In this document: in pieces, positions 1-64,000 of the stretch | How positions within the stretch are numbered: the first letter of the stretch is position 1 | How the letters are laid out: each line of letters starts with the position of its first letter | Made by a program: the position numbers and the translations under genes | The notes under the pieces: model-generated | The model's database searches: none | Told to the model about the DNA's origin: nothing | The model's input: the letters and a program-made list of their open reading frames with translations, nothing else | Assembly: GCF_028747645.1 (NCBI RefSeq) | Contig: NZ_CP118100.1 | Coordinates: 434,001-498,000, forward strand | Source of the DNA: Microbacterium esteraromaticum | GTDB taxonomy: Bacteria; Actinomycetota; Actinomycetes; Actinomycetales; Microbacteriaceae | Direction of reading: 5' to 3' | DNA length: 64,000 bases

Positions 1-1
1 G

Positions 2-625
2 CTGGCGCGGGCGATCGCGTTCGAGCCGCGTGTGCTGCTACTGGATGAGCCCCTGTCGAACCTGGATGCCCGTCTGCGCGAAGACATGCAGATCGAGCTG
101 AAGGAGCTGCACCGCACGCTCGGCCTCACCACGATCTTCGTCACGCACGACCAGGAAGAGGCGATGAGCCTGTCGGACCGCGTCGTGCTGATGAACGGGG
201 GAGTGATCGAGCAGGAGGGCGCGCCCACCGACCTGTACGGCGCGCCGCGTTCGTCGTTCGCGGCCGACTTCATCGGCTCGGCGAACCTGCTGCCCGCGAC
301 GCGCTCCGGCGCCACCGCCTACCTGCAGGGCAGTGACGTCGCGGTGACGATCGGGGGCGCCGCCCCCGTCGCAACGGTCGACGGTGAAGACGGCCAGGTG
401 ATGTTGCGTCAGGAAGACCTGCACGTGCGTGCGGCGGTGGATGCTGACGCACCGGTGCCGGTCGAGATCGTCACCTCGGTGTACCGCGGTGCGGATGTCG
501 TGTACGTCGTCGAGCTGGCCGGGCGCCGTCTGCGTGTCGTGGCCCCGCGTCACGAAGTTCTGCTGCCTGCCGGGCCTGCGGGCCTCGGGTGGCGCGAGGG
601 CGCAGCCCTCTGGCTCGCTGCGTAA
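2..625 (+). CDS. ABC transporter ATP-binding protein (3' part only)
   Basis: The gene enters from the left edge: the reading frame is open from base 2, so the start and the Walker A motif lie outside the window. What remains shows the end of the signature region (LARAIAFEP), Walker B (VLLLDEPLSNLD), the D-loop and the H-loop (FVTHDQEEAMSLSDR). A C-terminal domain of about 110 residues has the look of a TOBE substrate-regulation domain. The layout matches importers of the PotA/FbpC/UgpC type (polyamine, iron, sugar or 2-aminoethylphosphonate). The substrate cannot be told from this fragment because the permease and binding-protein genes must lie to the left. The gene is followed by a strong terminator hairpin. 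Confidence 0.9.
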   Translation: MARAIAFEPRVLLLDEPLSNLDARLREDMQIELKELHRTLGLTTIFVTHDQEEAMSLSDRVVLMNGGVIEQEGAPTDLYGAPRSSFAADFIGSANLLPATRSGATAYLQGSDVAVTIGGAAPVATVDGEDGQVMLRQEDLHVRAAVDADAPVPVEIVTSVYRGADVVYVVELAGRRLRVVAPRHEVLLPAGPAGLGWREGAALWLAA

Positions 626-645
626 CCCGAATCGCGGCTGAGTCC

Positions 646-703
646 AATCGGCCCGGATCCTGCGTCTCCTCCCCTCGGAGAGGCGGGGTCCGGGCCGATT
701 TCT
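646..703. terminator. Bidirectional hairpin terminator
   Basis: Arms of at least 12 bases at 646-657 (AATCGGCCCGGA) and 689-700 (TCCGGGCCGATT) pair perfectly around a GC-rich loop and end in a short T run. It sits between the plus-strand ABC gene and the minus-strand nuclease gene, which converge here, so it can serve both. Confidence 0.8.
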
Positions 704-741
704 GTGCCCACGGCGGTTGGTTCGGCTGCTGTGGTGCGTGG

Positions 742-1560
742 TCAGGAAGACGGAACCGAGAACGTCGACGTCGGTAGCGGCTGGTCGGGGCAGGTGTTGA
801 GCACTCGTGTGATCGCGTCGTGTTCGGCGGGCGTGACCCACAGGTTGTAGGCGGCCTTCACGGCGACCTGGCGTGCGACGTAGTCGCACCGGAAGGCGCG
901 GTTCTTGGGCAGCCAGGTGGCGGCGTCGCCGTCGCCCTTCTGCGCGTTGGCTGAGCCGTCGACGGCGAGCAGGTTGAGGGGGTCGTTGGCGAACGATGCG
1001 CGCTGGTCGGAGCTGAGCTGTTGGGCGCCTTTCTGCCAGGCATCCGACAGGGCGACGACGTGGTCGATCTGCACGAGTTCGCTGGTTCCTTGACCTCGGA
1101 TGAAGTCGATCCTCTGCCCGGTGAAGGGGTCGTCGAGTGTGCCCGTGGTGACGCGGCAGGTGCCTGTGCGGGTGATGTCGGTGAGGTCGCGGGCGAGGAT
1201 GTCGTTGCGGGTGTCGCAGCCGTTGCGGTCGACATCCTGCCAGCGGGGGCCGAACTGTTCGCGGGAGTAGCCGGTCTTGGGTGCACGGCCTTTGACGGTC
1301 AGGGTGTCGAGTGTCTGCAGCGCGGTGACGTTCTGGAGGTCGTCGGGTGTGCCTGCGGGAGCGTCTGGCGACGGTGCGGTGGTTGGTTCGGTCGGCGTCG
1401 GGGTGGCGGTGAGAGACGGCGGATGCCCGATATCGTCGCCGAACACGACGTTGGCGAGGCTGCCGATGAGCAGCACGGCCACGCCGAGCGCCACCAGGCT
1501 GAGCGTCGTGCGGCCCCGTCGGAGGAGCTTCTTCGATGCCGTGCGCGCGCTTGCCATCAT
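742..1560 (-). CDS. Membrane-anchored or secreted HNH-family endonuclease (DUF1524-like)
   Basis: The 272-residue protein starts with a basic stretch and one hydrophobic segment (about residues 18-36), then a Pro/Thr-rich linker, so the enzyme domain should lie outside the cell. The domain carries DRNGCDTRNDIL, the metal-binding DHVVALSDAWQKGA and the NAQKGD...WLP block typical of the actinobacterial HNH/DUF1524 family related to the GmrS/GmrD nuclease domain. The start chosen is the ATG-ATG pair at 1560. The frame stays open upstream for 56 more codons, but that part is unlike a protein and would bury the signal segment. Secreted HNH nucleases of this kind are common in actinobacteria; roles in DNA scavenging are proposed but mostly untested. 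Confidence 0.85.
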   Translation of the reverse strand: MMASARTASKKLLRRGRTTLSLVALGVAVLLIGSLANVVFGDDIGHPPSLTATPTPTEPTTAPSPDAPAGTPDDLQNVTALQTLDTLTVKGRAPKTGYSREQFGPRWQDVDRNGCDTRNDILARDLTDITRTGTCRVTTGTLDDPFTGQRIDFIRGQGTSELVQIDHVVALSDAWQKGAQQLSSDQRASFANDPLNLLAVDGSANAQKGDGDAATWLPKNRAFRCDYVARQVAVKAAYNLWVTPAEHDAITRVLNTCPDQPLPTSTFSVPSS

Positions 1561-1815
1561 GTTCACCGCTCTGCCGGCGCACCGCTGCACGCGCACCGCG
1601 CATGGAAGGCCGGCGATCAGGTGCGCCGGGCGCACGATCGGATACTGACCCCGTGCCTCGGGGTGCAACGCGCTGCTCGGGTGGCAGCGCACAGTTAATC
1701 GTAGGAGGGGGTGGGGACACTCGCGCATGGTTGACCGCCACGGTGGTCTGAAGTACTCTCGCGCTTATTCCAGTTTATATGGCATATTCTTGAGTATTAC
1801 CTGCCATAATCAAGC

Positions 1816-3045
1816 ATGCACGCGTCACAGTTCACCGGGCATCAGTGGCCGCCCCACGAGGTGGAGGTGTTGCCTTGGCGTCAGCAGGTGCGTGGAGGAA
1901 CCCGCGCCGACCGGATGCTGACTGTCGTACAGGCGACGATCCCTCCGATGATCGAGCACGCGGAGTATCTTCCTCCGATGCCGGTCATCGTGGCATCCGA
2001 GCACGCGTTGCTGGCCGTTGCTCAGGCAGACACGGATGCTGAGGGGCATTCTGCGGCGATGAGCCGCTTCATGATGCGTACGGAATCGGTTGCCTCGTCC
2101 AAGATCGAGCGGATCACGGCCGATGCGGTCGACTACGCCAAAGCTCTGGCCGGCAACCGCTCGAACATTTCCGCGTCGAGCATGGTGGCGGCCAGCACAG
2201 CGTTGCACGAGCTCGTCACCGTGACCGGAGATCGTGGTCGATTCGAACTGGACGACGTCCTCGCCGCACACCACGCGCTCATGAAGGACGACCCGCAGGA
2301 AGCGTCCTACGCCGGCCGCCTGCGTGACATGCAGAACTGGATCGGCGGAAGCGACTACTCGCCTCGAGATGCGCTGCACGTGCCGCCCGCATCCGAGCGT
2401 GTCCCCGCACTGATGGACGACCTGCTCGCCTATCTGAACCGCGATGATGTGCCCGTGCTGACGCAGGCGGCGATCGTGCACGCCCAGTTCGAGTCGATCC
2501 ATGCCTTCACCGATGGCAATGGCCGTATCGGCCGAGCCTTGGTCTCCGCTGTCTTTCGTCGGCGAGGTGTGACGCGAAACGCTGTCGTTCCGCTGGCCAG
2601 CGGTCTGCTCGCCGAACGCGATAGCTACTTCGCAGCCCTCGGGGCATATCGCCTCGGCAACCCCGCTCCGTTGGTCGAGCTGTTCGCACGTTCCGCTCGC
2701 GCGGCGGCGACGTGCTCTCGCGTGTCCATCGCGCGTATCAAGGCGCTCCCGGGGGAGTGGATGGCAGAGGTCCAGCCACGCACGGGCTCTGCGGCCGCTG
2801 CTCTCATCCCCGCCTTCTATGACAATCCGGTGATGACGGTCTCGGAGATCGAACGGTACTCCGGAGCCTCTACGCAGGCGACCTACACGGCGATTGACCG
2901 GCTTGAGGATGCCGGCTTCATCCGCGAGATCACAGGACGCAAGCGCGACCGGGTCTGGGTGGCGTCTGAGCTTCTGGCTGAGCTCGACGATCTCGATCGG
3001 CGCATCCAGACCGAAATGGTCAAGGGGTTGCCGACTCAAGGCTGA
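1816..3045 (+). CDS. Fic/DOC family protein (probable AMP transferase) with C-terminal winged helix
   Basis: Fic enzymes usually transfer AMP from ATP to a hydroxyl side chain of a target protein. The core motif HAFTDGNGRIGR begins at His229 and contains the catalytic His and the anion-binding GNGR. Near the N-terminus, S94-S-K-I-E98 resembles the inhibitory helix motif (S/T)xxxE(G/N), so the protein may restrain itself. A region after residue 330 (MTVSEIERYSG, QATYTAIDRLEDAGF) looks like a winged helix, as in the common 370-410-residue Fic proteins with DNA-binding tails. There is no separate antitoxin gene next to it. An AT-rich stretch at 1745-1815 probably holds the promoter. It lies just left of the integrated element and probably belongs to the old chromosome. 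Confidence 0.88.
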   Translation: MHASQFTGHQWPPHEVEVLPWRQQVRGGTRADRMLTVVQATIPPMIEHAEYLPPMPVIVASEHALLAVAQADTDAEGHSAAMSRFMMRTESVASSKIERITADAVDYAKALAGNRSNISASSMVAASTALHELVTVTGDRGRFELDDVLAAHHALMKDDPQEASYAGRLRDMQNWIGGSDYSPRDALHVPPASERVPALMDDLLAYLNRDDVPVLTQAAIVHAQFESIHAFTDGNGRIGRALVSAVFRRRGVTRNAVVPLASGLLAERDSYFAALGAYRLGNPAPLVELFARSARAAATCSRVSIARIKALPGEWMAEVQPRTGSAAAALIPAFYDNPVMTVSEIERYSGASTQATYTAIDRLEDAGFIREITGRKRDRVWVASELLAELDDLDRRIQTEMVKGLPTQG

Positions 3046-3102
3046 GCCCGGGGGCATCGGTCAACCCCTCCAGCAACAGCGCGTACAGCCTCACGGACAG
3101 CG

Positions 3103-3183
3103 CGTTTCATCTCGCTTCGCTCGCTCAACGACCGGGGTGGGTGGCGCGTGTTGTCTCGCTTTGCTCGCTCAACGACCGGGGGA
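3103..3183. repeat. Two tandem copies of a short intergenic repeat (left array)
   Basis: Unit 1 (3103-3146) and unit 2 (3147-3183) share the core CTCGCTCAACGACCGGGG preceded by CGTTTC-type sequence. They match the three units at 7731-7856 with a few substitutions. Read on the other strand the core is GTTGAGCGAGCG...GAGACGAAAC, a repeat I recognise from many Microbacteriaceae genomes. The function is unknown; it resembles REP elements in placement. Confidence 0.75.
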
Positions 3184-3297
3184 GGGCAAAGCAAAACCCC
3201 CGCGATGTAGAAGCTACGCGAGGGTTTCTGGGATCACTGTAATGATGATCCTTGTGGCTCCGACCGGCATCGATCCGGTGACCTTTCGATATTCAGT
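3184..3297. repeat. attL: Left attachment site: displaced 3' half of tRNA-Phe plus terminator
   Basis: Bases 3184-3290 are identical to 7854-7960. After one mismatch (A for T at 3291) identity goes on to 3297. The copy holds the 3' half of tRNA-Phe from the anticodon loop to the discriminator (3255-3297) and the tRNA terminator downstream of it, but no 5' half. This is what is left of the original tRNA 3' end after a tRNA-targeting recombinase inserted an element. Confidence 0.85.
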
Positions 3298-3432
3298 TAG
3301 ATTCGGCGGGCCAGCGGGCGCTTGTTGGTCGCCGTTTGCCGCGTGATCCCGCGGAAGTCGTCATGGTTAGTCGCGGCTGCTTGAGGGTGGTTTCAGCGGA
3401 GCTACCGGCACGGCACCGGCACACTCCCGCCA

Positions 3433-5121
3433 TCATTGGTGGTTGAGACGTGTTTGGATCTCCTCGGCCAGATGACGGCATTTCGTCGCGTTCTTGAAGA
3501 GGCTGGCGAGGTAGTTGCCCTCGTACTTGCTGTCGACGAGCGCCACGAGCTCTTTGTAGATTGACGACGTGAGTGCCTTGGCGGAATCCACGGATGCCGC
3601 AAACGAGTCCTCTTCGATTGTCGGCCAACAAGGGTCGAGCTGAGAGTACACAACGTGGGCGATCAATCGGTTGCCATGCACCGCGACGAGGTTAGAGCGT
3701 CCTGTGTTCTCGCTTCTTAGGTTCGCAAGGCGACCGTCGATAGCTCGAAGCAACTGAACTGAGCGCCAGAGTCGTTGTGCGGAGAGTGTGGAGTCAAAGA
3801 GTCGCCGATACTGCGAGGAAGTGTCCTCGGACTCGGCGCCGATCCACAGGCGTCCAACTTCGCGCTTGGCTTGGGTTGAAAGATCGACGTTCTCGTTGGC
3901 GCATGCGAGTGCAACAGTCGCATCGGTGATAGTGAAGCCCTTGACGGGTGCTGGTGTCTCGGCACCGCTCTTGATCACATATCGAATGCCAGACAAATTA
4001 AGCTCGACCGCCAGTGAATCCTGAAGCGGATCCAGGGAGACAAAATCACGACGCTCGACCCGATTCTGGGTGTTTGTGCCTCGAGTCACGCTTTGCGCAA
4101 AGCCAGGCGGGCAGCCCTCCAGTGAGATGAAGCGGACTGTGACTCGTGCATCGGCGACTTTCTCTGCGTGCTCGACGTCCATCGTAGCGAGGCATCCAAC
4201 TGTCTGAGCCCCGTTGACAATTGAGACACCGGAGAACCGAAATCTACCTGACTTCCTCGATGCGCCTTGGGCGGCCGCTTTGGTGAAACTGTCGCACAGG
4301 ACCGTGATGCCGTTGTTGAGGTACCAAAAATGCTCCGGTGCCTCAAGCAAGGTGTCGCTGATCGACGCATTTACCTCGGAATCGCCGAGGAATTGTCGGA
4401 TGTTGCTGGCAAGGAGATTTGTTCCGTGATCCCTGTACCACGATGCCACCTCCTGCGCAGATACCTGGCCGTAGAATGCACGATAAGGATCCTCTACCGC
4501 GCCCCAGTCATAGAGCGTTGCATCGACGTCGGGCTTTCTGCCGGTCGCGGCCGCGCGCAGGATGTTATGAAGTTCCTTCTGAGAAAGGTACTCAAAAGTC
4601 ACCGTCTCGATCGGATCATTCATTTCCGCCAGCAGGGTTGATACAGCTGCGCTTGCGTCGGCCGAAATCTTGTCCGCTCCGGAATGCACGACGAGCAATG
4701 TGATGTGCACGTCGAGATCCTCCAACGCGGCCTCAAAATGCTCCCGCTGGTCTTGGAACTTTGCGTTGAAGCGGCCAAACTCCGCGTTGACGAAATTTCG
4801 CACACCTTGCAAGAACTTGTGCATGTCTCCTGCGCTGATCGAGCCGGTTCCTTTGCTCGACCATTTTGACTGTACGAGGAAGATCGTCTTTGTTCCCTGA
4901 TCGACCCAGGCCGCATCGATGCCTTGATCGTTGAAGCCATCGGTTACAGCCGTGGCGGCGTCTTCGGGCTGTAAGCGGCAGCGCTCCATGAGCGTCCATG
5001 CGGCCAGGCCTCGGCTTCGACGAACCATGTCAACATCGCCCTTGGCGTCCGACACATCAATGTGCGGGCCTACTGCGTTCTCGATGTTGGTAGCGAGCTG
5101 TCGAAGCTGGAGTACACCCAT
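3433..5121 (-). CDS. AIPR family protein (abortive infection phage resistance)
   Basis: The 562-residue protein contains the AIPR signature around residues 238-280: NIRQFLG, VNASISDTL, PEHFWYLNNGIT and VNGAQT further on. The family (PF10592) was named after lactococcal abortive-infection proteins and occurs in defence islands. The N-terminal part has NDQGIDA (64-70) and, 14 residues after Asp69, Gln84-Ser-Lys86 in a hydrophobic strand (FLVQSKW). This spacing resembles a PD-(D/E)xK nuclease core, so it may be a nuclease; that is inference. The ATG at 5121 is chosen because the open frame above it is compositionally non-coding and crosses the intergenic inverted repeat. It is transcribed away from the recombinase gene and has no partner on its strand. 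Confidence 0.85.
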   Translation of the reverse strand: MGVLQLRQLATNIENAVGPHIDVSDAKGDVDMVRRSRGLAAWTLMERCRLQPEDAATAVTDGFNDQGIDAAWVDQGTKTIFLVQSKWSSKGTGSISAGDMHKFLQGVRNFVNAEFGRFNAKFQDQREHFEAALEDLDVHITLLVVHSGADKISADASAAVSTLLAEMNDPIETVTFEYLSQKELHNILRAAATGRKPDVDATLYDWGAVEDPYRAFYGQVSAQEVASWYRDHGTNLLASNIRQFLGDSEVNASISDTLLEAPEHFWYLNNGITVLCDSFTKAAAQGASRKSGRFRFSGVSIVNGAQTVGCLATMDVEHAEKVADARVTVRFISLEGCPPGFAQSVTRGTNTQNRVERRDFVSLDPLQDSLAVELNLSGIRYVIKSGAETPAPVKGFTITDATVALACANENVDLSTQAKREVGRLWIGAESEDTSSQYRRLFDSTLSAQRLWRSVQLLRAIDGRLANLRSENTGRSNLVAVHGNRLIAHVVYSQLDPCWPTIEEDSFAASVDSAKALTSSIYKELVALVDSKYEGNYLASLFKNATKCRHLAEEIQTRLNHQ

Positions 5122-5149
5122 ACTCCGAATGTAGCGGTCATGTGAGGTA

Positions 5150-5201
5150 GGGCTGAAGCGCCGCCGAGGACCGGACGCACCGCAGTGCGGCGCTTCAGCC
5201 C
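5150..5201. promoter_or_regulatory. Perfect 15-base inverted repeat in the divergent control region of the element
   Basis: GGGCTGAAGCGCCGC at 5150-5164 is the exact reverse complement of 5187-5201, with 22 bases between. It lies in the 149-base gap between the AIPR start (5121) and the recombinase start (5271), so both promoters must lie around it. It could be an operator, a recombinase or directionality-factor site, or an RNA hairpin in one of the leaders. There is no T run, so a simple terminator is less likely. Confidence 0.6.
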
Positions 5202-5270
5202 GCCTAGCCGGCCGGAGGTCGGTCTTGAACGAGTAAAGAAAGTTCTCACAGCTCACCGGTCGCTCTTCGC

Positions 5271-6239
5271 ATGGCGGCGCGTGAACGGCGTAGCTTGTCC
5301 GACTCTTCGCGCGACTGTTCCTTGCTGGCGTCGCGGGACTTGACCCACGAACGCTACTGGCCGGTGATAGAGAACAGCATCCGAGCCTCGACCGTCCGGG
5401 CGTACGACTGCGGATGGCGGCTTCGCGTGAAGCCATGGCTCGGGCACTTGCTACTCGAAAAGCTGACTGCGGGCGACATTGACACGGCCATGTCGGAATG
5501 GAACGGGAGCGCCTCGACTCGTATCGACGCGCTTTCCATTCTGAGCCGCCTCCTCGATGGAGCAGTCAGGGCAGGAATCATCCCGATGAACCAGGCACGC
5601 CTTGCGCGTCGCCCGCGGGTCGAGTCCGGGCTTGGCCCTCGGTTTCGCGCTCTGACAGCTGCGGAAGCCACGATCCTGCTCGAAGCGATTGATGGAGCGC
5701 ACTACCGGCGCTACATCGCTGGGCTCGTGTACACCGGTATGCGCGCCCACGAGGCGGCTGCACTGCGCTTTGAAGACGTCGATCTGGCGCATCGCACCAT
5801 TCACGTGCGCCGTGCCTACGGCGTTGGACTAGACGGTCGCGGCGTCGAACTCACCCCCAAGGGGCACAAGGGATGCGACGTGCCGATTCCGAGTGCGCTC
5901 GTTGGACTGCTGACGGAGGCCATGGAAGGTAAGCAACGTGGAGAGCCGGTGTTCACAGGCCCACGAGGTGGCCGGCTCAACGCCTCGAACGTCCGGCGTG
6001 CGATCGATTGGGGAGCACTGCGCAAAAAGATGCGTCGAGGAGACCTTCGGGTTCACGACCTTCGGCGCACCTTGGCCACGCTTCTCTTCGATGCGGGCGC
6101 GTCTGCCAATGACGTGCAGGCCGTGCTCGGCCACTCGACGATGCAGATGACTGAGCGCTACAGCCGCGCACGCTCCGATGTCGCGAAGCGTGCAGCAGCA
6201 GCCATAGACTCGCTGCTCGACCTGAGGGAGGGCCCGTGA
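5271..6239 (+). CDS. int: Tyrosine-type site-specific recombinase (integrase)
   Basis: This 322-residue integrase should catalyse insertion and excision of the element at tRNA-Phe. An N-terminal SAM-like DNA-binding domain (about 25-110) precedes the catalytic domain. The catalytic set is visible: Arg158 (TGMRAHEAA), a candidate Lys197/Lys200, His262-x-x-Arg265 (HDLRRT), His288 (LGHS) and the nucleophile Tyr297 (TERYSRA). The ATG at 5271 is the first good start after the divergent control region. Its stop overlaps the start of the next gene (TGATG), so the operon behind it is translationally coupled. The nearby tRNA-Phe repeat is the expected target. Confidence 0.93.
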   Translation: MAARERRSLSDSSRDCSLLASRDLTHERYWPVIENSIRASTVRAYDCGWRLRVKPWLGHLLLEKLTAGDIDTAMSEWNGSASTRIDALSILSRLLDGAVRAGIIPMNQARLARRPRVESGLGPRFRALTAAEATILLEAIDGAHYRRYIAGLVYTGMRAHEAAALRFEDVDLAHRTIHVRRAYGVGLDGRGVELTPKGHKGCDVPIPSALVGLLTEAMEGKQRGEPVFTGPRGGRLNASNVRRAIDWGALRKKMRRGDLRVHDLRRTLATLLFDAGASANDVQAVLGHSTMQMTERYSRARSDVAKRAAAAIDSLLDLREGP

Positions 6240-6436
6240 TGGACGCGAAGCAGGACCTCGACTTGATTCTCAAGGAGTCGCACGGCCATGCGGTACTGGT
6301 CAGCGCGCTCGGGGACTACATCGGTGACCTCGAAGCCAAGTGCGAGAGTCGCTTCGACGATGCGGAGGCAACCTGCTTTCCGCGCAGCATCCGCTTCGCG
6401 GAAGCCCTGAGTGACATCTTCTATCGCTGGCCGTGA
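6239..6436 (+). CDS. Hypothetical small protein of the element (65 residues)
   Basis: The start codon ATG at 6239 overlaps the recombinase stop, which argues for real, coupled translation. The 65-residue product is mixed in charge, has two cysteines (KCESRF, ATCFPRS), no membrane segment and no motif I recognise. A directionality factor would be a reasonable guess from its place next to the integrase, but it is not notably basic and no helix-turn-helix is visible, so that is weak. Confidence 0.5.
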   Translation: MDAKQDLDLILKESHGHAVLVSALGDYIGDLEAKCESRFDDAEATCFPRSIRFAEALSDIFYRWP

Positions 6437-6526
6437 ATCTCACTTGACGAAGCTTGTCCGCGAACATCACGCCTGACGGCCTATATGGGAGAGCGCACGT
6501 GCGTTCGAATGGGATGGAGTACAACA

Positions 6527-6898
6527 ATGCGCGAGATGCTGATGTTTGAGGTTGATCGGTCGAACCAGCTCAATCTCGACAAGAAAGTCATGGAGGACCT
6601 TGGCACCGACCTGGCCCAGCAAGGCGAAGTCGCCGCCGTCTGGATTGCGGATGAAGGGTGGGGCATCGGGGGCTTCCACCTTCAGATCGCGGTAGCTACA
6701 CGTGGACGCACAATCGAGCGCTGCCTGGACGACACGTTTCGGCTGGTCGAATACTGTGCCCAAGCGCACGCCGTTCGCATCGGTCTCAGTGCCATGGCGG
6801 GTCGCAACATCGCTGATGCACCTGCTGAGATTCTCAGCGAGCTTGGCTTGAAGACTAGGCTGAGCACCTTGTCCACGGTGTTTCGGAGGCTCAAATGA
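6527..6898 (+). CDS. Hypothetical protein of the element (123 residues)
   Basis: The ATG at 6527 is preferred over the ATG at 6485 because GGAG stands about ten bases before it and the first 14 codons of the longer form look non-coding. The product is soluble in appearance, alpha/beta, with a hydrophobic strand (EVAAVWIADEGW), a segment LQIAVATRG and a leucine-rich C-terminal helix. I do not recognise a family. Its stop overlaps the start of the phosphoesterase gene by four bases (ATGA), so the two are made together and may act together. Confidence 0.65.
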   Translation: MREMLMFEVDRSNQLNLDKKVMEDLGTDLAQQGEVAAVWIADEGWGIGGFHLQIAVATRGRTIERCLDDTFRLVEYCAQAHAVRIGLSAMAGRNIADAPAEILSELGLKTRLSTLSTVFRRLK

Positions 6899-7665
6899 AC
6901 GGGAGCATTGCGCAGATGAGGCAACTGGAGTTCGACTTCGACGCCGTCGACTTCGTCACCAGCGACAACCACTTCGGGCATGCTCGGATCAGTGAGCTCG
7001 CCAGTCGGCCGTTCACGTCCGTCGACGAGATGAACGTCACCATGATCGAGCGCTGGAATGCTCTTGTCCGGCCCGACGACGTCGTGCTGCATCTCGGCGA
7101 TCTTGCGCTCGGGCCGATCGAGACGAGCATCGGACTTACGAGCAGGCTCAACGGACGTCGGCTGCTTGTGCCGGGCAACCACGATCGCGTCTCGCCTGCA
7201 ATGCAATCGAATCGCGCAGTCGAGCGGTTCCGCCCGCTGTATGAGGATGCAGGGTGGACGGTGCTCCCTGAGATCCTGCACGGCACCCGACGCGGTGTTC
7301 GGCTGCTCGCTTCGCACTATCCGTACTCCGGCGACACCACGGGAGCTGACCGGCACAGCAAGCATCGACCGATTGACGACGGCATCCCACTCATCCACGG
7401 GCACACCCACGAGCACGAGTTCGGCCCGCACAACTACCGCGAGTTCCACGTCGGAGTCGATGCGTTCGACTTCGCGCCTATCCCGTTCAAGCTGATCGAT
7501 GCTTGGCTCGAGAGTCTGCGCCGCGAGGAAGAAGAAATCGCCGCGATAGTCAGAGCGCGCACGGCTTCGGTGGAGAGCGATTCGCTCGACTCGCTGGCTC
7601 GTCAGTTTGGCGTGAATCTCGACGGCGACGACCCGACCGACGATGCCGGGAGCAACCAAGAATGA
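6895..7665 (+). CDS. Calcineurin-like metallophosphoesterase
   Basis: All metal-site motifs of the family are present: D24-N-H26, G68-D69, G94-N-H-D97, H141 (ASHYP) and G169-H-T-H172. The 256-residue protein is of the short cytoplasmic type often found in phages and mobile elements, which act on phosphodiesters or nucleotides; the substrate is not known. A C-terminal tail of about 60 charged residues follows the catalytic domain. It is the last gene of the four-gene plus-strand operon and overlaps the 123-residue gene by four bases. In a defence setting it could act on nucleic acid or a nucleotide signal, which is inference only. Confidence 0.88.
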   Translation: MNGSIAQMRQLEFDFDAVDFVTSDNHFGHARISELASRPFTSVDEMNVTMIERWNALVRPDDVVLHLGDLALGPIETSIGLTSRLNGRRLLVPGNHDRVSPAMQSNRAVERFRPLYEDAGWTVLPEILHGTRRGVRLLASHYPYSGDTTGADRHSKHRPIDDGIPLIHGHTHEHEFGPHNYREFHVGVDAFDFAPIPFKLIDAWLESLRREEEEIAAIVRARTASVESDSLDSLARQFGVNLDGDDPTDDAGSNQE

Positions 7666-7730
7666 GGGCCCACCGGCCCCAGACCGGCCGAGTGGCACAG
7701 ATCGGACGCATCTCCGCATCCGGCGGCACA

Positions 7731-7856
7731 CGTTTCGTCTCGCTGCGCTCGCTCACCGACCGGGGTGGGTGGCGCGTTTCGTCTCGCTGCGCTCGCTCAC
7801 CGACCGGGGTGGGTGGAGGCGTTTCGTCTCGCTGCGCTCGCTCAACGACCGGGGGG
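7731..7856. repeat. Three tandem copies of a short intergenic repeat (right array)
   Basis: Units at 7731-7774, 7775-7819 and 7820-7856 share CTCGCTGCGCTCGCTCA followed by CGACCGGGG, with the first two nearly identical over 44 bases. The spacing is that of direct tandem units without unique spacers, so this is not a CRISPR array. The array lies between the phosphoesterase gene and the tRNA-Phe terminator, and a two-unit array stands at the same place before the left copy. Confidence 0.8.
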
Positions 7857-7967
7857 CAAAGCAAAACCCCCGCGATGTAGAAGCTACGCGAGGGTTTCTG
7901 GGATCACTGTAATGATGATCCTTGTGGCTCCGACCGGCATCGATCCGGTGACCTTTCGATTTTCAGT
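7854..7967. repeat. attR: Right attachment site inside the intact tRNA-Phe
   Basis: This is the partner of 3184-3297: 107 identical bases, one mismatch at tRNA position 37, then six more matches. Here the 3' half continues into an intact 5' half, so the element supplied a working tRNA 3' end when it inserted. Confidence 0.85.
7864..7897 (-). terminator. tRNA-Phe terminator
   Basis: On the minus strand AACCCTCGCG and CGCGGGGGTT pair around a 12-base loop and are followed by TTGCTTT. The same hairpin is duplicated at 3194-3227 as part of the left attachment site. Confidence 0.75.
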
Positions 7968-7997
7968 CGAACGCTCTACCAACTGAGCTACAGAGCC
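7925..7997 (-). tRNA. tRNA-Phe (GAA)
   Basis: A 73-base cloverleaf is readable on the minus strand: acceptor GGCTCTG with CGGAGCC, D arm AGCTCAGTTGGTAGAGC, anticodon loop CTGAAAA (anticodon GAA) and T arm with GATCGATGC. The CCA end is not encoded. It is the integration target of the element and is followed on the same strand by the duplicated terminator. Confidence 0.97.
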
Positions 7998-8067
7998 GCG
8001 CGGCACTTCGTGGAACTGCCGCGTCCGATACGAAAGGCCTTCTCGAAAGAAGGCCCGTCGCTTGGAG

Positions 8068-8141
8068 CGACCCTGACGGGACTTGAACCCGCGACCTCCG
8101 CCGTGACAGGGCGGCACGCTAACCAACTGCGCTACAGGGCC
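8068..8141 (-). tRNA. tRNA-Asp (GTC)
   Basis: A 74-base cloverleaf on the minus strand with acceptor GGCCCTG paired to CAGGGTC, anticodon loop CTGTCAC (GTC) and T loop TTCAAGT. CCA is not encoded. It lies between tRNA-Glu and tRNA-Phe in one minus-strand cluster. Confidence 0.97.
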
Positions 8142-8168
8142 ATACTTGTTAAATTGTATCGGAAAGAG

Positions 8169-8241
8169 TGACCCCAACGGGATTCGAACCCGTGCTACCG
8201 CCGTGAAAGGGCGGCGTCCTAGGCCGCTAAACGATGGGGCC
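8169..8241 (-). tRNA. tRNA-Glu (TTC)
   Basis: A 73-base cloverleaf on the minus strand with acceptor GGCCCCA paired to TGGGGTC, anticodon loop CTTTCAC (TTC) and T loop TTCGAAT. First gene of the Glu-Asp-Phe tRNA cluster, transcribed leftward. Confidence 0.97.
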
Positions 8242-8450
8242 GGATGAGATCCCCGGGGGGTTCCCTTGCCGACGCTCAAGCATAAGCGGTTTTTCCTCCA
8301 AAAGTGAAATCGAGGGCGGTTCGGCTTGTATCCCGGGCGTTTCGAGGCAGGATGGAGGTGCCTCGCGCGCACGCGCGAGACCGACGAGGCCTGTTGCAGT
8401 TGTGACGAATGTTGTTAGTGTGGCAACTGTGAAACGGGGGACGATGCCGT

Positions 8451-9842
8451 GTGAACGATGACGTGCTGAAGGATGCGCCTGCAGCATCCGATGACTGCGA
8501 CTGCGCGCCCACATCCGCAGAGCGACGCTCCCTCTGGCCCTCGGCCAAGGTGTCGCGCCGCGGCGCGATCACCGTCGGTGCACTCAGCGCCATCGCGGTC
8601 ACCGCCTTCGGAATCTCTGCCGGCAGTCCCACCGCTCACGCCGCCGATTACCCGAGCTGGGATGACGTTCAGCGCGCGAAGGCCAACGAGGCCGCCAAGG
8701 CCGGCGAGATCACTCGCATCCAGGGTCTGATCGAGCAGCTCACTCAGCAGGCCGCCGCCGCCGAAGAAGCCGCACGCAAGGCCGGCGAGGAGTTCTACGC
8801 CGCCCAGCAGGCGTACTTCGAGCAGGCAGACAAGGCCGAAGACCTGCAGGCTCAGGCTGACGAGCAGTCTGCCATCGCTGATGAGAGCGCGCAGAAAGCC
8901 GGCCAGGTCGCCAACCAGATCTACCGCAACAACGGAGACGACGCCGCTCTCGAGATGTTCCTCTCGAACTCGGGCGACGGCGCCGACGATCTGCTGGAAC
9001 GCCTCGGCAGCATGGACAAGCTGCTCGAGTACAACCGTGCAGTCGCCGACCGCGCCGCCGCCGCCCGCGACTCGGCGCAGTCGCTCACCGACCAGGCGGT
9101 CAAGGCGCGCGACGAACGCGATCGGCTGCAGAAGGTCGCCGAGCAGAAGATGATCGCCGCGCAGCAGGCCGCGGATGCCGCCCAGGCGGCCCTGCAGCAG
9201 AAGCAAGACAACCTGCTCACGCTCGAAGCGCAACTCGCCGCGCTCAAGGACACCACGACCGCGACGGTCGCCGGTTACCAGGAGGGCGAGCGCAAGCGCA
9301 AGGAAGAAGAAGCGCGTCGCCGCCGCGAAGAAGAAGAGCGTCGCAAGCAGGAAGAGGCCGCCAACAACAACGGTGGTGGCGGCGGTTCCAGCGGTGGCGG
9401 AGGAGGTGGCGGTGGCACCGGCGGATCGGGCTCCGGCGCCTGGCGCCGCCCGCACGGCGGCTACATCTCGTCGCACTACGGCCCGCGCCCCCCGCGCTGC
9501 GTCAACGGCGTCTGCCGCTCGACGTTCCACCGCGGAACCGACTTCGCAAACGGATGCGGCGCAGGCATCTACGCCGCCTCATCCGGGCGCGTCGATGCAG
9601 CGTTCTACAACAGTGGCTACGGCAACTACATCCGCATCCAGCACGGCGGTGGCGTCGCCACCGGCTACGCGCACCTCAGCCGGTTCGCTGTGCGCTACGG
9701 CCAGCAGGTCAGCGCCGGGCAACTCATCGGCTACGCCGGCAACACGGGCGCCTCGCAGGGGTGCCACCTGCACTTCGAGGTCTACACGGGCGGCGGAACC
9801 GCCAACCCCTACAACTTCCTCAGAGCCCGCGGCGCGATCTGA
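8451..9842 (+). CDS. Secreted M23-family peptidoglycan peptidase with coiled coil
   Basis: This 463-residue cell-wall hydrolase probably cuts peptide cross-links of peptidoglycan at division or growth sites. The N-terminus has S-R-R-G-A-I before a hydrophobic stretch and an AHA-AD cleavage site near residue 64, which could direct Tat or Sec export. Residues about 70-300 are a long Ala/Gln/Glu-rich coiled coil, as in EnvC/RipC-like regulators. A Gly-rich linker follows, then the M23 domain with zinc ligands in FHRGTDF and HLHFE. The GTG at 8451 is the first start that keeps the signal region. A good terminator follows the gene. The two Cys pairs (DCDC; RCVNGVC) are unusual and may be lost or paired outside the cell. 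Confidence 0.9.
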   Translation: MNDDVLKDAPAASDDCDCAPTSAERRSLWPSAKVSRRGAITVGALSAIAVTAFGISAGSPTAHAADYPSWDDVQRAKANEAAKAGEITRIQGLIEQLTQQAAAAEEAARKAGEEFYAAQQAYFEQADKAEDLQAQADEQSAIADESAQKAGQVANQIYRNNGDDAALEMFLSNSGDGADDLLERLGSMDKLLEYNRAVADRAAAARDSAQSLTDQAVKARDERDRLQKVAEQKMIAAQQAADAAQAALQQKQDNLLTLEAQLAALKDTTTATVAGYQEGERKRKEEEARRRREEEERRKQEEAANNNGGGGGSSGGGGGGGGTGGSGSGAWRRPHGGYISSHYGPRPPRCVNGVCRSTFHRGTDFANGCGAGIYAASSGRVDAAFYNSGYGNYIRIQHGGGVATGYAHLSRFAVRYGQQVSAGQLIGYAGNTGASQGCHLHFEVYTGGGTANPYNFLRARGAI

Positions 9843-9859
9843 TCGCGTCCACCCGCGAT

Positions 9860-9901
9860 AACGACGAAACCCCCGGCCGCTCGGCCGGGGGTTTCGTCGT
9901 T
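9860..9901. terminator. Bidirectional terminator
   Basis: AACGACGAAACCCCCGGCCG and its complement at 9883-9901 form a long hairpin with A and T runs at both sides. It serves the plus-strand M23 gene and the minus-strand ppa gene. Confidence 0.9.
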
Positions 9902-9923
9902 CGGGCTCAGCGGCCCGCGAAGA

Positions 9924-10415
9924 TCAGTGGCCCTCGGCGCCGAAACGCTCGATCGCCTCGTCGAGGATGCGCTGGGCCTCAGCGGCATCGCCCCACGCGT
10001 CGACCTTGACCCACTTGTTGGGCTCGAGGTCCTTGTAGTGCTCGAAGAAGTGCTCGATCTCCTTCTTCGTGTACTCGGCCAGGTCACCGAGGTCCTGGAT
10101 GTGCGCCCAGCGCGGGTCCTTCGACAGCACGGCGACCAGCTTGTCGTCGCCACCGGCCTCGTCGCTCATCTTCAGCACGGCCACCGGGCGCACGTTCACG
10201 ACGACGCCCGGGTAGATCGCGTGGTCGAGCAGCACGAGCACGTCCAGCGGGTCGCCGTCCTCACCGAGCGTGTTGTCGAAGTAGCCGTAGTCAGCCGGGT
10301 AGCCGAACGTCGTGTACAGCACGCGATCGAGGTGCACGCGCCCCGTCTCGTGGTCGACCTCGTACTTCACGCGGCTGCCGCGGGGGATCTCGATGACGGC
10401 GTCGTGTGCGCCCAT
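9924..10415 (-). CDS. ppa: Inorganic pyrophosphatase
   Basis: Hydrolyses pyrophosphate to phosphate in the cytoplasm and so drives biosynthetic reactions. The 163-residue length and the motifs IPRGSRVKYEVDHETG, GYPADYGYFDNTLGEDGDPLDVLV (read across residues 38-62) and DLAEYTKKEIEHFFEHYK are those of bacterial family I enzymes; the Asp-rich GDPLDVLV segment binds magnesium. AAGGAGAG stands before the ATG. Single-gene unit, convergent with the M23 gene. Confidence 0.97.
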   Translation of the reverse strand: MGAHDAVIEIPRGSRVKYEVDHETGRVHLDRVLYTTFGYPADYGYFDNTLGEDGDPLDVLVLLDHAIYPGVVVNVRPVAVLKMSDEAGGDDKLVAVLSKDPRWAHIQDLGDLAEYTKKEIEHFFEHYKDLEPNKWVKVDAWGDAAEAQRILDEAIERFGAEGH

Positions 10416-10503
10416 GGGTGCTCTCCTTGAAAGACGATGAAAAAAGCGGTGGATGCCGGTGACCAGCCTACTTCGCGATGAGCGCCGCGCTCGTTCGGGC
10501 GGC

Positions 10504-10509
10504 TAGCGT
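10504..10509 (+). promoter_or_regulatory. -10 box of tilS, leaderless
   Basis: TAGCGT stands six bases before the GTG start at 10516, so transcription should begin at or next to the start codon. No ribosome binding site at a useful distance is seen. Confidence 0.55.
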
Positions 10510-10515
10510 GGGAAG

Positions 10516-11511
10516 GTGCCTTCGCTGAATCCCGCCGTCGCCGAGATCCGCCGTGCGGTGCGCACTGCCATCGCCGAGCTCCCCGAGCGGTCGACCGTGG
10601 TCGTCGCGCTGTCCGGGGGTGCCGACTCGCTCGCACTCACCGCCGCCACGGTGTTCGAGGCCAGGGCGCGCGAGATCACCGTGCTCAGCCTCACCGTCGA
10701 CCACCAGCTGCAACCGACATCGGGTGAGGTCGCGGCCAGCGCCGCCGTCGCCGCGGAACACCTGGACGTCGATAACGCGCTGAGCACCAAAGTCGAGGCC
10801 ACCGCGACCGGGGCAGGACCCGAAGCCGCCGCTCGCGACGCCCGCTACGCCGCGATCGGCGGGATCGCCCGCGCCGAGAACGCCGCCGCCGTGCTGCTGG
10901 GACACACCCTCGACGACCAGGCCGAAACTGTGCTGCTGGGTCTCGCCCGCGGTGCCGGCGCGGCCAGCCTGCAGGGCATGCCCCCGGTGCGTGTCGACGA
11001 CGACGGGCTGCGCTGGATGCGCCCGCTGCTGGGCGTGCGCCGCGCCACCACGCGGGCGTTCTGCGCAGCATCCGACATCGCGGTCTGGGACGACCCGCAC
11101 AACACCGACGAACGCTTCGCGCGGGTGCGCGCGCGCCAGCGCGTGCTGCCCGTGCTCGAAGCCGAACTCGGACCCGGCATCGCCGAGGCGCTCGCCCGCA
11201 CCGCCGAGCAGTTGCGCGAGGACACCGCCGCCTTCGACGACATGATCCACGAGACGATCGAAGACATCGTCGAGCACGCCGAAGCGGGCATCTCGGTCAG
11301 CGCTGCCGCGCTCGCTGCCAACCCGGCCGCACTGCGCAACCGCATCATCCGCCTGGTCGTCGACAGCGAGTTCGGCGTGAGCCTCACCCGGGTGCAGACC
11401 CTGGAGGTCGCCCGGCTGGCCACCGACTGGAGCGGGCAGGGCCCCATCGACCTGCCCGCCTGCACGGCGCGCCGCCACGGCGGGCGCATCGTGTTCACCG
11501 CACGAAGCTGA
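10516..11511 (+). CDS. tilS: tRNA(Ile)-lysidine synthase
   Basis: Adds lysine to C34 of tRNA-Ile(CAU) using ATP, changing its codon and amino acid identity; essential in most bacteria. The PP-loop SGGADS lies at residues 33-38, preceded by a strand VVVAL. HTLDDQAETVLLGLARG and GMPPVR are typical TilS motifs. At 331 residues it is the actinobacterial form with a short C-terminal part. The GTG at 10516 fits a leaderless start. In many actinobacteria tilS-hpt-ftsH are neighbours, as here, with a DUF937 gene inserted on the other strand. Confidence 0.95.
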   Translation: MPSLNPAVAEIRRAVRTAIAELPERSTVVVALSGGADSLALTAATVFEARAREITVLSLTVDHQLQPTSGEVAASAAVAAEHLDVDNALSTKVEATATGAGPEAAARDARYAAIGGIARAENAAAVLLGHTLDDQAETVLLGLARGAGAASLQGMPPVRVDDDGLRWMRPLLGVRRATTRAFCAASDIAVWDDPHNTDERFARVRARQRVLPVLEAELGPGIAEALARTAEQLREDTAAFDDMIHETIEDIVEHAEAGISVSAAALAANPAALRNRIIRLVVDSEFGVSLTRVQTLEVARLATDWSGQGPIDLPACTARRHGGRIVFTARS

Positions 11512-11515
11512 CGTC

Positions 11516-12043
11516 CTACTTGCGTCCGCCGAGCAGCCCACCCAGCAGATCGCCGATGCTGCCGGCCAGCCCGCCGTCGTTCTGACCGCCGCCGTTCTGA
11601 CCGCCACCGAGCAGACCGCCGATCAGATCGCCGATGCCCCCGCCGCCGGACTTGTCCTTGTTCGCGTTCGCGATCAGCCCCATCACGATGGGGGCGAGAA
11701 CGGGCAGCAGCTTGCCGAAGTCGATGCCGCCGGCCGTCTTCTCGGAAGCCGTGAGGCCCTCGACGACCTGCTTCTCGTCGCCACCGAACACGTGACCGAT
11801 GATCTTCTCGCCGTCGGCCGCGTCAACGTCGTCGACCGAGGATGCCCCGGTGAACCCCTCGTGGCGGCTCAGCGCCTTCTCGATCGCCGAAGAGCCCTCG
11901 GCGGTCTCGGCGTTCTTGGCGAGGCCGCCCAGCAGAGCCGCACCACCCTCCTCCGCCGCCCGGCGGGCGACGTCGGGGCTCACGCCGAAGCGCTCGGCGA
12001 TGTCATCGACCGGCACCTGCTTGAGGATGTCGTCGAGGTTCAT
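11516..12043 (-). CDS. DUF937 family protein
   Basis: The 175-residue product begins MNLDDILKQVPVDDIAERFGV and is built of an alpha-helical N-terminal part and a Gly-rich tail with repeats of GGLLGG. This is the DUF937 (YidB-like) pattern; the function is unknown. GGAAGGTGGAA before the ATG at 12043 supports this start over the much longer open frame that overlaps hpt on the opposite strand. Convergent with tilS with only four bases between the stops. Confidence 0.85.
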   Translation of the reverse strand: MNLDDILKQVPVDDIAERFGVSPDVARRAAEEGGAALLGGLAKNAETAEGSSAIEKALSRHEGFTGASSVDDVDAADGEKIIGHVFGGDEKQVVEGLTASEKTAGGIDFGKLLPVLAPIVMGLIANANKDKSGGGGIGDLIGGLLGGGQNGGGQNDGGLAGSIGDLLGGLLGGRK

Positions 12044-12139
12044 GTGTTCCACCTTCCCCACGGGCGCACGCCCGCTCCTGTCGTGCTCACAGTAGCCGCC
12101 CGCATGCGGAAGACGACAGGAATCGGCGCGCATCCGATT

Positions 12140-12145
12140 TAGACT
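12140..12145 (+). promoter_or_regulatory. -10 box of hpt, leaderless
   Basis: TAGACT, six bases before the ATG at 12152. The same distance is seen at several genes in this window. Confidence 0.65.
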
Positions 12146-12151
12146 CGAGGC

Positions 12152-12703
12152 ATGCGCGCCGCCGATATTCAGGACGACCTCACCCAGATCCTCGTCACCG
12201 AGGAGCAGATCCAGGCGAAGCTGGCCGAGCTGGCCGAGCAGGTCGCCGCCGACTACGCGGGTAAGGACCTGTTGCTCGTCGGTGTGCTCAAGGGGGCCGT
12301 CATGGTGATGGCCGACTTCGCCCGCGCTCTGCCCTGCCACGCTCCGATGGACTGGATGGCCGTGTCGAGCTACGGCGCGAGCACCAAGTCGAGCGGTGTC
12401 GTGCAGATCCGCAAAGACCTCGACACCGACCTCAACGGCAAGCACGTGCTCATCGTCGAAGACGTGATCGACTCGGGGCTGACGCTCAGCTGGCTGCTCG
12501 ACAACTTCGCCTCGCGCGGCGCCGAGTCGATCGAGGTGCTTGCCCTGCTGCGCAAGCCCGAGGCGGCCAAGGTCGAGATCGACTGCAAGTACGTCGGCTT
12601 CGACATCCCGGTCGAGTTCGTCGTCGGCTACGGCCTGGACTACGCCGAGCGCTACCGCAACCTGCGCGACGTCGCCGTGCTGGCACCGCACGTCTACTCC
12701 TGA
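12152..12703 (+). CDS. hpt: Hypoxanthine phosphoribosyltransferase
   Basis: Converts hypoxanthine or guanine and PRPP to IMP or GMP in purine salvage. The PRPP-binding loop is VLIVEDVIDSG (about residues 93-103) and the pyrophosphate loop GVLKGA is near residue 46. Length 183 fits the family. A promoter with a leaderless start is visible. The gene is followed by ftsH with its own TACGCT box. Confidence 0.96.
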   Translation: MRAADIQDDLTQILVTEEQIQAKLAELAEQVAADYAGKDLLLVGVLKGAVMVMADFARALPCHAPMDWMAVSSYGASTKSSGVVQIRKDLDTDLNGKHVLIVEDVIDSGLTLSWLLDNFASRGAESIEVLALLRKPEAAKVEIDCKYVGFDIPVEFVVGYGLDYAERYRNLRDVAVLAPHVYS

Positions 12704-12750
12704 CGCTACGCCGTCGGTGAACGCACAGCGGCCCCCAATGGCGCGGGCGG

Positions 12751-12756
12751 TACGCT
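12751..12756 (+). promoter_or_regulatory. -10 box of ftsH
   Basis: TACGCT, nine bases before the ATG at 12766, leaving no room for a normal leader with a ribosome binding site. Confidence 0.45.
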
Positions 12757-12765
12757 GAACCCATC

Positions 12766-14772
12766 ATGGGTGTCAAGAAGGTCTCCAAGAATCCGCTGAT
12801 CTACATCGCGTTGATCGGCGTTCTGCTGTTCGCCGGCTTCCTGCTGATCTCGAACCTGTCCGCACCGAAGCAGATCACGGTGCAACAGGGCCTCGACCTG
12901 CTCGGCGGCAAGACGGTGACGCAGGTGGTCAACACCGACGGTGATCAGCGCGTCGACCTCACCCTCTCGAAAGAGTTCGAGGGCGCCACGAACGTGCAGT
13001 TCTACTACGTGCAGGCGCGCGCCGACCAGGTCGTCGAGGCGATCGACGCGGCCGGTATCGAGGCCGCCGACACCAACGACGTCGTGCCCCGCGCCACCTG
13101 GTTCGACGGCTTCCTGTCACTGCTGCTGCCCCTGGTGCTGCTCGGTCTGCTGTTCTGGTGGCTGCTCTCGTCGATGCAGGGCGGCGGCAGCAAGGTCATG
13201 CAGTTCGGCAAGTCGAAGGCCAAGCTCGTCAGCAAAGAGACGCCGACCGTCACCTTCGCCGACGTCGCCGGGTCTGACGAGGCCATCGAGGAACTGCACG
13301 AGATCAAGGAGTTCCTGCAGGATCCCGCCAAGTTCCAGGCGATCGGCGCGCGCATCCCCAAGGGCGTGCTGCTGTACGGCCCTCCCGGCACCGGAAAGAC
13401 CCTGCTGGCCCGCGCCGTGGCCGGCGAAGCCGGTGCCCCCTTCTACTCGATCTCGGGTTCGGACTTCGTTGAGATGTTCGTCGGCGTCGGTGCCTCCCGT
13501 GTGCGCGACCTGTTCACGCAGGCCAAGGAGAACGCCCCCGCGATCATCTTCATCGATGAGATCGACGCCGTCGGTCGTCACCGCGGCGCCGGCATGGGCG
13601 GCGGCAACGATGAGCGCGAGCAGACCCTGAACCAGATGCTCGTCGAGATGGACGGCTTCGACCCCAACGCCAACGTGATCGTCATCGCGGCGACCAACCG
13701 CCCCGACATCCTCGATCCCGCACTGCTGCGCCCGGGCCGCTTCGACCGCCAGATCGGCGTTGACGCCCCCGACCTCAAGGGCCGCCAGCAGATCCTCGAG
13801 GTGCACTCCAAGGGCAAGCCGCTCTCGCAGTCGGTCGACCTCGAGGTCGTCGCCCGCAAGACCCCCGGCTTCACCGGTGCCGACCTGGCCAACGTGCTCA
13901 ACGAGGCCGCGCTGCTGACCGCACGCTCGAACGCGCAGCTGATCGACAACCGTGCCCTCGACGAGGCCATCGACCGTGTGATCGCCGGTCCTCAGCGCCG
14001 CACCCGCGTGATGAAGGACAAAGAGAAGCTGATCACCGCGTACCACGAGGGCGGACACGCGCTCGCGGCGGCCGCGATGAACTACACCGACCCGGTCACC
14101 AAGATCACCATCCTGCCCCGTGGCAAGGCCCTCGGTTACACGATGGTCATGCCTCTCGACGACAAGTACTCGGTCACCCGCAACGAGCTGCAGGACCAGC
14201 TCACCTACGCGATGGGCGGCCGCGTCGCCGAAGAACTCGTCTTCCACGACCCCACCACCGGTGCCTCCAACGACATCGAGAAGGCCACCAGCATCGCCCG
14301 CAAGATGGTCATCGAGTACGGCATGACCACCGAGCTCGGCCCGGTCAAGCTCGGCTCCGAGGGCGGCGAGCCGTTCGCCGGCCGTGACATGGGCCGCGGA
14401 CGCGAGTACTCCGAGACGATCGCCGAGCGCGTCGACGCGCAGGTGCGCGCCCTCATCGAGCAGGCGCACAACGAGGCCTACCAGGTGATCAGCGCCAACC
14501 GCGACATCCTCGATCGCCTCGCCCTCGCGCTGCTCGAAGAGGAGACCCTCGACCACAACCGCATCGCCGAGATCTTCACCGAGGTGCGCAAGCTGCCTGA
14601 GCGCCCACTGTGGCTCTCGAGCGAGGAGCGCCCGGTATCGACCGTGCCGCCGATCGAGGTTCCCCGCCGTTCCGAGCAGGGCATCGCCGCGCAGACCCCC
14701 GCCGGCAACGACGCCCCGCGCGCATCCGAGGCGCCCGCCGGTGGCGGGCAGGCGCGACCCGCGACGGCGTGA
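12766..14772 (+). CDS. ftsH: ATP-dependent zinc metalloprotease FtsH
   Basis: Membrane-bound hexameric AAA+ protease that degrades damaged membrane proteins and regulators. Two membrane segments (about 8-28 and 118-138) enclose a short extracytoplasmic part. Walker A GPPGTGKT starts near residue 205, Walker B is IIFIDEID, the second region of homology ends in [10 protein letters not shown], and the zinc site HEGGH is at about residue 427. The C-terminal tail after 620 is low-complexity. At 668 residues it has normal length. The folate genes follow one base after its stop, so ftsH and fol genes probably share a transcript. Confidence 0.98.
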
Positions 14773-14773
14773 C

Positions 14774-15379
14774 GTGACCGTCGACAAGCCCCGCATCGAG
14801 CGACTCACCCGCGAACTGCTCGAAGCGATCGGTGAGGACCCCGACCGGCCAGGACTCAAGCAGACCCCCGGACGCATGGCCGAGCTGTACGCCGAGTTCT
14901 TCGCCGGCGTCAGCGAAGACCCCGCCGCGCACCTCGAACGCACCATCAGCATCTCGCGGGGCCCGGCGCCCGACACGCTGCCGTCGGGTGCCGTGCTGCT
15001 GCGCGACATCCGCTTCCGCTCGGTGTGTGAGCACCACCTGCTGCCGTTCGCGGGTGTGGCGCACCTCGCCTACCTGCCCGGTGAGCAGGTCGTCGGCCTG
15101 GGCGCGCTGGTCAAGGTGGTCGAGACCCTCGCGACCCGCCCGCAGGTGCAGGAGCGCCTGGGCGAGCAGATCGCGGATACCATCGACGAGCACCTCGACA
15201 CCCGTGGCGTGCTCGTCGTGCTCGACGCCTCACACGGGTGCGTGACCATGCGCGGGGGACGCCAGCCCGTGGCATCCACCGTCACGATCGCCGCACGCGG
15301 CACCTACACCGAGCCGATCGCCCGGGCAGAGCTGATCGCCCTGATCGGGTCGGGCGGCGCCCACGGGGTGTCGTCGTGA
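14774..15379 (+). CDS. folE: GTP cyclohydrolase I
   Basis: Opens GTP to 7,8-dihydroneopterin triphosphate, the first step of folate synthesis. DPDRPGLKQTPGRMAELY, CEHHLLPFAG (zinc Cys and His) and the C-terminal SHGCVTMRG with the third zinc Cys are present. The GTG at 14774 gives 201 residues and lies directly behind the ftsH stop; the longer frame starting inside ftsH is less likely. Overlaps folP by four bases (GTGA). Confidence 0.96.
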   Translation: MTVDKPRIERLTRELLEAIGEDPDRPGLKQTPGRMAELYAEFFAGVSEDPAAHLERTISISRGPAPDTLPSGAVLLRDIRFRSVCEHHLLPFAGVAHLAYLPGEQVVGLGALVKVVETLATRPQVQERLGEQIADTIDEHLDTRGVLVVLDASHGCVTMRGGRQPVASTVTIAARGTYTEPIARAELIALIGSGGAHGVSS

Positions 15380-16185
15380 CCATCATCTGGGGCATCCTCA
15401 ACACCACCCCCGACTCGTTCAGCGACGGCGGACGCTACGTCGACCTCGACGCCGCCGTCACCCATGCTCTCCGTCTGCGCGAGCAGGGCGCGGCAGTGAT
15501 CGACGTCGGCGGCGAATCGACCAGGCCCGGCGCCGAACGCGTGCCGGTCGCCGTCGAGCAGGCGCGCGTGCTGCCGGTCATCGAGGCGCTCACCGACGCC
15601 GGCGTGCCGACCTCGATCGACACGCTCAACGCCGACACCGCCGTCGCCGCCGTGCGCGCGGGCGCGCGCATCGTCAACGACGTCTCCGGCGGCCTCGCCG
15701 ACGAGCGGATGCTGTCGGCCATCGCCGACCTCGATGCCGACGTCGCCCTCGGCCACTGGCGCGGGCCGTCGGCCGACATGTACGCACGGGCCCAGTACAG
15801 CCGGGTGGCCCGCGAGGTGGCATCCGAACTGCACGAGCGCGTCACCGCCGCCGCAGCGGCGGGCATCGCGCCATCCCGAGTGATCGTCGATCCGGGCGTC
15901 GGCTTCGCGAAGTCGGGCCCGCAGAACTGGGAGCTGCTGCGCGATCTCGACGAGATCGCCGCACTCGGACACCGGGTGCTGATCGGCACCTCGCGCAAGC
16001 GATTCCTCGGTGAGGTGCTCGGCGTGGATGCCGATGAGCAGCGCCGAGACCTCGCGACCGCGGTGACCAGCGCGCTGGCTGCCCGCGCCGGGGCCTGGGC
16101 CGTGCGCGTGCACGACGTCGCCGCGACCCGCGATGCGCTCGGCGTCGCCCGCGCCTGGGAGGGAGACACGCATGACCGCCGATGA
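15376..16185 (+). CDS. folP: Dihydropteroate synthase
   Basis: Joins p-aminobenzoate to dihydropterin pyrophosphate; the target of sulfonamides. The substrate loops ILNTTPDSFSDGG (residues 7-19) and VIDVGGESTRPGAE are clear, as are SIDT, NDVSGG, DPGVGFAKS and the final GTSRK. The GTG at 15376 overlaps the folE stop and gives the usual length of about 269 residues. Translationally coupled to folE and folB. Confidence 0.96.
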   Translation: MTIIWGILNTTPDSFSDGGRYVDLDAAVTHALRLREQGAAVIDVGGESTRPGAERVPVAVEQARVLPVIEALTDAGVPTSIDTLNADTAVAAVRAGARIVNDVSGGLADERMLSAIADLDADVALGHWRGPSADMYARAQYSRVAREVASELHERVTAAAAAGIAPSRVIVDPGVGFAKSGPQNWELLRDLDEIAALGHRVLIGTSRKRFLGEVLGVDADEQRRDLATAVTSALAARAGAWAVRVHDVAATRDALGVARAWEGDTHDRR

Positions 16186-16537
16186 GATCACGCTCACCGG
16201 ACTGACCGTGTTCGGTCGGCACGGGGTGTTCGAGCACGAACGGCGCGATGGTCAGGACTTCACGATCGACCTGACCCTGCGGGTGCCGTTGGCCGGCGCC
16301 GCGGCATCCGACGACGTCACCGACACCGTGCACTACGGCGAACTCGCCGATCGGGTCGCCGCGATCGTCGCCGGCGAACCCGTCAACCTCATCGAGACGC
16401 TCGCGCAGCGCATCGCTGACGCCGCCCTCGAAGACGCGCGCGTCGAGCATGTCACCGTCACCGTGCACAAGCCGCATGCCCCGATCGCCCAGACATTCAC
16501 CGACGTCTCGGTGACCGTGCGCCGGGGGAGGGCCTGA
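16172..16537 (+). CDS. folB: Dihydroneopterin aldolase
   Basis: Converts dihydroneopterin to hydroxymethyl-dihydropterin. The motifs GLTVFGRHGVFEHER, VHYGELAD and NLIETLA are typical; length 121. GGGAG lies just before the ATG at 16172, inside the folP 3' end (14-base overlap). Confidence 0.95.
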   Translation: MTADEITLTGLTVFGRHGVFEHERRDGQDFTIDLTLRVPLAGAAASDDVTDTVHYGELADRVAAIVAGEPVNLIETLAQRIADAALEDARVEHVTVTVHKPHAPIAQTFTDVSVTVRRGRA

Positions 16538-17073
16538 TGGATCGTCGCCTCACCCACCTGGAGGGGATGCCCGATCCGCGACCGGGCAGGGAGCCCGAGG
16601 TCGCGGTCATCGCCCTCGGCTCGAACGAGGGAGACCGCGGCGAGATGCTGCGCAGCGCCGCCGAGCGTCTGCGGCGCCTGCCCCTGGTCGACGCGTTGCG
16701 CATGTCGGAGCCGATCGAGACCGTCGCCATCCGCCCCGACGGCCCCGACCCCGACGCGCCCCCGTACTTGAACGCTGCGGCGCTGATGACGACGAGACTC
16801 GCGCCATCCGTGCTGCTGGGCATGCTGCACGCCGTTGAAGAGGAACAGGGTCGCGTGCGCAGGCAGCGCTGGGGCGATCGCACCCTTGACCTCGATCTGA
16901 TCGCCTACGGCGACTTCGTCAGCACCGCCGCGCACCTGATGGTGCCGCATCCGCGTGCCGCCGAGCGGCTCTTCGTGCTCGAACCCTGGCTCAGCCTCGA
17001 CCCCGAGGCCGTGCTGCCCGGGGCCGGTCGGGTCGACGAACTGGTCAGGCGCCTCAAGGACGGCGGCCAGTGA
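16537..17073 (+). CDS. folK: Hydroxymethyl-dihydropterin pyrophosphokinase
   Basis: Activates the pterin with ATP before condensation by FolP. The N-terminal VIALGSNEGDR, the central PYLNAAALM and the metal/ATP motif RWGDRTLDLDLIAYG are present; the protein of 178 residues ends with PHPRAAERLFVLEPW. Its ATG overlaps the folB stop (TGATG). Confidence 0.95.
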   Translation: MDRRLTHLEGMPDPRPGREPEVAVIALGSNEGDRGEMLRSAAERLRRLPLVDALRMSEPIETVAIRPDGPDPDAPPYLNAAALMTTRLAPSVLLGMLHAVEEEQGRVRRQRWGDRTLDLDLIAYGDFVSTAAHLMVPHPRAAERLFVLEPWLSLDPEAVLPGAGRVDELVRRLKDGGQ

Positions 17074-17534
17074 AGCGCACGTCTGGCGCAGTCCTGGCGG
17101 TGCTCGCCCTGCTCGGCGCGGGCGCCGGTTTCGGCTTCGACCACCTGCTGACGATCACCGGCCGTGCCACGTTCACGCCCTCGCCGTTCCTGCCGGTGCT
17201 GTTGGTGCTGATCGCTGCAGCCGTGCTGGCCCTGGCCTGGCCCGTGCGCCGCAGCACCCGCGGGGGCACGCGTATCGATCCGTTCCGTGCCGTGCGCGCG
17301 GCCACGCTGGCGCGGGCGTCGAGCCTGCTCGGCGCACTTCTGGCCGGATTCGGCACCGGCCTGCTGACGTTCCTGCTCACCCGACCGATCCCCGCGCCGG
17401 TAGGGTCGGTGGTGGCGATGATCGCCCTCGTCGTCGGCGCGCTGGTGCTGGTCGGGGTCGCGCTCGTCGCGGAACAGTTCTGCACGCTGCCGAAGGACCC
17501 TGATGACCGAGAGCCAGACGCCCACACCGAGTGA
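17070..17534 (+). CDS. DUF3180 membrane protein
   Basis: The 154-residue protein has four hydrophobic segments (about 7-25, 41-60, 88-108, 113-135). DUF3180 proteins follow folK in nearly all Microbacteriaceae and many other actinobacteria, but no function is known. GTG start overlapping the folK stop by four bases. Confidence 0.85.
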   Translation: MKRTSGAVLAVLALLGAGAGFGFDHLLTITGRATFTPSPFLPVLLVLIAAAVLALAWPVRRSTRGGTRIDPFRAVRAATLARASSLLGALLAGFGTGLLTFLLTRPIPAPVGSVVAMIALVVGALVLVGVALVAEQFCTLPKDPDDREPDAHTE

Positions 17535-18213
17535 CCCGAACCCGTTCGGCGCACCACCGGTTCCGCCGGCTGCGCCCACGGTGCCGCCCGCGCCCGCGGC
17601 ACCAGAGGTCTCGGCACCGGCATCCGCCCCCGCCGCACCTGCACCCCCTGCCGCCCCCGCCGCGCCGGCCGCACCTGCCGTGCCGGCCGGTCTCGACGAC
17701 GGCACCTACCCCGAGCTGCGCACGCCGCGCAGTGCGTCGGCGCTCGCGCTGGACGGCACCTGGCACCAGATCTCGCCGCGTTACGTCGTCTCGCAGCTGC
17801 TGCAGAACGCGCTGCTCGTGGTGGGCGTCGCAGCCGCCGCGCTCGTGCTGGTGCTCGTATTCCATCAGACCTGGGCGTGGATCCCCGCCGGCATCGTGAT
17901 CCTCATCACGCTGATCACCATGGTCATCCTGCCGCGTCAGGCCAAGGCCGTTGGTTACATGCTGCGCGCCGATGACATCGTCTTCCGTCGGGGCATCATC
18001 TGGCAGCGCATGGTCGCCGTGCCTTACGGTCGCCTGCAGTTGGTCGACATCACGCACGGCCCGCTCGACCGCGCCTTCGGCGTCTCGCAGCTGAAGATGG
18101 TGACGGCCGCGGCCACCACCGGCGTGCAGATCCCGGGACTCACCCAGGCCGCTGCCGAGACGCTGCGCGACACGCTGATCGAGGTCGCCGAGACGAGGCG
18201 GACCGGCCTGTGA
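17503..18213 (+). CDS. PH-domain membrane protein (YdbS-like)
   Basis: After an unusually long Pro/Ala-rich N-terminal tail of about 65 residues come two membrane segments (about 105-123 and 126-145) and one bacterial PH domain (bPH2) with the motif RRGIIWQRMVAVPYGRLQ and HGPLDRAFGV. Proteins of this kind occur as YdbS/YdbT pairs in Gram-positive bacteria and affect resistance to some toxins and envelope stress in Bacillus. The start overlaps the DUF3180 gene by 32 bases; the next gene is the larger partner. Confidence 0.85.
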   Translation: MTESQTPTPSDPNPFGAPPVPPAAPTVPPAPAAPEVSAPASAPAAPAPPAAPAAPAAPAVPAGLDDGTYPELRTPRSASALALDGTWHQISPRYVVSQLLQNALLVVGVAAAALVLVLVFHQTWAWIPAGIVILITLITMVILPRQAKAVGYMLRADDIVFRRGIIWQRMVAVPYGRLQLVDITHGPLDRAFGVSQLKMVTAAATTGVQIPGLTQAAAETLRDTLIEVAETRRTGL

Positions 18214-19982
18214 GCACTCCCTCCGCTCCCGGCCCCGAGGCATCGCCGGCACCTGCCACCGTGCTTCCAGAGGGCGGCGACTCCAGCCTCGCCGACGGTG
18301 CCTGGCATCGCATGCATCCGCTGACGCCCCTGTTCAAGGGCGGGCTGGTGCTGATCGTCGTCGCCGGCATCATCATCTCGAACATGCGCGACCGCATCAT
18401 CAACTTCTTCGTGCAGCGGTTCGCGCCCGACGAAGTGGACTACACCGACTACCCGGGCGACCCCGTCGACTGGGTGCTGGCGAACAACCTCGTGCTGCTC
18501 GCGCTACTGATCGTCGCTGGGGTCGTGGTGGTCTTCATCATCGCCTTCTGGGTCGTGTGGCGCTTTCACCAGTTCCGCATCACCGGCTCGCACGTCGAGG
18601 TGCGCAAGGGCATGCTGTTCCGTTCGCAGCGCCGCGCGCCGCTTGACCGCGTGCAGGGCGTCAACCTCACCCGCCCGTTCCCCGCGCGCCTGATCGGACT
18701 CGCCAAGGTCGAGGTTGTCGGCGCCGGCGCCGACTCGAACGTCGACCTGGAATACCTCGCGACGGCCAAGGCCGAATCCGTGCGGGCCGATATTCTGCGT
18801 CTCGCCTCGGGCGCGCGCTCGGCACGCCTGGCGGCCGCCGGAGGCCCGGCGGCGCCCGCGCCGGCGGGTCACGGCGGCGTACGCGAACAGCTCGTGGGGT
18901 CGATGAACGCCGGCGTCGCCGGCATGATCGAGGGCGTCGACCTGGCCGATGTCGCGCCCGAGAGCGTCGTGAAGATCCCCACCGGACGACTGGTCGGATC
19001 CCAACTGATCTCGGCCGCACTGTGGGTGCTCTTCTTCGGCGGGATCTTCGTTGTCACACTCGCCGCGGCCTACTTCGGCATGACCGCCGATGGTGAGACT
19101 GGAGTCGAGATCGTCATCGCTATGGTCGGCATCGCCCTCGGTATGGGCATCCCGCTGGTCATCGCCGTGGTCGGTATCACCTGGGCGCAGATCTCGCGCT
19201 CGCTGCGCTATTCGATCGCGCCGACCAGTAATGGCATCCGCCTGACCTTCGGTCTGCTCACGACGATCACCGAGACCCTGCCACCGGGGCGCATCTTCGC
19301 CGTCTCGGTATCGCAGTCACTGTTGTGGCGTCCGTTCGGCTGGTGGACCGTGCGCATCAACCGCATGACCGGCAAATCGGCGTCGCAGGCGCAGTCGAGC
19401 AGTGCCCAACAGTTCAACGTGGTGTTGCCGGTCGGCAAGCGCGCCGACGTCGAGCGGGTGCTCGAACTGATCTTCCCCGACATCACTGCTGAGCAACTCG
19501 CGCACCTGTGGGAGCACGGGGTCATCGGCACAGCATCCGACGATGCGTTTCGCACCGTTCCGCGACGTGCCGCCTGGCGGCACCCGTTCAGCTGGAAGCG
19601 TCACGGCTGGGCCGTCGTTCCCGGCGCGCTGCTGCTGCGCAAGGGCTGGATGTGGCGCCAGCTGGCGATCTTCCCCCTCGCCCGCATGCAGGGCATCTCG
19701 GTGGCGCAGGGACCGATCTCGCGCGCGCAGAACGTGGCCTCGATGCAGGCCCACACGGTGACCGGCCCCGTCTCGGCGACGCTGTCGGCCTTGGAACGCG
19801 ACGACGCGCAGGCGCTGATCGACGAGGTCGCCCGCGCGGCGGTGGATGCTGTCACCAGCGACCACAGCCACCGCTGGGGCGAGCAGAATACGGCGGGGAG
19901 CGCATCGCAGCAGCCGGTCACACTGCCACCGCCGGTCGCGCCCTACCCGCCGGTGACGTCGCCGGCACCGGAGCAGAACTGA
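18210..19982 (+). CDS. PH-domain membrane protein (YdbT-like, three PH repeats)
   Basis: The 590-residue partner of the preceding gene. Hydrophobic segments near 45-60, 95-120, 270-295 and 308-330 alternate with bPH2 domains marked by RRAPLDRVQGVNLTRPFPARLIGLAKVEV (residues 139-167 region), PPGRIFAVSVSQSLLWRPFGW and the last LLLRKGWMWRQLAIFPLARMQGISV region. The GTG start overlaps the previous stop by four bases, so the two are made in step and probably form a complex in the membrane. Confidence 0.85.
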   Translation: MSTPSAPGPEASPAPATVLPEGGDSSLADGAWHRMHPLTPLFKGGLVLIVVAGIIISNMRDRIINFFVQRFAPDEVDYTDYPGDPVDWVLANNLVLLALLIVAGVVVVFIIAFWVVWRFHQFRITGSHVEVRKGMLFRSQRRAPLDRVQGVNLTRPFPARLIGLAKVEVVGAGADSNVDLEYLATAKAESVRADILRLASGARSARLAAAGGPAAPAPAGHGGVREQLVGSMNAGVAGMIEGVDLADVAPESVVKIPTGRLVGSQLISAALWVLFFGGIFVVTLAAAYFGMTADGETGVEIVIAMVGIALGMGIPLVIAVVGITWAQISRSLRYSIAPTSNGIRLTFGLLTTITETLPPGRIFAVSVSQSLLWRPFGWWTVRINRMTGKSASQAQSSSAQQFNVVLPVGKRADVERVLELIFPDITAEQLAHLWEHGVIGTASDDAFRTVPRRAAWRHPFSWKRHGWAVVPGALLLRKGWMWRQLAIFPLARMQGISVAQGPISRAQNVASMQAHTVTGPVSATLSALERDDAQALIDEVARAAVDAVTSDHSHRWGEQNTAGSASQQPVTLPPPVAPYPPVTSPAPEQN

Positions 19983-19983
19983 G

Positions 19984-20685
19984 ATGGCGGCACCGGGACG
20001 CCTCGGCGTCGGCATCATCGGCGCGGGCCGTGTCGGGCCCGTCATCGGGGCCGCGCTCGCGGGGGTCGGCCACGCGATCACCGGCATCACCAGCGGATCG
20101 GATGACGACCGTGCCGCCGCGGTGCTGCCCGGCGTCGCGGTGCTCGACGCGGTCGAGATCGTGCGCCGCAGCGAGCTCGTTGTGATCGCCGTGCCGCACG
20201 CCGAACTGCCGGGGCTCGTGCAGGGCATCGCCGACGTCGGAGGTTGGCAGGTCGGTCAGCTCGTGCTGCACACCGACCCCGCCCACGGCACCGATGTGCT
20301 CGGCCCCGCTGCCGAGCGCGGCGCGATCCCGCTGGCCGTGCACCCCGCCATCACTTTCAACGGCACGTCGGTCGACCTGCGTCAGCTGCAGGCATCCTTC
20401 GCGGGTGTCACTGCACCCGCTGCCGTTCTGCCGATCGCGCAGGCGCTCGCCGTCGAGATGGGGTGCGAACCGGTGATCATCGCCGAACACGATCGCGCCG
20501 CCTACGCCGAAGCGATCGCGACAGCATCCGAGTTCTCGCGCTCGATCGTGCAGCAGGCGACGGGCCTGCTGCGCGGTATCGGCGTAGACAATCCCGGGGG
20601 TTACCTGTCGGCGCTGGTGTCGTCGGCGGTCGAGCGCGCGCTGCGCGATGAGTCCGACCCGCTGGGCACGCCGCCCGAGCTCTGA
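19984..20685 (+). CDS. Rossmann-fold protein with DUF2520 domain
   Basis: The N-terminus has a dinucleotide-binding loop GVGIIGAGRVG; the C-terminal helical domain with LAVHPAITFNGT and AEHDRAAYAEA is DUF2520. The shape is that of an NADP-dependent oxidoreductase related to pyrroline-carboxylate or ketopantoate reductases, but the substrate is unknown. In actinobacteria it commonly stands next to panC, which is not seen here. It starts one base after the preceding stop and is the last gene of the ftsH-fol run. Confidence 0.85.
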   Translation: MAAPGRLGVGIIGAGRVGPVIGAALAGVGHAITGITSGSDDDRAAAVLPGVAVLDAVEIVRRSELVVIAVPHAELPGLVQGIADVGGWQVGQLVLHTDPAHGTDVLGPAAERGAIPLAVHPAITFNGTSVDLRQLQASFAGVTAPAAVLPIAQALAVEMGCEPVIIAEHDRAAYAEAIATASEFSRSIVQQATGLLRGIGVDNPGGYLSALVSSAVERALRDESDPLGTPPEL

Positions 20686-20726
20686 CGGCGCGAGCCCGAG
20701 CACGACTTCTTCTCTGAAACGGTGCG

Positions 20727-22517
20727 TCAGCGCCCGCCCGAGAACCCGCCGCCACCGCCGCTGCCCGAGTACCCGCCTCCGGTCGAGCCGCCTGCCGAGC
20801 TCGACGAAGGCGTGTAGGTCGACGCCGAGTGAACCGAAGACGAGTAGTCCGACAGTCGCGAGTTGATCGACATGCCTGTCGAGAGGCCGATCCAACCCGG
20901 GCTGCGATCATCGTTCTCGTACGCGGTGTCGAGCACCTTGCCCCAGGTCTTCTCCTCGCCGAGCAGCATCGCGTACGGCAACAGCTTCTCGTACAGATGC
21001 ACGACGTCGACGCTGCCGTCGCTGCGACGCTCTGCGCCCCGATACGACTGCAGCATGCGCAGCCGATCGGTCTCGGCGACGCGGATGAATTCCTTCACGC
21101 CGAGCAGGTACTCGTACATCTCGGCTCCTGCCGGGGTGAGCACCGTGTGCTTCGAGAACGCCACGAACGCCGAGACCAACGCGACCGCCGACGTGACGAT
21201 CATCGCGAGAATTCCCAGGATCAGCAGTTCGCGGTCGAGCGTCGCCGACCAGATGAACAGGCCGAGCGCCGCGGCGAAGAGTCCCACCGAGATCCACCCG
21301 AACACGACGGCGGCGCGGCTGCGTTCCTTGGTCGTCAAGTCGCGCGTGGCCGCCTGGGCGGTGCCCTTCTTCGTGAGTTTCGTCATGCGCTTGGCGAACT
21401 CCGTGCTCTTGCGCGGGATGAAGCGCAACGCTCCCGGTGCGCGCTCGCCCTCGAACACTGCGTCGATTGCCGTCCGATCAAGCGCCGTCGGAGCCAGGTC
21501 GCGGTCGATCAGTCGAACCGCGGGGCGGTCGTCGTCCGCTTCGCCCTCGAGGCGGATGGCGCCGTGCACTGCGAGGTGCACCAGCTGTGCCGGAACGGGG
21601 TTCTGTGATCCCGGCAGCAGCGCTGCGGCCGTGAGCGGCGGCAGGTCCGCTGGAACATCGAACTGGGCGATGATGATTCCCGTCGCTGTGCGCCGCCGTC
21701 GTGCGAGCCGGGCCACCGACACCCATGCGCCCGCGGCTGCCAGAGCCGAGAGGCCGCCGACAGTGGCGGTGCCGTGGTCGGCGAGCGGGCTCGGTTGGCG
21801 CGAAGCGGGCTGGGCCACCGTGCCAGGGGCGAAGCCGATCGCGACGGTCACGCCATCGCCGGCGGCACGGGCGCCCGATGACACCGAGAACACCTGGGCG
21901 CCGTCCTGCGCGACAGGGCCCGACAGCGTGCAGCGTGCCCTGTCGTGCTCGAAGCCCTCGTAGCAGGCCGTGTCGCCGGTGAGCTGTGCTGCGAGGTCGG
22001 GCGAGAAGGCGATCTCCGCGTGGAAGCGGTTGACGGCCTGGGTGCTCGTGAGCGCCAGCATGTCCCAGTGGAACTCGTCGTTGCCGGACTCCTCACCGGT
22101 GACCATGACGTCGCGCATCGTGTACTCGATGACGTAGGTTTGCGCGCCGCGGACGTAGTCGTCCGTTCCGGTGAGCACGTACAGCACTTCGCTGTCGGAA
22201 TCGACCTCGGTCTCGTACGGCACGTCTTGGCCCGCGGCATCCGTCACCGAGACGATGTCGAGGCTCACGCTCGCGCCCTCGTACCGCTGCGGATACCCGC
22301 GCACGATCCCCCTGTTCTGATCGAAATCGGGGAACGCCGCCACCAGAGTCTCGGTGACGTGGGCGACCGCGCGACCCTCGTCGTCGAGAGACACGTCGAA
22401 TCGCACATCCCACGACGAGTACGAGAAGTCGTCGACGTCCGCGACGGCGGAAGAGGGCAGCAGCGCCACGGTCAGCAGTCCGAGCACGACGGCGATCAGG
22501 GCGGTGAGACGACGCAT
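20727..22517 (-). CDS. DUF2207 membrane protein with Gly-rich tail
   Basis: A signal peptide (cut near AVA-DVDD, residue 26) precedes an extracytoplasmic beta-rich DUF2207 domain to about residue 240. Membrane segments follow near 245-265 and 400-445, then a cytoplasmic part and a C-terminus of Ser/Gly repeats ending GGGFSGGR. Function unknown; the family is widespread in Gram-positive bacteria. A leaderless promoter is seen in front of the ATG. Confidence 0.85.
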   Translation of the reverse strand: MRRLTALIAVVLGLLTVALLPSSAVADVDDFSYSSWDVRFDVSLDDEGRAVAHVTETLVAAFPDFDQNRGIVRGYPQRYEGASVSLDIVSVTDAAGQDVPYETEVDSDSEVLYVLTGTDDYVRGAQTYVIEYTMRDVMVTGEESGNDEFHWDMLALTSTQAVNRFHAEIAFSPDLAAQLTGDTACYEGFEHDRARCTLSGPVAQDGAQVFSVSSGARAAGDGVTVAIGFAPGTVAQPASRQPSPLADHGTATVGGLSALAAAGAWVSVARLARRRRTATGIIIAQFDVPADLPPLTAAALLPGSQNPVPAQLVHLAVHGAIRLEGEADDDRPAVRLIDRDLAPTALDRTAIDAVFEGERAPGALRFIPRKSTEFAKRMTKLTKKGTAQAATRDLTTKERSRAAVVFGWISVGLFAAALGLFIWSATLDRELLILGILAMIVTSAVALVSAFVAFSKHTVLTPAGAEMYEYLLGVKEFIRVAETDRLRMLQSYRGAERRSDGSVDVVHLYEKLLPYAMLLGEEKTWGKVLDTAYENDDRSPGWIGLSTGMSINSRLSDYSSSVHSASTYTPSSSSAGGSTGGGYSGSGGGGGFSGGR

Positions 22518-22523
22518 GCAACG

Positions 22524-22529
22524 AGGCTA
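22524..22529 (-). promoter_or_regulatory. -10 box of the DUF2207 gene, leaderless
   Basis: TAGCCT on the minus strand, six bases before the ATG at 22517. Confidence 0.55.
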
Positions 22530-22611
22530 GCCTGCGCGGCCGATCCGACTCCGGCGTGCGACAGCGGGGTCGGTAGACTTGGGGCTGACTTTTCATCAAG
22601 GAGCCCCACCC

Positions 22612-24124
<1,513 letters not shown>

Positions 24125-24132
<8 letters not shown>

Positions 24133-25246
24133 CAGGCTTCAGGGCCCATTCGGGCAGCATCCCCGCCGACAGCATGGTCGAGATCAGCGACGCCATGCTG
24201 TGTTCGGGGTCGATGGCCAGGGCCTGGTCGATGTATGCGCCGGCATGCGACGACCGGCCCAAAGCCCACGCCAGCCAGGCGGCCGCGGTGAGCGCGCCGA
24301 CCTTGGCCCCGCGTGGCGCCCGGGCGGCAGCCGAGCGCACGACCTGCAGAGCACAGCCCAGCCGGTCGGCATCGGGGCGCGGGCCTTTGCCGAGAAAGAT
24401 CTGCCCGACGGCGTCGGGAACCGCGCCCGCGCCGGCCGCGAACTGCAGTTGCGCGTCGAGCGCGTACTCGCCCATGGCCAGATCTGTGGCCCACTGCACC
24501 AGTACGGCGTCGCGCAGCACGGGGCGGTTCACACACCACAGCAGCGCCGCGCAGCCGTAGGCGTCGTCCCCTGAGGGCGATTCCAGTAGCCCTTCGGCGA
24601 AGGCGGGCAGGTCATCGAGCACGTCTTCGGCGGTGATCAGGGCCAGCGGGTTCTGCGTGCCGAGCGTGTGGCCCTGGCCCAGCCGGTGCTGTTCCAGGAT
24701 GTGTTCGAGCTCGCGCAGCGCGCGGCCCACCTGTTCCCGCTCGACCAGGTTGCTGGGCGGCAGATCGGCGCCGGCGGTCTGGTCGCCGCTGACATCGCCG
24801 AGGCCCGGCACGCCGTCGGGGCGGGGGATGCTGTCGAGCGGGTGCAGCGCCGGGTCCTCGGCGAGGTAGTCGCTCCATCCGTCGGGTGTCACGCACAGCG
24901 CCTCGACGATGCGCAACCCGGCCTGCGTGGCGACGTCGAGCACAGCCTCGACGGTGGCCAGGTGAGGCAGCAGCATCCCGTCGGGCACCGACTGGGCCGG
25001 GGTGTCTGTGTAGGCGACCAGGGCTGTCGCGTCGACGTTCTGCACCTGCAGCAGCGCCTGTAGCGCGGCGTGCGCGAAGTCATCGGCGTCTGCGCCGTCG
25101 ACGGGCAGATCGATGCGCATCGCGCCGCGCGTGCGCGAGCCCTGGAACGGCAGCAGCACCAGGCTCTGCCGTGGAGTGAAGCCGGCCAGGGCCGGGACGA
25201 GGCCGAGGAACTCGGCGGGATGTGTCGCGTGGATGATCGTGGTCAT
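24125..25246 (-). CDS. DUF4192 family protein
   Basis: The 373-residue protein begins with the family block PAEFLGLVPALAGFTPRQSLVLLPF and has the usual LPVDGADADDFAHAAL and C-terminal helical region (LAWALGRSSHAGAYIDQALAIDPEHSMA region). DUF4192 proteins are actinobacterial and uncharacterised. No membrane segment or signal peptide. Confidence 0.85.
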
Positions 25247-25369
25247 GAAGCGAGTGTGAGCGTCGCCGGGCGGTGGAGGTCCCGCGAATCCCAGAGGCTG
25301 AGTACAACGCGTCGGATTCGCTTGGCTGTGTAGGGCAAGTGATCAGTGACCACGCGTACGATGGAGGGT

Positions 25370-25543
25370 ATGGACAACTTCTGGATCGCTGCCGCCTGGT
25401 CGCTGCTGCCGACCATCGGCGTGAGCATCGTCTTCGTGATCGTGCTCCGTGGCATCCTCCGCTTCGACCGCACCGAGCGTCGCGTCCACGCCGAGATCGA
25501 GGCGCAGGAGCGCGCGGCGCGCGGACTTCCGCCGCGCAGCTGA
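25370..25543 (+). CDS. Small single-pass membrane protein (57 residues)
   Basis: The ATG at 25370 is preceded by GGAGG at the right distance, which decides it over the ATG 24 bases upstream. The product has one hydrophobic segment (about residues 4-26) and then an amphipathic, charged cytoplasmic helix (RTERRVHAEIEAQERAAR). Similar short proteins stand next to cardiolipin synthase genes in related genomes; function unknown. Confidence 0.7.
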   Translation: MDNFWIAAAWSLLPTIGVSIVFVIVLRGILRFDRTERRVHAEIEAQERAARGLPPRS

Positions 25544-25612
25544 CGCGGCGTTGGCTCGTATTCTCTCCGCGCCCGCTACTCTGATGGCTAGCGGAGCGAC
25601 GGGGGAGGGTCG

Positions 25613-27073
25613 GTGAACACTAGCGCCTGGCCGTTGTGGCTCACCACCATCTACCTCGTTATCGACCTCACCGTGCGCGTCGTCGCCGTGATCGTCGTCC
25701 CCCGCAACCGCAAGCCGACGTCGGCGATGGCCTGGCTGCTGGCGATCTTCTTCATTCCGGTCATCGGCGTCCTGCTGTTCCTGCTGATCGGAAACCCCAA
25801 GCTGCCCCGTGCCCGTCGCCGCAAGCAGGAGCGCATCAACGCGTACATCGCCGAGGCGGCCAGCTTTCTGAACTTCGGCACCTTGCGGCCCGATGCGCCC
25901 GACTGGTTCCCGCCGCTGGTGGCGATGAACAAGCACCTCGGCGCCCTGCCGCTGTCGGGCGACAACGGCGTGCACCTGATCAGTGACTACCAGGAGTCGC
26001 TGGACGCGATGGCCGCCGAGATCCGCACGGCGCAGGAGTACGTGCACGTCGAGTTCTACATCCTGCAGAGCGACGAGTCCACCGACAACTTCTTCCTGGC
26101 GTTGGAAGAGGTGGCTGCCCGCGGGATCCCCGTGCGGGTGCTGCTCGACTACTGGGCGAACCGCTGGAAGCCACGCTATCGAGAGACCCTGCGGCGTCTC
26201 GAGGCGATGGGTGCCGACTGGCACCTGATGCTGCCCGTACAACCGCTGCGCCGCCACATTCAGCGCCCTGACCTGCGCAATCACCGCAAGCTCCTGGTCA
26301 TCGACGGACGGTCGGGTTTTCTCGGATCGCAGAACGTCACCGACTCGTCGTACAACCTCCCCAAGAACATCCGCCAGGGGCTGCACTGGATCGACTTGAT
26401 GGTGCGCGTCGACGGCCCCGTCGTCTCGAGCCTGAACGCCGTCTTCTTGAGCGACTACTACGCCGAGACCGATCGGGTGCCCGAGGGCATCCACATCAGC
26501 CGGGTCGAGCCGGGCACCGGAGACCTCGACTGTCAGATCGTGCCGTCCGGCCCAGGGTTCGAGGCCGAGAACAACCTGCGACTGTTCCTCGCCCTGTTGT
26601 ATGCGGCGAACGACAAGATCATGATCGTCAGTCCCTATTTCGTGCCCGATGAGGCACTTCTGCTGGCGGTCACCGCGGCCGTCGACCGCGGGGTGAAGGT
26701 CGAACTGTTCGTCTCGGAACAGGGCGACCAGGCGATGGTCTATCACGCGCAGCGCAGCTACTACGAGGCCCTGCTGCGCGCCGGTGTGCGCATCTGGCTC
26801 TACCCCAAGCCGTACATCCTGCACACCAAGAGCCTCACGATCGACGATCAGGTCGCCGTGATCGGGTCGAGCAACATGGACATGCGCTCGTTCGGCCTCA
26901 ATCTGGAGGTGTCGATGCTCGTGCGCGGCGAGGAGTTCGTCGATGAGATGCGCGTCGTCGAGGACGAGTACCGCACGCTCAGTCGCGAGCTGACGCTCGA
27001 CGAGTGGATGCAGCAGCCGTTGCGCTCGACGGTGCTCGACAACCTCGCCCGGCTGACCTCCGCACTGCAGTGA
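25613..27073 (+). CDS. cls: Cardiolipin synthase (phospholipase D family)
   Basis: Makes cardiolipin from phosphatidylglycerol at the membrane. Two N-terminal membrane segments (about 5-25 and 37-57) precede the catalytic part with both HKD motifs: HRKLLVID near residue 224 and HTKSLTID near residue 404, each followed by the GS-N element (GSQN, GSSNMD). Length 486 and the tail LTLDEWMQQPL are typical of the ClsA type. GTG start with GGGGGAGGG in front. Confidence 0.95.
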   Translation: MNTSAWPLWLTTIYLVIDLTVRVVAVIVVPRNRKPTSAMAWLLAIFFIPVIGVLLFLLIGNPKLPRARRRKQERINAYIAEAASFLNFGTLRPDAPDWFPPLVAMNKHLGALPLSGDNGVHLISDYQESLDAMAAEIRTAQEYVHVEFYILQSDESTDNFFLALEEVAARGIPVRVLLDYWANRWKPRYRETLRRLEAMGADWHLMLPVQPLRRHIQRPDLRNHRKLLVIDGRSGFLGSQNVTDSSYNLPKNIRQGLHWIDLMVRVDGPVVSSLNAVFLSDYYAETDRVPEGIHISRVEPGTGDLDCQIVPSGPGFEAENNLRLFLALLYAANDKIMIVSPYFVPDEALLLAVTAAVDRGVKVELFVSEQGDQAMVYHAQRSYYEALLRAGVRIWLYPKPYILHTKSLTIDDQVAVIGSSNMDMRSFGLNLEVSMLVRGEEFVDEMRVVEDEYRTLSRELTLDEWMQQPLRSTVLDNLARLTSALQ

Positions 27074-27104
27074 GCCCGTTCAGTGCGGCGCGGAACCGCT
27101 CGGG

Positions 27105-27110
27105 TACTCT
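27105..27110 (+). promoter_or_regulatory. -10 box of the lipoprotein gene, leaderless
   Basis: TACTCT, six bases before the ATG at 27117. Confidence 0.55.
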
Positions 27111-27116
27111 GAGCGC

Positions 27117-27836
27117 ATGACCGCCTCTCGAATGCGAATCGTCCTGTCGGCTCTGGCCCTCGCCGGGGCGACGCTGCTCGTCGCGGGGTGCACCGTAACG
27201 CCCGAGTCGCCCGCTCCCACCAGCACCGACGGCGGTGCGGCCACCACGGCGCCCGATGACGACGTCATCGGCGACGATGTCGAGGCCGCCTGGCTCGACG
27301 GCGGACGAGCGATCGGTGTCGTCACCTGGGGATCGTCCAGCTGCGTTCCGATCGTCGATGACGTCTCGGCGGACGGTCAGATGATCTCGGTCGCGCTCAG
27401 CGACGGCGATGAGAACCAGCCGTGCACCAACGATCTCGTGCCCCGCGCGACGTTCGTCGCCGCGCCCGAGGGCGTGGATGTCACCCAGGACGTCGAGATC
27501 GCGATCGCCTACGGCACCGGTACCGAAGACGCCGACCTCGACGGCCTCGCCGAAGCCCCCGACGGTATGAGCGAGAACGGGCCATCGGCCGGATGGTTCG
27601 CCGACGACGGCATCGTGCTGCTGACGTGGGGATCGTCGACCTGCCAGCCGATCATCGAGGACATCGAGCAGTCGGCTGGAGCGACCGTGACCTTCCAGAC
27701 CATCGACCGCCCGTGCACGATGGACTTCGTGCCGCGCCTGACGACGATCACGTTGCCGATGGAGCACGTCGACGGCCCGTTCGAGCTGACGCTCGTCGGC
27801 GACAACCTCGACGCCACGGTGCCCGTGCAGGACTGA
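27117..27836 (+). CDS. Secreted lipoprotein of unknown function
   Basis: The signal peptide ends in a lipobox LLVAGC with Cys26 as the lipidated residue. After a Thr/Pro linker the 239-residue protein contains two related halves, each with W(L/F)...G.....TWGSSxCxPI and a later CT(N/M)D motif, giving paired cysteines. The repeat suggests duplication of a small disulfide-bonded beta domain. No family recognised. Confidence 0.8.
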   Translation: MTASRMRIVLSALALAGATLLVAGCTVTPESPAPTSTDGGAATTAPDDDVIGDDVEAAWLDGGRAIGVVTWGSSSCVPIVDDVSADGQMISVALSDGDENQPCTNDLVPRATFVAAPEGVDVTQDVEIAIAYGTGTEDADLDGLAEAPDGMSENGPSAGWFADDGIVLLTWGSSTCQPIIEDIEQSAGATVTFQTIDRPCTMDFVPRLTTITLPMEHVDGPFELTLVGDNLDATVPVQD

Positions 27837-27876
27837 TCACGGGCATCCGCCCCAGCCCTCGCGAGAGTCGCGCCCG

Positions 27877-28875
27877 TCAGAAGCCCGACGTGTCGTGCCC
27901 GCTGGGCAGCACGATCTTCAGTGCGCCGGGCTGCACCCGGCAGCGCATGCGCACCGCCGCACCGAACTCGTCGCCGTCGAGTTCGATCGAGGTCGGTGAC
28001 ACCATCGCCGCTTCGGCGGTGCCTCCGTTGAGATAGCGGATCGAGGCGTCGCGACCGCGACGCTGCAGTACGAGTCGGCCGGCGCGGCTGCGGCGCAGCA
28101 CCGAGTTGTCCCACCAGATCTTGCGCCACAGGCCCAGCCAGCCGAGCGGGCCACTCGGCTGGATCACCGCGATGTCGAGCTGTCCGTCGTCCAGCGAGGC
28201 GTCGGGCATCAGTGCGATCCCCGCCGGCAGCGCGCCACAGTTCGCGAACAGCATGCTCTGCACCTTCGCCGAATGCAGCTTGCCGTCGTCGACCTGAAAG
28301 ACGATCCGGAACGGCTTCGCTCCCGGCAACGACCGCGCGGCGCCGTCGAGATAGGCCACCCAGCCGACCGACTTCTTCAAGTCGGGGTTGGTCTTGGCGA
28401 TCATGTCGGCGTCCCGCCCCATGCCCGCGAGAACGACGAAGCCGTGCTCGTCTTCGGAGCCATCGTCGCGGGAGAGCATCGCCCACCCCATGTCGACCGG
28501 ATGCGTGAAGCCGGTGAAGACGGCATTCATCATCGACTCGGGCTGGGTGAGCGGCAGAGACATGTTGCGTGCGAACAGGTTGCCAGTTCCTCCGGGCAGC
28601 ACCGCGAACGGCACGTCGCTGCCCGCCATCGCCTCGGCGACGGCCCGCACCGTGCCGTCGCCGCCGGCGACGAGGACGGCCGATGCGCCATCGGCCAGGG
28701 CGCGGCGGGCAGCCTCGGTGCCGGGGTCATCGACGGTCGTCTCGTAGAACCGCGGCGGCTCCCAGCCGTGCAGCGCAGAACGCGATTCGAGAGAGGTGCG
28801 CAGGCGGAGGACGTCGACCTTGATGGGGTTGAGCACGAGAGCCGCGTGCCGCTGCTCGCTCCCGGATGCCGTCAT
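27877..28875 (-). CDS. Diacylglycerol/lipid kinase family protein
   Basis: A 332-residue lipid kinase with the nucleotide-binding GGDGTVR (about residues 72-78), PGGTGNLFARN and a C-terminal beta-sandwich with GxDGxxR-like DASLDDGQLDIAVI. Related to DgkB/YegS enzymes that phosphorylate diacylglycerol or other lipids; the substrate is not certain. Divergent from serS; both have leaderless promoters in the 52-base gap. Confidence 0.9.
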   Translation of the reverse strand: MTASGSEQRHAALVLNPIKVDVLRLRTSLESRSALHGWEPPRFYETTVDDPGTEAARRALADGASAVLVAGGDGTVRAVAEAMAGSDVPFAVLPGGTGNLFARNMSLPLTQPESMMNAVFTGFTHPVDMGWAMLSRDDGSEDEHGFVVLAGMGRDADMIAKTNPDLKKSVGWVAYLDGAARSLPGAKPFRIVFQVDDGKLHSAKVQSMLFANCGALPAGIALMPDASLDDGQLDIAVIQPSGPLGWLGLWRKIWWDNSVLRRSRAGRLVLQRRGRDASIRYLNGGTAEAAMVSPTSIELDGDEFGAAVRMRCRVQPGALKIVLPSGHDTSGF

Positions 28876-28881
28876 GCGGCC

Positions 28882-28887
28882 ACTCTA
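28882..28887 (-). promoter_or_regulatory. -10 box of the lipid kinase gene, leaderless
   Basis: TAGAGT on the minus strand, six bases before the ATG at 28875. Confidence 0.55.
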
Positions 28888-28915
28888 CGGCGGAACGCCC
28901 CTCGGACGCGCTCGC

Positions 28916-28921
28916 TAGACT
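28916..28921 (+). promoter_or_regulatory. -10 box of serS, leaderless
   Basis: TAGACT, six bases before the ATG at 28928. No T-box or long leader is possible here. Confidence 0.65.
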
Positions 28922-28927
28922 TGCACA

Positions 28928-30247
28928 ATGATCGATCTCGCCCTTCTCCGTGACGAGCCCGAGCTCGTCCGTCGTTCACAGATCGCCCGCGGAAACGCGC
29001 CTGAGACGGTTGATACGGCACTGGAGGCGGACCGATCGCGCCGCAGCGCGCTCAGCGCGTTCGAAGAGCTGCGCGCCGAGCAGAACGCCTTCGGCAAGAC
29101 CGTCGCCAAGGCACCCAAAGACGAGAAGGCGGCGCTGGTCGCTCAGGCCAAGCAGCTCGCTGATCGCGTCAAGCAGGCGCAGCAGGCAGCCGGTGCGGCC
29201 GCCGAGGCCGCGGCATCCGCTCTCGACCGCATCGAGAACGTGATCATCGACGGTGTCCCGGCCGGCGGCGAGGCGGACTTCGTCGAGCTGCGCCGCGTCG
29301 GCGACGTGCCCGCGTTCGACTTCGAGCCCCGCGATCACCTCGAGCTGGGAGAACTGCTCGGGGCGATCGACATGGAGCGCGGGGCAAAGGTCTCTGGTGC
29401 CCGCTTCTACTTCCTCAAGGGCATCGGTGCGCGCCTCGAGATCGCGCTGATGAACCTCGCGCTCGACAAGGCGCTGCAGAACGGCTTCACGCCGATGATC
29501 GTGCCCACGCTGGTGCGCCCCGAGATCATGCAGGGCACCGGCTTCCTCGGTGAGCACGCCGACGAGGTCTACCACCTCGACAAGGACGACCTGTACCTCG
29601 TCGGCACCAGCGAGGTGCCGCTCGCCGGCTACCACAAGGACGAGATCCTCGACCTCGGCGACGGCGACGGCGCCCTGCGCTATGCCGGCTGGTCGACCTG
29701 CTACCGCAGCGAGGCGGGCTCGCACGGCAAGGACACCCGCGGCATCATCCGCGTGCACCAGTTCAACAAACTCGAGATGTTCGTCTACACGACGCCGGGT
29801 GAGGCCGAGGCCGAGCATGACCGCCTGGTCGCTCTGCAAGAAGAGATGCTCACCGCACTCGGGCTGGCCTACCGCGTGATCGACGTCGCCGCGGGCGACC
29901 TCGGCTCGAGCGCGGCCCGCAAGTTCGACATCGAGGCGTGGGTGCCCACCCAAGGTGCGTTCCGCGAGCTCACGTCGACCTCGAACTGCACGACATACCA
30001 GGCGCGTCGCCTCGACGTGCGCTACCGTCCGGCATCGGATGCCGCGGGCGAGACGGTCAAGACGACGAACGTCGCCACCCTGAACGGCACGCTCGCCACC
30101 ACCCGGTGGATCGTGGCGTTGCTGGAGACCCACCAGCAGGCCGACGGCTCGGTGACCGTACCCGAGGTGCTGCGCCCGTACCTGGGCGGCATCGACGTGC
30201 TGCGCCCGCTCGGATGGACGCCCCCGGCTGACGAGGGCGAGGCGTGA
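28928..30247 (+). CDS. serS: Seryl-tRNA synthetase
   Basis: Charges tRNA-Ser; the two tRNA-Ser genes of this window are substrates. The N-terminal helical arm (about 30-100) that grips the long variable loop precedes the class II core with [10 protein letters not shown] (motif 1 region), [16 protein letters not shown] (motif 2) and the final [15 protein letters not shown] (motif 3). 439 residues, normal. Confidence 0.97.
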
Positions 30248-31038
30248 CGCCGCGGGGCCTGGTCGGCCTCGACATCGACGGCACCATCCTGCTGCAGGAC
30301 GAGACCCCCAGCCCCGGTGTGCTCGACGCCGTCGCCGAGGTGCGTGCAGCCGGCTACGAGGTGATGCTCGCGACCGGTCGCAGCTGGTCGGGTACCCAGC
30401 ACGTGCACGAGATGCTGGGACTGACCAGCGAATACGTGGTGTGCTCGAACGGTGCCGTCATCATGCGTCGGGTCGACGGTGAATGGCAGCGCTGGCGGGT
30501 CGAGGTGTTCGACCCCAATACAGTTCTCGAGCTGCTCGGCTCGCACCTGCCCGAGGCGAACTACATGGTCGAGCTCGCGTCGGGCGAGCGGCTCTACACC
30601 GGGCGCATCGACGAGTGGTCGCCCGACAGCGGCCACCAGGTCGGGTTCGACGAGCTCGGCGCCCAGCCGGTCTCGCGCGTCGTCGTGGTCTCGCCGCAAC
30701 ATGACGAGGCCGACTTCGAACGCGTCGTCGCTGCCGCCGGCCTCAACGAGGTCTCGTACGCCATCGGCTGGACCTCGTGGCTCGACATCGCCCCGCAGGG
30801 CGTCGACAAGGGCACGGCGCTCGAGCGCGTGTGCGCACAGCTTCAGGCGCCCCGCGACAGCGTGCTCGTGGCCGGTGACGGTCGCAACGATCTGGGGATG
30901 TTCTCGTGGGCGCTCGCCGGAGGCGGACGAGCCGTCGCGATGGGGCAGGCCGTCGACGAGGTGCAGAACGCCGCGGGAGAGCTGACCGGCATGGTCGAGG
31001 ACGGCGGACTGGCCGTCGCCCTGCGCACGTTGCTCTGA
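30244..31038 (+). CDS. HAD-superfamily hydrolase (Cof type)
   Basis: A phosphatase-like protein of 264 residues with motif [10 protein letters not shown], motif II (ATGRS), a C2-type cap and motif [13 protein letters not shown]; the Lys of motif III is in VDKGTALER. Such enzymes remove phosphate from sugars, FMN or other small molecules. The GTG start overlaps the serS stop by four bases; this pairing is common in the family. Confidence 0.9.
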
Positions 31039-31070
31039 ACCGTCTGGCATCGGCATCGCCGGGAAACGGA

Positions 31071-31076
31071 TAGACT
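31071..31076 (+). promoter_or_regulatory. -10 box of tRNA-Ser (TGA)
   Basis: TAGACT, 33 bases before the mature 5' end of the tRNA. Confidence 0.4.
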
Positions 31077-31109
31077 CGACCCTTGATCGCCCGATGCGAA
31101 TCGAGCGAT

Positions 31110-31194
31110 GGAGGGTTGTCCGAGCGGCCGATGGAGCTGGTCTTGAAAACCAGTGGGCAGAGATGTCCCGTGGGTTCGAATCCCACACCCTCCG
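31110..31194 (+). tRNA. tRNA-Ser (TGA)
   Basis: 85 bases with acceptor GGAGGGT paired to ACCCTCC, anticodon loop CTTGAAA (TGA), a long variable arm as expected for Ser, and T loop TTCGAAT. CCA is not encoded. Confidence 0.97.
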
Positions 31195-31203
31195 CAGAAG
31201 ACG

Positions 31204-31238
31204 AGTGAAGCGCCGCCCGGTGGGGCGGCGCTTCACTC
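31204..31238. terminator. Hairpin terminator behind tRNA-Ser
   Basis: GAGTGAAGCGCCGCC pairs with GGCGGCGCTTCACTC around a short loop. It stands between the tRNA and the 3' end of the minus-strand sulfatase, and can stop transcription from both sides. Confidence 0.75.
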
Positions 31239-31266
31239 ATTCATCGGGCGGTGCGGTGCGAGGCGG

Positions 31267-32757
31267 TCACCCCGCGTCGAGCACCTCGTGCAGATGCGGC
31301 AGCACTGCAGAGACGGCGACGCCCGTCTGCAGCATCCCGTCGCGCACAAAGCCCTCGGGACGGCCCTGAAGCGCCGCGATCAACTGCGCACGGCACCGGA
31401 GCAGCGCGTCGCGCGCGCTCTCGTCGTGCGACAGATCCGTCGTCTCATCGGGGTCCTCGACGAGATCGAACAGCTGCTCGACCCCGTCACCGGATGCCCA
31501 CACGTACTTGTAGCGCCCGTCGGTGACCCATTGCAGCGACTGGCCCCAGTAGACGTGCTCGCCGTGGAGCCAGTCGCGGTGCGCGGTGTCATCCGCGGTG
31601 CCCGTCACAATGCTGGCGAGCGAGGCTCCGTCGACGGTGTCGGGTACCTCGATGCCCGCGAGCTCCAGCAGGGTGGGCATGACGTCGCGCAGCTCGCCCA
31701 ACGCCGAGCTGACTCGTTTGGTCGCCGCGCCGACGGCGCGCGCGGGAGCATCCGCCACGATCAGCGGGACGCGGGCCGAACCCTCATAGGGAACCGCCTT
31801 GCGGTAGATGTCGTGGTCGCCGAGCATCTCGCCGTGGTCGCTGGTGAACAGCACCACGGTGTTCTCGGCCTCGCCCGCCTGCGCCAGCAGTTCGAGGAAT
31901 CGGCCGATCTGCAGATCGACGTGCGCCATCGCCCCGTAGTAGCCCGCCCTGGCCCGCCGGATGACGTCGTCGGGCATGTCGCCCAGCGATGTCTGATGCC
32001 CGCCATCGTTGCGATGCGCGTCCCACACCCCGTTCCAGTCGCCGCGCACCGGGGCGTGCGGTTCGGCCGCCAGGTACTGCTCCAGAGCCCATGCCGGCGG
32101 GTCGTAGGGAGGGTGCGGACGGTGGTACGACAGGTACAGGAAGAACGGCTGCGTGGGGTCGCGTCGCTCGAGGAAGCGCCCCGCCGTCGAGGTCACCCAG
32201 TTCGTCGGATGCAGGTGCTCGGCCTTGTCCCAGGGGCGGGTCACCACCGAGTTGCATCCGGCGCCGTGGTCGAAGTACTCCTCGTCGGCGCTCACCCCAG
32301 GCTGTCGGCGCAGCCAGTGCACGTAATCGTCGATCGGCTCCAGGTGACCGCCGTGCTCCCGACGTGCGTGGTGGAGGAACCCGTCGTGCAGCTGCACATC
32401 GTCGAAGCCCAGACGCGCGCGTTGCGGCCAGACGTGCATCTTGCCGATCGCCTGAGTCTGATAGCCCGCATCGCGGAAGACGCCGGGCAGGGTGACGGGC
32501 TGGGCCAGCGTGCAGTCGACGCCTTCGACGTAGCCGACCAGACCGTGTCGCTCCTGCGACTGCCCGGTCAGCAGCGCGGCACGGGCGGGGACGCATGTCG
32601 GGGTCGCGGAGTACGCCCGGTCGAACCGCACGCCCCGTGCGGCGAGCTCGTCCAGCACGGGGGTGCGCACGACCGGGTGCCCTGCCGCAGAGAGCGCGTC
32701 TCCGCGCCATTGGTCCGCGACGATCAGGACGACGTTCGGGCGCCGGCCGCCGGTCAT
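31267..32757 (-). CDS. Type I sulfatase, cytoplasmic
   Basis: Hydrolyses a sulfate ester, probably on a sugar. The formylglycine motif is C55-V-P-A-R59 followed by AALLTGQ; metal ligands are in the N-terminal LIVADQWRGD and in LFTSDHGEMLGDHD. There is no signal peptide, so the enzyme should act inside the cell and needs a maturase (FGE or radical SAM) not encoded here. The ATG at 32757 overlaps the GH35 stop by four bases, making it the last gene of a seven-gene unit that begins with the importer. Whether it removes sulfate from galactose or another sugar cannot be told. Confidence 0.92.
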   Translation of the reverse strand: MTGGRRPNVVLIVADQWRGDALSAAGHPVVRTPVLDELAARGVRFDRAYSATPTCVPARAALLTGQSQERHGLVGYVEGVDCTLAQPVTLPGVFRDAGYQTQAIGKMHVWPQRARLGFDDVQLHDGFLHHARREHGGHLEPIDDYVHWLRRQPGVSADEEYFDHGAGCNSVVTRPWDKAEHLHPTNWVTSTAGRFLERRDPTQPFFLYLSYHRPHPPYDPPAWALEQYLAAEPHAPVRGDWNGVWDAHRNDGGHQTSLGDMPDDVIRRARAGYYGAMAHVDLQIGRFLELLAQAGEAENTVVLFTSDHGEMLGDHDIYRKAVPYEGSARVPLIVADAPARAVGAATKRVSSALGELRDVMPTLLELAGIEVPDTVDGASLASIVTGTADDTAHRDWLHGEHVYWGQSLQWVTDGRYKYVWASGDGVEQLFDLVEDPDETTDLSHDESARDALLRCRAQLIAALQGRPEGFVRDGMLQTGVAVSAVLPHLHEVLDAG

Positions 32758-34592
32758 GGCTGAGCCGGTTCGCCGAGGTCGGGGCGCGCCAGCAGGCTCA
32801 TGCCGCCGTCCGTGACCGTCGGTGAGGGGTCGGTTTCGAGGACCGTGACGGTGTGGGACCCGGCGGATGCCAGCAGCGGGCCGGGGCAGTACAGGCTCTG
32901 CTGCGGGCCGATGTGCCAGAACCGCCCGAGCATGCTGTCGTCGATCCACAGGAACCCGCGACCGCGCTGCGCCGTCGAGATGTTGGCATCCGTGCCCGCT
33001 TCGTCGGCACCTACCGCCAGCTCATACTGTCGATAGGTCAGGCCGTCGGCCTGCGGCGCCGGGCGGTCCTGCGTGCACAGCGCGGAGACGGCTGCGCCGA
33101 CGACATCCAGGGCGAGCGGGTACGCGCGCCAGCCGTTGATGAAGCGGTTGCCCCACCACACGCCGGTGAGAATCCCCTTGCGGTCGCCCAGCAGCGGCCC
33201 GAAGTTGATGCGTCCCTGAGACTCGACGAGCACGTCGATACGCAGCACACCCCGCTCGGCGGTGATCTCAAGCGTCTCGGGAGTGCCCTCATCGCGATTG
33301 ACGATGCCCACCAGCCGCCCGTCGATGAACACGTGCGCACGGTCGTGCAGGTCGTGCAGGCGCACCGGAACCGTGCCGCCCGCGTGGGCGACCTCGGAGC
33401 GCAGCAGCAGCATCCCGCGCTCCAACCCGAGCTGTTCGAACGTGGGCGGTTCGGGCACGGGCTCGGTGACGGTGCGCAGCCCTGGCACCTGCGGTGCCGT
33501 GGCCAGCGAGAGCTCCTGCAGGTCGTCGCACGTCAGCACGCCCGACGTCGTCAGCGGGAGGTCTCGCGGCGTCAGCGCCGGCGGTGCGACGGCGAGGTCG
33601 GCGGGCATCTCGGGCACCGGAAGGTACTCGGCGATGATGCTGCGGAACGCGTGGAACTTCGGCGACAGCGAGCCGTCCTCGCCGATCGGTGCGTCGTAGT
33701 CGTACGAGGTGATGGTCGGCTGGATTACACCGTCGTGGTTCGACCCGTTCCACAGCCCGTAGTTGGTGCCGCCGACGGCCATGTAGAAGTTCGTGCTCAT
33801 GTTGCCGGCGAGCATCGTGCGCAGCTCATGGGCAGCCTCTTCAGGGGCGCGCGTGTGGTGCTGCTCGCCCCAGTGGTCGAACCAGCCGTGCCAGTACTCC
33901 ATGCACATCGGAGGAGTGTCGGGGAACTCCGCGGCGAAGGTCTCGAGGTGCTCGGCGGTGCGCGATCCGAAGTTCATCGTCGGCAGAGCGCCTTCGACAG
34001 TGCCGGCGAGCAACCAGCTCATCCGGGGGCCGTCGCTGGTCACGAGCGGCACGGTGATGCCCCGGGCCAGCAATCCGTCGCGCAGGTGCTCGAGATACTG
34101 CAGGTCGTCGCCGAACGAGCCGTACTCGTTCTCAATCTGCACGAGGATGACGCGTCCGCCCTCCGGATACTGGCGGGCGGCGATCAGCGGGATCACCTCG
34201 TCGAACCAGCGGTCGACCTCGGCGAGGTACGCCGGGTTGCTCGTGCGCAGGCGCATGCCGGGGTCGGCGAGCAGCCACCCCGGGAAGCCGCCGTTCTCCC
34301 ACTCACCGCAAGCGTACGGGCCGGGGCGCACCAGGATGTCGAGGTCCTCGGCGGCAGCGGTGTCGAGGAAGCGCTCCAGATCGGCCGCCCCCGAGAAGTC
34401 GTACACGCCAGGAGCGGGCGCGTGGAAGTTCCACGGCACGTACGTCTCGACGGCGTTCGCGCCCATCGCGCGCAGACGGCGCAGCCGGTCGGCCCACTGA
34501 TCGGGGTGCACGCGGCTGTAGTGGAACGCTCCCGACACGATCAGGTGCGGCTCGCCGTCCCGCAGGAAGCGGGTGCCGGAGGTGGTGAACAT
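32754..34592 (-). CDS. Beta-galactosidase, glycoside hydrolase family 35
   Basis: Releases beta-linked galactose from oligosaccharide ends. The catalytic TIM barrel spans about residues 5-330. The acid/base is in VQIENEYG (Glu156) and the nucleophile in CMEYWHGW (Glu232); VRPGPYACGEWENGG is the family signature. C-terminal beta-domains carry a jelly-roll-like region (IDDSMLGRFWHIGPQQSLYCPG part). The 612-residue protein lacks a signal peptide. It sits between the importer and the sulfatase, which suggests a sulfated galactose-containing substrate. Confidence 0.94.
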   Translation of the reverse strand: MFTTSGTRFLRDGEPHLIVSGAFHYSRVHPDQWADRLRRLRAMGANAVETYVPWNFHAPAPGVYDFSGAADLERFLDTAAAEDLDILVRPGPYACGEWENGGFPGWLLADPGMRLRTSNPAYLAEVDRWFDEVIPLIAARQYPEGGRVILVQIENEYGSFGDDLQYLEHLRDGLLARGITVPLVTSDGPRMSWLLAGTVEGALPTMNFGSRTAEHLETFAAEFPDTPPMCMEYWHGWFDHWGEQHHTRAPEEAAHELRTMLAGNMSTNFYMAVGGTNYGLWNGSNHDGVIQPTITSYDYDAPIGEDGSLSPKFHAFRSIIAEYLPVPEMPADLAVAPPALTPRDLPLTTSGVLTCDDLQELSLATAPQVPGLRTVTEPVPEPPTFEQLGLERGMLLLRSEVAHAGGTVPVRLHDLHDRAHVFIDGRLVGIVNRDEGTPETLEITAERGVLRIDVLVESQGRINFGPLLGDRKGILTGVWWGNRFINGWRAYPLALDVVGAAVSALCTQDRPAPQADGLTYRQYELAVGADEAGTDANISTAQRGRGFLWIDDSMLGRFWHIGPQQSLYCPGPLLASAGSHTVTVLETDPSPTVTDGGMSLLARPDLGEPAQP

Positions 34593-34640
34593 GATGGCCT
34601 TTCTCAGGGGGATGACGGGGAAGAACAGAGCGGGTATGCC

Positions 34641-34672
34641 GATGGCGGGGCAGTCGAGACCGCCCCGCCATC
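34641..34672. promoter_or_regulatory. Intercistronic hairpin between binding-protein gene and GH35 gene
   Basis: GATGGCGGGGC (34641-34651) pairs perfectly with 34662-34672. It lies 13 bases after the stop of the solute-binding protein gene, without a T run. Such hairpins often protect the mRNA of the binding protein or reduce read-through, giving more binding protein than enzyme. Confidence 0.55.
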
Positions 34673-34685
34673 GACCGTGCGGGCA

Positions 34686-36335
34686 TCAGCCGCGCGGTTC
34701 GAGATTCATGATGGTGAGAATCGCGTCGGCCGGCAGCGTCGGGTTCGGGGCGTAGTCGTCCTCGCCGGGGACCGGGAATCCGGTCCACCGCGTCTGGTTC
34801 GCGACAGCCTTCCAACCCGCGGTCGCCGTGGCGATGAACGGCGCCTCGTCGGCCATGATCTGCTGGGCCTGAGCCGACAGCTCTGCAGCGCGCGCCGCGT
34901 CGGAGCCGGGGGCGATCGCACCCAGCTCGGCGACGACAGCGTCGAACTCGGCGTTCTGCCAGCGGCCCTGGTTGTAGACCGCGGCCTCACCGATCGGCTT
35001 GTAGGCGAGAGCGGTCATCGAGCTGTACGCCACGTACGGAGTCGACCCGAAGATCGGCGAGCCCGACAGCATCCCGAACTGGCCGGTGCTGCTCGCCTCG
35101 GTGAACGGGGCATCCGCCATCTGGTTGATCGCGACGTCGAGTCCGAGGTTCTCCCGCCACTGGTCGGCCATGATCGTGCCGGTGCGCACCCACTCCTCGT
35201 AGGGCTGGTACACGTCGTAGCGCAGCTCGAAGCTCTCGCCATCCTTGACGAGCTTGCCGTCCTCGACGCTCCAGCCGCCGTCTTCGAGCTCCGCGAGTGC
35301 CGCGTCGACGTCCTGCTTCTGCTCGGTGCCCTCGGCGAGCTGGTCGGCGTAGACGACATCCGAGACGCCGGCCTGGGTCGGGACGTCGTAGCCGACGGCG
35401 GCGATCTCGGCGCCGATCTGCAGATCGAGCGCTGCGCGCAGCGCGCGACGCACGTGCGGGTCGTCGTAGGGTGCGACCTCGGTGTTGAAGATCAGTCCGT
35501 CCGACGTGCCGGTCGGGTAGAAACCGTAGAGGTTGTTCTCGGGGTCCTTGGCGATGAACTCCTCATCGGCGTTCGACCATCCGAAGGTGCCGAAGTCCAT
35601 CTGGCCCGAGATCAGCTGGCTCATGCGTGCGTCGCCGGTCACCGCGTGCATGTTCAGGGTCTCGACGCCTGCCGACTCACCACCCCAGTAGTCGTCGCGC
35701 AGCGTGAACGAGATCTGCTGTGGCGAGAACTTGTCGAGCACGGCGGGCCCGGTGCCGATCGGCTCGGGGTTCGTCCACTCGCGGACGTTCTGCTCCGACC
35801 AGATGTGCTCGGGAACGATCTGACGGGTGGCGAACGACGCCAGGTCGGCGAAGGACTGCTTGTCGTACGTGACGGTGACGGTGTGCTCGTCGGTCGCCTC
35901 GACGCTTGTGAAGGGGTACGCCTGCGGGGTCTCGCCGGCCAGGACGAGGTTCCAGGTGAACGCCACGTCGGCCGCGGTGAACGGCTCGCCGTCGGCCCAG
36001 GTGACGTCGTCGCGCAGCGTGAAGGTCAGCTCGGTGCCGTCTTCGTTGAACCCCCACTCGGTGGCGAGGTGCGGCATGATCTCACCGGCCGACACGCGGT
36101 TCATGCGGATCAGCGGCTCGTACACGTACGCGGTTCCCGGAGTCACGGCCACGCCGGTGGGCGAGAACAGGTTGAAGTTCTGCGTCCAGGTGGTGCCGCC
36201 CCAGCCGATCTGGTTGATCACGGTCGGCGTATCGGCGTCGGAGGTCGTGGCACCGGCGTCGAACGAGCATCCGGTCAGCGCGATCGAGGCCGCGAGTGCG
36301 ACGCCCGCGGTCGCGATGAGTCTGTTCTTCTTCAT
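34686..36335 (-). CDS. ABC transporter solute-binding protein, family 5 (Opp/Dpp type)
   Basis: A lipoprotein of 549 residues with lipobox ALTGC (Cys about 23), the binding part of the importer. PHLATEWGFNEDGTELTF and the following FTLRDDVTWADGEPFTAADVAF segment are the SBP_bac_5 signature. Family 5 proteins bind peptides, nickel or oligosaccharides; next to GH35 and sulfatases an oligosaccharide is the better guess. CCAGGAG before the ATG at 36335 sets the start. It stands 23 bases after the ATPase gene in the same operon. Confidence 0.9.
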   Translation of the reverse strand: MKKNRLIATAGVALAASIALTGCSFDAGATTSDADTPTVINQIGWGGTTWTQNFNLFSPTGVAVTPGTAYVYEPLIRMNRVSAGEIMPHLATEWGFNEDGTELTFTLRDDVTWADGEPFTAADVAFTWNLVLAGETPQAYPFTSVEATDEHTVTVTYDKQSFADLASFATRQIVPEHIWSEQNVREWTNPEPIGTGPAVLDKFSPQQISFTLRDDYWGGESAGVETLNMHAVTGDARMSQLISGQMDFGTFGWSNADEEFIAKDPENNLYGFYPTGTSDGLIFNTEVAPYDDPHVRRALRAALDLQIGAEIAAVGYDVPTQAGVSDVVYADQLAEGTEQKQDVDAALAELEDGGWSVEDGKLVKDGESFELRYDVYQPYEEWVRTGTIMADQWRENLGLDVAINQMADAPFTEASSTGQFGMLSGSPIFGSTPYVAYSSMTALAYKPIGEAAVYNQGRWQNAEFDAVVAELGAIAPGSDAARAAELSAQAQQIMADEAPFIATATAGWKAVANQTRWTGFPVPGEDDYAPNPTLPADAILTIMNLEPRG

Positions 36336-36358
36336 TGAATCTCCTGGTTGTGGTGGGG

Positions 36359-37192
36359 TCAGACGGACTGCGGATCGCGCGTCGGCTTCACGCGCGAGGG
36401 ATCGGGGGCGGCATCCAGCAGCAGCCGGGTGTATGGATGCTGCGGGTTCGAGATCAGCTCCTCGGTCGGACCGGTCTCGACCATCCGGCCGTGATACATC
36501 ACGCACATCCGATCCGAGACGTAGCGCGCGCTCGCGATGTCGTGCGTGATGTAGAGGATGCTGACGCCCTGCTCGCGGCGGATGCGGTCGAGCAAATTCA
36601 GCACGTCGAGGCGGATCGAGACGTCGAGCATCGATGTCGGCTCGTCGGCGAGGATCACGCTCGGCTCGACCGCCAGAGCGCGCGCGATCGACACGCGTTG
36701 GCGCTGCCCGCCCGAGAGCGAGGTTGGATAGCGGTCGATGTAGTCCTTGCTCGGGGTCAGCGCCACCAGCTCGAGCAGCTCGTGGATGCGTGCGTCGACG
36801 TCACGGCCCGAGAGCTGCGGGTGGTGGATGCGAATGACGCGCCCCAGGATGTGGCGGAGCGTCTTAAGGGAGTTCAGCGAGGCGAACGGGTCCTGGTAGA
36901 CCAATTGCACCTGCTTGGCGTACTCCAGGCGCTTCGTGCGCTTGGTGATCGCAGCGCCGTGCAGCCGGATCTCGCCGTCGCTGGGAGTGAGGATGCGCGC
37001 GAGCGCACGGGCGATGGTGGTCTTGCCCGAACCGGACTCGCCGACGAGGGCGACGATCTCGCCCGCGTGCAGCGCCAGGCTGACGCCGTCGCAGGCCTTG
37101 ACCGTTGTGCGGCGCCCCTGTTCGTCACGGCCATCGAACGTGATCGTCACATCGTCGGCCGCCAGCACAACGGGGCTCTCTGCGGTGTTCAT
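36359..37192 (-). CDS. ABC importer ATPase (OppF-like)
   Basis: 277 residues with Walker A GESGSGKT, Q-loop YQDP, signature LSGGQRQR, Walker B VILADEPTSMLD and H-loop ITHD. The C-terminal NPQHPYTRLLLDA element is typical of Opp/Dpp ATPases. The ATG at 37192 overlaps the stop of the OppD-like gene by four bases; the open frame upstream of it is only the shadow of that gene. Confidence 0.93.
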   Translation of the reverse strand: MNTAESPVVLAADDVTITFDGRDEQGRRTTVKACDGVSLALHAGEIVALVGESGSGKTTIARALARILTPSDGEIRLHGAAITKRTKRLEYAKQVQLVYQDPFASLNSLKTLRHILGRVIRIHHPQLSGRDVDARIHELLELVALTPSKDYIDRYPTSLSGGQRQRVSIARALAVEPSVILADEPTSMLDVSIRLDVLNLLDRIRREQGVSILYITHDIASARYVSDRMCVMYHGRMVETGPTEELISNPQHPYTRLLLDAAPDPSRVKPTRDPQSV

Positions 37193-38229
37193 CGGGTGGC
37201 TCCTGTCGAGGCGAGTGCGGTGCCCGCGACGAACTCCTCGTGCCGCACATGGCATGCCGTGCGGGAGACTCCGAGATCGACGAGCTCCGGGCGCGTTGTG
37301 CCGCACTGTTCGACGGCTTCGCGGCAGCGTGCGCGGAACGGGCAGCCGCTCGGCAGCGCGCGCAGATCGGGCGGGCTGCCGGGGATGCCGTGCCGCACCT
37401 GACGCGGCTCGTGCAGCGAGGGGAACGAGTTGCGCAGCCCCTGGGTGTACGGGTGCTGCGGGTTCTCGGCGATCGTTCGCGCGGGCGCGAGTTCGACGAT
37501 CCGTCCCGCGTACATGATCGCGACGCGGTCGGCCATCTCCAGCAGAAGCGAGAGGTCGTGCGTCACGAAGATCACGGCGAACCCCAGCTCTTCCTGCAGG
37601 CGCAGGATGTGCGTCAGGATCTGGCGCTGCATGACGACGTCGACCGCGGTCGTCGGCTCGTCCATCACAATCAGGTCGGGTTCGCAGGCGAGAGCCAGGG
37701 CGATGAGCGCGCGCTGGCGCATTCCGCCCGAGAGCTCGTGGGCGTACTTGTCCATCGCGGTGGGCGCGATACCCACCATCTGCAGCAGGTCGGCGGTGCG
37801 GGTGCGGATCTGCGCGCGGCTGATACGCGGCTGATGGGCGCGAAGTGTGTCGGCGAACTGCGCAATGAGCCGCGTGACGGGGTTCAGGCAGGCCATTGCC
37901 GACTGCATGACGATCGAGATGTCCGACCAGCGCAGCGCGCGCATCTCGCGCTCGCCGGCCTGCACGAGGTCGATGCCGTTCGGGTGCTTCTCGTCGTACA
38001 GGATCACTTCGCCCTTGGGGGTGACCGCGGGTGGGTTCTGCAGGCGGGTGATCGCGGTGAGCAGGGTCGACTTGCCCGAAGCGGACTCGCCGGCGATTCC
38101 GAGGATCTCTCCGCGGTGCACGTCGAGGGTGATGTCGGAACACGCTTTGACGTTCTGGTCGTCGGTCACCCCGAGGTACATGACATCGAGGTCGCGAACG
38201 CTGAGCAGGGGGATGGGTGCGTCGGTCAT
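37189..38229 (-). CDS. ABC importer ATPase (OppD-like)
   Basis: 346 residues; Walker A GESASGKST, signature LSGGMRQR, Walker B LIVMDEPTTAVD, H-loop VTHD and the C-terminal cysteine-rich segment (CPFRARCREAVEQC) that binds an iron-sulfur cluster in Opp/Dpp proteins. Forms a heterodimer with the OppF-like ATPase. The ATG at 38229 overlaps the preceding permease stop by four bases. Confidence 0.93.
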   Translation of the reverse strand: MTDAPIPLLSVRDLDVMYLGVTDDQNVKACSDITLDVHRGEILGIAGESASGKSTLLTAITRLQNPPAVTPKGEVILYDEKHPNGIDLVQAGEREMRALRWSDISIVMQSAMACLNPVTRLIAQFADTLRAHQPRISRAQIRTRTADLLQMVGIAPTAMDKYAHELSGGMRQRALIALALACEPDLIVMDEPTTAVDVVMQRQILTHILRLQEELGFAVIFVTHDLSLLLEMADRVAIMYAGRIVELAPARTIAENPQHPYTQGLRNSFPSLHEPRQVRHGIPGSPPDLRALPSGCPFRARCREAVEQCGTTRPELVDLGVSRTACHVRHEEFVAGTALASTGATR

Positions 38230-39140
38230 GCCGTGACCTCCTTGTTGCGGCGGCGCTCGGCCCGCTGGCGGGCGGTGTAGGCCCGGGTGCGTGCGGCGAG
38301 AGTCGCGTTCAGGCGAGGGTTGGTGACTTCGTCGAGACCGAAGTTGATCATCGCGGTGGCGAAGCCGATCAGAGCGATGCACAACCCGGGCGGCAGGAAG
38401 TACCACCACTGGCCGCGGAGGATCGCCCCGGAGGACTGAGCCTGCGCGATCATCGTTCCCCAGGTGATCCCCGACGTGTCGCCGAGCCCGAGGAACGCCA
38501 ACGATGCCTCGGCGAAGATGCCCCCGACGAGCGCGGTCAGGAACATCGCCGAGATGATGCCGTAGAGGTGCGGGATCACCTCGACGACGATGATGCGCCA
38601 GGTCGACTCGCCGGATGTGCGTAGCGCCGAAGTGAAATCGCGGCTACGCAGGCTGAGCGTCTGTGAGCGGATGACGCGGGCGCCGCCGGGCCAGGCGAGC
38701 AGGCCGATGACCATCGCGACGAGCACATATCCGGGGTTCTGCACGTAGCCGGCGATGATGAACAGCAGCGCGAAGCCGGGCAGTGTCATCAGGATGTTGA
38801 CGATCGCATTGATGGTGCGGTCCGTGTTGCCGCCGAGGTACCCGGATGCGGTGCCGACGAGCACGGCGAGCACGGTCGCGATGGTGCCCGAGAGTACGCC
38901 GACCACCACCGAGCCGCGGGCTCCGATGATGAGCTGGGCGAACACATCCTGGCCGGTCATGTTCGTGCCGAGCCAGTGGTCGGACGAAGGCGGCGAGGCG
39001 ATGGCCTCGTAGTCGACGGCGATGGGGTTGATGCCCAGGACACTCTCGACGAACCACGGACCGAGCACCGCCAGCAGGGCGAAGAAGCCCAGGATGCCGA
39101 TGCCGACGGCGACCTTGGGATTGCGCATGATGCGAGGCAT
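38226..39140 (-). CDS. ABC importer permease (DppC/OppC-like)
   Basis: 304 residues, an N-terminal membrane helix, then a DppC-type domain with an EAA-like loop (SLAFLGLGD.. GITWGTM) and five further helices. AAGGAG before the ATG at 39140 decides the start. Two bases separate it from the DppB-like gene stop. Confidence 0.93.
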   Translation of the reverse strand: MPRIMRNPKVAVGIGILGFFALLAVLGPWFVESVLGINPIAVDYEAIASPPSSDHWLGTNMTGQDVFAQLIIGARGSVVVGVLSGTIATVLAVLVGTASGYLGGNTDRTINAIVNILMTLPGFALLFIIAGYVQNPGYVLVAMVIGLLAWPGGARVIRSQTLSLRSRDFTSALRTSGESTWRIIVVEVIPHLYGIISAMFLTALVGGIFAEASLAFLGLGDTSGITWGTMIAQAQSSGAILRGQWWYFLPPGLCIALIGFATAMINFGLDEVTNPRLNATLAARTRAYTARQRAERRRNKEVTA

Positions 39141-39141
39141 C

Positions 39142-40245
39142 TCAGGACTCCTTGGTTCGCGGGTCGAGCAGCACGTACAGCGAGTCGGCGATGAAGTTCG
39201 CCACCAGCACCGCAAGGACGATGATCAGGAAGATCGCCTGCATCAGCGGGAAGTCCTTGGTGGTGATCGCCTGGTAGAGCAGGTATCCCATGCCGGGGTA
39301 CGTGAAGACGATCTCGGTGAGTACGACGCCGCCGATGATGCCGCCGATGGCGGTGGCAAGGCCCGTGACGTTCGGCAGCATCGCGTTGCGAGCCGCATAG
39401 CGGAAGATCACTCGGCTGTTCGACAGGCCCTTGCCGCGTGCCAGCGTGACGAAGTCCTCGCTGGTGGTGGTGACCATCATGTTGCGCATCGAGAACATCC
39501 ACCCCGAGAACCCGACGAACACTCCGGTGAGGATCGGCAGCGCGGCGTACTCGAAGATCGACAGCACGAACCAGAAGTTGTTGATCTGGAACGGCACATT
39601 GGGGTCGTAGCCGCCCGATGAGGGGAACCAGCCGAGCGTGAGCGCGAACACCCAGAGCAGAATCAGCGCGATCCAGAACGACGGTGTCGACGAGAAGAAC
39701 TGCGACACAGGGGTGAGCCAGGTGTCGAGGCGTGAACCGGGTCGGAAGCCGACCAGAATGCCGAGTGCGGTGCCGATGATCCACGCGGCGATCGTGGACA
39801 CGCCGACAAGGAAGAGGGTCCAGGGCAGCGCTTCGGCGATCAGGTCGAGGACCGGAACGGGGTAGCGCGACACCGACAGCCCGAAGTCGAGTGTGAAGAT
39901 GCTCGTCAGGTAGTCGATGTACTGCTGGAGCAGGTTGGCGTTCGGGTCTCCGTACAGGTTGCGGATCGATGCCATCATCTCGGGTGTGAGGCTCGCCCCG
40001 GTCTGGCGGGTGATCTGCAAAGCCAGTGTTTGAGCGGGATCGCCGGGCATCAGGCGCGGGATGAAGAAGTTGATCGTGATCGCGACCCACGCCGTGACCA
40101 GGTAAAAGCCCGCGCGCCTGCGCAGGAAGCCGCCCGCCTTGCGCCGCTTCTGCGGTGCCGGGGCGTCGAGCGCCTGCTGCGGATCGTCCGTCGGGGGCGT
40201 GCGAGGGGCGACGCCGGGGGCGTCGTTCGATCTCGTGGGAGTCAC
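39142..40245 (-). CDS. ABC importer permease (DppB/OppB-like)
   Basis: 367 residues with a basic cytoplasmic N-tail (about 50 residues), a first helix, a large extracytoplasmic loop with FFIPRLMPGDPA and the permease core with EAA-like LARGKGLSN.. and PGMGYLLYQA. First gene of the importer-GH35-sulfatase operon. A GTG start at 40245 is taken because the frame ends just upstream; an internal ATG is possible. Confidence 0.92.
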   Translation of the reverse strand: MTPTRSNDAPGVAPRTPPTDDPQQALDAPAPQKRRKAGGFLRRRAGFYLVTAWVAITINFFIPRLMPGDPAQTLALQITRQTGASLTPEMMASIRNLYGDPNANLLQQYIDYLTSIFTLDFGLSVSRYPVPVLDLIAEALPWTLFLVGVSTIAAWIIGTALGILVGFRPGSRLDTWLTPVSQFFSSTPSFWIALILLWVFALTLGWFPSSGGYDPNVPFQINNFWFVLSIFEYAALPILTGVFVGFSGWMFSMRNMMVTTTSEDFVTLARGKGLSNSRVIFRYAARNAMLPNVTGLATAIGGIIGGVVLTEIVFTYPGMGYLLYQAITTKDFPLMQAIFLIIVLAVLVANFIADSLYVLLDPRTKES

Positions 40246-40331
40246 GGTGCCGCCTGTTCTCTACGTTGATGTCGGTCGAGCCCGGCGACGTTGCTCCCGC
40301 ATGTGGAGTCTGATCGACGGTGATCATTTGT

Positions 40332-40365
40332 GATTAGTTAAACGATAAACACACACGAAATGCAA
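40332..40365 (-). promoter_or_regulatory. Promoter and possible operator of the importer-GH35-sulfatase operon
   Basis: On the minus strand TTGCAT (40360-40365) and TTTAAC (40337-40342) stand 17 bases apart. The AT-rich sequence GATTAGTTAAACGATAAAC (40332-40350) overlaps the -10 box and has partial dyad symmetry of the kind seen in sugar-repressor operators. No regulator gene lies beside it. Confidence 0.45.
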
Positions 40366-40407
40366 CTGCAAGTCTGGATGTGAGGATCGCGTGTCGCAGG
40401 GGAGATG

Positions 40408-40413
40408 TACTCT
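40408..40413 (+). promoter_or_regulatory. Possible -10 box of the second sulfatase gene
   Basis: TACTCT about 58 bases before the GTG start at 40472; the leader then contains AGGAG at the right place. A matching -35 box is not clear. Confidence 0.35.
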
Positions 40414-40471
40414 GGGGGCGCAAACATCTACAACGCTTGAACACCCGTGCCCACGACGACAGGAGTCCCGC

Positions 40472-41854
40472 GTGAACACCCCGAATCTGGTGCTGATCCT
40501 GATCGATGACCTCGGGTGGCGTGACCTCGGTTGCACGGGGAGCGACTTCTACGAGACGCCGCACATCGACGCGCTCGCCGCGCAGGGCGTGCGGTTCACC
40601 GATGCGTATGCGGCGTCGTCGGTGTGCTCGCCGAGCCGGGCGAGCATGCTCACCGGCAAGCATCCGACCCGCGTCGGGATCACCGACTGGATCGGCGGCC
40701 ACGGGGTGGGCGCACTCGCGGACGTGCCCTACCTGCACGCGCTGCCTGAGAACGAGTATTCGGTCGCACGGGCGCTGCGCGACGCCGGCTACCGCACCTG
40801 GCACGTCGGCAAGTGGCACTTGGGTGACGGCCGCAGTGCGCCCACCCGTCACGGGTTCGACCTGAACATCGGGGGCTCTCACGTGGGGCATCCGCCGTCG
40901 TACTTCAGCCCCTACGGTCTGGGCGGGCTCGCCGACGGCCCCGAGGGCGAGTACCTCACCGATCGGCTCACCGACGAGGCCATCGCGTTGATCGAATCGG
41001 CCGATGATCGACCGTTCTTCCTGAATCTGTGGCACTACGCCGTGCACACCCCGATCCAGTCGCCGCCGTCCCTCATCGACAAGTACGAGGCCAAGCTGAA
41101 CGGACGCGACGTCGCGGGCGACATCGTCGAGGGCGAAGAGATGACCGCATGGCATCTGCGCGGACGCCGGGTGCGCCGTCGCATTGCGCAGAGCGACACC
41201 GGGTATGCGGCGATGATCGAGAACCTCGACGACAACATCGGTCGACTGATGGACGCACTGCGGCGCACGGGCAAGGCCGACGACACGATCATCGTGTTCA
41301 CGAGCGACAACGGCGGTCTGTCGACCGCCGAGGGGTCGCCGACGTGCAACCTGCCGTTGCGCGAGGGCAAGGGGTGGATCCATGACGGCGGCACGCGCGT
41401 GCCCCTGATCGTCGTCGATCCGCGCGTCGAGGGGAGCGGGCGCACGTCGGATGCCATCACCTCGACGCCCGATATCTACCCCACGCTGCTCGAGCTCGCC
41501 GGCCTCGATGCGCTACCCGCGCAGCACGTCGATGGCACCAGCCTCGCGCGCGTCGTGCGTGACGAGCCGGGGCACGTGGCGCCGCCCGTGTACTGGCACT
41601 ACCCGCACTACGCCAACCAGGGTGGGAAGCCGACCGTCGCCGTGAGACACGGCGCACTCAAACTGGTGCGCGACCTCGAGACGGGAGCACAGCGCCTCTT
41701 CGACATCGCCGCCGACCCGGGCGAAACGACCGATCTGGCGGCATCCGACCCCGAGTCCGTCGCCGAACTCGCGGCGGGACTCGATGCCTGGTTGCTCGAT
41801 GTCGGCGCCATCCTTCCCCGCCGCAACCCATACCCGGTGCCCTTCGCCGACTGA
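40472..41854 (+). CDS. Type I sulfatase (arylsulfatase A family), cytoplasmic
   Basis: 460 residues with the formylglycine motif C52-S-P-S-R56 and ASMLTGKHP behind it. N-terminal metal site LIDDLGWRDLG, GYRTWHVGKWHLG and FTSDNGG complete the active site. The general look (WHLG, STPDIYPTLLELAGL) is that of enzymes acting on sulfated hexoses such as galactose or N-acetylgalactosamine 6-sulfate; the exact class cannot be told. No signal peptide. The GTG at 40472 follows AGGAG; divergent from the importer operon, and probably co-regulated with it. Confidence 0.92.
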   Translation: MNTPNLVLILIDDLGWRDLGCTGSDFYETPHIDALAAQGVRFTDAYAASSVCSPSRASMLTGKHPTRVGITDWIGGHGVGALADVPYLHALPENEYSVARALRDAGYRTWHVGKWHLGDGRSAPTRHGFDLNIGGSHVGHPPSYFSPYGLGGLADGPEGEYLTDRLTDEAIALIESADDRPFFLNLWHYAVHTPIQSPPSLIDKYEAKLNGRDVAGDIVEGEEMTAWHLRGRRVRRRIAQSDTGYAAMIENLDDNIGRLMDALRRTGKADDTIIVFTSDNGGLSTAEGSPTCNLPLREGKGWIHDGGTRVPLIVVDPRVEGSGRTSDAITSTPDIYPTLLELAGLDALPAQHVDGTSLARVVRDEPGHVAPPVYWHYPHYANQGGKPTVAVRHGALKLVRDLETGAQRLFDIAADPGETTDLAASDPESVAELAAGLDAWLLDVGAILPRRNPYPVPFAD

Positions 41855-41938
41855 GGCGGGCCGGTCGCGGTCACGGGGTTTCTCTCAGGGTGGCGCGCTA
41901 CATTGCGGGTATCCCTGCCCTCCGGTGAAAGGCATTGA

Positions 41939-43198
41939 GTGAGCAAGTCGAGCACACGTCGGCGCCCGGTCGCGCGCCACGGTCAGCTGAACTCGCCATC
42001 GGCGGTCAACCAGCTGCTGAAGCTGGTCGGCATCGCCGTCGTCGTCGTGCTCGTCAGCGGAGTCGGGGTGCTCGGTTTCGTCGCGGCGAGTCTGACCGGA
42101 TCGGTCAGCGCCAATGCCGTCGAGCTGGACGGGCAGAAGGAGCTGCCGCCGGACATCGCCGCCTACGAGGGCGGGTTCGACATCCTGCTCACCGGTGTCG
42201 ACACGTGCGAGGACAAGTACGCGCACCTGTTCGGCGAGCGTTGTGAGAAACGCACGGGAGACGCGACGCTCAACGATGTGAACCTGCTGGTGCACGTCTC
42301 GGCCGAGCCTCGCAGGGTCACCGCGGTCAGCTTTCCGCGTGATCTGATGGTCGGGATCCCGGAGTGCACCGACGCCAACGGCACCACCCGATCTGCCATG
42401 AGCAAGCAGCCGTTGAACGCCGCCTACGAGCACGGTGGTGAGAAGGGCGGCCTGAACTGCGTCGCCAAGACGATCTCCACGCTGACGGGTGAGGACATCG
42501 AGTTCGCCGCGAAGCTCACCTTCGGCGGTGTGATCGAGATCACGGATGCCATCGGCGGCGTCGATGTCTGCCTCGCGAACCCGATCAAGGACAGCGCGAC
42601 GGGGCTGGACCTCGCCGCGGGAGAGCACACCGTGCAGGGTCTTCAGGCCCTGCAGTTCCTGCGCACCCGTAAGGGCGTCGGCGACGGCAGTGATCTGGGT
42701 CGCATCGGCAACCAGCAGCAGTACATGTCGAGTCTGGCGCGCAAGATGATCAGCGGCGAGGTGCTCGGCAATGTGCCGGTCATGCTTCGACTGGCCGATA
42801 CGGCGCTCAGCAACGTCGAGGCTTCCACATCGCTGGCAGACCCGATGAAGATCGTGCAGATCGCACTGGCCGTCAAGAGCGTGCCGTTCGAAGACATCGT
42901 GTTCGTGCAGTACCCCGCCGTCGACGACCCGAGTGACCCGAACAAGGTTGTTCCCGATGTTGCGGCGGCGACGGCTCTCTGGGACGCCATCTCGGCGAAC
43001 AAGCAGCTGCAGATCACGCACGAGAACACGGCCAGCGACGGTGTCGTGGTGAAGGATCCCGTCGAGGGCGGTGACGCCACCGCGACGCCGACGCCTGCGC
43101 CGAGCGGCGAGCCGACGGACGTCGTCGCCCTGCCCGACTCGATCAAGGGCAACTCCGCGGCCGTGCAGACCTGCTCGAACGGCAACGTGCGCGGCTGA
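41939..43198 (+). CDS. LytR-CpsA-Psr (LCP) family protein
   Basis: LCP enzymes attach teichoic acids or other glycopolymers to peptidoglycan from a lipid carrier. The 419-residue protein has a cytoplasmic basic tail, a membrane helix (about 28-52) and the extracytoplasmic LCP domain with FDILLTGVDT, conserved arginines in AVSFPRDLMVGIP, LNAAYEHGG, GGVDVCL and LQFLRTRKGVGDGSDLGRI. Four cysteines may form disulfides. GAAAGG and a GTG start. Substrate polymer unknown. Confidence 0.92.
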   Translation: MSKSSTRRRPVARHGQLNSPSAVNQLLKLVGIAVVVVLVSGVGVLGFVAASLTGSVSANAVELDGQKELPPDIAAYEGGFDILLTGVDTCEDKYAHLFGERCEKRTGDATLNDVNLLVHVSAEPRRVTAVSFPRDLMVGIPECTDANGTTRSAMSKQPLNAAYEHGGEKGGLNCVAKTISTLTGEDIEFAAKLTFGGVIEITDAIGGVDVCLANPIKDSATGLDLAAGEHTVQGLQALQFLRTRKGVGDGSDLGRIGNQQQYMSSLARKMISGEVLGNVPVMLRLADTALSNVEASTSLADPMKIVQIALAVKSVPFEDIVFVQYPAVDDPSDPNKVVPDVAAATALWDAISANKQLQITHENTASDGVVVKDPVEGGDATATPTPAPSGEPTDVVALPDSIKGNSAAVQTCSNGNVRG

Positions 43199-43206
43199 TC
43201 ATCACC

Positions 43207-43839
43207 GTGCTGGACCCTGCTTCGTCGCGCCCTGAACTCGCACGGGCGCTGGCCTTCATCGCTGCCGACGCGCGACACGGACGCTTCGCCACCTGGGGGC
43301 TGTCGACGGTGATCGACGAGAACACCGGCGGACCCGTCATCGAGGTCGATGTGTTCGATGCGCTGCACGCCGCGGCCGGCATCGACGCGCACTACCCGGT
43401 CGGCAATGCGGGTGTGCTGCACGTGTACGGCTACTGGTTCTCTGAGGTGATGACGCCCTATGGGCGCAAGCGCGACCGGTGGCAGGACGGCGAGCTGGCG
43501 CTCGCCCTCGGTCATGCGCCGGATGCCTTTCATCTGAGCGATGTCGGCGCGACGACGCCTCTGCAGCGGGTCACCGCGGCTGCGCTGCCGTATCTCGAAG
43601 CGCCCGGCGACGGTGGGGTCGCGCGTGGTGATGTGCGCCTTGGCGGCCTGGACGCCCGTGTGGTGCTTGTGCGTGCGGACGCATCGTCCGTGCACGCGCT
43701 GATCTATGGCATCCGCGTCGAGGGGGTCTGGCGCCTGATCACGACGTTCCCTTTCTCCGGCGACGCGGATGCTGTCGTCGCGGAGTTCGTGGCGGAGCCG
43801 CGCCTGCGCTGGAATGCGGCCGCATCGGAGGGGGCGTAA
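43207..43839 (+). CDS. Hypothetical protein (210 residues)
   Basis: Starts nine bases after the LCP stop, so probably the same transcript. The product is soluble, beta-rich, with a first half containing GLSTVIDENTGGPVIEVDVFDAL and a second half with a hydrophobic strand (ARVVLVRADASSVHALIYGI). Amino-acid use is normal for this genome. I do not recognise a family; it is not an obvious enzyme. Confidence 0.7.
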   Translation: MLDPASSRPELARALAFIAADARHGRFATWGLSTVIDENTGGPVIEVDVFDALHAAAGIDAHYPVGNAGVLHVYGYWFSEVMTPYGRKRDRWQDGELALALGHAPDAFHLSDVGATTPLQRVTAAALPYLEAPGDGGVARGDVRLGGLDARVVLVRADASSVHALIYGIRVEGVWRLITTFPFSGDADAVVAEFVAEPRLRWNAAASEGA

Positions 43840-43884
43840 CCGAATGTTCACCTCCTAGTAGACGGTGCGTCCACAACTGCGGTC

Positions 43885-43904
43885 TAGTCTGGACGTACTG
43901 TCCA
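43885..43904 (+). promoter_or_regulatory. Promoter -10 and dyad operator of the phn-type unit
   Basis: TAGTCT (43885-43890) is followed at once by TGGACGTACTGTCCA (43890-43904), a perfect 5-5-5 dyad (TGGAC, five bases, GTCCA). A dyad placed on the transcription start just before the GTG at 43920 fits a repressor site, perhaps for the RpiR protein at the end of the unit. Confidence 0.5.
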
Positions 43905-43919
43905 AACAAAGGAGCGCGT

Positions 43920-44588
43920 GTGACCCCCAGCATCATCTTCGACTTCGACGGCACCCTCGCCGTCGGCGACGGCCCCGTCCTCGCATACGCACGGTACGCC
44001 TCCGAAGCTGCTGCTGATGACTACCTGGCCCGCGTGCACGTCGAACTCGACAGGCACGCCCGGGGAGAGTCCGATCTGCGCGACGGCTACGACGTCGTCG
44101 GAACCCTCGCCCGCGCCGACGGTGTCGACGACGAGACGCTCAACGCCGCCTACGCCCACAGTCGCACCCGGCTGGGAACGGCGGATGCCCCCGTCTCGCC
44201 GGCCCCCGGCCTGCTCGAGCTGCTCGATGCGCTCGATCCCGGCATCCGCATCATCCTCGCCACCAACGCACCCGACCAGGGGGTGCGCGAACTGCTCGAT
44301 GCCTGGGGCATCGCCGACCGGTTCGCCGCGCTGCATTTCACGGTCGGCAAGCCGGCCGGGCTCGAACCGATCCTGCGCGCGGCACTCGCCGACGGACCGG
44401 TGCTCTCGATCGGCGACATCTTCGCCTTCGATCTCGCGCCCGCCCAGGCCGTCGGCGCGGCGACGGCACTCGTCGGCGCCACCGCCGAGACCTCGCCCGA
44501 GTCGCCGACCATGCGCGGCACGACGCTCGAAGACATCGCACCTGCGATTCGTGCGTGGGCCGCCTCGGTGCTCACCCCCACAGCTTGA
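43920..44588 (+). CDS. HAD-superfamily phosphatase of the phn-type unit
   Basis: 222 residues with motif I IIFDFDGTLA, motif II (ILATNAPD), Lys118-region (HFTVGKPAGLEP) and motif IV (SIGDIFAFDL). Related to phosphoglycolate and phosphonate-linked HAD phosphatases; could release phosphate from the imported compound. AAAGGAG before the GTG start. First gene of the unit, 47 bases before the binding-protein gene. Confidence 0.85.
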   Translation: MTPSIIFDFDGTLAVGDGPVLAYARYASEAAADDYLARVHVELDRHARGESDLRDGYDVVGTLARADGVDDETLNAAYAHSRTRLGTADAPVSPAPGLLELLDALDPGIRIILATNAPDQGVRELLDAWGIADRFAALHFTVGKPAGLEPILRAALADGPVLSIGDIFAFDLAPAQAVGAATALVGATAETSPESPTMRGTTLEDIAPAIRAWAASVLTPTA

Positions 44589-44635
44589 CCCTCCCGCAGT
44601 ACACACCCATCACCCCTCCTGAAAGGTATCTGCGC

Positions 44636-45649
44636 ATGCGCAAGTCCATCGCCGCGGTCGGCGTCCTCGCCGCCGCCACCCTCGCACTCACCGGCTGCGG
44701 TGCTGCGGAGAGCACGGCTGACAGCACGAGCGGCGACGCCGCGTGGCCCGAAGAGATCACGATCTCGCTGGTGCCCTCGACCGAGAACGCCGACCTCGCC
44801 GAGGCGCTCGAGCCGCTGACCACCTACCTGAGCGACGAGCTCGGGGTCACGGTCAACGGTGTCGTCGCCGACAACTACGCCGCCACGGTCGAGGCGCTCG
44901 GTGCCGACCAGGCGCAGGTCATCATCACCGACGCCGGCTCGCTGTACCACTCGATCAACCAGTACGACGCGAAGCTGGTCCTGCGCGACGTGCGCTTCGG
45001 CGCCAGCTCGTACGCCTCGGTCGCGTTCACGAACAACCCCGACAAGTACTGCGACGACGAGCCGGTGATGGCCACGTACGCCGCCAACGACGTCGCCCTG
45101 AGCTACTGCAACGGCATCGAAGAGGCGGATGCTGCCGCGACCGGTACCGGCGCCGCAGGCCTCGACGCGCTGAAGAGCATCGACTCGGGCACCAAGGTCG
45201 CCCTGCAGGCGGCCACCTCGCCCGCCGGGTACCAGTACCCGATCGTGGCGATGCAGGATGCCGGTATCGACACCGACAAGGACATCACCCAGGTTCCCGT
45301 CGAGGGCAACAACAACGCCGTGCTCGCCGTCTACAACGGTGACGCCGAGGTGAGCTTCGGCTACTGGGACGCTCGTTCCAGCGTGCTCTCGGAGGCCCCC
45401 GACGTGGCCGAGAAGGTCGTCGCCTTCGCCTACACCGACATGATCCCCAACGGTGGTGTCGCCGTCAGCAGCTCGCTGCCCGACGACCTCGTCGCCCAGC
45501 TCACCGAGCTGATGGACGGTTACGTCGACTCGTCCGAGGAGGCCAAGCAGGTTATGAGCGACCTCGTCAGCCTGACCGACTGGACCGCCGAGACCAACCA
45601 GGACGAGATCGACCGCTACGGCGAGATCCTGCAGAAGTTCGCCAACTGA
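44636..45649 (+). CDS. phnD: Phosphonate/phosphite-type ABC solute-binding protein (PhnD-like lipoprotein)
   Basis: 337 residues with lipobox LALTGC. The motifs [12 protein letters not shown], the [11 protein letters not shown] block, [13 protein letters not shown] and the hinge ([12 protein letters not shown]) follow PhnD/PtxB proteins, which bind phosphonates, phosphite or phosphate esters. Start at 44636 after GAAAGG. Symbol given for family only; the ligand is not known. Confidence 0.85.
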
Positions 45650-45668
45650 TCACCCAGAGGACACATCC

Positions 45669-46454
45669 ATGAACAGCTCCTGGCACGTAGCCCTTGACGG
45701 TGTCTCGGTCACGTATCCGAACGGCACCCGGGCACTCAAGGATGTGTCCTTGCGGATCGACGCGGGTGAGATGGTCTCGATCGTCGGTCTCTCCGGCTCG
45801 GGAAAATCCACCCTGATCCGCACGATCAACGGCCTCGTGCGGGCCACCGACGGCTCTGTCGCCGTGGGCCCGCACGAGGTCACCTCCCTGAGCGGACGCG
45901 GTCTGCGCGAACTGCGCGGCCACGTCGGCATGATCTTCCAGGGATTCAACCTGGCCGAACGCACCAGCGTCTACCAGAACGTGCTCGTCGGGCGCTTCGC
46001 GCACTCGCCGGCCTGGCGCAACCTGCTGGGGATGCCCTCGGCACACGACCGCGAACTCGCTCTCACAGCCCTCGACTCGGTGGGCATGCTCGAGAAGGCC
46101 TGGGCCCGCGGCGGTGCGCTCTCGGGCGGGCAGAAGCAGCGCGTGGCGATCGCCCGGGCACTCACGCAGGAGCCGAGCATCATGCTCGCCGACGAGCCCG
46201 TCGCCTCGCTCGACCCGCCCACGGCGCACGCGGTGATGAGTGATCTGCGCCGCATCAACCAGGAGCGCGGCCTGACGGTCATGGTCAACATCCACCTGAT
46301 GGACCTCGCCCGTGAGTACACCACGCGCATGATCGGACTGCGCGGCGGCGAGATCGTCTACGACGGACCGGCGCACGAGGCGACCGACGCCGACTTCGAG
46401 CAGATCTACGGGCGTCCCATCCAGGTGCGCGACCAGTTGGGCGCCGCGGGATGA
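45669..46454 (+). CDS. phnC: Phosphonate-type ABC importer ATPase
   Basis: 261 residues with Walker [11 protein letters not shown]-loop [18 protein letters not shown], signature LSGGQKQR, Walker [13 protein letters not shown] and H-loop NIHL. PhnC-type features include [21 protein letters not shown] precedes the ATG; the stop overlaps the next start by four bases. Confidence 0.92.
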
Positions 46455-47290
46455 GCGCCCCCGCACCCGTGGTCGAGGCGCCCGCAGCAGTGAAGGTCGC
46501 GCCGGTGCTGCCACCGCGCCCGCGCAACGTGCGGCGCACGGTGCTGATCGTCACCGTGCTGGTCGCCTTCACCGTCGCCACGTGCATCCCGGCGATCGGC
46601 GGCGTCGAGATCGACCTCTCATCGATCACCAAGCACTGGCAGAACGGCGCCCAGAAGCTCGCGCAGCTGATGCAGCCCAACTTCGCCTTCCTGCCGCGCA
46701 CGATCGAGCCGATGCTCGAGACGCTGCAGATGGCACTCGTGGGTGCGGTCATCGCGGCGTGCATCTCGGTGCCGCTGACCCTGTGGGCGTCCAAGCCCAC
46801 CAACGGCAACCGGTTCGGCCGCACCGCGGTGCGCACCGTGATCAACGTGATCCGCTCGGTGCCCGACCTCGTCTACGCATCGGTGCTGGTGGCGATGGTG
46901 GGCGTCGGAGTGCTGCCCGGCATGATCACGCTCGTGCTGTTCGATATCGGCATCATCGTGAAGCTGGTCTCGGAGGCCATCGACTCGGCCGACCATGACT
47001 ACATGGAGGCGGGCAAGGCCGCCGGTGGCACCCAGTTCCAGATCAACCGGGTCACCGCGCTGCCGCAGACTCTGCCGCTGTTCGCGAATCAGTGGCTCTA
47101 CACCCTCGAACTCAACGTGCGCATCTCGGCGATCCTCGGATTCGTGGGTGCCGGCGGCATCGGTCGCATCCTCGACGAACGACGCGGCTTCTACGCCTAC
47201 GGTGACGTGTCGGTGATCATCCTCGAGATCCTCGTCGTCGTCGTGCTGATCGAGCTGCTCTCGAACTTCCTGCGAAAGAAGCTGACATGA
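46451..47290 (+). CDS. phnE: Phosphonate-type ABC importer permease 1
   Basis: 279 residues, about six membrane helices, with an extended first extracytoplasmic region and the EAA-like loop [23 protein letters not shown]. The Ala/Pro-rich N-tail is cytoplasmic. Overlaps both neighbours by four bases. Confidence 0.92.
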
Positions 47291-48105
47291 CCGCGCTGAA
47301 CGTTCCAGCCCGACCCTCGCGCCTGTGGCAGACGGTGGCCGCGGTGCTCGTGGGGCTCGTGATTCTCATCGCCGCGGCAGGGCTGCCGATCTCGTGGTCG
47401 GACATCCCGAAGATCCCCGAGAACGTCGCCAAGTACCTGGGATTGATGTTCGGTCCGCCCAACTGGGAGAAGCTGCCGCGGGCCCTGATGGAGATGTGGC
47501 GATCGATCTCGATGGCCTGGCTGGGCGCCATCATGTGCGTCGTGATCTCGATCCCGCTCGGCATCCTCGCCGCGCGCGGTGTGGGGCCCGCGTGGCTGCG
47601 GCTGTCGCTGCGTGGCGTGTTCGCGGTCATCCGCGCCGTGCCCGAGGTGATCATCGCCCTGATCCTGCTCACGGTCACCGGCCTCACCCCGTTCACTGGC
47701 ATGCTGGCGCTGGGGATCGCCGGCATCGGTACGCAGGCGAAGTGGGTGTACGAGGCGATCGAATCGGCCGAGGAAGGGGCATCCGAGGCGGTGCGCGCGG
47801 CCGGCGGCACCACCGCCGAGGTGACGCGCTGGGCGCTGTGGCCGGCGGTCTCGCCGGCGCTGATGTCGTTCGCGCTGTACCGGTTCGAGATCAACATCCG
47901 CACCTCGGCGATCCTCGGAATGGTCGGCGCCGGTGGCATCGGCAGTATGCTCACCAACTACACGCAGTTCCGCGAATGGGACACTGTCGGCATGCTGCTG
48001 ATCGTCATCGTCGTCGTCACGATGACCATCGATGCGATCTCCGGCGCAGTGCGTCGTCGGATCATGGAGGGAGCCCGTTCGAGTGAGCTGGCACGGAGCG
48101 TCTGA
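47287..48105 (+). CDS. phnE: Phosphonate-type ABC importer permease 2
   Basis: 272 residues, a second PhnE-like permease with helices near 15-35, 75-95, 110-135 and 205-250, and the coupling loop GASEAVRAAGGTTAEVTRWALWP. Two different PhnE subunits usually form a heterodimer. Its 3' end overlaps the regulator gene by 23 bases. Confidence 0.92.
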   Translation: MTALNVPARPSRLWQTVAAVLVGLVILIAAAGLPISWSDIPKIPENVAKYLGLMFGPPNWEKLPRALMEMWRSISMAWLGAIMCVVISIPLGILAARGVGPAWLRLSLRGVFAVIRAVPEVIIALILLTVTGLTPFTGMLALGIAGIGTQAKWVYEAIESAEEGASEAVRAAGGTTAEVTRWALWPAVSPALMSFALYRFEINIRTSAILGMVGAGGIGSMLTNYTQFREWDTVGMLLIVIVVVTMTIDAISGAVRRRIMEGARSSELARSV

Positions 48106-48940
48106 CGCCTCACCATCGGCGCGGATCGCCGCGCTGCTGCCGTCGCTGCAACGGGGGGAGCGAAAGGTCGCCGACGCGATCCTCGCCGACCGCGACAGCA
48201 CGGTCGAGCGCACGGCGCAGGACCTGGCGGATGCTGTCGGCGTCGGCCGCACCACGGTGATCCGGGCCGCGCAGTCACTCGGCTACGAGGGGTACCCGCA
48301 GTTGCGCGTCGCGCTCGCTCAGGAACTCGCGACCGAGAGCGTGCCGCTCGAAGAGGGCGACGGCACCATGGTCGGCGCGGTGCGCGCCGGGGTGGGACGC
48401 TTCGCCGCGAGACTGAGCAACACGGTTGCGGCGCTCAACGAAGACGACATGCTGCGGTTCCTGCAGCTTCTCGACCGATCGCAGCGCGTGCTCGTGATCG
48501 CCAATGGGCTCTCGGGCGCACTCGGCATCGACCTGGTGCTGCGCTTGAACTCGGCCGGGCGTCCGGCCGAGATGCTGCCCGACGCGCTGTCGCAGCAGAT
48601 CTCGGCGCGGCAGCTCGGCGCCGGTTCGCTGTGCGTCGTCGTCTCGGGCTCCGGGGCGAACCGGGCCACGCTCGATGGCATGCGGGCCGCGCGCGCGAGT
48701 GGCGCCAACATCGTCGCGATCACATCGTTCGCGCGCTCGGCCGTCGCCGAGATCGCCGATGTGACCCTGGTGGTGCCGCCGATCAACGACACCTTCCAGG
48801 ACGAACTCATCCACACGTCGCGGGCGGCGATGATGCTCGTGCTCGAACAGCTCGTCGAGCAGTTCATCGCCTACCGTGGCGAACGCGGCCGCGAGGCGCA
48901 GGCCACCTCGGTGTCGCTGCTCGGCGGCATCCTGGAGTGA
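48083..48940 (+). CDS. MurR/RpiR family transcriptional regulator
   Basis: 285 residues with an N-terminal HTH_6 domain (ERTAQDLADAVGVGRTTVIRAAQSL) and a C-terminal SIS domain (about 115-270; VLVIANGLSGALGIDL, VVSGSGANRATL) that binds phosphorylated sugars. GGAGG before the GTG at 48083 sets the start within the permease gene. The likely controller of the phn-type unit; an SIS ligand suggests that the regulated compound or its product is a sugar phosphate. Convergent with rhaB. Confidence 0.88.
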   Translation: MSWHGASDASPSARIAALLPSLQRGERKVADAILADRDSTVERTAQDLADAVGVGRTTVIRAAQSLGYEGYPQLRVALAQELATESVPLEEGDGTMVGAVRAGVGRFAARLSNTVAALNEDDMLRFLQLLDRSQRVLVIANGLSGALGIDLVLRLNSAGRPAEMLPDALSQQISARQLGAGSLCVVVSGSGANRATLDGMRAARASGANIVAITSFARSAVAEIADVTLVVPPINDTFQDELIHTSRAAMMLVLEQLVEQFIAYRGERGREAQATSVSLLGGILE

Positions 48941-48959
48941 CGCGCCTCGCGTACCAGGG

Positions 48960-50369
48960 TCAGCGTGGGTCGTAGCGGTGCACGTCCGCCGTTGCCGCGA
49001 CGAGCGCGCGGAGACCGGCGAGGTCGGCGGGAGCGGCACCGGCTGCGCGCGCCTGCACCAGCACGTTGCCGAGCGCCGTCGCCTCGACGGGGCCGGCGAT
49101 GACGGGAACCCCTGATCTGTTGGCCGTCGCCTGGCACAGCAGGCGGTTGAGGGAACCGCCGCCGACGAGATGGATGCTGTCGACCGGGCGACCGGCCAGG
49201 GTCGCGGCGTCGGCGATGGCATCCGCAAAGGCCTGCGCAATCGATTCGACGATGGTGCGGACGAACGCCGCCCGCGACGACGGCGCGGCATCGCCGAGCA
49301 GTGCGCTGATGCGCGCGGGCATGTCGCCCGGAGCACTGAGCGATGGGTCGTTCGCATCGAACAGCGGCATCGCGCCGGCGGTCGCGGCGGCCTCTGCCAG
49401 CAGCGTTGGCAGGTCGATCGGGGCGCCGTCGGATGCCTCCCACTCGCGCAGCGTCTCGCTGAGCAGCCAGAGGCCCGTGACGTTGTGCAGAAAGCGGATG
49501 CGCCCGTCGACGCCGAGCTCATTGGTGAAGTTCGCGGCGCGGGCGGCGTCCGATACGACCGGTTCGGTGAGCTCCAGGCCGACCAGGCCCCACGTGCCGC
49601 ACGAGATGTAGGCCGCGTGCGGCGTTGACAAGGGGGCCGCGGCGACGGCCGAAGCGGTGTCGTGCGAGGCGACGGCGACGACGGGAAGGTCGCGGCCGAT
49701 CCGCGCCGCGAGCTCGGGGCGGACGCGACCGATCGTCTCACCCGGATCGACCAGGCTCGGCAGGACGCCGGCGGGAATGCCGAGGCGTTCTGCCAGCTCG
49801 AGATCCCACTGCGCATCGTCGACGCGCAGCAGCCCGGTGGTCGAGGCGTTCGTGCGCTCGGCGACCCGTCGTCCCGTGAGCAGGAAGGCGAGCAGGTCGG
49901 GCATGAGCAGCGCCGTGTCGGCGTCGCTCAGCGGGGCATCCGCCCGGTATTGGTAGAGCGTGTTGAACGGCAGGAACTGCAGACCGTTGCGACGGTAGAG
50001 CTCTTCGAAGGGGACGACCGCGTGTACCGCCTCGACGCCGCGCGCGGTGCGATCGTCGCGGTAGTGGAACGGTTCGGCCAGCAGATCGCCATCGTGCAGC
50101 AGACCGTAGTCGACCGCCCACGAGTCGATGCCGATGCTCTCGATCGTGGGCTCACGCCGCACGGCCTCGGCGAGTCCGTCGAGCACGTGCTCGTACAGGG
50201 CACCGAAGTCCCAGTGCAGGCCGTCGGCCCGCTGCACCGGTCCGTTCGAAAAACGCGTCACGAGTTCGAGATCGAGCGCGTCGGTGCCGACGCGCCCGAT
50301 CATCACCCGTCCGCTCGTCGCGCCGAGGTCGACGGCGGCGAACGAGCGGACGGCTGCTGACGCCGTCAT
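48960..50369 (-). CDS. rhaB: L-rhamnulokinase
   Basis: FGGY-family sugar kinase of 469 residues that phosphorylates L-rhamnulose. The N-terminal phosphate loop AVDLGATSGRVMIG, IDSWAVDYGLL, NTLYQYRAD and the second ATP motif HLVGGGSLNRLLCQ are typical of RhaB. The ATG at 50369 overlaps the aldolase-dehydrogenase stop by four bases. Last gene of the rhamnose operon. Confidence 0.94.
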   Translation of the reverse strand: MTASAAVRSFAAVDLGATSGRVMIGRVGTDALDLELVTRFSNGPVQRADGLHWDFGALYEHVLDGLAEAVRREPTIESIGIDSWAVDYGLLHDGDLLAEPFHYRDDRTARGVEAVHAVVPFEELYRRNGLQFLPFNTLYQYRADAPLSDADTALLMPDLLAFLLTGRRVAERTNASTTGLLRVDDAQWDLELAERLGIPAGVLPSLVDPGETIGRVRPELAARIGRDLPVVAVASHDTASAVAAAPLSTPHAAYISCGTWGLVGLELTEPVVSDAARAANFTNELGVDGRIRFLHNVTGLWLLSETLREWEASDGAPIDLPTLLAEAAATAGAMPLFDANDPSLSAPGDMPARISALLGDAAPSSRAAFVRTIVESIAQAFADAIADAATLAGRPVDSIHLVGGGSLNRLLCQATANRSGVPVIAGPVEATALGNVLVQARAAGAAPADLAGLRALVAATADVHRYDPR

Positions 50370-52402
50370 CGCAGGAATGCCGCCGCGACGCCCGAGTCGA
50401 CGGGGATGTGCAGACCGGTCGTACGGCTCAGCTCGGGGCCGGTCAGCACGTACACGGCGTCGGCGACGTTCTCGGGAACGACCTCGCGCTTGAGGATGGT
50501 GCGGTTGGCGTAGAACTGGCCGAGGTCCTCTTCGGCGACGCCGTAGGTGGCAGCGCGGTTGGCGCCCCATCCGGAGGCGAAGATGCCCGACCCGCGAACG
50601 ACGCCGTCGGGGTTGATGCCGTTGACGCGGATGCCGTGCTCGCCGAGTTCGACGGCGAGCAGTCGCACCTGGTGCGCCTGGTCGGCCTTGGTCGCCGAGT
50701 AGGCGATGTTGTTGGGGCCGGCGAAGACGGAGTTCTTCGACGAGATGTAGATGATGTCGCCGCCGAGCTGCTGAGCGATGAGGGCCTTCGCCGCGGCCTT
50801 CGACACCAGGAACGAGCCCTTGGCCATCACATCGTGCTGCAGATCCCAGTCCTTCTCGGTGGTCTCCAGCAGCGGCTTCGACAGTGACAGGCCGGCGTTG
50901 TTGACCACGAGGTCGACGCCACCGAACGCGAGCACGGCCTCATCGAGAGCCGCCTGGACGGCATCCGCATCGGCGACGTTCGCGGCGACGCCGATCGCGA
51001 CATCGGTGCCGCCGAGTTCGGCGGCCGCGGCCTGCGCCTTGGCGAGGTCGAGGTCGGCGATCACGACGCAGGCGCCCTCGGCGGCCAGGCGCGTGGCGAT
51101 GGCCTTGCCGATGCCCGAGGCTGCGCCGGTGACGAAGGCGATCCGGCCCTGGTGGCTCTTGGGCTTGGGCATCCGCTGCAGCTTGGCCTCTTCGAGCGCC
51201 CAGTACTCGATGCGGAACTTCTCAGCATCCGAGATCGGGGCGTACGTCGAGAGCGCCTCGGCGCCGCGCATGACATTGATGGCGTTGACGTAGAACTCAC
51301 CCGCGACGCGAGCGGTCTGCTTGTTCGCGCCGTATGAGAACATTCCGACGCCGGGGATCAGCACGATCAGCGGGTCGGCGCCGCGGATCGCAGGGGAGTC
51401 AGCGGTCGCGTGCGCGTCGTAGTAGGCCTGGTAGTCGGCGCGGTACTCGGCGTGCAGCTCGTGCAGCCGTGCGATCTGCTCATCGACGGTGGCGGTCACC
51501 GGCAGGTCGAGGATCAGCGGCTTGACCTTGGTGCGCAGGAAGTGATCGGGGCAGCTGGTGCCAAGGGCGGCCAGCGCCGGGGCCTTCTCGGATGCCAGGA
51601 AGTCGAGCACCACGTCACCGTCGGTGAAGTGACCGACCATGGGCTTGTCGTGGCTGGCGATCCCGCGGATGGTGGGGGCGAGGGCAGCGGCGCGGGCGCG
51701 GCGTTCGGCGTCGGGCAGCGCGGTGAAACCGGCGCGCGCTGCACCGAACGGGGCGGGGCGTCCGTGCTCGGCGATGTAGGCCGCGGCGGTGTCGATGATC
51801 CACAGCGAGTTCGCCTCGGCCTCGTCCGAGGTGTCGCCCCAGGCGGTGATGCCGTGCCCGCCGAGGATTGTGCCGATCGCCTGCGGGTTCTGCTTCTTGA
51901 TCTCGGCGATGTCGAGACCGAGCTGGAAGCCGGGGCGTCGCCACGGCACCCACACGACCTTGTCGCCGAAGATCTTCGCGGTCAGCGCTTCGCCGTCGGC
52001 CGCGGTCGCGATCGCGATGCCCGAGTCGGGATGCAGGTGGTCGACGTGCGCGGCATCGACCAGTCCGTGCATGGCCGTGTCGATCGACGGCGCTGCACCG
52101 CCCTTGCCGTGCAGGCAGAAGTCGAACGCGGCGACCATCTCGTCTTCGCGGTCGATGCCGGGGTAGACGTCGACGAGCGCGCGCATGCGGTCGAGGCGCA
52201 GTACTGCCAGCCCCTGTTCGGTGAGCGTTCCCAGATCGCCCCCGGACCCCTTCACCCACATCAGCTCGACCGGCTGTCCGGTGACCGGGTCGGTGTCGAC
52301 GCCCTTGGCCGAGGTGTTTCCCCCGGCGTAGTTGGTGTTCTTCGGATCGGCACCGAGGCGGTTCGACCGTGCGATCAGTGCGGCGGGGGTGGGGGTGGTC
52401 AT
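50366..52402 (-). CDS. rhaEW: Bifunctional rhamnulose-1-phosphate aldolase / short-chain dehydrogenase
   Basis: 678 residues. Part 1 (about 1-400) is a class II aldolase with zinc ligands in HVDHLHPDSG and GGHGITAWG. Part 2 (about 420-678) is an SDR with nucleotide loop VTGAASGIGKAIA, NNAGLS and the catalytic YSATKADQ. The fusion cleaves rhamnulose-1-phosphate and oxidises the lactaldehyde it releases to lactate, as known in actinobacteria and Bacillus. The name follows that published fusion family. Confidence 0.92.
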   Translation of the reverse strand: MTTPTPAALIARSNRLGADPKNTNYAGGNTSAKGVDTDPVTGQPVELMWVKGSGGDLGTLTEQGLAVLRLDRMRALVDVYPGIDREDEMVAAFDFCLHGKGGAAPSIDTAMHGLVDAAHVDHLHPDSGIAIATAADGEALTAKIFGDKVVWVPWRRPGFQLGLDIAEIKKQNPQAIGTILGGHGITAWGDTSDEAEANSLWIIDTAAAYIAEHGRPAPFGAARAGFTALPDAERRARAAALAPTIRGIASHDKPMVGHFTDGDVVLDFLASEKAPALAALGTSCPDHFLRTKVKPLILDLPVTATVDEQIARLHELHAEYRADYQAYYDAHATADSPAIRGADPLIVLIPGVGMFSYGANKQTARVAGEFYVNAINVMRGAEALSTYAPISDAEKFRIEYWALEEAKLQRMPKPKSHQGRIAFVTGAASGIGKAIATRLAAEGACVVIADLDLAKAQAAAAELGGTDVAIGVAANVADADAVQAALDEAVLAFGGVDLVVNNAGLSLSKPLLETTEKDWDLQHDVMAKGSFLVSKAAAKALIAQQLGGDIIYISSKNSVFAGPNNIAYSATKADQAHQVRLLAVELGEHGIRVNGINPDGVVRGSGIFASGWGANRAATYGVAEEDLGQFYANRTILKREVVPENVADAVYVLTGPELSRTTGLHIPVDSGVAAAFLR

Positions 52403-52442
52403 GCGGGGTCCTTTGAGGATGCGGTGGTGAGAAGGATGAGGG

Positions 52443-52472
52443 CGAGGGGGCGGCGTGGCGCCCGCCCCCTCG
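52443..52472. promoter_or_regulatory. Intercistronic hairpin inside the rhamnose operon
   Basis: CGAGGGGGCGG (52443-52453) pairs with 52462-52472 around an 8-base loop. It lies between the transporter stop (52479) and the aldolase-dehydrogenase start (52402), with no T run, so processing or partial attenuation is more likely than full termination. Confidence 0.5.
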
Positions 52473-52478
52473 TGGTGA

Positions 52479-53777
52479 TCAGCGTGCGGTGGCCACCGGC
52501 TCGCCGTAGCGCTCGCGCTCGATCTCGTCGAGCGACTTGCCTTCGGTCTTGGGCGCCCAGATCGTGCCGATCAGCAGAGCGGCGACCAGCAGACCGATGA
52601 TGAGCAGGCCGAGCTTGCCGAGGCCCATCGACTCCAGCAGCACGGGGAACACCAGGCTGAGCAGGCCGACCATGACGCGGGCGAGCATGAAGAGCATGCC
52701 CTGGGCGCTGGCGCGGTAGCGGGTCGCGAACAGTTCAGCCGTCCACAGGCCGTAGAAGGCCTGCGCGCCGACACCGGCCGAGATACCCCAGGCGGTGGCG
52801 AAGAACAGCAGCGAGAACATTCCGGGAGGGGCGTAGATCAGCACGATCCAGGCGATGACGCCCAGCAGCGCGCCGCCGAAGTACAGCCAGCGACGGCTGA
52901 CCTTGTCGCCGTAGCGCATGAAGCCGAAGTAGGTGGCTGCGGCCGTCAGCGACCAGACGAGTACCTGCAGCAGGTTCTGCTGCGTGGCATCCTCGAGCCC
53001 GGCCGCCTCGTAGACGCGCGGCTGGAAGATACCGGCCTGCCCGGCGACGGTGTTCCACAGGCCGTACACGCCGAGCAAGAAGGCCAGTGCGCCGAGGTTC
53101 TTCTTGTTCGACAGCAGTCCGCCGATGCCCGAGAACAGCGACACCTTCTGGCCGCTGGCACGTTCGGCCTCGCGCTGCTCCTTCCAACGGCGCGACTCGG
53201 GGAGTCCGCGACGCACCCACCACGTGATCGCGGCGATGACGAAGAGGTGGAAGAAGATCAGACGCGCGCCGACGATGCCGAGCGGGCCGACGATCACGGC
53301 GAGCAGGAAGCCCACGGCCGGGCCGATCGACCAGGCCAGCTGGGCCGTGCCCACGTGTGCGGCGCGCTGCTCGCTGGGGGCCTCTTCGGCGATGTAGGTC
53401 CACGAAGCGGGCACGCCCGCACCGACCGAGATGCCCATCATGATCACGCCGATGAGCAGCATGGTGAAGTTCGTCGAGAACGTCACCACCAGTGCACCGG
53501 CCATGAACAGGATGAGGTCGTAAGTGTAGATGAACTTGCGGCCGAGGCGGTCGCAGAGCGGACCGCCGATGGCGGCACCGATCGCGGCGCCGAACGCGTT
53601 GGCGCTGAGGGCCGCGACGAGACCGACGGCGGCGTTGTCGAAGCCGAACTCGGCCTGCCACAGCGTCAGGCTGGTGGCGAGGGCGATGATGGCGCCCGCT
53701 TCGATGTAGTTCGACATGGCGACGGCGATGGTCGCCTTCCAGGCCGTGAGCGGCCGGCGAATGGAGGTGGTGGTCAT
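52479..53777 (-). CDS. MFS sugar transporter, probable L-rhamnose uptake
   Basis: 432 residues, twelve membrane helices, sugar-porter-type motif GGPLCDRLGRK after helix 2 and PESRRWKEQ in the central loop. Placed between isomerase and aldolase genes, so the substrate should be L-rhamnose. The ATG at 53777 follows GGGGAG; it starts one base after the isomerase stop. Confidence 0.9.
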   Translation of the reverse strand: MTTTSIRRPLTAWKATIAVAMSNYIEAGAIIALATSLTLWQAEFGFDNAAVGLVAALSANAFGAAIGAAIGGPLCDRLGRKFIYTYDLILFMAGALVVTFSTNFTMLLIGVIMMGISVGAGVPASWTYIAEEAPSEQRAAHVGTAQLAWSIGPAVGFLLAVIVGPLGIVGARLIFFHLFVIAAITWWVRRGLPESRRWKEQREAERASGQKVSLFSGIGGLLSNKKNLGALAFLLGVYGLWNTVAGQAGIFQPRVYEAAGLEDATQQNLLQVLVWSLTAAATYFGFMRYGDKVSRRWLYFGGALLGVIAWIVLIYAPPGMFSLLFFATAWGISAGVGAQAFYGLWTAELFATRYRASAQGMLFMLARVMVGLLSLVFPVLLESMGLGKLGLLIIGLLVAALLIGTIWAPKTEGKSLDEIERERYGEPVATAR

Positions 53778-53778
53778 G

Positions 53779-54942
53779 TCAGGCTCCCCATCCTGCCTGG
53801 GTTCCGCCGACGCGATCGGCGGCGATCTTCTGCTGGTATCCGGATGCGGCGTACGCGGCCATCGGGTCGGCTGCCAGTCCCCGCGACTCACGCCACTCGG
53901 CCAGTGCCGGGCGGACGTCCGTGTAGAACGCGTCCATGAAGACGGCGTTGGCGGCGAGCACATCGCCGCTCTTCTGGGCACTGCTCAGCGCGTCGCGGTC
54001 GACGAGCAGGGCGCGCGCGGTCATCTCTTGCACGTTGAGCACCGAGCGGATCTGACCGGGGATCTTGTCTTCGACGTTGTGGCACTGGTCGAGCATGAAC
54101 GCCACATCGGGGTTGTTCAGCCCGCCGCCGCGCACCACCTCGAACAGGATGCGGAACAGCTGGAACGGGTCGGCCGCGCCCACGATCAGGTCGTCGTCGG
54201 CGTAGAAGCGCGAGTTGAAGTCGAACGAGCCGAGCTTGCCGAGGCGCAGCAGCTGCATGACGATGAACTCGACGTTTGTGCCGGGCGCGTGGTGGCCGGT
54301 GTCGAGGCAGACCATGGCCTTGTCGCCGAGAGAGGCGACCTGCGCGTAGCTGGTGCCCCAGTCGGGAACATCGGTGTGATAGAACGCCGGTTCGAAGAAC
54401 TTGTACTCCAGAACCATGCGCTGCTCGGCGCCGAGACGGGCGTAGATCTTCTCGAGGGAGTCCTGCAGGCGATCCTGGCGGCCGCGCATGTCTGCCTGGC
54501 CGGGGTAGTTCGACCCGTCGGCGAGCCAGATCTTGAGGTCGCGGCTGCCGGTGGCATCCATCACATCGATGCATGCGAGGTGGTGATCGATCGCCTTCTG
54601 GCGAATCGCCGCGTCTTCGTGCGTCAGCGCACCGAACTTGTAGTCGTCGTCCTGGAAGGTGTTCGAGTTGACGGTTCCGAGTGCGACGCCGTGGTCTTCG
54701 GCGTGCGTGCGCAGGGCGTCGAAGTCGCACATGTCCCACGGAATGTGCAGTGCGACGACCGGGGCGAGCGCGGTGTGCTTGTGCACCTGTGCGGCATCCG
54801 CGATCTTCTCGAAGGGGTCGCGCGGGGTGCCGGGCGTGCCGAACACCTTGAAGCGGGTACCGGAGTTGCCGAACGCCCACGAGGGGAGTTCGATCGACTG
54901 CCGCTCGAGCTGAGAGCGGATGTCGGGTGTGAGGATGCTCAC
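53779..54942 (-). CDS. rhaI: L-rhamnose isomerase
   Basis: 387 residues, TIM-barrel enzyme of the RhaI type (as in Pseudomonas stutzeri) that turns L-rhamnose into L-rhamnulose. Metal ligands are expected in VLEYKFFEPAFYHT, CLDTGHHAPGTN and SFDFNSRFYADDDLI, all present. ATG overlaps the mutarotase stop by four bases. Confidence 0.93.
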   Translation of the reverse strand: MSILTPDIRSQLERQSIELPSWAFGNSGTRFKVFGTPGTPRDPFEKIADAAQVHKHTALAPVVALHIPWDMCDFDALRTHAEDHGVALGTVNSNTFQDDDYKFGALTHEDAAIRQKAIDHHLACIDVMDATGSRDLKIWLADGSNYPGQADMRGRQDRLQDSLEKIYARLGAEQRMVLEYKFFEPAFYHTDVPDWGTSYAQVASLGDKAMVCLDTGHHAPGTNVEFIVMQLLRLGKLGSFDFNSRFYADDDLIVGAADPFQLFRILFEVVRGGGLNNPDVAFMLDQCHNVEDKIPGQIRSVLNVQEMTARALLVDRDALSSAQKSGDVLAANAVFMDAFYTDVRPALAEWRESRGLAADPMAAYAASGYQQKIAADRVGGTQAGWGA

Positions 54943-55319
54943 GATGGACTGCTTTCGTTGTCGGGGGTGGATGCGGGAACGTCGGATGCCGAGGCGAGCT
55001 GGGCGTCCAGATTGAAGACTTCGGGCAGGCGCGTCGCGGCCTGGTCGGGACGACCGTCGAGCTCGATGAAGAACCGGCTCATCTCGGCCTCCCAGCGCGT
55101 CGCGATGGGGGAATCGGCGAGGTAGGCCTGCGCGGCTTCGTCGTCGTCGGTCTCGTAGTAGCCGAAGAGGCGGCCGCCGTCGCCGAGGAAGAGCGAGTAG
55201 TTGCGGCGGCCGGATGCGGCGATCTCGGCGAGCATCTCGGGCCAGACCGGCGAATGGCGCTCGAGGTACTCGTCGAGCAGTTCAGGGCGCACCTGCAGTT
55301 GGAAGGCGACGCGGGGCAT
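54939..55319 (-). CDS. rhaM: L-rhamnose mutarotase
   Basis: Interconverts anomers of L-rhamnose before isomerisation. The 126-residue protein carries VRPELLDEYLERHSPVWPEML, YSLFLGDGGRLFGYYE and RFFIELD motifs of the RhaM family. The C-terminal 25 residues extend beyond the usual length. GAGGAG stands before the ATG. First gene of the rhamnose operon. Confidence 0.92.
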   Translation of the reverse strand: MPRVAFQLQVRPELLDEYLERHSPVWPEMLAEIAASGRRNYSLFLGDGGRLFGYYETDDDEAAQAYLADSPIATRWEAEMSRFFIELDGRPDQAATRLPEVFNLDAQLASASDVPASTPDNESSPS

Positions 55320-55348
55320 GGGTGAATCTCCTCGTTGAGTCCGGCGTG

Positions 55349-55372
55349 TCTGAATCGTTTCAGAGCACTCTA
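55349..55372 (-). promoter_or_regulatory. Rhamnose operon promoter (-10) and LacI-type operator
   Basis: On the minus strand TAGAGT (55367-55372) is followed by TCTGAAACGATTCAGA (55349-55364), a near-perfect 16-base dyad with the central CG of LacI-family operators. It covers the expected transcription start and lies 30 bases before rhaM, between rhaM and the divergent LacI-family gene. Confidence 0.7.
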
Positions 55373-55467
55373 GGTGCCCGTATCGGGGAAGTCAAAACCG
55401 TTGTGCGCGGCGGGTGGAAAGCCTGTCGAGTAGCGTGTGGGGAGGCCGCGGTGGAGGGGGAAGACGG

Positions 55468-56481
55468 ATGGCAGTGGGCGTGAAGGATGTTGCCGTTGCG
55501 GCCGGCGTCTCGGTGGGGACCGTCTCGAACGTGCTCAATCGGCCCGAGCTGGTCTCGCCTCGCACGGCTGAGCGCGTGCAGCGGGTCATCGACGAGCTCG
55601 GGTTCGTTCGCAACGACGCGGCACGCCAGTTGCGCGCGGGGCGCAGTCGCAGCATCGGCCTCGTCGTGCCCGACATCGGCAACCCGTTCTTCGCCGAGGT
55701 CGCCCGCGGGGCTGAGGACCGCGCCGCCGAAGCAGGGATGACCGTGCTGTTGGGCAACAGCGACGAGAGCGATCAGCGACAGGGCGCCTACCTCGACCTG
55801 TTCCTCGAGCAGCGCGTCAACGGAGTGCTGCTGACGCCGGCATCCGACGATCTCGCCGTGCTGCACCGCCTCGATGCCGGGGGTATGGCGGCCGTGCTCG
55901 TCGACCGTGAGGATCGTGGTGGCGCATTTCCGTCGGTGTCGGTCGACGACGTCGAGGGTGGTCGACTTGCTGCGGCGCATCTGCTCGCCGCCGGCCGTCG
56001 GCGCCTCGCGTTCGTCGGCGGACCGTCGTCGGTGCGGCAGGTCGCTGACCGATTGCAGGGTGCGCGTGACGCCGTGGCCGAGGTCGACGATGCAGTGCTG
56101 GAGGTGATCGAGCGCCCGTCGCTGACGGTGCTGCAGGGGCGCGCTGCTGGAGAGGCGCTCGTGGCGCGGGATGCTGCGGATCGGCCGGATGCCATGTTCG
56201 CGGCGAACGACCTGCTCGCGGTCGGATTGCTGCAGGCTCTGAGCTTCGGGTCGCAGGTGCGGGTGCCCGACGACATCGCCCTGGTGGGATACGACGACAT
56301 CGACTTCGCTGCGGCTGCCGTCGTGCCCCTGAGTTCGGTGCGTCAGCCTGCCCGCCTGATCGGCTGGACCGCCGTTGACCTGCTGCTGAAGGAACTCGAA
56401 GCTCCGGGTAGCGCTGGCAGTGTGCGCTTTCGGCCCGAGCTGATCGCTCGTTCGTCGAGTGCCGCGGTGCTCGATTCGTGA
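55468..56481 (+). CDS. LacI-family regulator of rhamnose use
   Basis: 337 residues with N-terminal helix-turn-helix (VAVAAGVSVGTVSNVLNRPELV) and a periplasmic-binding-protein-like sensor domain (GLVVPDIGNPFFAEVARG, VGYDDIDFAAAAVVPLSSV). GGAGGGGGAAG before the ATG at 55468 decides the start. Divergent from the rhamnose operon with the operator between, so it should repress it and probably itself, with rhamnose or a product as inducer. Confidence 0.9.
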   Translation: MAVGVKDVAVAAGVSVGTVSNVLNRPELVSPRTAERVQRVIDELGFVRNDAARQLRAGRSRSIGLVVPDIGNPFFAEVARGAEDRAAEAGMTVLLGNSDESDQRQGAYLDLFLEQRVNGVLLTPASDDLAVLHRLDAGGMAAVLVDREDRGGAFPSVSVDDVEGGRLAAAHLLAAGRRRLAFVGGPSSVRQVADRLQGARDAVAEVDDAVLEVIERPSLTVLQGRAAGEALVARDAADRPDAMFAANDLLAVGLLQALSFGSQVRVPDDIALVGYDDIDFAAAAVVPLSSVRQPARLIGWTAVDLLLKELEAPGSAGSVRFRPELIARSSSAAVLDS

Positions 56482-56538
56482 CTGGCCCGGCGAACCGTTA
56501 TGATGGCTAGGCGCGTCCACTCTTCGGAACGGACGCAC

Positions 56539-56627
56539 GGAGACGTCGCATAGTCAGGCCTAGTGCACCACCCTGCTAAGGTGGAGTCCTCGCAAGGGGA
56601 CCGAGGGTTCAAATCCCTCCGTCTCCG
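56539..56627 (+). tRNA. tRNA-Ser (GCT)
   Basis: 89 bases with acceptor GGAGACG paired to CGTCTCC, anticodon stem CCACC/GGTGG with loop CTGCTAA (GCT), a long variable arm and T loop TTCAAAT. CCA is not encoded. A TATGAT box lies at 56499-56504. Confidence 0.96.
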
Positions 56628-56651
56628 CGGTGTGATGTCTCAGACATCGCG

Positions 56652-56691
56652 AACGGCTGAACCCCCGGTTTTCGGGGGTTCAGCCGTTTTT
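56652..56691 (+). terminator. tRNA-Ser terminator
   Basis: AACGGCTGAACCCCCG (56652-56667) pairs fully with 56673-56688 and ends in a run of T. The 3' end of the transposase remnant overlaps it (its stop is inside the hairpin). Confidence 0.88.
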
Positions 56692-57531
56692 GCGTTGGTA
56701 GTTCTTGGTGGGGTCGAGGGTGAATTCTGCGATGAGTTCGCCGGTGTTCAGGGTGATGATGGTGGCGTTGCTGTTGTGGACGAGGCAGATGATCTCGGTT
56801 CGGGCGTGGGCGCGTCCGATGCCGAGGTGGAGGAGTCGTCCTGAGCGGCGCAGGGTGATTTTTCGGTCGTTGTCGATGGTGTCGTAGCGGACGCGCCAGA
56901 TGTTTGGGTCGGCGGGTCGGGTGGGGGCCGCTTTCGGGATGAGCTCGTAGGCGAAGGCGGGTGTTCGGCGTCCGATGCCGCGGTGCGGGCGGGTGTTGTT
57001 GTAGTAGTCACGGAATGTGTCGAGCGTGGTTTGCAGTTGTGTCAGGGACGCGGCGGGATGTGCGTGGAGGTATTTCTTCAGGGTCTGCCAGAAGCGTTCG
57101 ATCTTGCCTTGGGTGGTGGGATTGAAGGGCTTGCCGTTCTTCTGGGTGATCCCGAGGCCGGCGAGAAGGGTTTCGAAGCCGTTGCCGTTGCCGGCGCCGT
57201 CTCCGCGTCCGCGTCCGCCGCGGGCGAGGCGGGTGGTGTAGACCACGCCGTTATCGGTGAGGGTGACGTGGGTGAAGTCGGATTGCCAGAGCTCGTTAGG
57301 GCGGTCGGCGGCGAATCGGCGCCAGGATGAGCGGGGTCGTTTCTGGGGTTGCGGGCTGACCTTTCCGGTGGCGGTGAGGATACGCCAGATCGTGGTCCGG
57401 GACAGGCGGGTCTTCTCGCGTGAGAGGTGCGCGGCGATGGTGTCGGCTCCGGCGTCCAGTCCCCGCGCGGTGAGTTCGTCGCGCAGTGCGATTATCCGTA
57501 GGCGCACTGATTCTGGAGTGTGGTCACCCAC
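56680..57531 (-). pseudogene. IS481-family transposase remnant, internally deleted and lacking its N-terminus
   Basis: The frame codes for 283 residues. Recognisable are GLDAGADTIAAHL, LSRTTIWRIL, the DDE first Asp in WQSDFTHV (Asp85), the second in LTDNGVVYTT (Asp93) and the Glu in TTQGKIERFWQTLKK (Glu145). In intact relatives about 50-60 residues separate the first two Asp; here only eight do. The deletion joins FTHVTLTD to TLTDNG-type sequence, so it probably arose between two short repeats coding for TLTD. The N-terminal helix-turn-helix part is also missing: the frame is closed by a stop upstream of 57531. The enzyme cannot be active as it stands. Terminal inverted repeats were not found. 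Confidence 0.8.
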
Positions 57532-58106
57532 ATCCTTGCCGGAGGTCTTCTCTATGTCACGCGTTCACAACCTCCCGAGGAACTACAGCTAGCATTGCCG
57601 TTATCGCGCTCGTTCCTTCGACGGGCTCAAGATCTACGCGGGACTGCTGCACGGATAGGTGACAGTTCTAGTCACGCCGCCCGCGCGACGGTCGTGTTCA
57701 TGATGGCATTAAGCGGCTGAGGCGGGACAGGCGGCCCTGGCGATCGGTTTGCGCGATCCAGCCTCATCGGAGCGGGCTCCGCAGGCGCGGTCACCACTCC
57801 GGGCCGACGGCGTTTCGCGCCGCGTACGAGGTTTGTCATCGAAGTCGGACGGGGACAGACTTGCGCGGCAGTTTCCTCTTTCCGGTCCCCTCAGAGCATT
57901 CAGACTAGGTGTGACCCGTCCCTGCACGATGCACGCCTCCAAGCGTAGGTTGTTGAGCGTCGTGAACTACAGAGAATGCGCCAAGTTGAGGTGGGAGGTT
58001 CCCCGTGTTTCCGGGGAACTGCGCGGGCGGTGCATTATTGCCAGGAACTACTCGATGGAGTCTGGACATACCGAAACGACCCCAATCCCTATCGGAGGAG
58101 CTTCCC
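57532..58106. other. Long non-coding or degraded stretch
   Basis: No convincing gene in these 575 bases. Short open frames exist on both strands but have no family features, no ribosome binding sites and poor codon use. It follows the transposase remnant and may be debris of earlier insertions. The last 60 bases should hold the promoter of the secreted protein gene. Confidence 0.6.
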
Positions 58107-58682
58107 ATGCTCTGGCGTACCTTGTCCGCTTCCGCAGCGCTCGTTCTAGCGCTAGCAGTAATCCCCACGCCAGCTTTCGCATCGACGTCAGCTACAGGCG
58201 AGCCCGTGGCTTGCACTGTTGGTGGAGTCGCTGTGCCCGAAGGTGAAATGATGCCAGAGGCCGTCCCCACGGTCGTGTCCTGCTTTGACACCCTCGAGGA
58301 GGCCGAGCGGTTCATCGCGGATGGGGCGCCGGGCGATGTCGAGCAGCTTCAGCCGGCTGTGGGTCAGTCCGCGATGGCGGCGGCTGCGACGGTGACCATC
58401 GGCAAGGCGTGGACGGGGACGTCCCGCACCGGTTCGGTGCTTATTCACTGGGGCACTGGCACGGGATGCTATGGCGTTACGTATGGGTTCCCGAGTCTCG
58501 CGTCCAGCTGGAACAACAACATCCGCTCCGCGGAAGGTGTTAGCAATTGCTGGTCATCGCAGTACGACGGCGCGAACTATGCCGGAACTGTGCTGACCTG
58601 CGCACCGTACTGCTCCACTTTGGGTTCGATGGCAGCCAAGACCTCGTCCATCGTCTACCGCCCCAAAGGCACGTTCGGTTGA
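58107..58682 (+). CDS. Secreted protein, possibly beta-gamma-crystallin/peptidase inhibitor I36-like
   Basis: The 191-residue product starts with a clear Sec signal peptide (cut near AFA-STSA, residue 26). A propeptide-like part follows (CFDTLEEAERFIADGAPGD), then a C-terminal domain with paired cysteines and the pattern SSWNNNIRSAEGVSNC ... YDGANYAGTVLTC ... SMAAKTSSIVYR, which recalls the W-N-D-R-I-S-S motifs of the I36/crystallin fold. The similarity is by eye only. GGAGGAG before the ATG at 58107 sets the start. Its end overlaps the convergent membrane protein gene by 28 bases. Confidence 0.7.
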   Translation: MLWRTLSASAALVLALAVIPTPAFASTSATGEPVACTVGGVAVPEGEMMPEAVPTVVSCFDTLEEAERFIADGAPGDVEQLQPAVGQSAMAAAATVTIGKAWTGTSRTGSVLIHWGTGTGCYGVTYGFPSLASSWNNNIRSAEGVSNCWSSQYDGANYAGTVLTCAPYCSTLGSMAAKTSSIVYRPKGTFG

Positions 58683-59167
58683 TGAGGGTGCAGCTTGAGG
58701 ACCGAGCACTCGATAAGCCCCGGGGCCACAGCGGCCTCGCCGTCGTCTGTGACGCAGATGGTGAACTCTTGGGGCGCGACCCCTGGCGCCGGACTCGGTG
58801 ACAACGGATCGGTTTCGCCGAACGCGCCAGACTCCCACATCTGAGTACATACAGCTTCGGCATCCTCGATGGCGACGACGCCGTCTGGCGTGGCAATACT
58901 GACCGCCGCGCCGGACAGCGTCCCGTCGGCGTTGAGCCGAGGACGCTCCATGCAGTGCACAATGCTGGTTTCGTTGACAGGGCGCTCTTCGAGGATCACC
59001 ACGGCGGCGACTCCCAGCCCGACGATAAGCAGTGCCCCGCTGGCAATGGAGAACCGGCCCCATAGCGTCTTCCACCAAGGGACGCGCGAGAGATCACGCC
59101 GCATCTGCTCGATGAGAAGGTCCTGCACCACGTCATGGTGAGGCATGCCGTCTGCCTTGCGGGTCAT
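58655..59167 (-). CDS. Single-pass membrane protein, probable partner of the ECF sigma factor
   Basis: 170 residues: a cytoplasmic N-terminal part of about 38 residues (VVQDLLIEQMRRDLSRVP), one membrane helix (about 40-60) and an extracytoplasmic domain with four cysteines. The ATG at 59167 overlaps the sigma gene stop by four bases. This place and layout fit an anti-sigma factor, but no zinc anti-sigma motif (HxxxCxxC) is present, so the role is inferred from context. Confidence 0.75.
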   Translation of the reverse strand: MTRKADGMPHHDVVQDLLIEQMRRDLSRVPWWKTLWGRFSIASGALLIVGLGVAAVVILEERPVNETSIVHCMERPRLNADGTLSGAAVSIATPDGVVAIEDAEAVCTQMWESGAFGETDPLSPSPAPGVAPQEFTICVTDDGEAAVAPGLIECSVLKLHPHQPNVPLGR

Positions 59168-59760
59168 GCTCTCATCTCCGATGCTGTCGGCGCGAGGTGA
59201 TCCAGTCTGCCGCGCAGTCGTGCCTTCACGCGTGACAGACGCGACTTCACTGTGCCCTCTGGGATGCCCAGCACGACGGCCGCCTCGGAGGTTGGCAGCT
59301 CGCGAACGATGCAGAGCATGACGATGCCGGCCTCCCGCTGGTTCAGCTCCAAGAGAGCCTGTTGTATTTGAGCGGATATCTCTAGCGTGTCCATCGCCCG
59401 TGCCACATTGTCCGCATGATCAGATACGTCCTCGTCATGTGGAATTCGATTCAGGAGGCGCTGGTAGCGGCGGCGAGCTCGAAGACTGTTCTTCGCCACG
59501 TAGGAGGTCGTAGCCAGCAGCCACGGAAGCACGGACCCATCGACGACTCGGACCTTGTCGCGCTTTCGCCAGAGCTCGAAGAACGCCGTCGCAGCGACTT
59601 CTTCTGCATCCCAAGTCGTTCGCATGAGAACAAGTGCGGCTCGGAAGACAGTTGCTTGATGTCTATCGTGTAACAGGCGGTATGCCGGTTCATCGCCGCG
59701 CGAGAGGCGGAAAAGGAGTTCTCCGTCACCCTGGGGGCCTTGGGCAGCAGCGTCCTGCAC
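59164..59760 (-). CDS. ECF-type RNA polymerase sigma factor
   Basis: 198 residues. Region 2 is FRLSRGDEPAYRLLHDRH...DAEEVAATAFFELWRKRDKV and region 4 is IVMLCIVRELPTSEAAVVLGIPEGTVKSRLSRVKARLR. GTG start at 59760 after GAGGTGA. On the minus strand TTCCAG (59834-59839) and TAGACT (59811-59816) stand 17 bases apart and should be its promoter. The next gene downstream is the membrane protein. The regulon is unknown; the secreted gene at 58107 is a candidate. Confidence 0.9.
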   Translation of the reverse strand: MQDAAAQGPQGDGELLFRLSRGDEPAYRLLHDRHQATVFRAALVLMRTTWDAEEVAATAFFELWRKRDKVRVVDGSVLPWLLATTSYVAKNSLRARRRYQRLLNRIPHDEDVSDHADNVARAMDTLEISAQIQQALLELNQREAGIVMLCIVRELPTSEAAVVLGIPEGTVKSRLSRVKARLRGRLDHLAPTASEMRA

Positions 59761-59810
59761 GATCTCACCTCGAACTCACGGCCGGCGTGACAGCCCGACC
59801 ACTCCTACGA

Positions 59811-59839
59811 AGTCTAGATCCTTGTAGTCCCCCCTGGAA
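59811..59839 (-). promoter_or_regulatory. Promoter of the ECF sigma gene
   Basis: TTCCAG, 17 bases, TAGACT on the minus strand, leaving a leader of about 45 bases before the GTG at 59760. Confidence 0.5.
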
Positions 59840-59877
59840 CGCCGCGGCATGTACGCGGCTACCGGGGCCAGTGGAGC

Positions 59878-60252
59878 CTAGGCCGCCTGCGTCGGCGCGG
59901 GACTGATGCGGAGGACACTGGTGAAGTGAGCACGCGCCGCACGCGGACTGCGCTTCAAGTACCGGTGGCACTGCGCACGGAACGTCTCGTACGTCGAGTA
60001 TCCACAACTGGTCACTATGTCGGACATCGGGACGGGGACGTTCAGTGCAGCGACGACGAGCACCTGCCGTAGACGCCGTCTCGCGAGGATCTCAGCAACA
60101 CTGGCCCCCTCGACGAACGCTCTGTCCAGTTGGCGTCGCGACACATACAAGGTGCGGGCCAACCACGTCGGGCTGACGTGCGCATCACGATAATGCTCCT
60201 CGACCAACGCGAGGCATCTCTGGCGAAGTGTGTCGGAGTCGATAGCCCTCAT
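59878..60252 (-). CDS. Small AraC-type DNA-binding protein
   Basis: 124 residues that consist of almost nothing but the double helix-turn-helix domain: HVSPTWLARTLYVSRRQLDRAF for the first and MSDIVTSCGYSTYETFRAQCHRYLKRSP for the second (each read from residues about 30-115). There is no ligand-binding domain. The ATG at 60252 is the last good start; the frame runs on upstream with arginine-rich, non-coding-like sequence. Lies upstream of the sigma gene on the same strand, 117 bases away. Confidence 0.8.
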   Translation of the reverse strand: MRAIDSDTLRQRCLALVEEHYRDAHVSPTWLARTLYVSRRQLDRAFVEGASVAEILARRRLRQVLVVAALNVPVPMSDIVTSCGYSTYETFRAQCHRYLKRSPRAARAHFTSVLRISPAPTQAA

Positions 60253-60650
60253 ATGACGATATGTCCGCCATCGAGCTAAAGGTTCCACATTTGCCAGGCC
60301 GGCAGGAGAGAACGCATGGCGCGAGAGCTGGTGCCGCCCTGTCGGATAACTTCCTGAGTGGGCCGGATCGGCTCGCTCGTGCCGTGGTCGCGGCCGCCGT
60401 GAATCAGAGAGAACTCCAGGTATCTGGACCGGTAGGGCTTGTGGTCGCAGTGATGGTCGTGGAGCGCGGCAATGCCGGCGCCACAGTGATGCGGACGCGC
60501 GAAGCTTCGTCAAGTGCAGGGATCTTGACGGCTTCTCGTCGCAAAGGAGGCGTCGTCGCGATGGGGATGGTAATGCCCACTCTCGTCTTGATGCGCTTCG
60601 CCGGGATGGGTGGACATGGTCGGGGCGGTGAATCAGCACAGAGTTTGTTC
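60253..60650. other. Non-coding stretch between AraC-type gene and LamG gene
   Basis: About 400 bases without a supportable gene. Open frames on both strands lack family features, and the plus-strand one has no ribosome binding site. Probably control sequence for the two divergent genes. Confidence 0.55.
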
Positions 60651-60680
60651 TTGGTTTGCTGAATGGCGCGCGAGTACGTT
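60651..60680 (+). promoter_or_regulatory. Promoter of the LamG gene, leaderless
   Basis: TTGGTT (60651-60656), 18 bases, TACGTT (60675-60680), then seven bases to the ATG at 60688. It supports that start over the longer frame from 60610. Confidence 0.5.
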
Positions 60681-60687
60681 CCGACGC

Positions 60688-63573
60688 ATGAGTCTTGTTT
60701 CAGGAATGGGGTCCGGTGACCGGCTCCGATGGGGTCTGCGTGCGGTGCTGGGGATCGCCTGCACTGGCGTACTGGTTGCGGGCGCAGTGGTTTCGGCGGG
60801 CGCGGCGACGGCGTCGCCGGCCGGTGCCATGCAGACGGCCGCGGGTCGTCAAGTGGCGACTGCAACCGCTGACCCTGACGCGGCCATTGCGGCGGCACAG
60901 GCCGAGGCGGAAGCGACCGGTGAGCCGGTCGTTGTTGACGAGATGACTTCACCCACCGAGCTCACTTCCGCGATGCCAGACGGAACGATGCAGTACGAGG
61001 TGGCGACGAGGCCTGTGCGCGCGGAGAAGGATGGTGCGTGGGTGCCAGTCGACACCGATCTCGTCCGCGACGGTGAGTGGCTGGTGCCGGAAGCATCTGC
61101 GGTGCCGGTGCGTTTCTCCACTGGAGGGTCGGATGCGCTGGCGCAGGTCCAGTCGGCCTCGGGCGATTGGGTGTCAGAAACATGGCCGTATGGTGACCTG
61201 CCGACCCCGACCGTCGAAGGCGATACGGCGACCTACGAGGCCGTGTTCCCCGGCGTCGATCTAAAGCTCGCGGCAACGAAGACGGGCATGGCATCGATCT
61301 ACGTGGTGTGGTCAGAGGAGGCAGCTCTTTCAGCGCCGCTGGAAAGCCTGCACGTTGCCATAGGCGGCGCAACGCTGACGAAGGATGCTGCAGGCACGGT
61401 CGTCGCCGATCCTGCCGGCGCCGCCACTCCGAATGATGCGGACCTGGTGGCCGGTCAGCCGTTGTGGTGGGACTCTTCCGAAGGGGGAACGTACCGTGAG
61501 CCGGGTGGGGAAGCTCCGCCGATGCCGGTCGAGCACGAGGTCACGACGAACAGCGTCAAAATGGACATCGGCGAGTCTCTGGCGGCTGTGCAGGAGCGCG
61601 TGGAGGCGCCGACCGTGCAGTACCCGATCTTCGTGGACCCGGACTGGTCCTCGGGTGAATCGGCGTCTTGGTATACGGATGCGGCCTATCCGAACCAGTC
61701 CTACCTGAGCGCCGGTGTCTCTGACCGGTTGCGTGTGGGGATCTATCAGCAGTATCGATCCGACATGTTCTTCCAGGTGCCGATCAGCGGCCTGGCGGGC
61801 AAGCAGATCATCGCGGCGCATCTGAACACCCGACAGCTGAGCGTGAACGCGTGCGGCGCAAAGGCTATCGGCATCCACACGTTCGGTCCGAAGACCGCCG
61901 GGTTCACCTGGAACCAGGAGCAGTCGTGGAACGCCGCGGGCACGGCCGGGTGGAGTGGACCCCTGCAGGCGACGTGGACCGGACCGGATTGCGGGTCGGC
62001 AGCCCTGAACGTGAACTGGAATGTCACCAAGGGCGTGCAAGCGAAAGTCGGGGCATCGTTGATCCAATTCGCCGTCACCTACGCCGACCCGAATGCCCCC
62101 TCCCGCCGCCACTACAGCAGGGATGCGACGCTGAAAGTCAGCTACAATTCCCGCCCCAACGTTCCGACCGCACAGACGATGACCGCACCGCCGAGGCCTT
62201 GCGCCGCGACTGCCGCGACCGCAGTCGGGGTCCCCGGCCCACAGGTCACAGTCAGCGTGAAGTCCACCGACCCTGACGCGGGCAACGTCGGCACTGATTT
62301 CTACGTCTACAAGTCATCAGATCTGTCCAACCCCGTGCAGAAGGTGGCGCGGCCGGCGGTTGCGCAGGGGACGCAGAGCGGTACGTTCACGGGCCTGGCA
62401 GAGGGGCAGACCTACGCGTGGCGGGCGCTGGCGAACGATACCCGGCTGCAGAGCGGGTTCACGAGCTTCTGCTACTTCGTCGTCGATAATACGGCGCCGG
62501 CAGCACCGGGGCTGTCGACCAGCGCGACAACGTTCGAAGTCGGAAAGCCGGTCACGGTCAACCTGACGAGCGCTGCGGATGTGCTCGGGTACCAGTACTG
62601 GGTGCAGTACTCCGCTTTCGATTCAAATGCTGCGGCTCAGCCGAGCCCGGTGGCGATTGCTCGGACGGCAGCGATGCCGGACTGCAACAAGCGCTCGGGC
62701 GCGGTGCGTTTCGCGTGCAAGTCGGCGACGACCATCACGGTAGCGCCGACCGACTCATTCTCCACATTGTGGGTGTCAGCGTATGACCGCGCGGGCAATG
62801 TTTCGGTCGCCAAGGCGTTGCCGTTGTATCGAGTGTCGGACGGTACGCCTGCTGCTGTCGGTGCGGGAACGAGCAATGGCCATATGTGGTCGCTGTCGTC
62901 GGAGAGCAGCCCGCTACCGACGTCCATCTCGGACGCGAATCCGGGCGGTGGTGCAAGTGCCTTGTCGTTGTCCCTTCCGGCGTCTGTGGACAAGTCCGTG
63001 ACGGATGTCGTGGACGCACAGCTCGGCGCGATTCCCGTGATCAAGGCGCAGAGTCGTGCTGCCGGCTCGACCATCGGAACCGGGTCGGCGCCTCTCAACG
63101 CGGAGAACAGCTTCACGGTGAGCCTGTGGGTCAAGCCCGACAACGCAACACGCAATCAGGTCATCATGTCGCAGGGGACAGCCGCTTCGGGGGTCGTGCA
63201 GTTGAAGCTGGCGGGTGGAAAGTACGCGTTCTGTATCACCGGGACCGCTGCATCCGGGGAGGATGCCACGCTCGTGTCAGGGTGTGCGACTGCTGCGTCG
63301 GCCGCAGTGAGCGGGAAGTGGGTGCTTCTCACGGGAATTCTGGACACTGCAAATCAGCAGCTACGGCTGGTGATTGGCGACAAGGCGACTCCGACGGCAG
63401 TCACCCCACACAAGGTCGGAAGTGGTGACTGGACGGCGAACAGTGCCCTCCAGCTTGCCCCGGATCCCGACAGCTCCCGCTTCTACGGGATGATCACCAA
63501 TCCGGCAATCGTGCCGGCGGTGCTCACGTCCAACCAGCTGTACGAATTGAGCCAATTCGGTACCCCGTTCTGA
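60688..63573 (+). CDS. Large secreted DNRLRE/LamG-domain protein
   Basis: 961 residues. A signal segment (about 16-44) is followed by a beta-rich region, a DNRLRE-type domain (about 310-490; DAAYPNQSYLSAG, VGIYQQYRSDMFFQVPI), fibronectin-like parts (SVKSTDPDAGNVGTDFYVYK; VDNTAPAAPGLS) and a C-terminal LamG/concanavalin-like domain (NSFTVSLWVKPDN). Proteins of this type stand directly before RHS-repeat proteins in many actinobacteria and are thought to help with export or surface display. The next gene fits that. The GC content and codon use are less extreme than in the core. Confidence 0.82.
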   Translation: MSLVSGMGSGDRLRWGLRAVLGIACTGVLVAGAVVSAGAATASPAGAMQTAAGRQVATATADPDAAIAAAQAEAEATGEPVVVDEMTSPTELTSAMPDGTMQYEVATRPVRAEKDGAWVPVDTDLVRDGEWLVPEASAVPVRFSTGGSDALAQVQSASGDWVSETWPYGDLPTPTVEGDTATYEAVFPGVDLKLAATKTGMASIYVVWSEEAALSAPLESLHVAIGGATLTKDAAGTVVADPAGAATPNDADLVAGQPLWWDSSEGGTYREPGGEAPPMPVEHEVTTNSVKMDIGESLAAVQERVEAPTVQYPIFVDPDWSSGESASWYTDAAYPNQSYLSAGVSDRLRVGIYQQYRSDMFFQVPISGLAGKQIIAAHLNTRQLSVNACGAKAIGIHTFGPKTAGFTWNQEQSWNAAGTAGWSGPLQATWTGPDCGSAALNVNWNVTKGVQAKVGASLIQFAVTYADPNAPSRRHYSRDATLKVSYNSRPNVPTAQTMTAPPRPCAATAATAVGVPGPQVTVSVKSTDPDAGNVGTDFYVYKSSDLSNPVQKVARPAVAQGTQSGTFTGLAEGQTYAWRALANDTRLQSGFTSFCYFVVDNTAPAAPGLSTSATTFEVGKPVTVNLTSAADVLGYQYWVQYSAFDSNAAAQPSPVAIARTAAMPDCNKRSGAVRFACKSATTITVAPTDSFSTLWVSAYDRAGNVSVAKALPLYRVSDGTPAAVGAGTSNGHMWSLSSESSPLPTSISDANPGGGASALSLSLPASVDKSVTDVVDAQLGAIPVIKAQSRAAGSTIGTGSAPLNAENSFTVSLWVKPDNATRNQVIMSQGTAASGVVQLKLAGGKYAFCITGTAASGEDATLVSGCATAASAAVSGKWVLLTGILDTANQQLRLVIGDKATPTAVTPHKVGSGDWTANSALQLAPDPDSSRFYGMITNPAIVPAVLTSNQLYELSQFGTPF

Positions 63574-63619
63574 CTCACCATCCCATTCGATTCTTTCGTT
63601 CTTGAGATTGGACGACGCG

Positions 63620-64000
63620 ATGTTGCGTAACCCCCGTTCCCGGGCTATCGGTGTCCTTGCCTGTGCAGCCTTGGCGGCTAGTGTGCTCGTCAGCGTTCCG
63701 ATGGTTGCGTCTGCCGCTGCGGTACCGACGAACCCGAAGCCGCAGTTCGAAGATCCGGTTCCGGGGTCGTCACAGTCGGCGCTGGGGAAGGGGGCAGAAC
63801 CGAAGTCCTCTGATTCGGTGAAGCCGCCGAAGGCAAAGGCGCTCAAGGGTGCCAAGCCCGTCACAGTGAAGACCCCGGACGACGCCGTCGATGGTCCGAA
63901 GACGAAGGGGGCGAAGGGGGCCACCAGCGCCACCGTGACTGGTATGTGGCAGGCCGTCGGCGACACAGGTATCGAGGTGGCAACCAGCGGGGATGCGAAA
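63620..64000 (+). CDS. Secreted protein, probably the N-terminus of an RHS-type protein (partial)
   Basis: The frame is open from the ATG at 63620 to the end of the window (127 codons). It codes for a signal peptide (RNPRSRAIGVLACAALAAS ... ASAAAV, cut near residue 33) and a Lys/Pro/Gly-rich segment (KPPKAKALKGAKP) before a domain that starts with ATVTGMWQAVGDTGIEV. In actinobacteria this arrangement (LamG protein, then a lysine-rich secreted protein) is usually the start of an RHS-repeat polymorphic toxin. The toxin part would lie outside the window, so the call is inference. Confidence 0.6.
   Translation, partial: MLRNPRSRAIGVLACAALAASVLVSVPMVASAAAVPTNPKPQFEDPVPGSSQSALGKGAEPKSSDSVKPPKAKALKGAKPVTVKTPDDAVDGPKTKGAKGATSATVTGMWQAVGDTGIEVATSGDAK

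Follow-up and report, generated by a model that had tools for sequence, protein, structure and literature searches.

A 4.67-kb insert in tRNA-Phe of Microbacterium esteraromaticum is very probably an eroded pSAM2-type AICE that retains an AIPR gene

What kind of element occupies the tRNA-Phe gene of Microbacterium esteraromaticum with five genes, including one for an AIPR-family protein and one for a tyrosine integrase (Int)? The insert lies in a window of 64,000 nt (GCF_028747645.1, NZ_CP118100.1, 434,001–498,000), the whole stretch of DNA that was analysed and the frame of all coordinates below; G- and L-numbers denote the other genomes and loci, respectively, with which the element was compared. 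Two identical 107-bp direct repeats, 3184–3290 and 7854–7960, are spaced by 4670 bp and enclose the five genes. The right repeat sits inside an intact tRNA-Phe (GAA) gene on the minus strand (7924–7997), while the left copy, an attachment site also recovered in the family-wide alignment, holds the tRNA's 3′ part alone (3254–3290) and 70 bp downstream of it with a terminator-like hairpin. The exact repeats, with the intact tRNA at one end and its 3′ part at the other, bear out the site-specific integration into the 3′ end of tRNA-Phe that the first-pass annotation had proposed. Three features had gone unnoticed on that first reading: the truncation of int, a hairpin box between the AIPR gene and int, and an inner left arm common to a family of elements (3291–3425).

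The relatives of the insert are AICEs. Locus L034 is organized in the order box–GntR–132 aa–FtsK–lipoprotein-like–RepSA–HTH–Int–66 aa–158 aa–metallophosphoesterase (MPE)–tRNA-Phe, with Pfam matches to RepSA (497 bits), FtsK/SpoIIIE and GntR, and tblastn with its proteins finds RepSA, FtsK and Int together in seven tRNA-Phe loci. When 86 AICE ORFs are compared with the window element, only Int, the 66-aa gene, the MPE and one ORF of the terminator/repeat region match. No FtsK/TraB-type transfer protein is found in the element by this comparison or by Pfam on its five proteins, and the HTH gene of L034 (a 97-aa ORF that is an excisionase by position only) has no match there. RepSA (PF20199) is absent from the whole genome in a search confined to the RepSA type, and the genome holds no second Int of the window type. 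The earlier statement that the insert has neither transfer nor phage genes stands for its five proteins, among which Pfam, PHROG and other family scans detect no transfer gene and no phage structural or packaging gene. AIPR, Int and MPE all match PHROG families, which could suggest a decayed prophage or phage satellite, but this origin is highly improbable given the lack of structural and packaging genes, a best phage record that covers 5% of the element in two pieces at its ends, a box motif absent from viral contigs as an exact pattern, and relatives that are AICEs with RepSA and FtsK. The phage reading was rejected as unsupported by the PHROG, phage-record and viral-contig comparisons.

Downstream of int, all on the plus strand, are a 65-aa gene (6239–6436), a 123-aa gene (6527–6898) that overlaps the start of the MPE gene, and the MPE gene itself (6895–7665), which encodes a calcineurin-like protein of 256 aa. 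The 65-aa protein is 44%, 36% and 39% identical to counterparts in G099, G158 and G253, each encoded directly behind int. The MPE matches phrog_547 (144 bits) and PDB 1xm7 (3.9e-8), scores below the Pfam cut-off, is 78% identical to its homologue in G099 and is matched at E ≤ 1e-20 in 54 of the 366 Microbacterium genomes, its own included. As both genes lie behind Int in G099, G158 and G253, sequence comparison assigns them to the AICE's own tail. Homologues of the 123-aa protein start at the ATG of 6527; it has three database proteins, itself included, and is unrelated by BLASTP to the protein in the same position in G099 and L034.

The AIPR gene (3433–5121, minus strand) encodes 562 aa and matches PF10592 with 117.2 bits against a cut-off of 25. 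A PD-(D/E)xK-like nuclease, a ParB-N-like domain and a helical C-terminus are predicted, the structural model having a FokI-like nuclease domain and a ParB-like domain. There is no match to PDB sequences and none by Foldseek at E ≤ 0.001. The GC content of the gene is 0.57, compared with 0.67–0.69 in the flanks. Family and predicted fold suggest that AIPR is most likely a nuclease-based anti-phage protein; the earlier label of a probable anti-phage gene is supported to this extent, with the role itself staying probable.

Between the AIPR gene and int lies a conserved non-coding box of ~90 bp (5165–5258, plus strand), delimited by alignment and consisting of the remnant of a GC-rich part, a hairpin (5207–5223) and a motif (5224–5249). 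In relatives the box is located far upstream of int, by 4.2–4.7 kb in L033, L034, L037, L038, L088 and L123 and by 3.2 kb in L125. Its motif part is present with 30–33 of 33 bases in all nine Int-bearing tRNA-Phe elements of the family and with 32 of 33 in the window, where the GC-rich part is degraded. The box belongs to no Rfam family and shows no promoter or terminator pattern, a sigma-70 pattern scan included. In the window and in L080, L174, L187 and L190, a cargo gene starts ~45–70 bp to the left of the box and points away from it, which would suit a promoter of the cargo; the empty sigma-70 scan speaks against this role, as does L138, where the box is partial and the cargo lies on the other strand. 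The hairpin precedes CTTGAA in 30 distinct motif-pattern sequences, some with mismatches; in four loci of Agreia, Cryobacterium and Rathayibacter, which account for 2 of the 30 sequences, the hairpin has a different sequence. Origins of the pC194 type are nicked at CTTGATA, according to PMC10378824, and PMC3218068 cites te Poele et al. for the assignment of pSAM2 to the pC194 family. As CTTGAA is not identical to CTTGATA, a rolling-circle origin remains a lead, and the box is a candidate origin or transfer site of the tRNA-Phe AICE family.

The int ORF (5271–6239, plus strand, 322 aa, PF00589) is 73–77% identical to L033, L034 and L035 and 57–77% to its relatives overall. It belongs to the same family as the full-length tyrosine integrases but lacks the N-terminal ~75 residues that the closest relatives carry. 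Homology starts at residue 26 (nt 5346), leaving 5346–6239 as the native part; DNA similarity to L033, L034, L035, L037, L038, L086 and L088 begins at 5352–5358, and the ORF upstream of residue 26 has no convincing homology. A frameshifted int N-terminus was considered for that stretch and discarded, weak similarity appearing in a single relative (L088). It fits better, if unproved, as the antisense tail of an AICE gene terminating within the box, with 7 of 19 residues shared with L039 by eye. Positions 5253–5345 (minus strand) are accordingly listed as the probable C-terminal remnant of such a gene with its shared stop codon, which sits in a conserved CTCACA; similar tails are seen by eye in L038, L039 and L088.

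Could the short Int alone integrate and excise the 4.67-kb element, making it the complete minimal mobile unit that the first-pass annotation had described? The catalytic residues R158, K197, H262, R265, H288 and Y297 are all present, the repeats are perfect and the reading frames are open. This reading is nonetheless very unlikely: the N-terminal domain of Int is gone although the attP arm is conserved, the start of the ORF is without convincing homology, and xis, rep and transfer genes are missing. Nor is the set met again. Of 360 other congeneric genomes, 5 contain an AIPR relative at E ≤ 1e-60, and the 123-aa gene has one weak match (E 7.6e-6) among 365. The exact five-gene set was found in the window element alone. 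An MPE gene of the window type lies close to an AIPR gene in three congeneric loci (the window, G232 and G142). The minimal-unit reading was rejected on the truncated Int and the missing core.

Taken together, the insert is very probably an eroded pSAM2-type AICE that underwent one internal deletion and is now a fixed island with an AIPR defence gene. The parent AICE would belong to a Microbacteriaceae family that integrates at the 3′ end of tRNA-Phe and has its defence-type cargo in the interval from the left attachment arm to the hairpin box. As the box adjoins int here and lies far upstream of it in relatives, a single deletion most likely removed the core together with the N-terminal domain of Int; we infer its junction at 5346–5352 from where Int homology and DNA similarity start. 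Small regulator and accessory genes, FtsK/TraB, RepSA and Xis would have been lost, while the ends, the AIPR cargo, the core and catalytic domains of Int and the tail as far as the MPE gene would have been retained. The deletion is deduced from other species, there being no same-species pre-deletion copy among the genomes compared. Given the missing genes, the element presumably cannot excise or transfer alone, and the intact catalytic residues and open frame would allow residual Int activity. The perfect 107-bp repeats show no visible decay of the ends, which counts against erosion. What is left is a remnant with both attachment sites kept, transfer genes absent and int truncated rather than absent.

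The inner left arm (3291–3425), a putative attP arm with putative integrase arm sites, is shared with other elements. By eye it is alignable in 14 of 16 elements that have a second tRNA-Phe copy, and the alignment identifies it as family-specific. The window arm has a mean identity of 0.77 to four Int-bearing elements, which share 0.72–0.78 among themselves; the lowest value among the 14 is 0.56 (L181). Elsewhere in Microbacterium, nine att-flanked tRNA-Phe elements lack an integrase. Six of these keep AICE pieces, mostly different ones, and defence-type genes (e.g. Septu, PD-Lambda-5, Nsn, AbiU) occur in 8 of the 9 int-less or short-Int elements scanned with PADLOC, a count that includes the window and leaves out the L181 cargo; one of the two cargo proteins of L187 has weak helicase matches only and the other none. 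Among 100 tRNA-Phe loci not selected for int are 7 Int-less att-flanked remnants of the family and 3 complete elements. At the cargo position of Int-bearing elements, 8 of 10 proteins have a PADLOC match at E < 1e-20 (long proteins picked from 25 ORFs, none from L034), while a set of 10 host proteins, chosen from 44, yields 2 such matches; matches to AAA ATPases are unspecific, and both control matches are of that kind. The extent of the cargo is presumed in L033, L034, L037, L041 and L088, where no second tRNA copy appears in the stretch compared.

Such recurrence raises the possibility of a CIME, whose ends and box would be kept since the Int, Xis, RepSA and TraB of a visiting AICE can move the defence gene in trans. 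AICE-type ends are common to ten elements with no or short Int (the window and the nine), and Int-bearing arms resemble the arms of the window, L080, L083, L114, L138 and L190 as closely as they resemble each other. Of the 33 bases of the box motif, 31–33 are present in L080, L174, L190 and the window, and cargo differs at one site within one species: no tRNA-Phe without an insert was found in M. esteraromaticum, and the one other genome of the species compared, G071, carries a different insert with a different defence-type gene in the same tRNA. CIMEs are moreover described for ICEs and beside pSAM2. Against this, searches of all ten genomes find neither RepSA nor a full Int of the family type, L083, L138 and L187 have only part of the box and L114, L145 and L181 show none of it, the arms of L145, L174, L181 and L187 are more diverged, and the AICE pieces retained mostly vary between elements, as expected from independent decay. 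Mobilization in trans is conceivable but rather doubtful. Equally tentative, and on balance unlikely, is a broader model in which the stretch from the attP arm to the box (a RepSA nicking origin or TraB site) serves Microbacteriaceae tRNA-Phe AICEs as a dedicated defence bay, and small derivatives with arms and box act as cis-mobilizable cassettes that passing AICEs move, continually reloading the site with other anti-phage systems.

The eroded-AICE reading ties a seemingly unique gene set to a known conjugative lineage and illustrates how defence genes may outlast the element that brought them; the two M. esteraromaticum genomes offer a test case for cargo turnover. No description of the Microbacterium tRNA-Phe family appears at title or abstract level among the matches listed, subscription journals being mostly outside their scope. 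Published work already describes both remnants of AICEs and AIPR genes carried by AICEs. pSAM2-type AICEs likewise integrate at tRNA 3′ ends by a tyrosine Int (parts of PMC3218068 and PMC11706625), and the relatives of the window element are of this type, with RepSA, FtsK/TraB, GntR and an HTH gene; in the window element all core genes are gone and Int is truncated. The Microbacteriaceae family differs from the pSAM2 type in that the 66-aa gene, a variable gene and the MPE may sit between Int and att, and in its defence cargo at the end opposite Int. Remnants reported in excerpts include XSAM1 beside pSAM2 (PMC4891641) and Frankia elements without tra or rep (PMC3218068), and CIMEs, as defined in a passage of PMC5704250, resemble our element in keeping the ends and losing integration and transfer genes. 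Unlike these, it retains most of int and has a single defence-type gene within its 4.7 kb, and its mobilization in trans is hypothetical. AIPR and restriction-modification genes are AICE cargo in Streptomyces, as stated in part of PMC9513070; here an AIPR-type gene again rides on an AICE, in this case an eroded one in Microbacterium. The hotspots for defence genes in P2/P4 phages and satellites (PMC9122126) share the fixed position and interchangeable defence genes, whereas the tRNA-Phe insert descends, on the reading preferred here, from a conjugative AICE lineage rather than from phage.

The two ends of the 4.67-kb element at tRNA-Phe carry 107 identical bases (3184–3290 and 7854–7960) set 4670 bp apart, and sequence comparison upholds the first-pass annotation on these repeats, as it does on the positions of the five genes. 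As also claimed there, the right copy belongs to an intact tRNA-Phe (7924–7997, minus strand), while the left copy holds the 3′ part of the tRNA alone, followed by a downstream terminator-like stretch common to both copies. Short GC-rich repeats of the GTCTCGCT.CGCTCGCTCAACGACCGGGG type occur close to both ends (3103–3181 and 7731–7853). The right end of the element matches 17 other places in its own genome. AIPR is a clear PF10592 member in Pfam; the phosphoesterase (6895–7665) has a weaker match in Pfam and a clear one in PHROG. The latter gene is widespread in Microbacterium (54/366 genomes), is matched on two Microbacterium plasmids (H21 and H22) at 72% DNA identity, and in several loci (L082–L094) overlaps or nearly overlaps an upstream gene that differs by locus. 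The enzyme is conserved, its partner gene variable.

A search of 149 congeneric genomes at E ≤ 1e-30 gave an integrase match in 24 (own genome counted), of which nine besides the own genome match at 58–77% identity. In one of the relatives, G099 (locus L034), an integrase of the same kind lies inside an 8-kb stretch that reads, in order, box (a conserved non-coding hairpin stretch), GntR, 132-aa gene, FtsK/SpoIIIE, lipoprotein-like gene, RepSA (PF20199, 497 bits), a small HTH gene, Int, 66-aa gene, 158-aa gene, phosphoesterase and tRNA-Phe. Such genes are given as marks of actinomycete integrative and conjugative elements (AICEs) in PMC3218068 and PMC11706625. RepSA, FtsK and Int are matched together in seven tRNA-Phe loci (L033, L034, L037, L038, L088, L123 and L125); among the loci compared for these genes, L035 lacks FtsK and L041 lacks Rep. 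Close relatives of the integrase also adjoin a tRNA-Met/Thr pair (L039, L040).

Aligned with its 58–77% relatives, the window integrase can be followed from residue 26 (nt 5346) onward, the homologues being ~75 residues longer at the front, and no convincing match was found for the first 25 residues of its open reading frame. On this alignment the window integrase is evidently cut at its front. All catalytic residues, assigned by the general tyrosine recombinase motif, are kept. The integrase of G158 likewise aligns without its front.

The box, ~90 bp long (5165–5258 in the window), recurs with one orientation in each of the nine Int-bearing tRNA-Phe elements known here from the window's family. 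Its three components are a GC-rich part, which is degraded in the window, a short hairpin and a motif of 26 bp. As an exact pattern, this motif is single-copy within the 64-kb window and occurs at 25 places in a genome contig collection of 84,980 species and at none in viral contigs. All 25 fall in the Microbacteriaceae, in Microbacterium, Agreia, Cryobacterium, Rathayibacter, Labedella and one unassigned family member; the hairpin letters differ in other genera. Box and int are 3.2–4.7 kb apart in complete elements, whereas in the window they adjoin, and one deletion is therefore the simplest account. It would have taken out the AICE core together with the front of int. The ~90 bp between box and int resembles, by eye, the tail of an AICE gene ending in the box. 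A perfect 15-bp inverted repeat at 5150–5201 overlaps the GC-rich box part and was not seen in the other aligned box sequences. Further deletion forms are a frontless int beside another open frame (L086, in G158), FtsK and Int in a single open frame without Rep (L041/L219, M. lacticum) and Int close behind the box (L220, Labedella populi). Immediately outside the left repeat of the window lies a Fic-family gene (1816–3045). Fic genes also occur near tRNA-Phe in L083, L038, L100, L133, L175 and L210, and those in L083 and L038 adjoin another box copy, which suggests older stacked remnants.

Among the matches listed, the tRNA-Phe cluster is found in 358 of the 366 genomes of the genus. We read 100 loci (two of them, L146 and L178, with <9 kb left of the tRNA), mostly from the top of these matches with some already-read or short-contig loci skipped, and nine more picked for int, phosphoesterase or same species, L037 (= L107) belonging to both sets. 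Some mark was present in 18 of the 100, and the tRNA 3′ part is duplicated in 11, counts that are not genus frequencies because the loci are biased towards window-like ones. Seven of the 11 elements have no integrase, two are complete AICEs, and the remaining two differ from the family in both integrase and arms (the inner end sequence beside att, 3291–3425 in the window); L107 is a third complete AICE, with no second tRNA copy visible. Larger elements of 10.1 and 11.7 kb occupy the same tRNA-Phe in L163 and L177; with integrases just 29–31% similar and quite different arms, they show that unrelated elements use this site. With G071 and G232, the att-flanked elements without int number nine, and a PF00589 search of their genomes placed no integrase inside any of them (coordinates compared by hand). 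In G071, M. esteraromaticum GN8-5, which by its kinship label is of the window's own species, flanks 95–97% identical to the window enclose a 3948-bp element between repeats, which has an NsnB-like ATPase, an NsnC-like gene and no int. One species therefore carries different cargo at this one tRNA.

The cargo of the int-less elements is Nsn-like in G071 and G021, an AbiU-type AIPR in G232, AbiL-like/PDC-M38 in G273, Septu PtuAB in G174, PD-Lambda-5 with a methylase in G299 and G304, helicase-like plus an unknown in G162, and a small-gene set, apparently including a toxin-antitoxin pair, in G222. PADLOC matches below 1e-20 were obtained for 8/9 scanned elements (the window and all int-less ones but G222) and for 8/10 proteins picked from Int-bearing elements. 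In the control, 2/10 long window proteins matched, both generic ATPases, and ATPase matches alone are therefore weak evidence of defence; the PtuB, PD-Lambda-5, NsnC and AIPR matches are independent of them. At this tRNA-Phe, a defence hotspot, remnants are numerous.

The AICE pieces kept in these ten elements are mostly unlike: the int core, 66-aa gene and phosphoesterase in the window, the gene immediately to the right of the box (76%) in G071, the phosphoesterase in G232 and G273, the 132-aa gene in G162, other pieces in G222 and G299, and matches to the ends and repeat region only in G021, G174 and G304. The box is nearly complete, partial or not found among the int-less elements, and together these differences are the pattern expected from independent erosion. 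Short or int-less elements may instead, though less probably, be mobilised in trans by a visiting AICE, as cis-mobilizable elements (CIMEs), an established notion (PMC5704250) described also beside pSAM2 (PMC4891641). In six of the ten, the arms resemble those of Int-bearing elements as closely as the latter resemble each other, as such mobilisation would have it, but neither RepSA nor a second, full-length Int of the window type occurs in any of the ten genomes, and the differing pieces and uneven box retention fit erosion.

Among the literature titles and abstract openings listed, we found no description of this Microbacterium AICE family, its box or its remnant series. In PMC9513070, Streptomyces AICE cargo includes AIPR and restriction genes, and one remnant without traB is reported; PMC3218068 treats Frankia elements that have lost tra or rep as either remnant or mobilizable. 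By these precedents, both the kind of element and its cargo are already known.
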